Assembly (NCBI GenBank): GCA_026419785.1
Contig: JAODTK010005856.1
Location: 1-64,000, forward strand
DNA length: 64,000 nucleotides
Direction: 5' to 3'
From: Sclerodactyla briareus
Lineage: Eukaryota; Echinodermata; Holothuroidea; Dendrochirotida; Sclerodactylidae
This document shows positions 1 through 64,000 of this stretch, in pieces (position 1 is the stretch's first letter; each line of letters begins with the position of its first letter). Position numbers and translations under genes: made by a program. Under the pieces are notes generated by a model. The model ran no database searches, had not been told where the DNA came from, and saw only the letters and a program-made list of their open reading frames with translations.

Positions 1-170
1 CCGGAAATTAATTCAATCCGCGAATTAATTTATGGCCGTCATGTTGCATTGGAACGAGGATGCAAAGGGCTAGTTTGGCGGTGCCGAGTGTTGCTTGCAC
101 TAGCATTGAATTTATTTTCATGAGGCGGCCGGAGCGGCGGTTTGCCGGACGCGGAGTTCGGCCTAGTTTA

Positions 171-326
171 TTAAAGCCGTGTTTCCATGCCCGCGGGCGG
201 GCGGGCACGCGGCACGCGGGTTACCCGTTTTCATTGCACCGCCGTGGCAGGCGGGTCCTGCGTTTTAACACAATCCTGCACCTCTTCTTTTAGTGTGTAT
301 ATGCGCTATATAAGAGCCGTGTAGTA

Positions 327-375
<49 letters not shown>

Positions 376-445
376 TTAATTATTAATTTATTATTATTAA
401 TTATTATTATTCGTATTATTATTATTATTATTAATTTTATTATTA

Positions 446-491
<46 letters not shown>

Positions 492-500
492 TATGATTAT
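171..500 (+). mobile_element. GC-rich microsatellite-bearing repeat, copy A (truncated)
   Basis: Starts TTAAAGCCGTGTTTCCATGC followed by a CGCGGGCGGG tract, then a 70-bp spacer, the block GTGTATATGCGCTATATAAG at about 294-313, and a TTA/TAT microsatellite at 328-492. The order and the start motif match the copies at 907 and 12641. The region right of the microsatellite that those copies share is absent, so this copy looks truncated or recombined. Non-coding. Confidence 0.7.
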
Positions 501-906
501 TTATATCTCGTACTTCTTACTCCATGGATTGGACTGTTTTTTCAGTTCACTTCCTTTCACTCCATACACTGTTTGACAAATTCAGTTGAATGTTGAAGAA
601 TGGAAAAAAAAAAATCACGAAATGAAATGAGTATAACAAAGTTGAGGCTTACAACATACAGTCAGATGTCTTGTTTTCGTAGCAAAACCGAGTTGCATAG
701 CAGATTGTGCCTGACTGTTTGTAAAGCGATTTACGGTATTGGTCAAAATGGGATCGAACGGCTATTCAGAAGGCGAATCGAATTGCACATCAACTAGTGC
801 TGCAAAAACCGTACCTGTGCGATGTGAATCACCCTGGCCATGTTGACGAAAACTGAATAACTGGTTGGTAATCACCACATATGAGAATGACGGCGAGCAC
901 TCGCTT

Positions 907-1570
907 AAAGCTGTTTTCCATGCACGTCGGGTCTCGCGGGTGTGGCGGGGGCGGTCCACGCGGGCACGCGGGCAACGCGGGTAATCCGTTTTCCGATTGC
1001 ACCTCTTCCAACTTCAACTTTTACTGTGTATATGCCTATTAAAGAACCGTGTAATATTTTAGTATATTATTATTATTATTTTATATATTATTATTATTTA
1101 TTATTATATTATTATTATTATTATTATTATATATTTCATCAAACACCGGACGCTTACCTGTTTAAACCTAAACACCGGTGTTTATTTCTAAGAATCTTGT
1201 TCTAAATGTCACCGCAGCACCTAAAATACATTAAAACATTGACCGGTTTGGAGATTTATTAGCAAATACTTGACCAGTCAATGGTTTGGAACATGCAAAT
1301 TTTGTTCACATAGGTGTCTGGTCGTCCAGAAATAGAGACAATTTTGTATAAGATATCCTCACGAGTGTTGAAAACAGTTGTGAATGTTGTTTGTAACATT
1401 ATTTGAACCTAACAATGTTCTTACTCTCTCCCCATCGGGCTACAATAAAGATTGCAGGTAACTTCCCGGAAATCGTGACGAAATCCGCCGCGGGCACGCG
1501 GGCGGGTGGGTAAATCGCAACAGTGACCGCGGGCGGGCGGGCGGGCAAGCGACGGGTAATCGCTCAACCA
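907..1570 (+). mobile_element. GC-rich microsatellite-bearing repeat, copy B
   Basis: Opens with AAAGCTGTTTTCCATGCACG and a GC-rich tract, then TGTGTATATGCC..AAGAACCGTGTAATATT, a TAT microsatellite (1063-1135), ATCAAACACCGG, the palindrome AAACACCGGTGTTT (1170-1183), about 270 bp of unique sequence and a final CGCGGGCGGG tract (1490-1545). It aligns over its whole length with the reverse complement of 12641-13542, at roughly 65-75% identity by eye. No coding content. Confidence 0.75.
1060..1135. repeat. TAT/ATT microsatellite
   Basis: Interrupted trinucleotide repeat inside copy B. The equivalent position of copy A has a longer TTA array and copy C has an ACA/ATA array. Confidence 0.85.
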
Positions 1571-1999
1571 TCATTTTTACTAGACCCTCTGAATTACCGT
1601 GTTTCGATCAAATTTTGATCAATACCGTAATGCTTTTACACGCAGTTTACAAACAGTTTCCCAGCACGATCGCTATACAACTCGGTTGTACAATAACCAG
1701 CACATCCGACTGTAATTTTGTAAGCCTACAGCTTTGTTATACTTTATTTCATTTTATTGATTTTCATTCTCCACTTCAACCGATTTGTTACAAGATATAA
1801 AGTGTATACAAAAAGAAACCTAATGATCCAATACCCCCCCCCCCTTACCCAGTGGGGAGGGAAACTAACCATCAAGAGACTTAATCGAAAGGGTTTTTCC
1901 CTATCTATCACAAATTTTCTTCAAATTGCTACTCCCCCACATCGTTTGATGGATCATATTATCCTTGTTAAGTGAAGGGGCATCTGGGGTGGTCAGAAA

Positions 2000-2460
2000 T
2001 GTTGGGCTTGAAGCCCATTGTGGGGCCCTGGTCTCATCATGTGGAATCACGCCACAATAATTCTTCTACTTTTACACGTGCTGACAATTGGGGTCCTATT
2101 TAAATGATGTCCCACAAGCCGTACGTACCTTCGGGTGTTCAGATCTTTTTGGTCCCACTCGAGTTCGATTGATTTTCTTCAAAGTTACATGTCTGTCCTT
2201 GGGTAGAGGGCCTTTCGGGCCATTTTTTTTTTTTTGGGGTGTTTGCTCTAGGGCCCATATGGGAAATATGCAAAATGCTTCTCCTACACATTTCGATGCA
2301 CAGATCACGGTCATATAATGGCGGTCTGATAGCTGTACCTTCAGGGTTCTCTGGAACTTTGGACTTGGGGCCCAGTGTGGGCCCGAGTCCCAATCATGTG
2401 CATTCACGCAAAATGCTTCTCCTACACATTTTCGTGCACAGTGGTTGATGTTCGATCATA
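2000..2460 (-). repeat. Satellite-like repeat, antisense relative of the 49-50.5 kb array
   Basis: On the minus strand the segment reads GTGCACGAAAATGTGTAGGA, GAAGCATTTTGCGTGAATGC, GGGCCCACACTGGGCC, CTGAAGGTACAGCTATCAGA and so on. These are the same phrases that make up the subunits at 49.2-50.5 kb. At least two subunits are visible, the second interrupted by an A-run (2222-2238 as T). Non-coding. Confidence 0.8.
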
Positions 2461-2560
2461 AAGCTCTGTTCCCCGGGCGCACGCGGTCGCGGGCGGCGCG
2501 GAGGCGGGCAACGGTTGAGCTGGTATGTAGCCATGGCTTTCCGCGTTCCGTGCATTTTCC
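2460..2560. repeat. GC-rich tract related to the GTTTCCATGCACGCGGG family
   Basis: CGGGCGCACGCGGTCGCGGG and GCGGAGGCGGGC resemble the GC tracts of the repeat family at 171, 907 and 12641, but no ends can be set. Confidence 0.4.
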
Positions 2561-3379
2561 GGTTTGGGGACAGTAAGATCATGCATGGTTATTCGACGGA
2601 CACCACAAACGCTTCGCACACACGCGCAAAATACACTGATCGACAACCTTCGACCGAAGCGTACCTCGGAAATAATATTTCTTCTAACATTGTTTACGGT
2701 ATTTCCTAAATAAATAGATGTTAACAGTCCTGTTTGAATTCCTAATCTATTATTCATAATAACTTGCATCGTCAATCCTGAACATATGTTTCAGTCTGAT
2801 TATAAAATGGCCCGCCATTGAACCGATTCGGTAATGTCAAGGGTAAAGGCATGGCCTACATGAATTCGGTGAAATACAAAACAGGTCTGGAACAGACAGG
2901 TTCAGTGTTTGACGTTCCGGCTGTCCGCGTGCGTTCGGCTCATATCTCATTGATTGGAGAGCTTGTGAGTCCGTGTTTCATGTATATGCAATTCGTATAA
3001 CTTGTATTTCGACAACAAGTGCAGGAACAACATTAGTAGATGCGGATGCGGTATCTGATATGAATCCAGAATCACAGTTTTGGCGAGGAAAGATTCGTTT
3101 TTTAGGTTAGTAGCTTATAGGCTTTAAGTATCACAGAGCTGGGGCTACCATTGTTAAGATAAAACAACACGAGTGTTCAACATTTGGGCACCAGTGCTGG
3201 ACATTTTACCGACTCGTTCGAATTCGAACATCACTCATCGGTGTTCAGAAACGAAACATTAGTGTTCAAGTTCTGAACGCTAGGCTTTATAAAGCTGAAT
3301 CCCACAGTTCGACGGTGTGGTATGAGAAGAAATGCACGGGAAGCGATGTCTACAAGCTCAACACAACACCTTTGCCCTC

Positions 3380-3486
3380 GTTCGCGTCCTCCTCGTGGAA
3401 ACAATCATCCAGCCGCGTCCGCGCCCCGGGCGCCCGCGCCCGCGCACGCCCGCGTCCGCGTCCTCCTCGTGGAAACACAGCTTAAG
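3380..3486 (-). repeat. GC-rich repeat with duplicated CGCGTCCTCCTCGTGGAAAC
   Basis: The 20-mer occurs twice, at about 3384 and 3456, around a CGCCCGCGCCCGCG tract. Read on the minus strand the right end is AAGCTGTGTTTCCACGAGGA, close to the terminal motif of the GC-rich family, and it also abuts TTAAG. Possibly another fragment of that family. Confidence 0.5.
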
Positions 3487-3549
3487 TGTAAAGCTTGAAT
3501 AGAAGGAGCTGTCAAGTAAAATCTTTCAAAACTGCTGAAATGATCACAT

Positions 3550-4400
3550 CAGGAAGTCACTAGAATGTCTTATGGAGTTCCACAAGATTCCATTCTCGGA
3601 TCCATCCTGTTTATCCACTATACCAAGCCGATAGCTGACATATGCCGTCAACGTGACGTCTGTGTCCATCTCTACGCCGACGACACCCAGCTGTATCTGC
3701 CCTACAAGATTACTGATCGCGCAGATGCTGAACGTGCTGTCTCTCAATTAAACTAAAATTAAAAACAATACTGAAATTTTGAATATTAAGTCTGAATACT
3801 ATGAACAAAGTAACCTGGTTCAATCTCTCAAAATAGGCGATGTAACTGTGAATGTGTCTAGTCATGCTCGTAATATTAGTGTTGTTTTTTTGACGATACT
3901 CTATCAATGAGTAATTACAAATTAGTGTCATTTGTAGAATTGCATATCTTCCATCTTCTCCATCTCTAAATTATTAAAGCTATTCGCAAAATTCGAAACG
4001 TCTGAGACAGAAAAACTGGTTGATGCATTTGTATCCTCTAGGCGCGATCTCATTAATGCTCTTTGTATGGAATCCCACTCAATGCACTTACTCCAAAAAA
4101 TCCAGCGTGTTCAAAACACTGCTGCCAGAATCATTAAAGGTCATGAACGTACATTCACATTACCCCTGTATTGCGGGACCCTGGCTTCCTATCTACTGTC
4201 GTATTCGCTATAAAATCGCTCTTGTTTTTTATGAGGCTTATATGGTCGTGCCCCTCCACACCTTACTGACCTCGTTACTGCCCACTCCCCTGTACGTGCT
4301 CTTCGTTCCTCCCATGAGAACTACTGCGGGTTCCTGCGACCAGAACTAGGTTGGGGGATCGTGGGTTTTTTCAGCACTGCTCCATCTGTTGCAACTAACT
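3550..4400 (+). mobile_element. Non-LTR retrotransposon fragment, reverse transcriptase and C-terminal part (CR1/Jockey group), broken
   Basis: 3565-3756 encodes GVPQDSILGSILF.HYTKPI then VHLYADDTQLYLPY. This is the reverse-transcriptase palm with the catalytic Y-A-D-D. After frame changes 3847-3910 reads VNVSSHARNI.VVF and DDTLSM.NY, and 4015-4290 reads LVDAFVSSR, LQKIQRVQNTAARIIKGHER, LPIYCRIRYKIALVFYEAY and LTDLV. These are the thumb and C-terminal phrases of this LINE group, in order. The 5' half (endonuclease, RT fingers) is missing and there are many stops and shifts, so the copy is inactive. After 4400 similarity fades. Confidence 0.9.
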
Positions 4401-5749
4401 TTACTTTCACATGTCAGTAATTCTACTAGCCTATCAGATTTTTCAAGTTCAGGTTCTAAGGCCATTTCTTTCACCTCGCTCACTGCATTTAAAGCGCTGC
4501 CGAACATGTTGCATGATGGCACGCTTATATATGTTTGTTTATTTACTTTATTATGGTTTATTCCGACACCTTTACAACTCTCATGTAGTACGTCAAGTAC
4601 GTAATCATGTATGTAACCGTTCACTTGATGGAAGCCTCTTTAATAATTCCACAGTAATGTTTGCAGCATCGACAAAAAATGGGGCCCATTTCTCATGTGG
4701 CTGCTCTGTTAACTGCTGGAATGGCCATATCATCCAATCAACGCTGATGGAGTGGATCAGGTCTCATTCGCAGAACGTTGTGGTCCCCGTTGGTTTGTAT
4801 CACACATATCTCGGCCTGCGGTAGCAGACGACGTCATGGACTTTTGAAATAGGGGAGACATGTCAAAAATAGCGTTGTTGACGGTGTGTTCGCTGTCGGT
4901 GAAAAAATCAAATAGCGGTGTGAATTGCCCGACAGTGAGGAAGGAGAAGGGGGAGTCCTGATGGGTGGTGGTCCAGCATCACTGGCCCCGACATTCGGTC
5001 CTCCCTTACCCCTCCATTGCCAGCATTCCTGGCCAACTATTGTTACAATTCCTGAAAAAAACTTTGAATCTGTGAAAGGAGGAGGGCGGAATCGATAACG
5101 AGTAGGTACCGTGGTTCCAGTAAAAGATTCTATATGGCTTTCCTGTCGGCGTAGCAGGGATAAATTATTAATCTTTGAAAAAATTTAGGATTTTTTTAGC
5201 CAGGGTTCCCCGATAGATTCTCAATTAGGAATTTGAGGGCCGGAAGGAACCGAGTCCTCATGAACGACACTGAAAACCAAAAAACAAACCCAAGGAAAGA
5301 AATAATACTCAAGGAATCCTCCCAGAATTTATGAAAAAGTCAAGACTGTTTTTGAATAAAATTACAATATAATACTCATTAATAATTGACCCGCTTTCCA
5401 CTGGTATCCGGTACCTATTCGATTTGTAACGGACAAACAATAGGGATCCAGTGATGATCGTATGTCTTCGCGAATGTCATGACGAGTCCGTATTATTATC
5501 ATGACGAATGGAAGTAACAAATAACAATTCTCTTGGGCATGTGTGCGTTTGTTTTTTGAACAAGTTGTAAAAAAGGTCCAGAGCGTAGGAAACCGGGGCG
5601 GGGGCGCGGAACCCCCGAAGGAAAAAAAATGTGGGGGACAGAAATATCATTCTGACCCTACTTCCCACAACATCCGTTAGGCTAATTCCAGAGTACTGTT
5701 CTACATGTTCGTATTCCTGACGTTACGGCAGTGCCTGTAGAACGCGCGC

Positions 5750-6260
5750 TGTCCGAATAATATATAACCTCGGGCTTATAAGGCGCCCTATCACCAAAGT
5801 ATCAGGGCGCCTTACAAAATGAAACCTAAAAAAACAAATGTTAATATAAAATACTAATTGTAGAAGAAGGAAAAAACAACAACAATAAAAAAAAAAAAAA
5901 AAAAACACTGGAAAATTAACTAGAAAAAAATGTTCCAAGAAACGAATAAAATCTAAATATCAGATATAAAATTTGGCACATGCAGTATTTCTATATAAAA
6001 ATATAATATTATGGAGAGAAAAAAAAGTACACTAAAAACAGTTACAGGCCACCGGACAACAAAATGCAACCCTAAAAAGGATACTAAAAAATTTACAATT
6101 TAAAATGGTGTCTGAAAAAATATGTTTTGAGAGATTTCTTGAAAACATAAATCGATGTGCTGTCACGGATGGTCGCGGGGATGTCATTCCACAGAGAGGG
6201 AGCAGCATTGGTACTAGCTCTACAACGAAGACTTCCATGTTTAGCCATGGGCGCATTGGA
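5750..6260 (-). mobile_element. LINE 3' end: ORF2 C-terminus plus 3' UTR with terminal hairpin
   Basis: On the minus strand 6250-6093 encodes SLRCRASTNAAPSLWNDIPA, then VFKKSLKTYFFRHHF before a stop. This is the standard C-terminal phrase (APSLWN.LP..IR...S...FKK.LKT.LF) of CR1/Jockey-group ORF2 proteins. About 300 bp of AT-rich 3' UTR follows, including a poly-A/T stretch, and ends with AAGGCGCCCT..AGGGCGCCTT (5780-5813 on the plus strand), a perfect 10-bp stem with a 14-nt loop, then ATAAG. Truncated on its 5' side. Confidence 0.85.
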
Positions 6261-6539
6261 TGGTTGACCTGTGATAACTCCGTTTAGTCTCATGTCAGAA
6301 TGGGGAAACACCTTTACATGGCAGAGGCGGGAGACGACCCAAACAAACCAAGGAGGGAACTATCTGAAAAAATAATTGGAGCGCCAAGGTTCACTCATGG
6401 CAGGGGGAAGGAAACAGGAGAATGTTTCAAAACAGAGTGGGTGTTATACTGTTATAGGTGTGGCTACATTCTAAACGAAATGCATCGATACAATTTCTCC
6501 GAAGGGGAGGGGCCGTATAGACATAACACTAGGAGAAAA

Positions 6540-8430
6540 TAATTAACTGCCTTGTTCACGACACACTTTGGGCACAATGGGCAGGAAAAAAATCATTGAC
6601 GTAATAAGACATCAAGCAAGGTGGAAACAGAAAAAAAATCAAAGCAGGTGGCAGTGGTGGGGTATAGGTGTGATATATTGACATTTTCGAAAGGGGGGAG
6701 GGTGGCTGCCACTCTGTCCTCTTATATAGACCCCTCCACCATATCCGGTAATCGAAGTTCATACCCACCCAAAAATCCCTTCTACGCTACTGCAAAATTG
6801 TGACATAACGGGAGTAACACAGTACTTTGAAAATCTTATACAAAACAAACATAGATGGGATCCAAATATGAAAAACCTACAGAATCATCACAATATCTAG
6901 AGAATCATCCATAATTTCTAAGGGATTATTTTTTCGTTGCCTGTATCCATGGCGCAAGTAGCAGCATTTACTGTGTAGGGGGTAGGGCGGGCAATTTTCT
7001 TTGCAATGTGTCAATTGCAGACCCAACCTTGTACCCCAGACAAGGTGAGTATTGCACTTAGGTGGTAACCAAAGATGCACCCATCATTCACTGTTGTGCC
7101 TGAAAACTAATGAAAATTAAACACCCACCAATCACTTTAAAAAGACCACAGACTACCCTGTTGTACGAATTGAAAACGGATGACTGGGCAATGACTTCTT
7201 ACCCCCAGATCTGGGTAACGACACTGGTACAATGACCAACATGTTGAGACACCATACTATTGGACACTGAATATTTTTTTTTTACATTGTTGATGATGTT
7301 GATGATTGTCGTCGTCCGATTCCAAAGAAACTGCCACTTCATCAATCTATCTGCTTTGACCCACCAGTCACTAATTTATGAGGATAAATTTTCACGGAAG
7401 TGATCCTCACCAAGTTAGCCTTGCTCCGTCTGCCGACTCAGGTCACGGTCGCCGGGTTCCCCCAAGGAATGGAAACACGGTGACCCTACTGGTTATGACT
7501 AGTGACGTTATTAACTTCCCTTCAAGATGCAAGATACAATACTTACCAGGTGTTTTTCATATTTTAGCTTCACTTCCACTCATAATTACTTTTTTATAAC
7601 CCTTGGTCAAAAAGCAACAAACATCTCTTGCGGGTAGTAAATATTGCAGGTGAGTGGGTCGTTTTGTGTTGTGTTTGTGTTTGCAACACACCTCTTGCAG
7701 GGTTTGATATGCGAATATCATGGTGATGCCACAACTTTGTAGAGGTAACATGTCGGAAAAAAAGGCAAGGAATCACTACGGCAGGGTTGCGTTCTTGTTT
7801 TCCCGTTCGATTATTTTTATTTTTTCATTTAAAACAAGAAATCCTTGAATATTTCACATGTGAGGCACACACCCGACTGGGCTCTTCAACAAAATCATAA
7901 TCAGACGAATGAATTGTCAGTGGTGGTGGAGGTATTTGGTGAAGTGGTGGGAGGGGGGGGGTCTAGGCTTCACTGATGCGTCTCCCTCTCTATGTGCTCT
8001 CGCCACCTCTCACTCTTATCAACAGCTGTACTAGATGGTTGCTGGTAACCAAAAGTTTGATCACAAGTCTACCACAGATGAAAAGCGAGTGTGGCTAGAC
8101 CACTGAGAGGCGGAATTATTAATGCCCTTTGAAGAGACTCACGTGCGTGGTGATTATATTTCAAGTAGGCTTTATGGTGTATCCTTGACCGAACATGTAT
8201 TTATTACAAAGTACCCACAGTAGCTGCTGCTGTGGACATTTTGGAGACCTCAGTGAAGGAATATATGTGAACTAGCTCAATAGACTGCAATTACTGCAGC
8301 GGTCCACTGTCTGATCTCTGAACATAGAATTTCCTAGAATTTCCCTTCACGGTACCGTATTCCTCCAGACGAGCAGATGCTTTCCATTACGACATCGCTT
8401 CGAATGTTTCGTTGCAAAGATTAAGAAGGA
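6540..8430. other. No recognisable feature
   Basis: AT-rich with short open frames only. No coding match, repeat pair or RNA seen on either strand. Confidence 0.5.
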
Positions 8431-8790
8431 TTGTCCTATGAGACCTTAATTGACCTTGACCTAACGCCAAGAAACAATAGGTTCATCCTCACTACATGGG
8501 CTCCCCCACATCTCTAATATGACCCTATATCTCATAGATACTTCGCATTCATTAGATTTCGGTCATTTGCCCTGTCGCGTGACCTTGAGTGACCTCAAAC
8601 GAGGATAAAAACAATAGGGTTCATCTGGCCTCTCCACATGAGCTTTGAACTTGATACATGCTTACGTTCTTTTGATATCGTGATGACAATGGTGTCACGC
8701 ACACACACGCAAACACACAAACTAATTCTGTACGGTGCATGACTGCATAAATTCATTTTGTCCTCGCATTGAATCAATAATTCTTGCTGC
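8430..8790 (+). repeat. Tandem-type repeat with GACCTTGACCT / AACAATAGGGTTC phrases
   Basis: Two diverged units about 140 bp apart each contain a GACCTTGA phrase, AAACAATAGG.TTCATC and a CACATG.GCT phrase. A CA-rich stretch ends the second (8698-8722). The phrase AAACAATAGGG also appears in the repeat at 62.94-63.56 kb, so both probably belong to one family. Confidence 0.6.
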
Positions 8791-9462
8791 GCTATTCTAG
8801 AGATGCTAACGTTAAGTCGTATGATATGAGCTTTAAAGAGGATTACATTAAAATAGGGTTGTCGTTTCGAGCAATGGACCGTCGCCGTCGTTTACGCGAC
8901 GTCACGAAGTTGCATCAGGTGCAGTTTGGTCAGTGATTGAAAATGAACGCGAATATACTGATGTGTCACTCTACGTGAATAAATTATATACTATTCAAGG
9001 TAGACGGAAAGTCTATTCTTGCAGGAATACAAAACTGACGTCTTTTTAACGGTTCTACTGATTACAAACGGAACGATCAAAGTACAAACATGATCACGAG
9101 GAAAAACGTATTTGTCTAGGAGCTCATGAAAAGCAGGGTTTCGAAGACATGATTAATTTGATCGAAGGAATTAAACCCCATTTTTTTGTGCAAAGTCAAC
9201 ATCATTTTTTTTGCTGCATGAGTATCCTATCATTGATGTAACATGATGTTACTATAAGGGCAGTCACTCAAGAAAACTCGAAGAAATACAAAAACGGGGT
9301 TAACTTGATGACATGTCAAACAATATGTCATCTTCTACCTGAAAAAGAAGAATGAGGGATTCTTCTAAACTTAATTCATCGAAAGTCACAGTGTTAGCAA
9401 CCAAACATTTTGCCCTTTTAACAGGCACCTGAAAGGAGGAAACTAAACCCGATCACCGGATT

Positions 9463-9490
9463 TTTTTTTTTTTTTGGGGGGGGGGGGGGA
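9463..9490. repeat. T-run joined to G-run
   Basis: About 14 T followed directly by about 15 G. Such junctions recur in the window as T/G or C/A pairs and are error-prone in sequencing. Confidence 0.8.
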
Positions 9491-10267
9491 AGAGGTCACT
9501 TCTATGGAAACATTTTCAATGAAAAAGATTGTATAGTGAAAAAGTCTTTATACTCTTACAGACTTTCAAGATCTTCTAGTGAAGTTCTCTGTGGAGGTCT
9601 CTGCTATGACAGGATTGTCCCCCGTGATTGCCTGATAGCAATCCCACTCGGAATATACGTTTATTTCCAAGTAACAGTTTCATTCCTTGATATATCTAGA
9701 TCGAGCTTTAAAAAAAAAAAGTAACCACCATGAAACTGCCTGCTTCCTTGTTTTTTTGAACGACACGAGAACGAGTGACGAAGTGATGGAAGATGAAAGT
9801 CTTCGTCAATCTACGGTCGTCTGATATCTCGCTATTTTAACCTCCATAGACTAGATTGAATCACAGAAATGTGATAACATTTGAAAATGATGCTAATCTA
9901 TGGAGTTCAAGACTACATCGGTAGCCCAATGAGATCATTATGTTTGGTATTTTTCACAAATTGAACTGAAATCCAATGTTTTATTTTCCAGTAAATCTTC
10001 AAAATTTCAAAACTTAGCCAAAAGTAATGTCTCGTTTTTTTTCTTTTGCCTGCATACTGGGGAGATTGTATTTTGCGAATCTTTTATTTTTAGTTAAAAA
10101 TCAATCAGTTAGGCCTAATAGTCTGATAGTAACACCCAACAAAAATGGAAAATACCCCCTTCGCCTCAATTTTCATTAATTTCCATTTTTCGTTCAAATT
10201 TGTTACTCGACAATTTATCTTCGTGTAAAACTCGAAATATCAGCGTAAATTCATCACAATTTGACTG

Positions 10268-10310
10268 ACACAGACACACACACACGCACGCGCGCGCGCA
10301 CGCACACATA
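10268..10310. repeat. CA/CG dinucleotide repeat
   Basis: CACACACGCACGCGCGCGCG-type tract on the plus strand. Confidence 0.85.
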
Positions 10311-11789
10311 CTATGTAAAGGACCAAAAGGGAGCAAGCATATAGGCACACAAACACACGCACACAGACCAGAGCTCAGCTCAGAGTGTGCATGAATCGCG
10401 ACTGAAATATACAACTGCACAGGCGGTACCTAATAATATCATGATAATAATAATAATAATAATAACATATGCGCTTGAAGAACTAAAATAGGCCTAACGT
10501 CATCTGTATAAAAGCCATAATATCCATGCGTGGCAGCACTGACGAACACGTTGTGTTCGATCAAACACTCCGGATGAGTTGTCAGGTCGTGAAGCCCAAT
10601 TTGCTGACTATATGTTTGACTGGCGGGGTTTCCGATAGCCAGGGTAACGTCCCAGTAAAGTGCATTCTGAATGCTCATGAAAACAAACAAGGTGAAGTCG
10701 ATCTTGTATCGATTCATTGTGATATAGACTAAGTCCAGTTCAAGGTATTCCAGTGTTCCTCTCCTGCTTCCGAAACAGAATCCACCGCTTCCTCTCCGAT
10801 ATTCCGCACCGTATTTTGTCTGCTTGATTACCCTCCTGTTTTTTGACTATACTTTAATTTGGCGATGATATTGGTACTTTTAATACATCCTATCCGAGCC
10901 AATGTTGTTTGAAGTGGACCATGTCCAGAAACAGAAAGAACTATTAATTTTGATCCGAAAGGATGGAATCGGAAAGTGCAATATTATTGTTGTTGGGGTC
11001 ATGACGCACACGCCCTCTGCATGCACGTGCGGACGGTCATTTTATTCTGCAGAGTTGCAGTCATACTTATTTTTAGGTCAGATGTCCCAAATTTGGCAAC
11101 TTGACCTGCTTCGGCTTAGCAGGAAGGCAGGTATTGGCCCGAGTTCGAATACCTCGGATTACTTACCTGATTCTGTCTCTATTCACTTCATGCGCACGAA
11201 GTATAAGCTGTCCGGTGTACGATGTGGCTCCACATGACGGAATGCTCGATGCTTAGTTTCGATCTAAGGAAGATATAAAAGAAGATCCCTGTTTAACATC
11301 TATGGTGAACGTATTCTTCCTGCAACTTTCTCACGTCACGAATTGATCCCTCAGTTCCAGAGATCTATCAAAGTGCATTGAAAAACCATGATGACGCTAT
11401 GTGAGTAGTGGATGGGGCGCCAAATGGTTTGGCCGATGGACTCACGGACTGTGAAGTTGCTCTTGTACTATATTCCGTTTGTCCTCATCATTCACAAGGG
11501 TATAGGCGTAGATCACGGGTATTGGGGATACACCCTAAATATTGACGTTGGAGTGCCAATATGGCCACCCAGGCTCTTAACTATGCTGTAGCAAGGTCGG
11601 CGCCAGGATTTCCCCCGACGAGGGGCCAGTTCCCTGACGTGGGTCCATTTCCCCGATGAAGTTCAGCAGTATCGTCGCCATAGTGCACCTCACCCTACGC
11701 TATACCCTAAACTTTCATTTCATGTTGCTAATTCCCGATTTCTCCTTTTTTCCTTTTCTCCTTCCTTCCTTCTCGCATGTCGCTCGCGC

Positions 11790-12450
11790 CGACTGCTCCC
11801 CGACGGGGGGCATTGCAAGGGCGGCGATCATGGGGGACGGCGTCCTCCCCACTATTTTGGTTGAGGGGGACCAATGCACTGTGTCCCCCCCCCCCCATAT
11901 TTGACCCCGACTACTATTTCGCTTACACTGTCTCCGACATATCCCACACAAACCGTGTTTAAACAAATGCATATGACCTAAAAGATCAAGTTGAGTGAAT
12001 TCTGCTGCTTGGGTCACTTTCCGATTTTTTTTGTCGCGCTAACGGCCCGCGGGTATCCTATGTAGCTCGTGTATTTTGTAGGTACATATGGGGGTGTTAT
12101 GAATAGGGTGGCCGTGTTGCATATTCTTGTATGGTTCTTCAGGGACAACACATGCCGGGGTTGTGCTCCGGGTTTCTTAATTATGCAGGTGGGGACAAGA
12201 AGGGTCTCCTCCCCATCCATATCGTGTGTTTCTACTTCATTGGACGTTGTCAATTTCCGCTAGGGGACCGCTGTTAAAAATGCGAACCACATTGTTTGAA
12301 ATTTGTGTGGTGCGGACCGGTCACATACTATCGTGCTATGAGGGGCACACGTTGTGGTGGCATGAAATGCGGGGTCTGGGAACTCCACGAAAAGTGCATT
12401 GTCAAAAAGATGGTTCAAAATTCAAGTGGAGGAAAGGCTAAGTCCAAATA
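11790..12450 (+). repeat. Compound GC-rich repeat, left portion
   Basis: GGCGGCGATCATGGGGGACG, GGCGTCCTCCCCA, TATTTGACCCCGA.TACTATTT, CGACATATCC, GTTTAAACAAATGCAT, GACCTAAA.GATCAA and later TGGGAACTCCACGAAAAGTG all line up in order with 36340-36830. The match to 36.3 kb is collinear up to about 12450. The continuation of the 36-37 kb copy then matches 14040-15000, so the two halves here are separated by extra DNA that includes repeat copy C. Confidence 0.75.
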
Positions 12451-12732
12451 TCGCCTCAATTGTTCGATTGAGCCCGAAGTGACGAAAAAAAGTGACAAAT
12501 TCGTATCGCGCCTCGAATGCACTAAATATGAACAAATTTTTTGTTTCGTCGCACGTGTTAGTGGTGTATTTGGCCCGTTTGCTTTCTCGTCATCTCCGCA
12601 CACTCTTATGGATTCCCGGCCACATTGGCCCCGTAACTTAAGCCACGTTTCCATGCACGCGGGCGGGCGGGCGGCGGGGGGGCCGGGCGTCTAAAATCGT
12701 CATCGTTATTTTCAATTAGAGCCGTTCCCATG

Positions 12733-12784
12733 CACGCGGGGACGGGCGGGCGGGCGGGCGGGCGGGCGGGCGGGCGGGCGGGCG
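12733..12784. repeat. (GGGC)n array
   Basis: About twelve GGGC units in a row inside copy C of the GC-rich family. On the plus strand this offers many G-triplets and is prone to G-quadruplex formation. A second, shorter set of CCGCCCG units lies at 13490-13523 on the other side of the same element. Confidence 0.85.
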
Positions 12785-13189
12785 TTTTCCCTCGAATCGG
12801 CTGTATCGATTTTTCGCCCGCCCGCGTGTCCCGCGTGGTATTTCCGCAATCAATTCCCGTGGATTTCCTGCAACTTCCAGCTTGAAGCCGGATACTGGGA
12901 TAGAGGAACATTTTAGGTTCAATCAATTTTCCAAACAACATCATGACTGTTTCAACACTATGGGATGAATGTTATACAGATTGTTCTGTATTCAACGGCT
13001 AAAACACCTTTTTGAACACATATTTCAGTTTAACCCGATGATATGTCCAAGTTTGCTAATTAAATCTCAAAACCTGTCAATTTGTGAAGTTTTAATGTGG
13101 GCCTTATCGTTGACATTCAGACAAATGGTTTTCAGAAAAAACACCGGTGTTTAGGTTTACCACACTAGTCTGCTTCCGGTGTTTGATAA

Positions 13190-13375
13190 CAACGTCAACG
13201 ACAACACGACAGACAAGGACAACAACGACAACGACGACAACGACAACAACGCAACAACACAACGGCACGACAACGACATTACAACACAACAACCACAACA
13301 CAACAACATACAATAATACAATAATAATACAATATAACACTAATAAAAATAATAACAATAACAATATAATAATAT
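13190..13375. repeat. ACA/ACG/ATA trinucleotide-rich tract inside copy C
   Basis: Degenerate CAACGACAA/CAACA/AATAATA units. It occupies the place of the TAT array in copies A and B. Confidence 0.8.
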
Positions 13376-13730
13376 TAGGTTGGCTACATCGGTTCTTATA
13401 TAGCGCATATACACCCTAAAATTTATGAAGATGTTCGTGACTCGAGAAAACGCCCGCCCGCCGCCCGCGTGCATGAACGATCTTCCAAAACGCCCGCCCG
13501 CCCGTTCGCCCGCCCGCCCTCCCGCGTGCAGGGAACGCAGCTTTATACTGATTTGTGAGGTGAATCTCATACACCAACTCTCATTTACCTTTAAAACTAC
13601 AATCAACCTTTTTTATTTCTTTATTTTGTACTAAGACCTTAGCCTCCGTCCCCGTTCTCTCCTTATATATAATTTTTTCTATACCACGCGCGATGTGAAA
13701 CTGCAGTAGCCTAGGCTATCAGACTGCTTG

Positions 13731-13777
13731 GATTTTCAACGATACCATCACAGTCCAGATGGTATCGTTGAAAAATC
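13731..13777. repeat. Perfect short hairpin
   Basis: GATTTTCAACGATACCATC, 8-nt loop ACAGTCCA, then the inverted copy with one extra T. The flanks also pair partly (GTAGC..TATC..TGGA). Size and shape resemble a small-RNA precursor or a tiny foldback element, with nothing to show transcription. Confidence 0.75.
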
Positions 13778-14039
13778 TCCAGATAACTGCTACTCAGAAG
13801 TTCCCTACTCTCTCAGGCATGGCGTCCATATCAATGGTTTGTGACAGTAAGCTGAAGCTATATAATGTCCCAAATTTTGGGGTGAGATCCTGTTTTTTAT
13901 TGTATGGAGCACAAGTCGGGCAGCGATAAGACCGAGGTCTTGACAAAATGTTCAAATTTTCCACCGATTACAGAATTTGTGATCGCAAAATGCCCAGATT
14001 CAGTGGAAGTTTTGTCACATGCAGCCTAAAACGCCCGAT

Positions 14040-15000
14040 ATAAGTCATTTCCGGCCATCTGGGGGACTTGCGCAACCAAAATAATTCTTGTGCACTCCGC
14101 ACCAACCTATGGTGACGCTCCCCTTAGATACTTGCTATTGCTATTGCTATATGCACTGCTATTTGCAAAATTGAAATAGGGTATTCAGCAATCAAATTGG
14201 GGCGACCACTTGTTGAAAAGCTGGGTGCATGCACGTGCACATACTAAGCCAATAAAATAGCCATCGAATATTCGGCCAGGGAACGCCACAAAATCGTGCA
14301 AAGACATGATTCAAATTTAGATAAGGATAAGTTTATATCTAAAGGTTGCCTGACTTTTCGATGGGATGTCCAAAAGTGAAAATTTTCGCGAGTGCTTCAC
14401 GCGCAGTTGCGGTTTTACTCCTGTGTTATACTCATTTGGCCACCTGTCCGGTCCCCGATTTGGAGTGTCCTCTCTCCCATGCCCTGTGATCCGCTATAGG
14501 ATAAAAATGGGGGCCGTAATCTTTGAGTAAAAACTCAGGCCTACCTAAGTGATAGGTCAAAGAGGGTTTAGTGCAATGCCGTTGGTCAAATTGGATTCTG
14601 CAAAATCTCGAACGTACTGGTTTTTGCTTGCCCATTTCCATTGCTCATTTCATGACTGTAACCTCACTTGCATGGTATTTTTATAATGTCACAGCACCCA
14701 ACGCAACACCTTGAAATTGATCCCTAAGGCGATAGGTCTTGGAGAACCTTCCCTGAAATAACAAATTTTTAATCAATTTTAGGAATGCTGCTTACTGTCT
14801 CATAAGGCACGGGAAGTGCCGTTTTCCTACATCTAGGGGGTCGTCAAACGAATTTTTCTTGTACGCTACGCGCCAACCTCTGGTGGCGCTCTGCTTAGAT
14901 AGTATTCAACTTGTCCGTCCCCCCATCGCCAACACAAATCGCTGCCCTTGGGCATGTGCCCTCCCCCCCCCCCCCCCGCTAGCGCCGCCACTGGCTGCAC
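14040..15000 (+). repeat. Compound GC-rich repeat, right portion
   Basis: 14290-14950 is collinear with 37085-37785: CAGGGAACGCCA, CGTGCAAAGACATGATT, GATGTCCAAAAGTG, CGCGCAGTTGCGGTT, GTAATCTTTGAGTAAAAA, AAGTGATAGGTCA, CCTTGAAATTGATCCCTA and CGCCAACCTCTGGTGGCGCT. The last phrase also occurs at about 14100, giving an internal direct repeat of about 770 bp. The right end runs into a C-run and GCTAGCGCCGCCACTG (14977-14992), which looks like a hAT-type terminus, but no convincing partner end was found. Confidence 0.75.
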
Positions 15001-15199
15001 GCTTAACTGTTTCCTCCAATTTTTCACACAATGTTGCATAATTTATGACACAACACCGGGGTATATTGTAGTTGCCGTATTGTAAAAATTCTACCAATTT
15101 GTTTAGGAGTGTATAGCGCGTGATGGATGAGACATTTAGATGCATATATCCGGGAGCTTTTTTTCTATTCGAGTGCACTGTAGGAAACTACAGGATGAT

Positions 15200-15390
15200 T
15201 TATTCAGTGGCTATTTCAATAGCGGGATACAAACCTAATGCTTCAGTCCAAACGAAGCTCATAGGACTTTCCGTTCCGAGTTATAGTCATTGAAGTTAGT
15301 TTATTTGGAATCATGTGTATTGCGGCAATCGAAAGCATCCATCATGCACTAAATAAATGATAGTCATACTGCACAACCCTGCAAATAATT
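15200..15390 (-). repeat. Interspersed repeat, antisense partner of 38.65 kb
   Basis: On the minus strand the segment reads TTTGCAGGGTTGTGCA, TGCATGATGG, GCAATACACATG, AATGACTATAACTC, AACGGAAAGTCC and TTTGGACTG..GCATT. These occur in the same order at 38648-38795 on the plus strand. No coding content. Confidence 0.7.
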
Positions 15391-15542
15391 CTTTGTTTTC
15401 TATTGAATTTCAAACATTATTTTCACTTCCGAAACACATTTAGTCTATGGCGAGAGCGATGTTTTGTTAGTGGGGTGGTAGGAGTGATGTTACTTTGGTC
15501 AGAGAAGGACAACAACTTTGCTAAAGGTTTTGACCTAAAGGG

Positions 15543-15671
15543 CTGTTCACACTTGTGCGATACGATACGATACGATAAAGTTATCGACGTCGAGTTAAAA
15601 AGTGTTATTTTCAATGGGAGTGTTCAACACCTGTGCGATACGATACGATACGATACGATACGATAAATTTA
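15543..15671 (+). repeat. (CGATA)n arrays with duplicated flanks
   Basis: GTTCACACTTGTGCGATACG at 15544 and GTTCAACACCTGTGCGATAC at 15622 each lead into CGATA pentamers and end GATAAAG / GATAAAT. The repeated unit is therefore a CTGTTCACAC..(CGATA)n module about 80 bp apart, not simply a microsatellite. Confidence 0.8.
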
Positions 15672-15693
15672 CACAAAAAAGCACCTGCTTTTA

Positions 15694-16985
15694 CTAGGCA
15701 CGCGAACGTGCGAATGTGCGAATACGCGACCAAGACTATTTTTCGCTGCCTGTGTCTTTATAGGGTCTATCATTAGGAACGCGATCCGGAACGTGCGGAA
15801 TGTGAGAGTTTTTCGTCGCGGGTCACGACAAAAAAAAACCGAATTGTCCGGGGACATTCAAAATCGCGTGTCCGCGCGACAGCTCGCGATTTATGCCCAA
15901 TGGGAACCGCGAAGAATGGGACACAGTAATGAGAATTCAGATTTGCTGCAACATAGAGCATATGTCGTGTCACATAATCTGCAATTCCCTTTATTAGCCT
16001 GTAAATAGGCCTACCATAGTCTATTGCATTATTCTAAACTGTGCCATAGTTCGAATAGACGGCATGATGGATTGTTGGAGCGTTTAAACCTGATCGGTGG
16101 AATTCTCCCCAAGGTTTCGGGAATCTTCCGCAATCGGGTTGGATAGCTCTACTCGGGGGAAGCGACCAGCCCAAAGAAGGTTTATTCTAGCCTTCTTTGA
16201 CCCACCATGGCAGGACAATACACCCAAATACTGAACAAACGTCATCCCGGAAAAATGTCAGCCATGTCTATGATAACCCTGTTCACTCATGCATGTCTCT
16301 AAAAGCAAGAGAGTGAATTTCACTCTAATGAAGTAGTGCACAGCAAACCTCAATTGTAGAGTGGAATTTCACTATAATAGAGTGAAGTATCACTCTATAA
16401 TGCGGCGAAGATCCGTACTCGTGCTCTTTATGGAAACATGGAGTGGTCAGTCAGCACATTTCGCATCCCATCCAGAAGAGTGAAGTCTGTTCCATAATGG
16501 GGAGAAAAGAATTTCTACAATGGAGTGAATGGAGTGAAAGGGAGTGATGATCCCACCGCACACTTCATGGGAGTGTACATTCCTCTTTTGTTTCAAGGAA
16601 GTGTGTGCCCATTTCGTTGGAAATTTCGAAGAGACATACAGGCCCATAGCCCTATAGCCTCTAGGGCATAGCCTACAGTCGTTGTCGTCTATTGGCGTTG
16701 TGAACTGCGGTTCCTCTGTATTCTTCAATGAGAAAGGTATATTTGTGGCAATAATGACATCTTGCCTAAATTGATGTGCCTTTGCGGCGCCATGTTTCTT
16801 GTCGTTTTCGGCGCTGATGACGCTAAATAGCCGCTCATCAGGCCTCATCTAGTTCTGTGGTCACCCGCGAATTTTATGTCGGAGTCGCGATTCGCGTGCC
16901 TAGTAAATACCCCGCGACACGCGACACGCGAATTCATCTCGCCAGGCGAATCGCGATTCGCCTATGCGCGCATTCGCGTGCCTAG
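15694..16985. mobile_element. TIR element with CTAGGCACGCGAA ends, TTA target duplication
   Basis: The left end CTAGGCACGCGAA..GTGCGAATACGCG and the right end CGCGATTCGCC..CGCGTGCCTAG are inverted repeats, flanked by TTA at 15691-15693 and 16986-16988. A second copy of the right-end motif, TTCGCGTGCCTAGTAAA (16891-16907), is a perfect 17-bp inverted match to 15690-15706, so the element may have a duplicated right terminus. The largest open frame inside (133 codons, minus strand, 16447-16848) resembles nothing I know. Probably a non-autonomous DNA element. TTA suggests PIF/Harbinger, tentatively. Confidence 0.65.
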
Positions 16986-18528
16986 TTAAAGCAGTTTAGA
17001 GTTCGCCATTCATTGGAATCATTTGAGGAGGCCTTCCGGGAGTCCTACAACTTGCTAAATGGCATTGGTTCTACCAGTCCATATCACGTTTTTTCGAAGG
17101 ACAGGAAAGGAGTGTTAGCACTCTAAAACTCCGTCATCGAAAAACTCCGTCAGGAATTCCAGTGGCAAAAAGCCGATCGAGCAATCCGGCAGTACTTTCA
17201 ATTGAGAGTCACTGTGTTGAGAAGTTATATTTAGACTTGTTCGTGGACAAATTTGAAGCGGGCATAATAACAGGAGGATATCTTTCATTTGAACTGAACA
17301 GTGTTCAGATTGGTAGATTAATCTGTTAAACACTCACATCGGAAATCCCTCCGGGTGGCAATACTGAAAGCGAAGATACGCAGTAGTGTTTGCTTTTAAA
17401 ACACTCGCATCACCCGTGGTTTTGTAAGCAGAGGGATCCGAACGAGAAGGAAAAAAAAGAAAAAGAAAGAGTTCAGGGACTTCAAGATATTGAACTAAAT
17501 TTCATCCTGTCTAAATGAGAAAGACTACTCCTCTCATAGAAAAGTGTATGAACGGAAAACATTAAAGCCATTTCGTATTTTTCAAAAGATATTGTCTCTC
17601 CAGGAGGAATTTGAATGAAAAAGGGACGACTTTTGCGCATGGCGACAGCAGGTCGATTCTCAGAAGAATCGGGGGGGGGGGGGGGTGGGGAGAACATGGC
17701 GTATTGCAGTAATGGACATAGAGTTTCAAAAGCTCTAGTTATTTCCACTATACATAACCAGGATATGGTAATTTTAATCCAACGCCAAAGAACGGATGAC
17801 CACTCTTAGCGGACCTTTGCTAGGGAAATTTGTGACCCCCGTGGACAGTTTGTGACCCCCAGTTCCACCCCCCCCCCCCTCCGCTCGAGGAGGGAACCCT
17901 GGCTAGCCATGAAGTTACTCATTAAATGATCAGAATTCGAATTCACGTGAATCCTATTGCTTTTGGTCGGGATGGTGTCATTTTTGTGAAAATGGGGACA
18001 ATTGTGAACAACATATATGTTTCCTATAACAATCGTACATTAGTCCGTTTGTTCCTATGTCTGGTTATACGGGAAAGGAATCACTAAGGCTAGGATTCCA
18101 TAGGTGGGAATGTTGTATGCGGCAGACAAGTTAACGATAAATGGCGGATTCATTTTATGGAACGTGTTAAAAAAAGAGCTGCAATTAGTTTGCAGAAAAA
18201 AATCGTAGCATCCAGATAAGATGGAACGAACACTGAGAAGGCAAACTAGGTACTGCGCGTATCAATGCAGTATAGTAATGCCGCATACAGCAAATGATTC
18301 CATGAAATATATTCTTCATGAGGCAATTGAGGTCTTTATTCATGAGTTGCTCGATATTTATGGTCATTTCATCCCATCATGCAGTTCAATCCCTTCTGAA
18401 AAATCATTCTCTGTCGCAAAACTGATTTTACATCCATGCCGCACACTCTTTTTCTCCGTACTCCACAGCCTTTCGCCCACTACCTGTTTCTATCCTAACG
18501 TGATGTTATTAAATTTGTTCATTATTTA

Positions 18529-18716
18529 GGGACCGAGACTCGAAAAGTTGTTTTACTTACTTCTGGTCCCTCCACTTCCTTGAATTTGTACAAACTATAA
18601 AAAACCATTTATTTACCATTTACACTTTTCACACTACTTCAGTATTGTAAACAGGGTTGATTATAATTGTTTCCCTGAGGAAGTGGAAATAAACTTGAAC
18701 TTGAACTTGAACTTGA
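18529..18716 (+). mobile_element. Non-LTR retrotransposon 3' end with (TTGAAC)n tail
   Basis: GGGACCGAGACTCGAAAAGTTGTTTTACTTACTTCTGGTCCC, a T-rich body, CCCTGAGGAAGTGGAAATAAA and then four copies of CTTGAA. A short-oligomer tail after an AATAAA-like end is typical of CR1/L2-type LINE insertions. Upstream frames (18221-18529) gave no clear ORF2 match. Confidence 0.6.
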
Positions 18717-19942
18717 AATACATCCGTATCCACATCCCTAGACTCTTTGGTCTTTGGAGTTGCCCATTCACCTCGACTTCTCGGTAATTTCTGAACATTA
18801 TATTCTAATGTTTGATAACCGTATACTATGCTGTGAATACTATCTTTTCAATTGTCGTTATCCGGATCGTCGTTATTCACAATAAGCTGAAGTTTACTCA
18901 AAGTGAAACGTTCCATGCGTACAGATAAATCTACGAGAATCTGTCAGTTCTCTAATAGATTTGCATCGGGTTAGTAGTGCTTGTGCTTTCATGTTTTACA
19001 TAGGCCTAGTATACTGAAAATACACGATGGGGAAAATATTATTATGAGTCATTATTAATATTTATCATTCGGTATAATGCTGGATTTCTCGCTCTCAGAA
19101 GGAATATTACAGACGAGCGCCCTCTTTTTGAACACGGTTGTGTTGGTAAGCGGTTCCAGTGGTTGCTGATTGCCCGATTGCCCGAATTCGCCCGAAGTGC
19201 AATCATAGAGGGAAATGAGTGAGATTTCGATATTAAGTTTATCATAAAGACGTTCTTGGAGGAATTCAGATTGACATAACAAAGATCTTCGAGGTAAAGG
19301 TGTGTACCCAGGAACTTTACGTAGTGAACACGTGGTGACCACTAGAGTGCAGACATCGGTTCCGTAATACCGTCCTATTCACCCATCTGCTTTGTGTATG
19401 CGTGCGTGTGTGTGTGGACTGGGGGAAGGGCAACGTTAATTTTCTGCATCCCATGTATTACAACATTTCTTTATTTGTTACAATCGGTCGATGGAACATT
19501 GTAAGAGACAAGTAAACTGCAGGATGTAGAACAGTAGTAAATAAAGAGTAGTAAATATGTGTTGTAACACATATAGGCCTATTGGTTTATTGGTTTGTAG
19601 GTTGTTAGGCTTTTTTTTTATTAAGCAAAATGTTCATTTTTCGGATGTTCTTCTAATACCACTATTTAATATGCAGGGTATGGCCTGTAATTCCGTCGTT
19701 TCGTCTATTTTTCGTACATATTTACCGAGCAAATTCTCCCTGTACATTATGCATGCTGGAAGACGTCTATGTCCGACTATTTTAGTGTTTCACATACTTC
19801 TCATTTTTAGGATTGCTTTCTGGTTTTCGTTCCAGTTAGTGTATTTTTCTTAAGATATGACGTCACCTGACTTCATACCTGCCTGTGATGTGATGGCTGG
19901 GGGTGATGAGACTAAAAGGGAGGATTTTTCACTAGTCCCACT

Positions 19943-20904
19943 CAGTGGCGTCACAAGGAGGGGGGGGGGGGTGACGTAGGGGAAGCTTCCCCTTCCACAG
20001 AATCTAGAGGCGCCAAAAGAAGGTGGGCCTATGCAAGATTTTTTGTGAAAATAAAACAGCAAACGGAAATAAATCGAAGATATTATAGCCAAAAAAGGTT
20101 TTCGCCTCACAGAAAGAGGTATAGTAATTTCACTATACCCCTCCCCTCCCCCTTTCCGTTATTTCAGTCACGCACGCCTGGAACCTTGCGGTATAAGGCT
20201 GGGAATTCCATCGAGGCGTATGCGTATCCGGGCTGGACGATTTGGACGATAATCTGGATTTCTTCTGGATGTTGAAGCTACTCGGAAGAGAACTTACATC
20301 AGGAAAAGTGAAACAGCTGCACAAATTCACAGCTGTGATTCCGATGGAGCCGAACTTTGTCATGAAATTGAGAACTGCTGCATACAATTAAGACGGTGCA
20401 TGCGAGCAGTCATTCAGCAAACTGAAGCTGATTTATTATCTTCCTGCTGTCAACAATGCTCCAGTATGACTTTAGCTACAACTTGCCCCATCATAGGTAA
20501 TGGATGTGAATGAATCAGAAATTTGAACATGGACAGCATGATTGACAGTTTCTTGAGGGCAAAACCTGGACGTTTTGGCCGCCTGTGGACAGTGATCCAC
20601 AAGGTTCAGCTGGCGCCAACTGAAGGTCATAAAACAAATATACTATCCTCCCAAGAACGGAGAACTAAAGAAGGGTAAAAAGTGAAATAGTGAATATGGA
20701 ATTTAAGAATACTGTAGGATAGGGCGTAGAGTAGGGTATAGGTTAGCTGCCACACAAGGTATACGTAACAAGTCCTGTAGCCGCCAGTGCCCTCCCCAAC
20801 CTTCTTCCTTACCTCGGTTGATGTCTGGGAAGATCTAAAACAGGTGATGACCCAGCCTCCGGGGGGGGGGGGGGGATCTACAAACTACCCTCGTGACGCC
20901 ACTG
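19943..20904 (+). mobile_element. hAT-superfamily DNA transposon, internally deleted, with 8-bp TSD
   Basis: Termini CAGTGGCGTCACAAGG and CCTCGTGACGCCACTG are inverted repeats with one mismatch. The perfect 8-bp direct repeat GTCCCACT flanks the element (19935-19942 and 20905-20912), the hallmark of hAT insertion. G-runs follow both termini. Inside, 20398-20433 reads ACEQSFSKLKLI and 20529-20582 reads MDSMIDSFLRAKPGRFGR. These match the C-terminal hAT dimerisation region (ACE.SFSKLKLIK..LRS..) of ZMYM/ZBED-like hAT transposases. The catalytic part is missing, so this copy could move only with help in trans. Confidence 0.92.
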
Positions 20905-20984
20905 GTCCCACTTGGAGGTATTATATATGTAACTGATATGTGTTGATGGATTGCTAATTTTTATATACCAACATAATCAGTTTT

Positions 20985-21245
20985 TCCGTGGTGTCCTTGG
21001 GCAAGACACTTCCTTTCCATTGCTCTCTCTAACACAAGTGGTAATGGGGACCTGTGAGGAATTTGAGTACAACTTGCGCTATAATGGCTGCTGCCACCTA
21101 CTCTCCGGATTGTCGGAGTGCGTACCAGTCATGAACAGGGATTTATCTGTAAAGCGCCTTGAGTACTATGCGGTGGAAAGGCGCTATATAAGTATCCATA
21201 TATTAAGTACCCAATTGTTTTATGGTGTCAATATTATTATATAAA
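20985..21245 (+). mobile_element. SINE-like element with GGGCAAGACACTT and GCGCTATATAAG motifs
   Basis: GTGTCCTTGGGCAAGACACTT at 20990, GTAATGGGGACCTG, TGTAAAGCGCCTTGAG and AAAGGCGCTATATAAG, then an AT-rich tail. This order is widespread in SINEs and LINE tails of marine animals. AGCGCCTT (21153-21160) and AAGGCGCT (21177-21184) form a perfect 8-bp stem. No coding potential. Confidence 0.75.
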
Positions 21246-21925
21246 TATAAATAATTATATAAATATATATAATATAAAAATTAATTGTTCTGTATGTATA
21301 TTATACCTGTATGACGAAAAATGTCTGGGGATTATTGAGAGAACAGACACGCGTACTGTAATCAAAGATTTATACAGAATCTGAATACCTGAATAACGGA
21401 CAACTTGAAGGCACTATAACAAAAGAACAAAATACTTTATGTGTCATTAAACATTATGTATACAATCAATCGACCTTAACTATACGATCCGACCCTAACT
21501 GATCAGAGTGGCGCACAACTTGGTTTAAAAGTGTGGGGGAGAGGGGCATTTGATTTTTTCGTGCGCTGAATTACCTCTTTATAATTGAGCCATCGCTGTG
21601 GAGAAATAGACCCAACAAGAACCATGTTAAGGTTAACTTCAGGAACCCTGCAATGAATTAGTACACTCTGTCAAACTGGAATACAAAATAGAGGGGGTAC
21701 TTCATTTATTAGAGTTTGTACATTTGAAACCAGAAGGTTAGGGTAGATTTGAAATATACAGAAGCCTACCTACCGATGCAAAACAGTATACAGCATAGGG
21801 CCGTAGCCAAGTTATTTTCTCCTCGTTGATTAGTTCACATACAGGAGTATCGCCTCTTCTTTTAGGCTGAGGTATATCAATGTTTACAAAAAACCGAAAA
21901 CCACTGTCGGTTGATAAATCTAACC

Positions 21926-22493
21926 AAATTACATGAAATGCCACTTCCGATTCATTACAGTACGAACATGAACTTTCTTATCTAATGGCATTTATTTAGA
22001 AATCCCAGCACGTTCATGATTCATATCGGTGCCTGCAAAAATGTTCAAGGCTTGTGAGCTGCGACAAGTGAAGTGCCATGCAGGTTTTTTTTTTCAACCA
22101 CCCCAGTCAGCCGGTCCCCCCACGAGAAGTATGACTTCGATCCACACCATCGCAGTCCGACCTGTCCAAATGAATTGCCTAGCCCAATTTATTTGTTACA
22201 CAGAGATCTACCAAATGACATGGAATGACACTTCCGATTCATTACAGTACTGAATGAACATTATCCATGGCACTTACTTAAAATCTCAGCACGTTCATGA
22301 ATAACACGGTGCATGCCTGTAGAGATAATCGAGGCTTGTGAGCTGTGACAAGAGAAGTATACATGCATGCTTCATATTTTATATTTTTTTTATATTTCAT
22401 TATTAACCACCCCAGCCAGTCAGTCGGGTCTTCCCACGAGAAGTGTGACTTCGATCCACAATAGCACAGTCCGACCTTGCCCAATGTTAGCAT
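21926..22493 (+). repeat. Two-unit tandem duplication, about 284-bp period
   Basis: Both units carry CCAAAT.ACATG.AATG.CACTTCC, GATTCATTACAGTAC, CAGCACGTTCATGA, GGCTTGTGAGCTG.GACAAG and ACGAGAAGT.TGACTTCGATCCACA, in the same order. Unit 1 starts at 21926 and unit 2 at 22210, with roughly 80% identity. Confidence 0.85.
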
Positions 22494-22519
22494 AATAGCT
22501 ACACGATCCGATTCGACAG

Positions 22520-22564
22520 AATATGTGTGTGTGATTGTGTGTGTGTGTGTGTGTGCGTGTGTTA
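22520..22564. repeat. (GT)n microsatellite
   Basis: TGTGTGTGATTGTGTGTGTG-type tract. Confidence 0.85.
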
Positions 22565-22569
22565 GTTTG

Positions 22570-25380
22570 TGGTTGCGTCTCTACCTCATTTTGATAGTTT
22601 CATAAAAAATTTGGGTGGCCAAACTAAAATGTCGAATGTTACACGAAGATGTATTGTCTCAAAACACATGTTCCTTCGTTTCTTCATGCAATATAGCGAA
22701 TAGGCCCAATACAGTACTATGCTGTGGTGTAAACAGATATGGGGGTATTTTTTCTTGAGAAATTATACCTCAGCTCCTTCTATAAGTTCCATTCAGCTCT
22801 TTAAATATTCGAGAAAATAAGCATCAGTGATATTGAAATAAATGCCATCGTTCGATACCTCATCTACAGAAGGGAGGGGGGGGGGGTACATTATGGTTTG
22901 TTGAGAGAGCACATTTTGTATATCTGGATATTGGAATATCCAATAATATAACAAATAGAAAAACCTGCTGAATAGCCCGATTGTATACAGAGTTTCAAAA
23001 CACTGGGTCCCCAATTGGATGATTTGAACTTGATTTGTTGACATCAGTAGGTAATGACACTGAGTTGTTGTCCTAATTATCATTCATAAGAGGCGGACCA
23101 TAGGGCCATAATTGAACTTGTCTAGTAAACCCGGTAAGTGGAATTGTGTGATAGCCAGCGGTAAGTAGTTGGGCGCATTGTTCATCTTGCATACTAATTA
23201 AATTCATGAATGGGGGGGGGGGGGGGCTCTGAAGTAAAATCTTCATATATGCCACTATCACGCCCAACGTATAACTATATAAGGTTCGATTTTTCTCAGT
23301 TTCCTTGTTATTTCGTAGAACTGGGAAGCGTTATAATGGTGTTTTATTCGTTGTCCTCATTAACATTCATGGCGGGGCAATCTTGTGTCACTGTTTTCTG
23401 AAAGTTTGCTTAATGTTTGTCATCAAAAATATATATGGAAGAAAGAAATCAAAACAACTTTTTATTGCTTCGATATGTTAATGACGATTCGGGGGGTAAT
23501 TTGATCATCGTCAGCTGTGAATACGAGTAGATCAAATATTATAGGTGCTGGCAATCCCCTGAGTTGCAATGTTCACATCGGCATCACTGAAAATTGAAAC
23601 TATTTATTCATCTTTATCTCCAAATATTTTGCAAATATCGATGCGTGAGGTAAACCCCCGCACCGATTTATTTGAAACGGAACAACGGCTGAAGAATAGC
23701 ATGAGAAAACATATATTGGTTCGTCCGCGGGAAATTAAATTCATAAAAAAATATGGACGACAAATTCTGATACTACACCAGGCACATCCTGCGACGCAAG
23801 CGTCCTAAGTGATCACACTCAATCAGCAGATCAGGCCTCGATTTCTTGCCGGTACCACCTCCGCTTTTCCGACAAACACAATTCACCTGCTCCTCTGGAC
23901 ACGATCCCGGTATCAGGTTAATCAAGTTCCGCTCTCATTTCATCTTGCCGATGAGATAGTTACAATACAAGAAACACTACCAGCGCTACAAGCGAACTCT
24001 AAATCCTAGTTGTCATACCATTTCGATTTTCCGATTCAGACTCGCTTCGCCTATTAGGTCCCATCATTTTATTGTACGTTTAGTACAGATCCTATGATTG
24101 ATATAGTCCGTGTCGTTGATACTGTCAGTAGCTAAAAAGAAGTGTATGGGGCACAGAAGAGGGAGTTGAATTTCGTAGTGCACTGATTCTTTCTCAACAC
24201 TACTTTTTGTGTTGTATATCTCTCATCATGTGCAGAATTGTCATTACAATAAACAACAACGGTATTTAGAGGTCGCCCACGTCGAACAAGATGCCAAATT
24301 CATCTACCCAATGGAAATTGTTGGCCACTTTTGACAGTCATACCTCATTAAGAATTGGTAACCCAAAATAATTCATGCAATGAACCGCACAATATGTGCA
24401 GTGGTTGTTTTGTACAATATTCGTGCTAAGCCTTTCGAGAGTGAGTATCTGTGTATGTGTGTGGAGTTTGACACCATACAGCCATACGCCTAAAGGGGCC
24501 TCGTCGTCTGCGAAAAATCAATAGGGCTGTTTGCTACGTCTAATGATAATCGTTTCAGTTTTCATCAATGCAATTCGATAGATACCGTACGGTGTATTGT
24601 CACTGATATGTGAAATTATTGAAAAAATAATATCGGGATAAACACGAGGCAATTCCTGTCGTAACTTCAATATAACGCCTATCCATTTCGCTGGGTTGTT
24701 AGAACGACACACGCCTCTTCAATAGTTTCATTTCTTATACCTTCAATGGTACTGGTACGACTCGTGGATTGAAGCTAATATTCTCCGAAACCCTAGTAAA
24801 AACAAAAAATATGCATTTAACAATAAACAATACATTACCATTCGAAGATCGATAGACTGGCCAAATGAAAATGAATTTGGAACCAATACACTTTAATAAA
24901 CGAGACGTAGGCCTGAGAACTGATTTAGGAGGTGAAAATGTAAACAAATTGCATAAAAAATTGTCGACGACTTGACGTGTCTATTAATAATATAATGATA
25001 AAATACTAATAATTTTTGCAACAGCTGGTTGCGAGTAACGGATCTGTTAGCGAGCGGGGACCAGTAAATTACGATTTTCTTGCTTTCCGTCCGGGATGTC
25101 AACGATCCTCATAATTGAACTAATAGTGCCTTTCATACTTGCAGCCCATGTTTGGAGAGTTTTTAGAACATGATGGGCCTCCATGAGAGGTGAAAAATGG
25201 CAGGGTAGGCCAAAAGGTTCAAGAATCGCACCGCAGTAAGTATAGGCCTAACACACAGCCGACGCTGAAACAGTATAACACGAGGGCGGGGCCAAGCGAC
25301 CAAGACGCCATGTTTTCACAGCCAGAGGCTGTCGGGGTTCGGACGACGTATCGGCAATGAGAACTTATCGGAGCCACTAA
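22570..25380. other. No recognisable feature
   Basis: Contains G-runs at 22876 and 23213. Open frames of up to 96 codons show no domain, splice pattern or repeat partner that I can name. Confidence 0.5.
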
Positions 25381-25384
25381 TCCA

Positions 25385-26100
25385 TTGAGCAACTAAGTGA
25401 ATCGATCGACTCGTCCCTCCGTCGTATTAAAGAGGAGGAGATAATCCATATTGAACAAAACTTGAAAAGCACTGGTGTTACAAATGCAGGGTTGATGCCG
25501 AAAAAGGACCGAAAAGGAAGCGGTCAAGTAGCGTCCATTAAAGCGGAAACATTGGAAGCCTAGAAGGAGAAAATAAACCGATGAAGGAAAGCGATGAATA
25601 AGCAAGAAAAATCGCAAGGCAACAAAAACACCGGATTGTGGCTACCCATTCGCGGATGGTTGAAAACTGTGTGGAAGCTTGCATCTGAAGTCCTTTGGAA
25701 CAGCCGGCTGCAGAAACGCCAGGATTGAAAGAGCCTTAGGGATGGTGCCCGCAGAGAAGGGACAAATTCGACATATCCTTGTTCGATTAAGCAGTTTTGA
25801 CGAGAAGGTCCACTGTAGTGAAGAAACAAAGGGCCAGCCTACAAGATGAGGAGTTCTTCATAACGACCGATTTGCCGATGGCAGACATGAGAGAGCAGCG
25901 TAAATGGAGGACAGCACCAAGTGACCTTATACGCTGAAGGGCATCAAGCTTCATTCTTGCTGGAAAGGTGGAGAGGCAGGCTGGAAGGCCTTTCATCTTC
26001 CGACGATTTCCGTCCAGTCCAGGTCCCAAGACTCCGCCCCGCGCCGCGAGTGATTCGAGATTCGCCGCCAATAACTTCGCTTCCTTGTGAAACATGGCGA
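25385..26100 (+). pseudogene. L1/Tx1-type LINE, ORF1 remnant
   Basis: Fragments in different frames read LGMVPAEKGQIRHILVRLSS then FDEKV (25735-25810), LQDEEFFITTDLPMADMREQ (25838 on), then RKWRTAPSDLIR and EGHQASFLLERW after a shift. The pattern (RHILVRLSSF..K, then F.T.DL......RKW.....L..EGH.A.FL) matches the RNA-binding and C-terminal part of L1 ORF1p-like proteins, and it stands directly upstream of an L1-type ORF2 remnant. Multiple stops. Confidence 0.6.
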
Positions 26101-26437
26101 TAGCGCTGCTTTGGAATTCTGTTCGTGATGTTAGAAACATAACAATTTGGTTTTGGAATTTTTAACCTTTTGTTTTCCTGGGAGTGCGGCCATGTAAAAA
26201 CTATATTTACGTCATGGACAAATGGATTAAAGCATTACTCACGGTACGTGGAAATTCGTGTTATATTTTTAATACTTTGAGGATAAAAATGTCGTGAACA
26301 TTTTGTACTTATAAAAAACGCAAGGGATTAAGACAAGCAGGCCAAAAAGCAGAATGGTATTTACATTTATTCATAATTTAAAGCCTGATATTGCTGGCAG
26401 AGACTCCACTGCGTGAGCCCGGCGATCAGTTGTAGGT

Positions 26438-26439
<2 letters not shown>

Positions 26440-26529
<90 letters not shown>
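26440..26529. repeat. Poly-T run of about 89 nt inside the LINE endonuclease region
   Basis: Pure T except one G at 26500. It sits between the QETH-like motif and the WGG motif of the endonuclease, where about 20 codons would be expected. It could be the tail of a minus-strand insertion, an expanded T tract or an assembly artefact. Confidence 0.9.
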
Positions 26530-26532
<3 letters not shown>

Positions 26533-28647
26533 AGTGGGGAGGTAAAAATTGGTTTTCAAATGGTACTAATGATAGTAGAGGAGTGATGGTACTTCTTAAG
26601 CCCCTACCTCTGAATGTGAGATTATTAAATGATAAGGATAATAGTGGGCGTTGTCTTATTAGAGATATGAATTTAACAGTCAAATTTACAGTAATAAACG
26701 TATATGGTCCAAACGTAGACAGCCCCTCTTTTATAGGAATTTCATTCCACAAAATCAGTGTTTTCGAAAGAGAAAGTATTATATTCGGAGGTGAATTTAA
26801 TTTTGTATTTGATTTTGATCTAGATAAGAAAAATGGGGTCCGCCAACTTACTAATTTCAAGGCGGGACGAACGCCGCAGCTAAATGGCAACCCAAAACTT
26901 TTTTTTTTTAAACCAATTTGGTAGATATCTGGCGGGAAAGGCATTCGCTTTCCAAGCAATTTACATGGAGATCAGGGTTAATTAAGGATGTATACTTACG
27001 GTAATTCCGAAGCAATAACACAGATCCATCTTTCTAAAGAATCTTGGCCGATCACGCTTCTCAATACAGGACTACAAAATGCGGGCAAAAGCCCTTGCAA
27101 TAGAATGAAACTTGTCTTGCCTCAACTAATTGGTACGAATCCGATGGTTTATAAAGGGTAGGTTATGGAGAAAATGTTAGATTCACTTGATCAATTGATT
27201 ATTGTCAAGCAAATGCTGTCCCCGGGTTAATCTTATTGGTGGACTTGAGAAAGGCATTTGACCCTTAGATGGAAATTCCACATTAGGTTTGAACAAAATG
27301 AATTTTGGTTTAGGATGTCAATCAATTGGGTGCACACTTTCAGAAGAATAGTACAGCTTGCGTTATTAATAATGGTTACTCGTCTAAGTGACTTTGATTT
27401 AGAGAGAGGGGTCAGACAAGGTTTCCTTTAAGCCCTTACCTGTTTATTATCGCAGTTGAGATCCTGGCGCAGAAAATGAATTAGCGGTCAGTAATTGAAG
27501 GTCCTTGCGCCTTTATAAATCAGGATATCAAAATTATGCAGTACGCGATGATACCACTATTTTTAGATGTAATAGCAGTCTTTGCCTGAAACTATTCGTA
27601 TTTTACATAATTTCGGTGATGCGTCCGGGTTAAAAGTAAACTTCGATAAAACTGTTATTTCCCTCTGGTAACGTTTTGTTCAATCAACAACCATATTTGT
27701 GATACGCCCCCTTTTATTGGTCCGAATGTCCATTACTCTAGATGTGTACAATTCACCTGTAATAGAAAAGACTTGTTTCAATTGAACTTCCCTCCAAAGT
27801 TATCTCGCCTCAAACAGATTGGTTGAACACTTGGTCTTAAGGAGACATCACTCCTATTGGAAGGAACCTTATTTTCAAGCGTTTTGTTTTGCATGTCACA
27901 ACTTGTCTATCTTGTTTTTCAGACTCTCCATACCAATCCTCCGGACAGTTTCATGAAAGAGTTGAATACAGTAATGTTTAATGTTTAAGAATTTATAACT
28001 AAGCCTGATACAGTAAAACGTCAGACTTTGGCCAATTCTGTAAGTTTTAGGGGGGGGGGGTTGAAGGTAATTCACATTGAATCGTTTATACATGTCTCAA
28101 AGTAACATGGGTCAAACGATATCTTATTGGGCACAATGGAGTAGGACGATATTTATATGGAATATTAGCTGCGGAATGTTGGAAAAGAATTTTATTTTAA
28201 GTGTAATGTTTGTATTGATGATATCCCGGATTTTAGTAACAACCATTTCATGAATGATATATGTAAAGCTTGGTCATTGTATCACTTTTGGAAAGCCAAC
28301 AAGCGAATTTGAGAGTCAAATCATTTTGAAAACGATCTTTATATTAAAGTTGATGATGCCCCAATTTTTTACAGTTTCCTTCATTCAAGGGGGATTGTTT
28401 ACATTAACAGTTCTTCTTTTCTCAATGAGGAGGAGAATCCGTTGACTATACAATTTTTTTTTAATTTTATCATCAATAATTTAGTCCCTTTCCTTTCAAG
28501 TTGTACTGTTGTATAACGGATCATTAAGTAATTAGCAGCTATTCAAATTCCCTGGAAAGGTGAGAACCTTTTTAGGGACATAACGAACAATGCTAAAGAG
28601 GAATTCTAGATCGATCATCGGCTTGAAGAAAATTTCACAAGTGGCAT

Positions 28648-28715
28648 ATTCTCATTTAATTAAGGCACATTCGCTGCCACCTACAGGATTCTCATTTAAT
28701 TAAGGCACATTCGCT
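28648..28715 (+). repeat. 28-bp perfect direct repeat, 40-bp period
   Basis: ATTCTCATTTAATTAAGGCA... occurs at 28648 and again at 28688, identical over 28 bp. It lies inside the LINE remnant and is either a small tandem duplication or an assembly echo. Confidence 0.9.
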
Positions 28716-29929
28716 CTGGCCCAACTACATCGTTGCAAAAATGGCAATAACAATTTCGGTAAGAGTAAATGTTCAATATTTTTCAAACGTCTCGTACCCA
28801 TCGCGAGAATGCAAATACTGCACTATTTTCAATTTCGCCGCTTCTTGCACACATCCGAATCATTGAGTACCAATCAAACGTTATACATAATGAACATTGC
28901 GGAAAGTCCTCTTTGCACCTTCTGCAAATGTTCATTTAGATACAAATAGAACATTTATTTTGGAATTGCTAACAAGGTCTCTTCTTTCCTTTTCTCGTTG
29001 TCTTGCTAGATGTGGAGACAGAAGTTCTAGGAAAAATGGCTTTGTGTTTTCTCTAAGAGGACATTTTTTTTTTGGATCAAACAATTAAGTTCAACATCAC
29101 TTATAATTTCTTAAATCCTTCATGCAAAGTTTTATATATTCCAGTGTAAGAGGTGGAATGAAATGATGTCCAGATTATCCGAGAATTTAATTACAAATTT
29201 ATTATGTTTGCATTAGAACGTTTGGATAAGTGCAACATCACTAAAAAGAGTGGAAGAGGTACTTCATCCTATAGAGAGTTGAAATGAGGGTTGCCTTGTA
29301 TAACAACTAGATGTCACGCACCTTGTTTTTTGATTATATTATGTTGTCTTGCCATTATGTTCATGTTCTATCTTTCCAGAAAGTTAGAGAATGAAATAAA
29401 CATGGCCAAAAAAAAAAAAAAATAATAATAATAATAATAAAAAGTAGCTTTCATTCAATGGAAGTTGGAAAGGTGCATTTTCGCAAAATGTCAATGGTAA
29501 ACGTTGATTTCACGTATATTGAGTTTAGTTGATACTTTAATTTTCAATGATGAACCTATTATCTGAAAATGATTATGATGTATTGATAATAAGATGGATA
29601 TGTGTCTCTGCTTTTGTATCATATATCGATGTTCAAGATGGAGAAATAAAATTGGATGAAAAAAAATTTATATCAAATTCTCATCTCTTTATCTCTCTAT
29701 TATCGCGTACATCACTCGCAATTACAATACACTGTTAAATTACATACCGTCAATGTAACACATGTTCATTTTACATTACTAAACTGAACACCTGCAGTGA
29801 AAACCACTTGTATTTTGTTAGGAAATGGGATTCACATGTGGATTCGTTTCCATCACGAGTTCTTGTTTGAAAATTAATCTTTCAAATGAAGTATAAGGAA
29901 ATTATACGGGTGGTTCATTAAAATAATAT

Positions 29930-30365
29930 ACCCCCCCCCCAAAATACATCCTGCTAGTGAAACCAAATTGCCTATACCTGACTATATTGTTCCACATCCA
30001 ATATGAAATTAGAAGTAACTCGGCATTCCCAGAATAGGTGCTCAATAGTTTCACTTGGGAATGACAAAAGGTGCCAGTTTATTTACATTTGATATATACG
30101 ATTTAGTACCGGCTTGTTCCCATATACGATGGAGAAAACGAAACTGGAGGTATCTAACCTTGCTTCCAAGACAGGATGCAAAAGGCATACGAAATGTAGT
30201 TGTTGTGAATGGTCAAAATTAAAAATTTGAATTCCATTTCCATAAATTTTATTGTATATGAACTACTGTTCCAACATCCAAACTTTCCTTCCAGGCTGCA
30301 GGAATGGAGTATATTACTCCATAATACAGTGTGAACGGGAACTGGTCTAGTAAGAACAAATTATT
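29930..30365 (-). mobile_element. L1/Tx1-type LINE C-terminal fragment, antisense
   Basis: On the minus strand about 30360-30260 reads NLFLLDQFPFTLYYGVIYSI and AAWKESLD, 30160-30075 reads KVRYLQFRFLHRIWEQAGTK and YISNVNKLAPF, and 30069-30030 reads SETIEHLFWECRVTS. C.FC...ETIEHLFWEC is the zinc-binding C-terminal motif of L1-type ORF2 proteins. It resembles the copy ending at 29.4 kb but faces it, and it is 5'-truncated and frame-shifted. Confidence 0.85.
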
Positions 30366-30639
30366 TGTGGGATCCAGCATATCCTTTACTCGTAATAATA
30401 ATAATATATATCATAAAATTTAAAATATTAAAAACTGCCAATTATTGGGCGCAGGTATCCGATGTTCAAATGCGCTCCCCTGTAACCAGTCAGTACAAAA
30501 TCATGAACACCCATTATTTATTCTTTGAGTATTTGAGCGTACTTGATCGGATGCGTGGTTATAGTTATGGATAATTCTGTCAAGTAGCTCAAGTATCTTC
30601 CATTCAGAGATTCGTATTGCATGATGTAAGCCCACTGAT

Positions 30640-30840
30640 TCTATCTCATTTAATTCAACTTACCCCCACATGCTATGTGGGGTAAGTATTCAGAATCACA
30701 GATTTCCAAACCTGTTCTGTTTTTGGGAGTTCTTATCAGATTATCTCATTTATTCAACTCAACCCACATGGACTATGTGGGGTAAGTAGCTAAATTACAG
30801 ATTCCCAAACCTATTCTGTTTTGGTGATTTTTTTTATCAG
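30640..30840 (+). repeat. Two-unit tandem repeat, about 100-bp period, with internal palindrome
   Basis: Units start TTCTATCTCATTTAATTCAA and GATTATCTCATTTATTCAAC. Both contain CACATG..CTATGTGGGGTAAGTA and end CCAAACCT.TTCTGTTTT..TTATCAG. ACTTACCCCCACATG..ATGTGGGGTAAGT is an inverted repeat inside unit 1. Confidence 0.85.
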
Positions 30841-31041
30841 ATTGGGACAGTCTTCTAATGCAGAAAGTGCGCGCCAATGCGCCATACCTCTCCCAGAAAC
30901 TTCGGCGGACCACCTTCCAACACAAAACTATTCGTGTAGTTGTATGCCGAGGACAAGATCCGACTCGCGCGGCCATAACTCGACACTAGGTATGCAAAGG
31001 GATGTGGGAAAATGTCCAATCGTAGGTATCGCTATGAGCCC

Positions 31042-31090
31042 CTACCCCCACCCCCCCACCCCCCCCCCCCCCCCGCCCCCACCACACCAC
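31042..31090. repeat. C-rich tract
   Basis: Runs of C broken by A, T and G, followed by CACCACACCACACC. Confidence 0.8.
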
Positions 31091-33057
31091 ACCAAACAGG
31101 GTGGCGATGAGCATCGCTCAGTGGTTAGGCTCGTGGCAGTACTTACCACGGCGACTTCTGTGACCGAGCCAGTGAGATACTATTTGTTATAGTAGATTTT
31201 TACAAGAGAGCTACTGACCTCTAACTATTACTGGATGTCCATCACACCTAATTTGCAATTGTCCCGACCCATTAGAGTCCTAGGCATCCACTGGTAGCTT
31301 GCGCACGAGCGCCTACTGCCCTCAAAACAATGGTTCCCTATGGCAAAGTCATGTCAATTTCTGAGAGACATCAGCCCTACATACATAACAAGTGTAAATG
31401 TAGAGACATGTTTCGGGAGTGGGAGGGTAGGGGAGGGGTAAAAGGCAGCGGAAGAATCGGAAAACGGGAAGTTCAACAGTAAAATTCGATTTTCCGAGTC
31501 ACGAAAAGACATTGAATTCCAGTGAGCCACTGACTCACTCGCTCATAGGAAGACATACTTGCCTGGAAGGCACCTCGGCATCCATCCACCGCGGTCAGAC
31601 AATCAGACAATACAACATCCCGGACCTCGGTTCTCCAAGTCTTATGGAGTGCCCGGAGATTCGTGAAAAATGACGTTGATATTGCCCTGCCGAATATATG
31701 AGAGTCCCCTGTATTTACCCCCATGGGCCAGTGTAGTGGTTTCAATTCACAACACCCCCTTCTAACACTTTCGGCAGTGGTGAGGTGGTATCACAGAGTA
31801 ATGCAGTCGAAGGGCGCAGCCACCCATGAAAAGTTAGGGAAGGGGGTTCAAATCAGTTTGAGCTTTTGGGGTGTTGTGTGTTGCAAAAAAACGGTATGAT
31901 AGAGGCACGCAATCATAACAGTGGGGTCACGATCCCCTCCCCCCTTCCGACACCCTACTGGCTGTGCCTGATCAAGTTACCAAACATACTGCATAGACCA
32001 GGCGCTCTCAACTAGTTTCGTGAAAGTGGCCAAGTACGAGTGTTACTAATCTAAGCGGAGCGCCACACATGGGGTGGTATGGATCGTACTTGAAAATTGT
32101 CTTCTGGAGAGACCCCCAATTGAGGAAACAGCCATTTCCAATGCCTTAAGGCAATAAGCAGCTTCCCTAAAATTGGACTATAATTAAGGAATTTTTCATC
32201 CGATCACATACCGGTAGATTCTTTTAGACTATCGGTGAGGCACTCCCCAGTGCAATGGCATAAACAATGTTCCTGTCAAAACAACATCACCCCATTATTA
32301 AATACTTGGAATGGCTTCTGAACAGTGATGGGGATCATACAGGCGTCTCGCATCGGTTGAGGTTAAAAAACGGATTTAGGGCCCACAGTGGCCCTGCGGG
32401 ATTCTATGAGTGTGGACATATTTGATGTGCAGGGGGTGTGGACACAGGAAGCATGTGGGATTTGGACCATTTTTTTTAATGTGTGGTTAGCTGAGAGGGG
32501 TTCAACATTTCACTCATTTTGGGATGTTATGCTAATTCGTAGAAGGTTGTAATTTAATGTGCAAAACGGCCCAGTACAATTAAAATACAAGAAATGTCAG
32601 AATAATGACAATAATATAAATATATTTAGCATTACCTAACACAACGGCTAAAGTGCACTTGAAGTTTGGTGTGTACGAAGGTAGGCCATATTGCCATGCG
32701 CACATGTGATTAATGGGGCCCAAAATTTATGCGCGTTAGCATATTTTACAGGCTTTTTAGTCTGTTTAATAGAGCATTCGAAAATTAATAATTGTCACCG
32801 TATGACTCGTTTGCTGTATGGTATCTTCATTCTTTACATTTCTCATGCCAGTCAGTCGCGCGCATTAAGGAATGCCTCAAAGTGCACCAAGTGCCGCGCC
32901 CGCCAGGTTGAGAAAGGGCTGGCATAGAAGGTTGTAGGTCTGCAGTTCAGGCAGAATTTAGTAACCTATAAGGCGTCCACCGACCAGTACATGCAACACC
33001 AGGTACACAGTACAGATACAGTCTTGGAGGGGGCCAAGCCAGTCCTGAGTGACGTGT

Positions 33058-33150
33058 TATTTATTTATTTATTATTTATTTATTATTTATTATTGATTTA
33101 TTTATTCTATTTTCTTACATTATTTATCTATTCATTTATTTACATTTACA
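33058..33150. repeat. (TTTA)n microsatellite
   Basis: ATTTATTTATTTATTATTTA-type tetranucleotide array, degenerate at its right end. Confidence 0.85.
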
Positions 33151-36100
33151 TTCATGAATGATGGTAAAAGAATCGGAGTTAGCAAAGTGCTAATATAACC
33201 CGAGGCCCAATAATAACCAGTCAAACACATCTTTGAAAATTACATTAAGGAATCCCATGAGAGGTAAATATTAGGATAAAGTGACATTTTTAAAACGTAA
33301 TGAGAGGTATAGAGGGCCCTTAATAAAGTTCATGATCGTACAAAACAAATGGGAACAGAGAGATAATCATCCCTGGATGCACATGTTAATGCGGACTCTT
33401 GTAGATGAAAACCATGTTAAATGAAAATCATAAATTACCTAATATACCATCATAAAAACTTTCAAAATCCTTCAAAATATATACAGCTTCATAAAAATTC
33501 ATATAATTTCGTGCGTCATCTCACCTCTGTATGAACATGGTTTGTGATCGTCCCACAGAATAAAATGATATCTCATCCTTGGTCAGCCTTCAGCCAGAAG
33601 AGGGACGGATGCTGGAGGCCTCTCTCGTTAACCCTCTCCCTCCCCTATACTTTATCACAAAATGAAGAATACCGCGTGGGTAGATTAGAATATTAGTTAC
33701 CATACGAACCAGGTGAGCTCAGGTCAAATTTTACAGTACGTTTGTAGCTTTTTTTCTCAGCCAGAAATCTGATAATTAAATAAGATTCACGTAATCACAT
33801 GGAGGGGGCCCCTAACTAAATGGAAACGTTAAACAGGAAAACGTGAGATTCCTGGACAAGACGCCTTACGGGGTAACACGTTTATTAGGTCGTACCGTGG
33901 ATCATGCTATAGGTGATGAGTCTAGAAGACACACCAGAAGCATTTTATAGCTTTCGCTTATTCTGAGCGATGATTTTAAAAGGAACAGATCCCTGCCAGA
34001 GCCTCTACTTCGTTTCTCTATAATTCCTTGGAGACCTCATACATCATGGATCGCAGATTTTTACCTCTGCATTTATTGGCGACTTCCAGCTTAAAAGGAA
34101 GAGATCGGCGTGGCGCCAAAGTACATTATGTAATGTGGGACAAATAGCCGCAGTAGTAGCATTCATACACTCGTTATGAACAAATTGACGATCGCATATG
34201 GGGTCCTGGAGGCACCATGAATCTGTGAACTGAGATAAGTGGTATAATGAGGCCGAATAGTGACGTTGGTGCGTGAGGTTGTAAAGGTTCGGTGGTCGAA
34301 CATGGACATGGAGAGAATACAACATGTCTTGTGCTAATTCTTAGAATACATATGAATTTTAATTCATGGATTACGAACTTTACGGTGAAACGAATTGCAT
34401 TCGTGGGAACGAAGTGCTAATTAGTGGGTAACGGATTCTAATTCGTAGTTACATGTAGAACGTAATTACTCAATCCACAATGGAGTTGTAATGTGACATT
34501 GTTAGAAGAGTTCGGAAGTCAGCGGAAAGCCACACTTCTTAAATTTATCTCATCTATGCGTTTTCGCAAAAAAGCAAAAGCAATGCGGTTTTGTTTTCAA
34601 CGTTCCTACTGACGCAATTACACAGGTGGATCGAGCAATCATTACCGTGATGAGAGGCCGCCTGGTTGACAGTTTAATATCGGTTTCGTGGGACAATTTT
34701 GCCGCTGTTGAATAGATTTTCAGGATCGCTTACTAATCTAGCCTGATAATTCATATTTATCATAACGGACCTACTATAATTCATCATTCTTACTTCGGGT
34801 AATGTTTGGCGCTGGTGTGGCACAGGGCACCCTTCAAAACAAACCGTCAAACACCCTAAGTCACTTTTGCGAAACCTAAGATTCAGGTGCAGTATTTCAA
34901 CTGCTGGCATTTCAAGGGATGTCACTTATAAGCGTATTCATCACTTCGAAATGGCAACGCACAGTTTTGTGTTTGCTTTTTTTTCACAAGAGGAAAGTTT
35001 CACCTGAGGGTCCCCCAACGGCCCGTTCCGACTGATTTCAATCTTAGTTGTCTTCAGCAGAAAGGGGTGGTTTAATTCAAATCATCGTTTCATTCTTGAC
35101 ACTCAGGAGAGTCCATTTCGTTATATTTGGATCTTTTCACTTCAACACAGACGGACTGATGACTGACTGAGGGGGGGGGGGAACCCAATTTCTTTTCATA
35201 TGGTGGGTAACATAGATACACTCCATAGACTTGTTTATCGAATTTCAATATTCCAGCCTAGCTTATTTCAAGAGGAGGAAACTGTGCTTACTAAATTGTG
35301 TTTGACATAGAGCCATGTTAAAGGAATAACCTTGTGAATATGCGGTAGAGGGATAGAGAAAAAAACAACAACTAAACTAAATTCAGTGTGTGGAAAATGG
35401 ACCACACTTCTAACACACTGTCGTCATCCTTTGATGCTCATAAGTCCGACAACACGGTTTCAGACCAATGCGTTAATAGCCCCAACGTCTAGTGATTAAT
35501 CAGTGTTATCTGTAGAACATGCTTTGAGTAAGATGTGCTAAAAATAATATTGTCAAGAAGGAAGGTAGTCGTAAAAGGTATCTCTTTATGAATCTATATA
35601 GATGATTTCGAAAGTTCTTGCAAAATAGTGTTCGGAAGACTGTTTATTTCTAAACACTCTCTTTAGAGTGTAGTTGAAGCCAGACTGGTGCACAGGGTAT
35701 ACACAGGCTACACTACAACAGCCTAATCGACCAACTAGAGATCATTATATGAAGCAGAGATAATCATGATATTCAGGGCATCAGTAGAACATAGGGAAAA
35801 TGTTCTTCCGACAATCAAAACTTAGTAACAGATAGTAGGGAAGAAAGGATTGTTTCAGTATGAACAATTATATATAGACCTTACAGACGACTTATTAACA
35901 CGAGAATGATGTCGATGAAATATTTTGGAACAATTTTAGGGAGGAAAATGGCAAAATGAAAGTCACCATTCTCCATAATTCCATGATATTCACTTGAAAA
36001 ACGAGTCAGTTCTCGTGCTGCTAATCGAGGTCAAATCAATATTAATCTTGACAGAGTATATAACAAAAAAATAACGATATGTGGTAACTATTCTGACCAT

Positions 36101-36296
36101 TGCATAAACGAATGGAAAGAAAAAAAGACATGGATAACAAGTTTTTTTATATTTTTTTATCAGTCACGGATATTGCTGGATACGAAAAGAACACAGGTCA
36201 CAACAACAAATTATCAAGAGGGAAAGAATAAAAAAAAACGAGGTTATAGTATCTAAACCTCATGACCCAACATGCGTATACGTGTATAAAATTATT

Positions 36297-37790
36297 TAAA
36301 TTCTCTCTTGATATAGCGAGGGTTCGGAACTTTCAAGGCGGCGATTATGGGGGGGGGGGCGGGAAGGGGGGGACGGCGTCCTCCCCAATATTTGGGGGGG
36401 GGGACGCAATGCATTTTGTCCCCCCCAATATTTGAGCCCGATGCTATTTCGCTGACACTGTAGCCGACATATCCAGCAGCAACCTGTTTAAACAAATGCA
36501 TGATGACCTAAATGATCAATCTGAGTGACTTCGCTGCTCCATTTTCGAAATTTTCGCGCTCTGCGCGCGGGTATTCATGTGTCCGGTAGCGGCAGATCAT
36601 GATGTGCCTTCTGCAGACATATTATGTTTCCTTACAAAAAATGCCTGAAATTTGTACTTCTGGTTGTTCTTAATTATCAATGAAAGAAGGGTTCTCCTCC
36701 AATCCCTATCACTATGGGGGACACGGTGCGGCATCGAAAAATGCAGCCAGGGAACGCCAGCAGGAAATGCGTTGTCAGAAAGAATGAGTCAAAATCAAGT
36801 GAACAAAAGGCTGTCAAAAAGTGAAGTCCAACTATTGCTTGAATATTTGATGGAATGCCAAAAGTTGTAAACTTTGGTTTCTCCGAAGGGAAGAATATTG
36901 GGGCAACAGGGCTAAGTCTACCACCTGGCAGGGCAATGGGATTTGTTTTGGCAAAAAATATTGTATTCGGCGATCCAATATATGGGTGCGACCCTTTTTT
37001 GGAAGTGTGGCCGTGCACGGTGCACATACCAAGGGGGCAGGGCAAACGGGAGGGAGGGAAACCCCATAAAATAGCCCTCGAAGATGCGGCAAGGGAACGC
37101 CAAAGATTCGTGCAAAGACATGATTAAAATTTTTGGGCGAAGACAAGTGTATATCAAAAGATTGCCTGTCTTTTAGATGGAATGTCCAAAAGTGTAAAAT
37201 TTTCCGCGCGCGTTCGCGCGCAGTTGCGGTTCTCCTTTGCCTTATACTAATTGGCCACAAGTCTGGCTCCAAGTAGGAATGGTACTCCCATGCGCATGTG
37301 GTCCGCAAAGAAGATAAAAACGGGGGCGTAATCTTTGAGTAAAAAATCAGGCCTGCCCCATGCGCTAAGTGATAGGTCAGAGAGGGGTCAGTGCAAGTCG
37401 ATCGTTGGTAAAATGGGATCCTGCAAAATCTCACGCTTCGCGCGAACGTAGTGGTGGTGGCATTGTCACATTTGATTGATCCCTTTCAGACTGAACTTAC
37501 ACTTGTATCGTTATTCAGAATGTCACAGCCACCCAAGGCCAACCTTGAAATTGATCCCTAGCAGATAAGTTTTTGAGAGAACCTTTCCGAAATAAAAAAT
37601 TGTTTCAATGTTAGGAATGCTGGTGAAGGTCCCATAAGTCACGGGAAGTTTCCTGCAATCTGGGGGTCTGTTCAAACGAAAAAATATCTTGACGATACGC
37701 GCCAACCTGTGGTGGCGCTCCACTTAGCTGGTATCATATGTCCGTTCCCCCACACCGCCAACACACATCGCCGCCCTTGGACTTTATATA
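36297..37790 (+). repeat. Compound GC-rich repeat, uninterrupted copy
   Basis: The same family as 11.8-12.45 and 14.04-15.0 kb in one piece. It has an internal direct repeat of about 350 bp: CAGGGAACGCCA..GAATGAGTCAAAAT..GATGGAATGCCAAAAGTTG at 36745-36870 against the same phrases at 37090-37190. The open frames of up to 200 codons on the minus strand here vary with the repeat and show no recognisable protein. I treat it as non-coding. Confidence 0.75.
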
Positions 37791-38644
37791 CATAACTCAT
37801 CGAATTCTTCGAATATCAATAATTTCCAATATTAGGATTGTTCACGAGTGGTTCTAAAACTAGGGTCATTTGAAAGGAGCAGTCGGAATTTAACAGTAAA
37901 ATTAAACAATAAACGGACCGAGGAGCGAACCACTAGAAAGTATGAAAAGAAATCACCTACTACTGATAATCATACAAATCGAGAAGTGTAGATTATTAAA
38001 TTAATAAAAATTAAAACAATCAAGAATGTAACTCTGTCTGATATGGACCATACGAATTATAGAGGGTACACGTGCTGTAAATGTATAATCCATTGAGGGT
38101 TGTTAGTTTTATGAGGTTACCCCACCAACCAGCAGATGTTACTTATAGTTGAGGGAGTATCGAAAGATTTTAGAAAACAATAGGACGTTTGATTTTGCCC
38201 TAAGATCCGTAAATGTATTTTTTACAACAAATGTATCATTCTTAAAGGGCAACTGCAGGCTCAGGATACAACAGAGGTCAATTGTGGAGAATGGAAAACT
38301 GTGTCTACTAGGTTCAAACCATTCCCCCCCCCCCCCAATACGATGTTCCTATGGTGAGTTATTGGCCTTCAAACGTTTGGGGCAATGAGCAGAGAAATTG
38401 GGGAAAAGCCCAATTGCACGCAATAATGCATGAGTCCACACATGGACAACCACAGGACAATTATGTTGTATTGGATTGTTTTTCTTTTGTGAATAGGCAA
38501 ATTTAGAAGAAGTTCTGTTGTCTTTTCTCAATAAATAAACCATCAACACCTTCAACACCATCAACCACTACAGCAATCCTCTCCCATAGACTAATGCTTT
38601 TCGAAGTGAAATTAATGGTTGAATGTCAATAGAAAACTAAAATT

Positions 38645-38840
38645 GTTTGCAGGGTGTGCAAGTAGGACATCAATTATTATTGCATGATGATTTTGATCTT
38701 GTGCAATACACATGCTTCACAATACAAAACTTCAAATGACTATAACTCCCTAACGGAAAGTCCATGGAACTTTCTGGTTTGGACTGTCGCATTCCAGTTG
38801 ATCCGGCTATATAGAGCCATGCAGTTGTCCTTGAATCAAT
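38645..38840 (+). repeat. Interspersed repeat, sense partner of 15.2 kb
   Basis: Contains TTTGCAGGGTGTGCAAGTA, TTGCATGATGATTTTGATC, GCAATACACATG, AATGACTATAACTCCCTAAC, GGAAAGTCC and TTTGGACTG in the order seen at 15.39-15.2 kb on the other strand. Confidence 0.7.
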
Positions 38841-39979
38841 CGTTCATCAATACACTCTAAGGAATACATCAAGACACCTTCAGGTCATATCCACTGAGTA
38901 ATTGTTATTTGATCAGTAGCAATTATTTCAATGTAAAAAATAACCAGTCAGTCTAAAAAAGATTCGAGAAAAGTATAATGCTATTGAGCGGTTTGAGCCA
39001 TTCAGAATATTTCAAATTCATTGTAGCCTTAGTTCGAATATCCCGGAGTTTTATTTCGAGCTAGTACTGTTAGTGTCATCTGCAAACAGAATATTATAAA
39101 GAAGATCGCTCCATTAAAATTACGATAAATACTGACTCACGATAAAACTGGACGTGCATTCCGGCATTCGCACGCGAACACTACGTTGCGCGATCATGGA
39201 AGAATAATCTGAGCTGAAATGACTCTTCCCATGAATCTGGTGACCTCCAAAACGGCCGCCACTGTTGTTGGGAAGAAATGTAGTATTAGTTCTGAGATAC
39301 ATTGAGATCCGACCAAGTTTGAAAAGTCGCACATGACTTATGCAATATTGACATCCAGTGACTAAAAAACTTTTGTTAGGACTAGACGTTTCCCTCGTAT
39401 ACAGAGATTCATTAAAATACGATGAATGGAAAAACTGTATTTTTACCTCCAAGGACCTCAAAATGACCTCCGTCTTATATCGAGACTGAATCATCAAATC
39501 TTCATCTAGGCATTCCGGTTCCGTAAAAATCCATCAAACTCGAAAAATCGTGCAAATCAGCGGGCAGTAATGTGGCGACTCTCATATTCGAGCCCATCCG
39601 ATATTTCTGTATGACGGACGAGACAGCGGTGTGCTTCCGAATTAAGTGGACAATGTGCTGAAAAGTTGTTGCGCTAACACCTAACGTTTCCGGAGGCGGC
39701 GGTGGAGAAGGCGGCTGCTATACACCCAAAGCATAATATACCCCGAAAATATTCCTGTCGTGGGGATATATATTGACACAGGATTCCAACTGAGCCTTAT
39801 TAATCCCCACTTCGCGGGGATAATCTGTTTGGTAGCATCGTCCCGCCGCCGCGCCGCGTCCGCCAAAGATTTTCGTGTTAACGCAATAACTCTCTAATGC
39901 AACCGTCGATTGACATAACGTGCATACCTTTCGCCTTACGAAATCTCGATAGGTTCGAATGTGGCGTTGCAGCCCCAAT

Positions 39980-40615
39980 CCTGGCGTTGGCCATCTTGGA
40001 TTTTCAACGAAACTGAATGATAGTGTTTGTACAATTACTGCATAGGCCTTTTCGGCAGCCATATGAAACTTTGCACACATGAGCGCCAATGGGAATCTTG
40101 AATGGATGAAAGTGGGCGTCGCCCGACCGCTCTGACGGCGGCCATTTTGCATTTTTTTTTTTGCGAAACTGAGTCTTCTGCTGATTTGGGCGTATTGAAG
40201 CATGGCGATCGTTTAAAGACCAACTGTTGTTTCGCCCCATACAACCCACCCAGCTGCTATTTTGAATTCTTGCGAAAATCACTTTTTTGTCCGCAGATTT
40301 TATATTGTTTTTCTTTTCAAACTTTGCACACATGATCACATAATGAAAAATTCGAATGGGTGAAACAGTGGGCGTCGCCGACCGCTCTGACGGCGGCCAT
40401 TTTGATTTTTTTGCGAGTTTTTTGCTTATTTGCGCGTTTTTGAACATGACGGCCATTTTGAGACCAACTTTTGTTTTCGCCCCATATGACCCCACCTGGT
40501 GGCCATTTTGAATTTGGCAAAAAGATTTTTCTTGGGGGCAAATTTTAATATTTGCATATGTTTGGCACCATGGTGTGTGCATTGGAACCAACCTCCCTAA
40601 CAATGTCACCCTCTG
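39980..40615 (-). repeat. Tandem repeat, 256-bp period, with CAAAATGGCCGCC cores
   Basis: GTGGGCGTCGCCCGACCGCT at 40112 and GTGGGCGTCGCCGACCGCTC at 40368 begin matching stretches that include CTCTGACGGCGGCCATTTT, TTTGCGA, GACCAACT.TTGTTT, CGCCCCATA and CTTTGCACACATGA. A weaker third unit lies near 39.98-40.09 kb. A 201-codon minus-strand frame (40004-40609) runs through two units, with repeated KWPPSERS in the protein. No family known to me matches, so I regard it as a frame kept open by chance. Confidence 0.8.
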
Positions 40616-40804
40616 ATTGATCGAAAGTGGGGATATACACGTGGCGGTTTACCCGCCAGGCGATGTCTATAGTTGTGATACGCTATCAACTAGTACAGAA
40701 ACGTTAAGATACGTGATGAAAGGAGACATACTGTGGACTTCCATATACAGATAACTACTGAATTTAAAGCGATACTTAGCAAATTGTTATGATATACAGT
40801 GAAT

Positions 40805-41090
40805 GCCTTAGTTTGATAAATCTATAAAACTGCAGCCTTTAGTGACTTGATTTCCAATCTCATGCAGTGATATTGTATTAAACAAAGTTAAGCGCTGAAG
40901 ACGAAGGTTGTGGCGACATCCGTATTGGTTTGAGTTAAATTCATAATCTTTAGTAAAGAACATACAATAAATAAAGCTATCTAGACGCTCGAAAATCTTC
41001 GAAATTGCAGTTAAAAGTGGCATTTACCTATATTTTGAATTCAGTTTGGGTTCTCCCGCTTTCAAAATAGGAACAATTTGAGAGGAGATT
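40805..41090 (-). mobile_element. Non-LTR retrotransposon reverse-transcriptase fragment
   Basis: On the minus strand the segment reads QIVPILKAGEPKLNSKYR, then MPLLTAISKIFERLDSFIYC, then FNSNQYGCRHNLRLQ and NQVTKGCSFIDLSN. This is the RT entry region (VPIFKKG....NYRPIS.L....KI.ER, then QYGFR, then FIDLSKAFD) of CR1/Jockey-group LINEs. It stops just before the catalytic FIDLS.AFD block. Broken by a stop after KYR. Confidence 0.8.
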
Positions 41091-41365
41091 GTTTTTAAAC
41101 TAGGTCTTTTTAATAAGAAAAAAACATTGGTACCGTTGGCAAATAGAATAATTTGTGGTGTATACTATAAACGAACTGGACATATTGTTTAAGACCATAC
41201 AAATAACTTCAAAACACATGTGGGTTCTTCAGTGTAAACCACACATCGTCAACCTATCCAATAAAATATTGTAATAAATGCTTTGTGTGAAGAGTACTAA
41301 CTGCCATAAAAACTCCCACCCCAACACGCCAAAACACTACACACCACAGTCCATATTGCATGTAG

Positions 41366-41387
41366 TATATAATATATATATATATAG

Positions 41388-41445
<58 letters not shown>

Positions 41446-41452
41446 ATATATT
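41366..41452. repeat. (TA)n microsatellite
   Basis: Nearly pure TA over about 85 bp. Confidence 0.9.
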
Positions 41453-41459
41453 CTGCATA

Positions 41460-44400
41460 ACGTTTCGATAGTGTTCAGGAAGATGAATTATTTATATTAA
41501 GGAAATTAATTATTTCCATCAACTGAATATATAGCGTAATAATTCGCATCGGCTGCTACACCTGCATATTGAACATCATCTGTTGGTTATTAGGAAGTAA
41601 ACACGCTCTCTATACTGGCAAATATATTTTATTAAGTCCATCATCTCGGTGAAAGCCCACAACCTTATACAGGAACAATTCAGGCCAATTGAATCTTCTT
41701 TCCGCCACCTTTCATTTTTTTCCTTTTTCAGTCTGGGACCCCAATCTATACTTCCTTTGCCTATGAGTACCTCTGAGGTGTCGCCCATTATTCACCCTAG
41801 ATGAAGATTAATCTCAGATGATTTTCTCAAGGGATAGTTCCATGGAGGCTGCTGGTTTCCCGACCATATGTTCGGCGCTTGAGGTGACCATGCATTCTAC
41901 ACAAGCTTTCTACACGGTCAGAGCTGGCGGTTCCATAACTCGAATAGAACTTTAGCAAACGCCTTGATATTGAACTATATGGGACGACCTACCGCGTGAG
42001 TGGGATCTTTTGGCTAATACGCATAAAAATGGTATCTAAATAGTGGAACGGAATACGCGACTTGAAATAGGTTTAGTTCAAGGACGGTATGAACTATTCA
42101 ACGAGGCGAATGGTGACATTGATCTAAGAGAAACATAAGAATGGCGAGCCTACTGACCTTTTAAAGCTTTATCTTCAGTATTATTGGAATAGCCTTCGAA
42201 TCCATCTGTATTTTGGCGTGAATCCGGTGAATAGAAATGTAAGCTGTATATCCACTTCCTAAAATATGTAGCGATTAGTTGTAGTCGGTCTCATGTGACC
42301 ATTCATTTTCATATGAGGTTCCATATAATATATGGTGCTACCCGGTTTATAAAATGGAATAGCCAACTCTCTGAGCCCAATAAGATAAAATAGGAATAGG
42401 TACAACCATAAGTGCGCATGCTTAGCACTATAAGCTGAGGAGTGAAGGAGAGCTTCTGCACACAGGGTTATCAACGCGGCCAAACAAACTATCACCATTC
42501 GATGAGATTCAAAGTTTCCTAAGTATAACAACGTTTCATGCTTGTACAGGATAAATGTGTACTTATCGTCCATGGATGTTTGAAAGGTTGTCATTATCCC
42601 CCCCCCCGCACTTCCCCCCCCGCCACCCCCCGCCACCCCCCCACTTCCCCCCCCCCCCGCCACCCCCCGCCACCCCCCCCCCCCCTCCTCAGCCTCACGT
42701 TTCACATATTGCTGACGATGTGAAAGAACAAAGGTCATGGGAATGAAAGGCCAAAAATGTTGTTAGTCGAGGCGGTAGAATGAGGTCCGCGTGTCGTGGC
42801 CCGAGAGGTTGGTGCCCTTGCCTGGGACTTGCCCTTCCATTGGAGATGCAATTACAGCTACAACTGTTAACTGCCCTACTAGAAGCGACTTTAATATCAG
42901 CTAAATTCCAACTCATTATATATAATCAGTCTGATATAAAGTCGATGTTCACTAAATACGTTGAAGTGGGCCCTAAAATGACTCTGAATCGACTGAATAG
43001 GTCTCGACCAGGGAAATAGTCAGAGTATAATTTTCCTGGTCAACCATATTTCATCAAACTGGTATAACTGTATCACCTGCTTCCTGCGCCAAACTCCGCG
43101 ATCCCCGAACTGGGGCTCTGTGAAAATCTGAGACGAAATGTCAAAATCAGTGAGTTCCTCCTGAAATTATTCAGGGAACTGATGTAGACACGGCAATCTC
43201 GAAAAAAAAAACTCAGACAGAAACATAATGAATTAAGTAGCACAGTCTATTGTCTGAAATGTTACTTCAAAACGTTACTGGTCATGCGACACTTTTGTTA
43301 CTGTGTTACGATTTTCACATCAGTATCACTATCAGTATCAATATGATTGTACACACATAATATCTACATTACTCCATGGAAGCACCCGATCTGACTAAAT
43401 TCACTAAAATATATGTTACCTTGATATTGCCAGACTGCCAGAGTGCGCACAAACTCGTGGACACAGTATATTACTTTAAGTTACAGCTTCAGCCTCAGCC
43501 TAAAAAACAGACCGCTTTGTGAAGACGGAATGAGAGCCGCTTGACTGCCCTATTTTTAAATTATTCCATACGTTCTCCACAGCGCTTAGCCACATTTCAG
43601 TCGATATCCGTCTGATTAATAATTCAGATTTCAAGATTTCATTTATTGTGGCAGAGCCCATCCGTGCGGAGCTACAGTCTTGTGCCTCAGATATCGCAGC
43701 TCCTATCTTAGGGATTAATCGCTGACCACAGGGCCTATTCGCAAGATCGAGTTGTTATGTCAAGGAAGAAGCAATACGTATTCGCATGCGTATGGTATAT
43801 GGGTCTTCCTTGAGATATTAAAAGCAATGCCCAGACTTTCCATAGTCTACGCTTTAGAAGCCCCTCGCGTCCAGACTGCGTTTCAGCAGGTGCTAAACGA
43901 GGACATAACGCTTGTACATATTTCCTCTGTACCCGAAGAGCCGGATGAGAATATTGTAGTCAGTTGCTGGTGGCTGGTTGCCATAAGCACGACTACTATG
44001 GACATAGTTTGTGGTGGTTAAGAACTATCCAATCCACTGGAGGTACTGTAATGGTGGGGGTGCCCATGGGATTGGTTGATCCGGCATTGGAGGGGTTGCT
44101 TCGAGATATTTGCGATAATTCTGTTCCGTTCGGCTGTGAGCAGTCCCGTTATCGAACAAGGGTCGAATCCGTGAAGTTCACCTGGTTGGCCCCCAGACGA
44201 GGAAGTAAAATGGCGGTCCAGAGGAGTTGGGATTGACTGCACCCTTTGCCTCGATTTCAATCTGAGGCGAGATACGCTGGTACTCATCCACGATCCACGA
44301 TCCAAAATTGCCTAGGTTCCTTGATTAGCCATATTTGGCTTCTGACTTCATAGACAGCATATCAAAACTCACTATCATAAGTTCTTATATATTGTCCTTC

Positions 44401-47400
44401 ACCTACTATAGCCTGCTATCTACTATGGATGAACGTAACGTGGGCAGTTTCCGGGATTTTTTAGAAGAATATCATTCGTCCATCTGATTGCCCGAAGAGA
44501 CTTCCGTCATAGAGCGTCGTCGTTGGTTCAGCGCGAACTGCTGATGCATCTTGTACTGGACACGGAAAATTACAACACAACATATAGATAACAACGAAAA
44601 CAATATTTAATTTTCACAGGGAAAGTTTATTATTTTTTCAGCGACATATACAAATTGCGCTTGTATTTTTCAATTCGTTGAATGCACGACACTAAAATGT
44701 TTTAAATATTGTCAGATGTTTTATATATATATATCTTATTTATATATATGTTTATAATATATATAATACCTGTTAGAAAGAATGGTACAACGATTTCAAG
44801 ATTATAATCATATCGATATCGAATTAAACTTAAATCAATATTAATAAATGCTCTCTTGTAGGCTATGTCACATTTGCCTTTTTTTCACTCTATAACCAGA
44901 ACCGAACCCCCAACAATTTTTACATAACCGAAATTGGAGTGATCCGTACAGTGTTAAGGAGATGGGGGGTGGGACGTGAACCGATAAGCAGTCCCGTGTT
45001 AGGCGCTCATATCCGATGCAGAGCAGATAAATTCGATGCGCGTACGATGTGTGATCTGCGTCAACACGATACCTTGAAGCATGAGCGCGTTCGAACGGTT
45101 AGTAAAAACGGACTTTGCAGGCCTGTGTTTAGTTCGCACACCCTCATGTGTACTGAACCTCCAAGAACTGATACGATAACTTTTCCTTATACAATCATGT
45201 GTAATCTCACACAACGTTGCTTTAATATCGCTATAAAAACCCGCCGTGCGACCGATTGGGGCAATTTAATATATGATTTCTATTTCTTTTTCATAGGATG
45301 TGTCTGACATTCCAGGTTATTTTCGCAATTTTTTCTCAAGCCTTTATTCGCTCCTCTTCTTTTACTTCACTCTTGTGGTGGTGCCAGCTTCTAGTATATA
45401 TAACTGCTCAATATAGTAACGAGGAAGTCTTTACATGACGGGGTTGATCAAACCTAGACTGGTTGTTTTTTGTGCTCAAAAGACCGATCTCTCCCAACAC
45501 CCTCTATTTTTTCCTAAGGAGTTTTCTCCTTTGATGAGTGTGTTTTCTCGCGTATGCAGGTCCGTACAGAGAATTATAACAATAGCATTCACCAGTGCTG
45601 GGTATAACTATCCAGCGAGCGGCACCTAGCCGTGTTTGGGGAGTAATTTAGCTACTCGATTCCTTCACCGCTCCCAATTATTGTGCTGCTCGTGTTTATC
45701 AGTTCCTTACAGTAGTTACTGCTGGGCTCGGTGTCTTTGGACGGCTTCTCGACCCAATGGTCGTGAGCAGCTCTGTTCGTGGTTCAACACGCGTTGAGGA
45801 AGTGCGCAATCATAATCTCCCCTGACGGGTTGTGCGTCTCTTGCGATATACCGGCAACTATCAGATTTGCTGAATACACGGCGTTGGTCAAGTTTTCGGC
45901 GATGTGACGATTACGCAAATTAAAATATAACACCGTAAACTATACTGTTAATATAAGAGTCCTGGTTGACACGCCAGTACATATTTCATAGGAAATTGTT
46001 TTTCCCCTACAAGATTATCCCACGCTAAACTAAATGGTGGGCATAGAGGGGTTCATCTGATACACTTTCCCCCCGGTTTGTATAATTCAACGCCAGACGT
46101 ACCTCATACATGCACTCACATCAGGCACTGTATACCTGAACACAAAACAATTCTTTTGTCGAAATATTCCAGAGGTTCCTCGCGATGTTTTGCAAATACA
46201 TATTTGGCACCATTTCTCAAGGAAACAAAGAACTCTTTTTTATCCGATTTCTTCCCTTAGAAATGTGTGCTCAACACCCACCCCTAGCCTGCTTGCTACC
46301 CAAAACCACCAAAAGGCACATGAGAAAACAACACTGAATTCACTTCCAAAACTATTTTTTTATGTCGTCCTAATATTATTTTGTATCAGTTGGAAAGAGA
46401 CAATTCGTCTCGCCAAAAAACAGGGCGAAAAAACGGGCGTTGTATGACGTCACGACAAAAACCCCTTTCCCTTTATAACAATATCATTATTATCTACGAA
46501 ACTACCATAGTACATGAAATTATGCCGTAATTTACATAGGATTGCACTGATTACGATTTTCCACCGTGACCGTGCAGCCAAACGTCGCTGTCACTTTGGC
46601 CAGTGTATCAGACGATTTCTTTTCTAGGTATGATGACGTTCGAAGATAGATAAGTTCTTTTAATTTGTTTTTCAAACTTCCCGCGATCAGGTTCGTCATC
46701 ATACGGTTTTATATTTTTAATTGTGTGAAATAGATAATCATTTGTAGCCGACTCATCATCTGCAATGTATTGTGGTGAAGTGTGGTTGTACTGACCAATT
46801 TGTCGATCTGAGTGATTTTATTATGTGCATCTTGTTCAAACGCTTACTGGAATAATTCACCATTACCCGATGCATGGCCACCGACCGTGGAAGTTGTAAG
46901 TCACCATTATTGTAGCTTTATCTGATTGCTCTAAGATAAAGGAAAATGCGGTGGGTGTGGGGTTTAATTGATATTCTATCACCAAGAAAACCGCCACAAC
47001 TCTCATGCTCAACCGTCCCCATAGCTACCGGACTATAAACTAAAAAACTCTTTCACCGGGGACTCCGATATGCAACCATGACAACATCACCTCTTGATTA
47101 TTCATTGATATAAAAACAGTCAATACAAAAAAACCTCAATAGTCATCTGTAACTCTGTATTATATATCGTATTGCACCTTCTATTCATACTTCGCCACTA
47201 TGTATTATTTAGCTTTTCTTGTAATTATTTTCCAAAACTGTGGGTACATAAGACGACTCTGAATAGCGACCCAAGAATACTGATGACCAATTCAGACTCT
47301 TTGTACTTTGTCATATATAGATATTATATATGATATTAGTAAATTGGTAATATACGGGAAATGAGTCAATGAGTGTGTATAAATGGGATTATTAAGGATC

Positions 47401-48690
47401 AGGAATGGCTCCGAGAGGAATTGGCCAAATATCAGGAAAAGTATGGTGTGCCAAATCCGAACTATCTATATGTATAAGACCCAAGTATTGCCAAATAATG
47501 CTTCATACGACTTACGACGGTAATGGGAGAGCCATCGCATTCTTATTTGGTCATTACCTTAAAGCGGCACTACCTAAAGGTTTGCGACTGACAATATTAT
47601 AGCACAAACGCACCTAATCGGAATCGACTCGAAAGGAATTAAACGAATGTTTTGAGAAATGAAGGACAAACTGGGAAAACACAACCCAATGCATGCACAA
47701 ACTCAGAGCAGCAATCTTACCTGATTAACAGAATAATAGACTCGAACAATTTGTAAGGTTCAAACTCGAGAGTGAGGTATATCATTCTACATTGCACAAT
47801 TTCATAAGAAAAGTCTCCACCAAACTCGAAAACTGTTATGCAACACCGAATACGGTATGGCGCCCTTGCAGTCCTGCAAACTTCACTAATGTGATCATGA
47901 TAACACGGCAGTTCTGCCTAAAAAAAAAAAAAAAAAAAAAAATACTACAGGTGCTCACTGACCCTGCAGCCAGTGGCTTTCGGTTTATCAATGCAAGTTC
48001 TGCGTCACGAGACCTTTCAAAGAATAGAGAAATCTTGCTTTCAGGGGCATAGGAGGTTCTGCATGAATATTCGTAATGGTACGCTGTACAGGTGCAATAG
48101 ACAATGTCATATCCTGGCCAGTGGTAACGCAGGCTTTGAAATCCAAATCAAAGAGCTTTTCATATCACAAGCTCATATCAGTCTGATAACCAGTTGTACC
48201 ACTATGGACTTTTATCTTGTATTTTTGATTGTATTTTCGAGGCCCGAAGCTTCAGGTGACTAATCGCATTGTTAACGTTCATTCCCGAGGAGAGAGTGCG
48301 AAATCTCCGAAAACGTTCGTTATTAAACAAGTATTCCCAAAACATGTTTGTTTTGATTCGCTTTTTTATTCGGTTCTATAACTGTGGAACTCTTCTTAAA
48401 CGATACTATCAAGAGGTGCTTGGTATGTATTTGTTCACCCCCGTAATATGTTTCGTGACTCACAGCGGTGAAAGGAAAAAATCTGGACCGTCACACTTGT
48501 AAACTAGAACACCAATGGTGCGTAGCTCAAACCGCACAAATGTGCCAAGACATATACAATTATGTGTTAAATGTGCAAGATCATGAGGCCAAGCAGGCAG
48601 TTTCACGCAATGACCTAGTGTGGCCCCTGTACCAACCTGATAGAACATTATGATCAGTTTCAAAAAATCTAATGTACTTTGCAGAAAATT
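41460..48690. other. No recognised gene
   Basis: Frames of 89-159 codons at 42259, 43752, 44939 and 47973 were read and show no family signature. An AT-rich patch lies at 44720-44770 and an A-run at 47921-47942. Confidence 0.45.
42596..42690. repeat. C-rich tract with CCGCCAC units
   Basis: C-runs separated by GCCAC and ACTTCC; roughly three CCGCCACCCCC units. G-quadruplex-prone on the minus strand. The proline- or glycine-rich open frames across it are a by-product. Confidence 0.8.
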
Positions 48691-48798
48691 ACATTTTGAA
48701 ATTTTACATAGAATAGCCTATATTGCCCTTTAAAGATCTTTGACCTCCACATTCACAGGGTCAAAGATGTCTTAAAGGTCAACATCATTAAAGGATAA

Positions 48799-48896
48799 CT
48801 ATTTGGGGGTCTGCATGCTTCTTTCCAACAGATGTTACTGTTTAACTTTTCAAAAAGTAACATCTGCTGAAGGAAGCATTATGGACCCCCAAACAG
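48799..48896. mobile_element. Foldback (MITE-like) hairpin
   Basis: Arms CTATTTGGGGGTCTGCATGC.. (48799-48839) and their inverted copy ending ..ATGGACCCCCAAACAG (48856-48896) are about 85-90% complementary over 41 bp, around a 16-nt loop. No target duplication is evident. It precedes the satellite at 49.0 kb. Confidence 0.8.
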
Positions 48897-48999
48897 TCTT
48901 TCTTTGATTGATGTTGCACCAAACCTTCACCCACTTTCATTGAACCTTCAACCGTCTTATGACCAACTCATCGCTGACCGGTCGCATCAAGAATTGTTA

Positions 49000-50550
49000 G
49001 AGAAACATTATTGCATGATTTCACATGATGGGCCCTAGGTCCCACATCGGGCCAGAGTTCGCAAACACCCCCGATGGACCACTGTCATTAAATGTAAAAA
49101 TTACATGTAACTTTAAGAAATCAATGAAGCCAATGAGATGCAATTTGTCCTGTACCCTTCTGCATTAAATTTCATACAATGGCCCTCGGCCCAAGTGGGA
49201 CCTTAGACAAAAATCCCAGAACATTTGAAGGTACGGTTGTTAGACCATCATATTAACAATGTCAGCACTGTACACCAAAATTTGTGAGGGGAGAAACATT
49301 TTGCGTAAAGTTCACACAATAGCCCCAAGGGCCCACACTGGCCTTGGGTCCTAAATCCCTGGGCACTCTGAATGTTACGGCTGATAGACCATCAATTATG
49401 ACCGAACATCAGCAATGTCCAACGAATTTGTAGGAAATACAATTTTTCGTGGTATTTCATATAATGGACCCCTGGTTCCAACTGAGCCTGGGCCCCAATG
49501 TCCGCAACACCCCCAATGGAGCTCTACCCAAGACCATTACATGTAACTTTGGAAAAAATCAATTGAAGCTTGTGGAGGAGATGCAGTTCAAAGTACCATT
49601 GTGTGAAATTTCATCAAATGGGCTATCGGGCCCAGGTGGGACCTTTGACCAAACATTCCTGAACCACCCCGAAAGTACTGCAGTTAGACCTCATTATGAC
49701 CGCATGTCAGCACTGCACCAAAATTTGCGTGAGGAGAAGCATTTTGTGTATATCACATGATGGGCGCCAGAGCCCACACTGGGCCTTGGGTCCTAAAATC
49801 CCTGGGCACTCTGAAGGTACGGCTAATAGACCATCATTATGACCGAACATCAGCAATGTCCAACGAAATTGTAGGAAATACAATTTTTCGTGGTATTTCA
49901 ATAATGGACCCCAGGTTCCAACTGAGCTCGGGCCCAAATTTCCCGAACACCCCCAATGGAGCTCTACCCAAGACCATTACATGTAACTTTGGAAAAAATC
50001 AATTGAAGCTGTGGGGGAGAGGCAGGAGAGGAGATGCAGTTCAAAGTACCATTGTGTGAAATTTCATAAAATGGGCCCTCGGGCCCAAGTGGGGACCTTG
50101 ACCAAAATTCCTGAACACCCGGACGAAAAGGACTGCAGTTATTAGACCATCATTATGGACGAATGGGCAGCACTGCCACAAAAATTTGGCCGTGTGAGGA
50201 GAAGCATTTGTTTGATTATCCACAATGATGGGCGCCAGAGCCCACACTGGGCCTTGGGTCCTAAATCCCTGGGCACTCTGAAGGTACGGCTAATACCTGT
50301 AGACCATCAATGTGACCAAACATCAGCAATGTGCAACAATTTTTTTAGGATTTACAAGATTAGCGGTATTTATATATGAGCCCGGGCCGAAAATTCCCGA
50401 ACACCCCCAATGGTCCTCCACCCAAGGACCATTATATGTAACAATGAAGAAAATCAATTGGTACGGCTATTAGACCATCATTATGATGACATCACACTGT
50501 GCCCCAAAATTTGTAGGAGGAGAATACATTTTGATATTTACACATAATAG
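49000..50550 (+). repeat. Satellite array with about 145-bp subunits in a 435-465-bp higher-order unit
   Basis: GGGCCCACACTGGCCTTGGG / GAGCCCACACTGGGCCTTGG with TCCTAAATCCCTGGGCACTC recurs at about 49338, 49772 and 50238 (steps of 434 and 466). Between these lie related subunits with TAGACCATCA, CAGCA.TG, CCAAAATTTG or CCAACGAAATTGTAGGAAAT, and ACACCCCCAATGG..CTACCCAAG. Subunits one higher-order step apart resemble each other more than neighbours do. Flanking stretches 48700-48790 and 50540-50600 share AATAGCCTATA.TGCCC and GGTCAA phrases. Confidence 0.85.
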
Positions 50551-50703
50551 CCTATACTGCCCCTTCAATGGCCTTCGACCTTGACCTGCTTCCACAAGGT
50601 CAACTGTCCCATGGGTCAATGAACATTGTTTCCAAGTTTGGTCGACATCCATGGCAGATGACTTGTTTGAGAGCCAAAAAGGCAATTGTTGACACACTGG
50701 ATG

Positions 50704-50704
<1 letters not shown>

Positions 50705-50800
<96 letters not shown>
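50705..50800. repeat. (GATA)n array, about 24 units
   Basis: Uninterrupted GATA tetramers following GACACACTGGATG. They are followed by CAGATTCCAATAGCTCAACA and GCATAGCTGGTTGAGCT, an AGCTCAAC/GTTGAGCT inverted repeat that probably belongs to the same element. Confidence 0.95.
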
Positions 50801-50801
<1 letters not shown>

Positions 50802-50869
50802 GTGACATGCAGATTCCAATAGCTCAACAGCATAGCTGGTTGAGCTAAAACTAGCTGTTATACCCAATA

Positions 50870-53800
50870 ATTTTAAAGGTTTTTCCTCCCATTCACCTCA
50901 AACATGTCAACTGGAATTCGCCTGATGTCACATCTAGAAAATCGCGAAACTTAATCGAAACACTAAAATTGTGCGAAATGTTCGTAATGAAGTTCCGGCA
51001 CAACTTCTGTCTTTCGTTGGAAGTATTAGGAAGTTGAAACCATTCAGCTATGTCAATCCAACTCTTGGAAATAGTGAAAATTCGTCTGAGCCTATGTTCC
51101 CTATGTGTACCGACTTTCATGTAATTCAATTAATATTGTACATTCAGCGAAAATTATGCAAATTTGGCTACTGATGACCTCTAATAACCTTGAGATGCCT
51201 TTCATTACCTTCATCCATGTACCAATTCGCAAGCAAATCAAATAATGTTAGTTTGCCAATGTACAATGGTCACAGAAAAAATCTTTCTGATAACCCATAC
51301 AAGCTTAAGTCCACAAAGTTATCTGTCGGCGATATTTTCCAAGGGGAATCATGACTTCACGAGAGGGCTTCTGCTAGATTTTACGTTATATCATTTTGGG
51401 TAACACACGTTTTTCCACCTAACTTAGAAAAAAAAAAAAAAAAAAAAAACACGCCTGTTCTAAGCAGGAAAACCGGCGAAAAATTGAAACACTATTTAAA
51501 AAAAAAAATGTTCATATGGTCACGTGACGTCAACGAGAGTCTTTCTGCTAAACTAGTAAGGTTCTTTTTGTGAAGCCTGGTATGTTAGAAAAAAATGTGC
51601 TAAGAAAGATTGCAAACGCCTGAAAATAGGTCGTGTTTTTCACACCATGAATACAAAGTTGTGTCTGTCTGTCTGTCGACTTTTGTGCGCGCTTTAAATA
51701 ACAGAGAAAACCTGTCTGAAATGAGTTGGGTGGTATGTGGGTTGGGGAAACGCGAATTTATGCTCCTTGTTCAGTATGATATGGACCCTGTGATATTCTA
51801 GTCAGATACCAATTGTGAGAAGCGTTTTTCATAAATAAAAACATAAAAAATACATTCTAAATGAATCTGATCTTTGATGCAACACGTCACGATGGGATTT
51901 TACGATGAAGAACATGCATATCGGCATGTGCTACTTTTTCCCACAAGAAACCGTATGCGTTCCCTGTAAATGTTTTGTCAGGGGCAGATATGATATATTT
52001 GCACTGCTACTAACCATGAAACGTACTCTCTCTCTCTCTGGGCGCATGGAAGCCATAGAACATGCATCTTCTACTGTACGGACTACGGATTGGCTCGATT
52101 TTGTAAGAAAAATTAATCAGGACATAAGTCGATTTTAAACAAAATTGTCATCACCTTCGTGCGGCGGAGTAATCGTGCTATAACGCACTGGGTGAAACAT
52201 CCCTTTAGAAGGCCCTTATTCAATACCTGAAACCATGAATCACCACTGATTGACAAATGTACTTGCGGAGAGTGAACCACTAGACTGTTCTTGACCTTTC
52301 CGACCTTCATCAAGAAAAGTGCTATCAAATTAGATCGAATAGGATTTGAGAGTTGAAGCGGAAGAAAAGAAGAAAAAAGAAAGAATGTGGAACAGAATAT
52401 TTGAATGAGATGGTTAAACATGAGGGCACTCATCGGTAGAATGAACCACACTACTTGCCCTGGTTACACAGTGATGCTCTGTCACGACATCATGAGAACA
52501 TTCAAACATCTAACTACATGTTACAATTCTTGGCTGCATCCGTACTGGATTCAAGTTAACATGATCGTTTTGAAATGAATAATGGGGAAGTGTCGATTAT
52601 ACTATAACTACACATTGAATAGATAGCGAGTGAGAGGACTTCCGGATAACCTATAGTCACCCTGCAAGTTTAGAGTAGCCCTAAACAACCCGTGGCATAT
52701 GTGGTTTAGGTAAACGAGCCTGTTTTTGTTTTGTCAAATAAAACATTGTGTAGGTGTTTCAAATGATCAATTTGTTCCGTACGATGTGCTGTATTCCGTT
52801 ACGTTTCTGACCACCTATAGATGACACTGTCGTGTTCACTGGCCGTTGTATCTTACCCAACACATGTCCATTATGGCATTCAGAAGACATCGTTTTGCCC
52901 GAGAAACGTCTGAACAAAATATTTTATACTGACCTCCTATAGCTCTTTCCCATACATAGCTACGCGAGCCTCTAACTGTAAATGCATACTTGTCAACCTC
53001 TGCCCAACCTCTTTATCAGTTCCACATATATTTGCATTGTCTATTTATTGAGAATGATTTCGAACAAGAACTGGCATAAACACACGAATAACGTAGCCGT
53101 ACCTTGAAAGACTTAGGCGAAGAGTATATAATAACAATCTGCTCAACTATATTTCGTGAAATAAACTGGCACTTAAATAATGCGGGGTAAAAAAAAAAAA
53201 CACTGTTACGTTATATTATTTTACAGACCTAAAATACCCACCTGCTAGAGGTTTCAGTGTGTATTCCTCCGATCATCAAAGACAATGAGAATCTGTGCTG
53301 ATTATAGACTACTTAACACTGGTATCCATGCTCGTAACACACGATATAGAAAATCCCGTACAAAAGGCGCAATATGGACCTATGTACATGCTGGTATCTG
53401 CTACTCTGTATATAAGACACAATTTCCATCTTTCCATGATATATCCCACTAATCCGCGCACTGCTTCAAAGGTGTTTTCCGGATTGCTAGTTGTATTGTT
53501 ACGCGGCTATTATATTCTTTGTTACTGTTGGCATGGATTAGGGAGTAGGGTTATTAACCAAACCAACCTTCCGATGCAGTGAGCAATCGACCCTGATCTG
53601 CTTTGACTTCTCCACGTTCCTACTTGCGATTGTACCTTATTAGTACCAATTAGAGCATGGGTCATGTCGTGTTCGAGAAAAGTCATTAGGGACTTAAATC
53701 GGTTGTCCCCGCGTGAACGTCCTTATTTCCTATGGAGACATTAACAGTGCCCCTAAAAAAAGTTATCCACATCCCCAAGAACGGAATTTAGTCAAGGAAG

Positions 53801-54279
53801 CGAAGGTTACTGAAAGTCATGATGAATCGGAATCACAACCTCTTTGCACACTTACATGAGGGCTGACACTGAGTGATCGAAGGCTTGCGAAATTCCAGGG
53901 GGGACGTCAGACTGGGGTCACTTAAAAAATCCCATTCCTTTGCCAACTCGTCATCCAAACCTTATTCATCACCGCAGTAGGTCTGGTACGACTGATTTAT
54001 CGTATCACTCATCAACAATTCCGCTTTTCATCCTCCATTAACCATTTTGGCATTTGTTCGATTCACAACATTACCCTATCATCGCGAACTTTTCCTTCAT
54101 ATTTGCAAGTTTTGTTTCATTGGGCAGAGGACGCGTTGGTGATTCGATATCACGCAGGATCTCCGCTAACATCTAACTCATGTCGATGACCTCGGTCTGT
54201 GACGTGGTTTCTATGGGCGTGGGCGCATTGTTCGTCGCTGCCACTTGCGGTCCCAGTCCATGTCTGGACCCATAGACCC
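50870..54279. other. Downstream flank of the EAG gene, nothing recognised
   Basis: Lies 3' of the channel gene and probably holds its 3' UTR next to 54280, whose end cannot be placed. 52113-52270 on the minus strand starts TCTAGTGGTTCACTCTCCGC, faintly like the A-box of a tRNA-derived SINE. Confidence 0.4.
51429..51449. repeat. Poly-A run
   Basis: About 21 A, with no retroposed element recognisable on either side. Confidence 0.85.
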
Positions 54280-55041
54280 TCAGAGGAAGTCTTTGCTAGA
54301 GGTCCTTTGCTCCCCCAGAACCACTACGGTATGGGGACCGTATTGTCGCCGCGTTTCCTCACCTTCAAGAGATGGCGAGGAGGCGGTAGGCACTGGTAGT
54401 TCAATAGTTTCGTTCCGTACGATCGAGTGAAAGGCAGGGCGTCGTTGACACTTGACAGGATGTTCACGATTCCTATCAACTGTTCATCCATTCTGGTAAT
54501 CTTGCTCGAAAGTTTCTCGATATCCTCCTGAGTTCGGCTTGATGTTATATAAGGCTAGTCAGGCGCTGTTGGTCGAGGAAACTCGTGATGGCATGCTTGG
54601 CGGCAGAACTGTTCTCCTTGCCAACTGTCGCTGCGGTTTGCGTCATCGTTCTTCCTGTGATTATCCCCCTCAGGATACCACTTGTCTTAGATTCCAATCT
54701 TGTCAACTTCCTGAAAGGCCCCACCTTGAATGTTTTATTCGGCTCCGAGGATGACCGGCCCACCTTTGAGGGGTTCTTCTTGCGATCAGCGACATGGTTC
54801 GGCCTGGACCTCATTAGTCCCGAGATCGTTCGTTGGTCTTCATAGTTGTGGGTTTGTAGGACTCGAGTACGTTCGTTCAGTTCCACGTCGTTTCCGTTCG
54901 TCGTGTACGGGAACATCGCGAGTTCGGAACTTGTTCAGCATCCTGCGGACAGGGTGATTGGCAGGGATGGGAGGCTCGTTCTTTGCTCTCATCCGCCTGC
55001 TCCCTCTCACGTTGTACATCTGATAGTTTCCGGAATATAAA
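54280..55041 (-). CDS. eag (KCNH1/KCNH5-like): EAG-type K+ channel, last coding exon (post-CNBHD tail, assembly coiled coil)
   Basis: Last coding exon of the channel. The acceptor cttcgatttcag lies just above 55041. The exon opens in phase 0 with FIFRKLSDVQREREQ, matching the IVFRKISDVKREEEE start of the EAG C-terminal tail, then after a frame change MRAKNEPPIPANHPVRRMLN-KFR, equivalent to the KNE..L...HPVRRLFQRFR region that includes a calmodulin-binding site in EAG1. The middle is poorly conserved and basic (SEPNKTFKVGPFRKLTRLES), as is usual for this tail. Near the end QEDIEKLSSKITRMDEQLIG-IVNILSS matches the EAG tetramerising coiled coil. At least three frame changes are needed to connect these pieces. 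The lower boundary is the TGA at 54282-54280 in the frame ending EQRTSSKDFL. Because of the frame changes the true stop could lie elsewhere within about 100 bp. No poly-A site could be assigned. Confidence 0.87.
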
Positions 55042-58000
55042 CTGAAATCGAAGAAAGACTTAGTAGTGCGTCAGTCTGAAGACGTGGCCAAATTGGTTGC
55101 ATATCGGTGTGTTTTGAGACGGTCCAGTTGCACCCACGCTCAACTTTTGAGATTTGGGGCTGGTGATCACGTGAACTGAATTTTATTGATTTGATACCAA
55201 TTTATTAGTATTGGTATGTTGATTAGAATATAAATTCCAGTTGTGGTGTGCGAATGGAAAATTAACAATATTACTCATAAACCGTGTGGCGTCTTGAACG
55301 ACACCGCTGAACACTGTTGTACGACTGATGCATGTCTGCTTTCCGAAAGCAAAATCGCATCGGATTTGTAAAATGATACAGAATTGTACTAGACTGCATG
55401 TACAACTTGGATACCTGATTATCAGTACTGGTATGTTGTGAAATTTTCCACAACATACTGCCATATTGATAACTAAAATATAAATTCCAGTATTGGTGTG
55501 CGAATGGAAAATTAATAATTTTACCCTATATACCATGTGGCCATATTATAACACCGCTTGAGACTGCTGTACGACTGATGCTATATGTCTGCTTTCCGAA
55601 AACAAAATCGCATCGGTTTTGTAAAATCACACAGAATTGTACTTGACTGCATGGGCAACATGTGGCAAATTGGGATACTTAGGCTCCCTTCCCAACCCTT
55701 GAACCAACGGCATGTGCAAACTGTCAATACTTGGGTCCAGAAATGGAAGGTGGGATCAATATCTAGCGACGGATTATAGAACTCCCAGTTGGTTGCCCAA
55801 GAAAGGAGGAAGGATTACGTTTCTTTGGAGGTGGTGATATCTTAAGAACATGAGAATGTTTCTTGCTGCTCCTCGCTCCATCAATTATTATCGAAACATT
55901 TAGCAATAATCAGTTTGCAATATGATGCAACGCTACGAACAAACATAATAGATTCATAAAATATATATGACCCTCATAAACAATATATAACAACGATAGC
56001 ATCGAAAGAGTGAAGCTCTCGTAAGTACACACGGGAGAAACATGATCAACGATGGCACGCATTCACGCAACACAAGATGACTGGGTCTTGACATTTACAC
56101 TATATCCTGACTTCAAAACGAGTTATTAGGGCAACCGAAATACCGTGTCACACCGAGCGAGAAAATCCCGCAATATTCAACCTTGCCAGTTGATCTTTTC
56201 TATTGGGAGGTGTCTGTAGTAGATGCCGAATTTATAATAAGACGCTGCTTGACTGACAATTACCATCGTCCAAGTCTCTAATCAGTACCCTTTGATTTGC
56301 ACCTGAGGGCCATTTCACGGGTCAGAACATAATCAGTTGTGCACATTATGCGTTATCGTAATATATTCTAAAGAGAGATGACCACAAGAGAGAACATCTG
56401 CCGAATTAAATGTTACAGCAGTAAAACAACTATGGAAGGATATTAGAAAATTCCACCCAACTGTAAACAGGTGAATCAGTGCGGGGAATCGCTATGTTAA
56501 TACAGAATACAGATACGAATAAACATAGTCTACAGACCTTCAGATACGAAACAGTCGGTTCCAGTTAATGACACTCTGCGCCGTTTGAGTAATTTAACAT
56601 AACGTATGCTGTACGTATGCCGTACGTGCGGCATAACATGAAACGTTGGTGCTACAGTCATGTCATTCTCTTTATCCCACACGGTTTACATCACAACGAA
56701 CTGTTGTTCGGAACGACTGTGACAAATCTACCCCCCCCCCCCCAAAAAAAAAAAAAATCCGCAAGAGTAATCTATTCAATTATCTCGAAATCTACATTGA
56801 CAATTACCAATCCAACCCCAACTTTTTGTAGTCGGGACAACAAGGATCCAGAATTTGCAATATGAATTTAGGACTCGAACTGGACGAATTTTCGAGAATA
56901 CAATATGACATTCCCGTGAATCATTCAAATTCTCCTAAGTTGGAGACAATTTTATCCTCCCGACTGGGAGTTAAAGCGACACAATCTATTTTTTAATTGA
57001 AACGGCAAAGTTCTCTTGTCCATATAGCTCAATCCGTTACCTGCGTCATCTGTGTCTGACATGGATGGACGCTTTTAGGTACTCTTGATTACTTCACTTA
57101 CTGGATAATTTTGAACAGAGAAACTGTTGAAATAGATTTGGCAATTCACCTAATCAAACAAATGCTGAAGATTGACATCTATTATCTTTAAAATATGTTT
57201 TCTCCGACGGGGACAACGCATAGACCTAGTTAACCGATGACCCATTTTAATTATTGTTATGAATGAACAGCAAGAACCACACATCTACGGAAAATAACCG
57301 GCTCTAGTGAATGAATATAGTCATTATCTCTAAAAATGTAATTGATGGAATAGCTTGGGCAATTTGTCCAATGAAATCAACTGAAGTATTGGATACATTC
57401 TACTTTACGTTCCGACCTAATTATCTATTGGTTGTCGGATGACAGAAACAATTCCGTGCACAGACCGAAACGGGACAAACAGATGAAAAGATAAAATACA
57501 GAATACAAAACACAGAATGCACTTGTATTAAGGTCATATCTTTCACAATACACGATTTTAGTAAAGATATAGAGAGGAAGAATAGTTGTTTTTGTGGGGG
57601 GGGGGGGGGTGGGGGTGGCTCTCCCCATTCGTTTGTTCCCGCTGCAGTATTAACTGCCACGTAGAGATCAGTTGTCCTAATATTCAGTAAATAGAGCATG
57701 TAAGCGTATATCCCCTCTTCCTTTAGGTGGACGCATCGACAAGAGAGACGCAAAAGAAAGATATTAACTTTCACCTTTCCTCTGAAAAAAATGGAAAATA
57801 TATCTCATTTACAAAGGTTTCTTGGCATCATATATAAAACAGCCTCACCGACATGCGAAATCACTGAAAAAGCGGGCCTCACCGTTCATGTAGTTCTGCT
57901 TTGGCTGTAAATGCATCCCATCCCTACAACGTGAATGTGTAAACTTCTATTTTAACGCGTAACATAAAACATCTGAACATTCGGTTTAGGCAACATGCGA

Positions 58001-59101
58001 CTTGACAAAGCAGTTACTGTGACAAAAATGTGGATATTTAATGGAATAAAAAATAGAAGCACCCATCTTCCTTATCCACGTTACTCAGCTAGGAAATATT
58101 AGGAGGTTAATCAGCCATATGAGGGAGGGGGGAAGACCATAACCTTCAAAACTGAATTTCCGCCCAATTCGCCTTTTTTTGTATAGCGATCGTCACCCAG
58201 CGACCATTCTCCAGCGCTGTAACCAGGGATTTGTTCCCTAGTCCGATCACCAATCACTATGCTTATGAGTTACGCTTCATGGAGCGGTCTAGAATGAACC
58301 ACTGGACTGCAGAAACTATTTGACCACACGATATGTCGGTGATTGGTTAAGACCAGGTCTTGTTATCGAAAACGTCTGCAAGTTGTCGGAGATAAAAACC
58401 GACCCATTAATTGTATTACAGTAGGAACCGTTAGAGCAGTATCCAGTTGATCCTTACTTTGGACACCAGGATTGTATTATCTGCAAGGCGGAAAATGATC
58501 TTCATCGCACTGCTTCAGAAGCCTCTTAGAGGTAGCCCAATCAATCTTAGTATTAGGTGGAAAACACACCTATGTGGTAAGCTAAATATCTCGAGCAATT
58601 TCCATGAAAACGATAATACTGCCTCATTCCTATGTGTGAGGACCTACGATCAGCGAGCTAAGAATCAGGGTAAAAGTTATAAGGTGTTGCTCTTCTAGTT
58701 TCCATTAAGGAGTGGTTGTGTACTTTTGAAATCTTCCTCAAAGACCATAGTGCTGTAGGTCGTTTAGTTACAGCTTTCAACAGCGCTTGTCGCTGAAACT
58801 TGCGGGGTGTCATATTATGTTGGTACACTCGTCATGTAAACATCGCAGTCCGTTCTTCAGTTCTATACACCTCATACTTCCTGATCAAATATTAATAATA
58901 ATAGTTCAGTAAACCCCTTGTTGACTATTGAACTTGAATTATCGAAAACACCATAAGTAGCAATAGTCAATGATGACAATAATGTAATTCAACCTAATCT
59001 GTAGCATTTTGCAATTTCTGAGATCCTGACGATAAGTGTAAGATTACATTACTCCAGAACGATAGGTATAGCAACATATTTAAAAAAAGACTCGAACTCA
59101 C
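55042..59101 (-). other. Last intron of the EAG-type channel gene
   Basis: Intron of about 4.06 kb with a gtgagt donor and a pyrimidine-rich tttcttcgatttcag acceptor. It contains the 250-bp tandem duplication at 55.23-55.68 kb, a C/A homopolymer junction at 56.73 kb and a G-run at 57.59 kb. I see no exon-like open frame in the rest of it. Confidence 0.85.
55227..55680 (+). repeat. Two-unit tandem duplication, 250-bp period, in last EAG intron
   Basis: AATATAAATTCCAGT..TGGTGTGCGAATGGAAAATTAA starts at 55227 and 55477. Both units continue with ACACCGCT, GTACGACTGATGC, TGTCTGCTTTCCGAAA, CAAAATCGCATCGG, TTTGTAAAAT and ACAGAATTGTACT.GACTGCATG. Identity is near 85-90%, so the duplication is fairly recent. 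Non-coding. Confidence 0.9.
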
Positions 59102-59296
59102 CCTGTGTCTAAGGTTGTACGTGAGCACCATATTCCTGGCGAATGAGTTAGCGAACCCAGTGTAGAACTCGGTACCCGATAAGGTCATCTCGCTTGATCG
59201 AGTGAAGGTCACAGTAGGTGAGAGCCTTAACATTAGCGGCGGACTGACTCAGAGTCACTTCTTTCCAGAACTGATCCCCGAAAACATCACCTTTAC
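59102..59296 (-). CDS. eag (KCNH1/KCNH5-like): EAG-type K+ channel, exon for second half of CNBHD
   Basis: The next exon of the same channel. It begins in phase with the exon at 62569 (G|GT AAA gives G-K) and reads [38 protein letters not shown], then in a shifted frame [33 protein letters not shown] and [11 protein letters not shown] identify EAG rather than ERG or ELK. The YNL triplet near the end is the segment known in the family as the intrinsic ligand that occupies the nucleotide pocket of this domain. The acceptor is ctcttaaag before 59296 and the donor is a canonical gtgagt starting at 59101. Length is 195 nt against 197 expected, so 2 nt are missing around CTTATCGGGTACCGAG, between DDLI and EFYTGF. 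Intron sizes are about 3.3 kb upstream and 4.1 kb downstream. Confidence 0.95.
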
Positions 59297-59749
59297 CTTT
59301 AAGAGAATGAAAAAGATATCGAAAATTTAGGGTCATGCATGATTCTATTGGCTCAATTACCGACCTGATACGGCATTCCGTCGCAAAGTTGATGTATTTC
59401 GGAGATGGGATTTGGGGTTCTCATGTGGATTTGTTCAATATCGCGAAAATCCACATTGTACAATAATTGATGACGCCTGTGCTGGACAATATCAACAATT
59501 CCATATGCATTTCATTGTTTTTTATGTTTGTGAAACCTTACGTTGCACAAACGATTGGCATGTTTTCCCAATGAAAATAAAAATAGTTCGATAAATGAAC
59601 TTTTTCATTTTGTTACGTATTCATTTTTTTTTTTTTTACTCCAAGTTTTGATCACCTTGATCTGTTGATCTGATGGGTTGATTACTGGATTTTGTTAATT
59701 CTGACTCATTAACATTATTAATGAGAACAGAAACATGAAGAAGGATATT

Positions 59750-60190
59750 TAACTATAGGCATGGAATTTTGCAAAAATCTGACAAAGTTTGAATTTTGCA
59801 TAAATGAGCGAAATTAGATCCATTGAATGACTTCTAGTGACCCGGGCCCGTTCATTAGGATTCCTTAAACCAAGTGTAGATGACATCCACAAATTTACAT
59901 AATACAACAACTTGAGGATTTCGCATGAATTATGCAAATCAGATACACTAAATGACCCGATGACCCCCGGTGACCCCGAGTTCACTGTTAAAATCATCAG
60001 AACTAATGGTAGGACATATCCACCAAGTTCATTAAAATCTGACCAACTCAAAAAAATCGCATGATTCATGAGAATTAGAAACGCTTGCTCTCTTCCAGTG
60101 ACTTCGACTCCACTCTTAACTTCCTCTACACTAGAAGTAAAACATATCCCTTTTAAAAAAAAAATCACATAAATTATGCAAATTGGATTA
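59750..60190 (+). repeat. Diverged tandem repeat, about 110-135-bp period, in EAG intron
   Basis: The core T(T/C)GCAT(A/G)A.TTATGCAAAT recurs at about 59796, 59918, 60053 and 60165. TGA(C/A)TTC..GTGACCC phrases follow the first three. Confidence 0.7.
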
Positions 60191-60473
60191 ATGAAATTAG
60201 TATATTTTTTTTCGGAAAATCGAATCAGTTCACCTACCTGTCATACTGCTTCTGTATATATCAAATCCACATAATCATAGCATTTGCGTTATCACGGAAC
60301 CTGCTAACAAGTAAAACAATGAAAATACATGAAACAGCTATTTACCCATCTTAATTGAGGTTTTGGTGACCAAATCTAATCAGATCATTTCACCCCACAC
60401 GCACGAGCACACACCCAAAGCTTCGTCGCAATCCGTCGTACAGTTCGGGAGAAATCCCGCTAACGTGAAAACC

Positions 60474-60515
60474 TGACACACACACGCACACACACACACA
60501 CACAAACACGCATAC
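60474..60515. repeat. CA dinucleotide repeat
   Basis: ACACACACACGCACACACAC-type tract in the EAG intron. Confidence 0.85.
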
Positions 60516-61329
60516 ACAAACGCTAGAGTGGTCGCTATGTATCTTCGAATTCCCGAATTTAATCCAGGCGAGAAAAATAAACTGTTTGGTTGCATAGGTG
60601 TTGCAAAGTGTGTTGTTGCGCAATATTGTGCAATATACACGGACTCAATACTTCAATTTTGAAACGCCCAAGTTGAATTTTTATCTTCGTTAATATGGAT
60701 GCAGCTTGTTGATCTAGTCCTCTAAAACCGGATTATAGGTAGTCATAAATTACCCACGACTAATAAGCCCACAATCGGAATGATAGTGTTAGTGTTACCT
60801 TCTCTGACTAAAGCATTTGAAAATCAGAAATCGAGTATCAAAACACTTGTACCAAATTGTAAAATTAATACCACTAGGATTGGGCCTGTTAACTGTGATA
60901 ACATGTGTGGCACACTTTTATACAGGCATTGTGAGGATTTGTGACGAATCGAACAGGATGGTTCCGCATCCACCCTCACATTCTCACCACAGTTAAGAGA
61001 GACCAGGAACTCAACCTGTTCCCCTGAGAACGAGCGCAGATCTTGATGCCGACATTAACTGCGATAGTTGAGTGGTAGAATAGTGCACTAAATAGTTTTA
61101 TGGCGATACGTTTAAGGGAAATTAGCGATGCCGAAACGATTCAATGGCTGGGAGAGCTAGAGGAATTGATTGAAAATTTGATCGAAGCGTCAAACAGGGC
61201 TTTGTCTTATTTATTGTATTAAGCGTGAGTTCCGTGTATGAATTGTTCCGAGATTATTTATTCTTATTTCGAGTTTCCATCGCGAGCTCCATGATCGTAG
61301 AATAATGTCGATACTTTCCAAGGCGAATA

Positions 61330-61692
61330 AGAAGAGGATTCTCTTGCGAAGTGCTTAATCGAGTGGTTGGCACTCCAGGGGTTTGGTAGCGCGCGGACCT
61401 TTCACCGGGGAGACCGGGGTTTCGATCTCCGGTTAGGGTAGACCAAAAGGCTTTTAAAAAATGGTACCTGTTGCCTTCTCGTTGGAAGCTCAGCAAAAGG
61501 GAATGGAGCAGGAACAAACGAGGGGTAGGCAAGTTGCGTACCCCCAGTCCCCACACTAGGCTTGCAAGTTGCCTTATTCCGTGTACCTGGTAAGGGATTC
61601 GCAGCTGACAATAGGTTGCAGTATCAGGGTCTGCACCCTTGCTGGGCCTTGATAGGAACGATCCTCTGCTCAGCAAGTGTACCATATAAAAA
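61330..61692 (+). mobile_element. tRNA-derived SINE
   Basis: The head has an A-box-like TGGTAGCGCGCGG (61384) and a B-box GGTTTCGATCTCC (61418-61430), with the tRNA-like piece ACCTTTCACC..GGGGAGACC between them. The body follows and an A-rich end (61686-61694) closes it. The spacing is shorter than in a tRNA gene and no cloverleaf closes, so it is a SINE, not a functional tRNA. The 177-codon minus-strand frame across it is incidental. Confidence 0.7.
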
Positions 61693-62568
61693 AAAAGGCT
61701 CACAAAGCCTTTACTGCATGCTTGTAGCATATTTAATGTGACAGTGGAACGTGCGCCATACCAGCGCCACAAGCCTTCCCAGTTCATAGCTAATATTCAC
61801 TAAAAAACAACAACATTTAAACCTAAAATGATCAAATCCGATGTGGAGGAATCGCCAATTTTTTCCTCATTTATCGATCATGTTTGAGAATAACGATAAT
61901 GCGGTGATATAATGATGTATACAATGCCGGGTTGGACTCTTTTTTTTCTCGTGTTTTGCGTGTTACTCACTACGCTCCCGTTTTCTAATCATTAAGGAAT
62001 GACCAGTTAACAGCTACTAACACTTGACGAAAAGACCTGGGAACGGTAACTTAATAGGATGGCGCAAAGCTCTAATAAGTAGGTTACACTAACCAGTGGG
62101 TGGCTTCTAAATCTGATTTTCTCCGCTGCCAAGGAAGCAACAAACTAACTGTAATCGTGTCACATATCCCTATATTTGTCTCTATGAGTAACCCCCCCCC
62201 CCTCAATGTAATTATTCTTTTGAGGACATAGTATGAGTCATGACGCGCATCTTCTTCAAAATAAGGATTTCTTCCCCTACTGCGCAATATTATGGGAATG
62301 GGAATGACACGTTGAGTCGTTCTACTATTGAGTTACATACTTTGTTTGGAGTTGCCTATTGGAGTGGCCTGCCTGTTGCGGTGGCCTTTTGGGATAGCTT
62401 TCCTGATGGGCTGGATTGATTGTACTGGCTGGGTGAAGAAAAAAAAACTTCTCATATCGACTAACTGAACTAAATAGAAGCCACGAGGCGCCAAATGAAA
62501 GGCCAAAGAAAATAACGTCAGATACAAAAGCTGTTCTTAAATAGCTAATGCTCGTGTGAAATACAAAC

Positions 62569-62819
62569 CTAGAATAGCGACCACTTCATCATCCTGGATA
62601 ACCTCTAATGACCCGGACACTACGAGAACAAACTGTCTATGCTCTCCCGCTATGTATGAGGAGGTCGCCAGGGGCGCTGTGGCCCATTGAGAAACTGATG
62701 GCGAGCGCCCTCAGACAACCTTCACTCGCCAACCGGAAGGCTGGATGTTCGTTGAAGACCTTTCTGTTGAGATGCACACAGACGTCGGCTTTCATGTCCT
62801 TCGGACAGTAGCTTAGAAC
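62569..62819 (-). CDS. eag (KCNH1/KCNH5-like): EAG-type K+ channel, exon for C-linker end and first half of CNBHD
   Basis: Internal exon of a voltage-gated potassium channel of the ether-a-go-go (Kv10) family, a plasma-membrane tetramer. Read on the minus strand it starts [18 protein letters not shown] and continues through [26 protein letters not shown] and, after a frame change, [19 protein letters not shown]. This follows EAG1/EAG2 almost residue for residue and covers the end of the C-linker and the first strands of the cyclic-nucleotide-binding homology domain. The acceptor (ttcgtcacag) lies just above 62819 and the donor (gtttgta) starts at 62568. The exon ends in phase 1, with the G of a glycine codon completed by the exon at 59296. 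It is 251 nt long where family alignment predicts 253. Two single-base gaps, near GG|GAGAGC and TTGTT|CTCGTA, restore the reading, so the frame passes to +1 over the last 28 codons. The preceding exon, which should end in the C-linker, is not visible in the remaining 1.2 kb of the window. Confidence 0.95.
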
Positions 62820-62939
62820 CTGTGACGAAAAAGTGAAATTAAGTAACGACTCAATTTCTGATAAACCGACACCACCTTGAAAAACAACAAAAGGAACTTG
62901 AACAGTACCATGAATTTCCCACTTTTCACAAAACTGACG

Positions 62940-63570
62940 CCATCTTGACAAACAATAGGGTTCCTGTACTTCCCATAGGTTAGAAACTTAACGCACCGAA
63001 TTCAATCTTGTTCTGACTTAGCACTCTGGCAAGCATTCCGGACTTATCGTGCTAACAAGATTTCCAGATTCTGACCTCTTTTAACCTTAGAATCTTTTAA
63101 AATCTGAACCCCAACGACGTGGGCAATTCTAATCTACACACTGCTACAGGATCCATGTGTTTACAAGCAGAATGTGGCCGAAAGACACACACGTCACATT
63201 TGATCAGACCAAGCATTCTGGACTTACCGTGATGAAAAGGATTGTCAGACTATGACCTAGGTAATCTCAGATGACCTCTGACATGACCTAGAATTTAGGG
63301 ATGACCAAGTTTACAAGCTGTAAATGGCCAGAATATTGATTTTCCACACAAAAAAATAGTTTCACCAAAAAGTGCCCCTCATCCCGCACACTAAAAATGA
63401 CAAGGTTTTTGTAATCCCAGTCAGAATGCTACACACAAACTTTCAGCTTGATTGTACCGAGCATTTTGGACTTGTCGTGTTTACAAGGGTTTCAAGAGTA
63501 CCTATGACCATGACTCAAACAAACAATAGGGATGATAACGTACTATGCTGGGGAAAACACACACCATGAC
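62940..63570 (+). repeat. Tandem-type repeat with AACAATAGGG and GCATT.TGGACTT phrases
   Basis: AAGCATTC.GGACTTA.CGTG..A..AAG occurs at about 63031 and 63211 and GCATTTTGGACTTGTCGTGT at 63461, each followed by a TGACCT-rich stretch. AAACAATAGGG opens (62952) and closes (63521) the region, as in the repeat at 8.43-8.79 kb. Confidence 0.65.
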
Positions 63571-64000
63571 CGGTAGACATCATCAACTGGATCTGATCCA
63601 ATTATCATGTTCGCAAGCCAAGCGTCACAAGCGTACATGCATACAAACAGCAACACACACGCATGGCTGCATAGATTCCTTTGACTTCGCCAAGGCAATC
63701 GAAAATGTATACGGACAGGTTGATAGAACCTATATATACTGATAGAATTACAGAAAATATATACAGACCTATTAAATTAATAGTTATTATATACAGTATC
63801 GCGGTTCCGCTATTTTAATGTCAATTGCAAGGGAAGATAAGCCCTGCGCCTAACCAAGTCACCCTCCTAAAACAAAAATAAAGTATATAAAATAAAATGA
63901 TTTATACCACAACATGAGGAACAGAAGTGTAGTAAACAAGAAGAACATTACAACGTGATAGAACCTCCGATTGTCAAACGAACTACTGTAAAACGACTTG

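Follow-up and report, generated by a model that had tools for sequence, protein, structure and literature searches.

The 3′ end of the eag potassium-channel gene of Sclerodactyla briareus and the probable origin of its broken reading frames

Three terminal exons and the remainder of the gene

The window, that is the whole stretch of 64,000 bases analyzed here, comprises positions 1-64000 of a contig of 705,499 bases (C3099). It carries the terminal exons of eag, which is predicted to encode a voltage-gated potassium channel. The sequence-only reading had recognized peptides in family order on one strand, which it did not name. In a six-frame scan of the 64 kb window allowing few mismatches, all seven peptides were present exactly and once each, in EAG order on the minus strand.

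Exon A (62819-62569, minus strand) is preceded by AG and followed by GT, enters in phase 0 and leaves in phase 1. It encodes the end of the C-linker and the first part of the cyclic-nucleotide-binding homology domain (cNBHD), up to ...VVAILG. The intron between exons A and B (62568-59297, minus strand) starts with GTTTGT and ends with AAAG. The codon split across this intron yields G-K-G-D-V, the same as in EAG. Exon B (59296-59102, minus strand), preceded by AG and followed by GTGAGT, ends in phase 0 and encodes the remainder of the cNBHD, up to ...LTYNLRHR. The motif TYNL presumably represents the residues of the built-in ligand strand. The second intron (59101-55042, minus strand) runs from GTGAGT to TCAG. 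Exon C, the last exon (55041-54280, minus strand), is preceded by AG and encodes the post-cNBHD stretch FIFRKLSDVQRE...HPVRRML, followed by a variable tail. A coiled-coil-like piece, EDIEKLSSKITRMDEQL, is located at 54527-54477 on the minus strand. Breaks and high variability defeat a tracing of the tail (54.9-54.3 kb), and the stop at 54282-54280 is only a candidate for the end of the frame. The GT..AG borders and the phases 1 then 0 proposed beforehand were read directly at exons A, B and C. Frame breaks had likewise been described for all three, and at least one frame change was found in each. The alignment placed two breaks in exon A near 62644 and 62627 and those in exon B near 59179-59171, and exon C contains several.

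The assignment to EAG was examined with working reference sequences for the known channels. A tblastn search of the whole window with a working vertebrate KCNH1 sequence matched all three exons (E = 7e-29, 3e-21 and 1.7e-6). In phmmer searches against PDB sequences, the open part of exon A matched KCNH5 (1e-26) and KCNH1 (2e-26) ahead of KCNH2 (1.2e-12), and the open part of exon B matched KCNH1 (1.5e-16) ahead of KCNH2 (1.3e-6). The cNBHD is closer to EAG than to ERG, as the KCNH1 and KCNH5 chains outrank KCNH2, AGAP007709-PA (4l11) and the KCNH entry 3ukn. With X put at the frame breaks, exon C matched KCNH5 (2e-8) and KCNH1 (5.5e-7). The coiled-coil-like piece aligned with the tails of KCNH5 and KCNH1, its own scores being just 10.8 and 9.1 bits. 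The Pfam family cNMP_binding was recognized across exons A and B with 34 bits (cut-off 27.5), while the Pfam search with exon C yielded no family. Four chosen pieces of exons A and B were compared with fly Eag (49/58, 17/19, 31/39 and 19/23 identical positions) and with vertebrate KCNH1 (43/58, 19/19, 32/39 and 16/23), both as working reference sequences. The reading as three terminal EAG exons is supported, with EAG ahead of ERG for the pieces of exons A and B.

A search for the PAS, S1-S6 and pore exons in the contig sequence to the right of the window had been proposed, and they were found there, PAS and exon 1 on weak matches. The tblastn search with the working KCNH1 sequence covered the first 124 kb and then the first 224 kb of the contig. 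All upstream pieces lie on the minus strand in EAG order and continue into the window exons. The voltage-gated core S1-S6 with the K+ filter SVGFGN is present in pieces at contig 69983-65503: S1-S3 at 69.98-69.60 kb, S4 to the SVGFGN filter at 67.37-66.97 kb, and S6 with the C-linker at 65.71-65.50 kb. The N-terminal PAS (eag) domain was identified on weaker matches, a PAS piece at 88253-88122 (E 3.9e-8) and a piece of the first PAS exon at 117799-117584 (E 0.007). Order alone places a linker piece at 86.1 kb (E 0.9). A possible exon 1 of 18 residues at 193672-193619 gave a weak match (E 0.008), which reached 4.5e-5 with an N-terminal query. In comparisons of three upstream pieces with PDB sequences, KCNH1 and KCNH5 ranked above KCNH2 in each. 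The ten matched pieces are taken as exons. The gene extends over at least 63 kb, between 54.3 kb in the window and contig 117.8 kb; should the exon 1 match at 193.7 kb hold, it would reach about 139 kb. Almost the whole architecture is present, from PAS, with exon 1 probable, to the last exon.

The locus shares with EAG/Kv10 channels (KCNH1, KCNH5 and fly Eag) the domain order, the SVGFGN filter, the cNBHD, the TYNL strand and, tentatively, a coiled-coil-like piece close to the C-terminal end. It differs in the frames, which are broken in the present assembly, and in the last exon, whose variable tail has no reliable alignment. With ERG/Kv11 (KCNH2) it has the common channel family and the overall plan, but KCNH2 scored below EAG for all five pieces tested, two from the window and three from upstream. 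By analogy with the family, the product would be a tetrameric voltage-gated K+ channel. The part encoded in the window would form the cNBHD, the built-in ligand strand and the C-terminal assembly region.

Frame breaks in eag and in control genes

A frame-tolerant alignment of the trimmed conserved part of eag comprised 684 codons, 440 of them identical to the working vertebrate KCNH1 sequence. It contained 24 frame breaks and was free of in-frame stops. With wider alignment limits the count of breaks rose to 40 in nine regions, the last exon contributing 14. The first PAS exon at 117.8 kb is very poor, with eight breaks in 70 codons. Some of the counted breaks may be artefacts of exon ends. 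Because the aligner sets the same penalty on stops and on frame breaks, its count of zero stops carries a bias. A stop is present in two tblastn rows for eag, and the aligner accounts for both as frame breaks.

An automatic gene finder had been predicted to miss the gene. A Pfam search of the assembly with Ion_trans resulted in six matches, two of them with internal stops. None lies on the eag contig, hence the eag core is missed by this standard model.

The whole assembly (319,486,128 bases in 3171 contigs) was searched with the exon A piece. Two matches were obtained, the window itself and a weak match on contig C1541 (E 0.0056, 40% identity). No further close copy of this piece turned up in the search. 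An intact second eag copy in the assembly, which according to the sequence-only reading could have marked the present locus as a pseudogene, is rejected on this single close match to the exon A piece. A single eag locus is also expected from the literature (PMC9989356). The pieces on C1541, at about 370.9-394.7 kb, align to a working KCNH2 piece, and this locus is taken as a putative Erg, separate from eag. It contains 10 frame breaks in 264 codons, three of its five pieces being broken and two clean.

Histone H4 is nearly invariant across animals. Six H4 matches in the assembly correspond to four distinct copies on contigs C1362 and C2362. All four are frame-broken, with 11, 10, 8 and 5 breaks over 292-330 bases (34 in 368 codons), while 69 to 78 of 92 aligned residues are identical. 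As H4 hardly varies, the organism cannot own only such broken copies, and their state points to low base accuracy of the assembly. Per 100 bp, breaks numbered 1.17 in eag, 1.26 in Erg and 3.08 in H4; these values are rough, because searches pick up intact pieces more readily. Of four partial matches to the chaperonin family (PF00118), three have internal stops, which could fall within intron sequence.

Actin yielded 27 matches. Among the 26 tabulated, nine adjoining or overlapping pairs were in different frames, and such neighbours occurred in six of seven clusters grouped by position. Neighbours in the same frame merge into one match, so the actin pairs show the presence of breaks but give no measure of how frequently they are lacking. 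Open frames of 86-138 residues with 86-91% identity stand in four actin exons. A query with eEF1A retrieved two pieces only, with 45% and 51% identity, both presumably eRF3. Their open stretches measure about 62 and 52 codons. In the first, four frame breaks beyond about residue 117 are read as the alignment overrunning the end of the exon. In the second, a single TAG stands in the match to the eEF1A query and none in the alignment. The open actin exons and the eRF3-like pieces indicate an uneven assembly quality, with eag below the standard of the best actin exons.

Origin of the broken frames

The locus is best explained as an ordinary eag orthologue of the KCNH1/KCNH5 type (Kv10) whose breaks stem from assembly error, with a probability of about 0.88. 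The frame breaks would be base-level errors in a presumably under-polished assembly, probably of long reads. A passage in the literature describes errors of long reads as bringing in frameshifts and stops and so pseudogenizing genes (PMC12007338). If the breaks are assembly errors, the animal's own eag is most likely intact.

A unitary pseudogene, with eag lost from the species and the frame breaks real, is unlikely. The 24 breaks in 684 codons together with the missing second close copy of exon A would suit such a loss, as would a break density in eag above that of the best-preserved actin exons. However, a decaying gene should have accumulated stops: at assumed ratios of 2, 4 and 8 substitutions per indel, 1.6, 3.3 and 6.6 are expected, with probabilities of 0.19, 0.04 and 0.001 of seeing none, whereas the alignment, subject to the aligner bias, contains none in frame. 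The window exons have moreover kept their splice borders and phases, SVGFGN and TYNL are preserved, and H4, Erg and actin are likewise broken in the same assembly.

Three EAG-family channels, Eag, Erg and Elk, are inferred for the bilaterian ancestor. That the breaks are real and that the animal has lost its only eag, and with it one of these three, is judged quite improbable.

A decayed duplicate or second haplotype, with the intact eag absent from the assembly, is very unlikely. The assembly is perhaps incomplete, since a search for COX1 gave no match and the eEF1A query retrieved only the two pieces of low identity described above. Against a duplicate stand the nearly whole architecture of the gene and the single close copy of the exon A piece. 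Chance similarity without any gene can be dismissed, given E values down to 1e-26, ordered pieces and matching phases.

An ordinary eag gene read through assembly errors is a further orthologue of a familiar ion channel and has little import for channel biology. The practical consequence is a caution: gene finders will miss genes in this assembly. With all four of the detected H4 copies frame-broken, a broken frame in any gene here is no proof of a pseudogene without reads.

Repeats and other features in and near the window

No Rfam family at gathering score and no tRNA was detected in the window. Ten long frames of the window gave no Pfam family above cut-off, with one sub-threshold lectin match (E 0.023). 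An interspersed repeat occupies 61403-61692. By eye it has, like a SINE, a tRNA-like stretch near 61380-61440, which received no tRNA or Rfam call. Diverged copies of the repeat at contig 67641-67901 (73%) and 86704-86489 (77-92%) both sit between matched eag pieces. The intron directly before exon C contains two diverged direct copies at 55160-55710, about 250 bases apart and 84-90% alike. A tandem repeat at 49240-50337 consists of 2.4 copies of a unit of about 440 bases. More diverged pieces of it are found at 49100-49222 and extend to 50552, and a related stretch is located in inverted orientation at 2443-2164 (66%). Simple repeats include a run of 90 T at 26440-26529 and an array of 25 GATA copies at 50700-50801.
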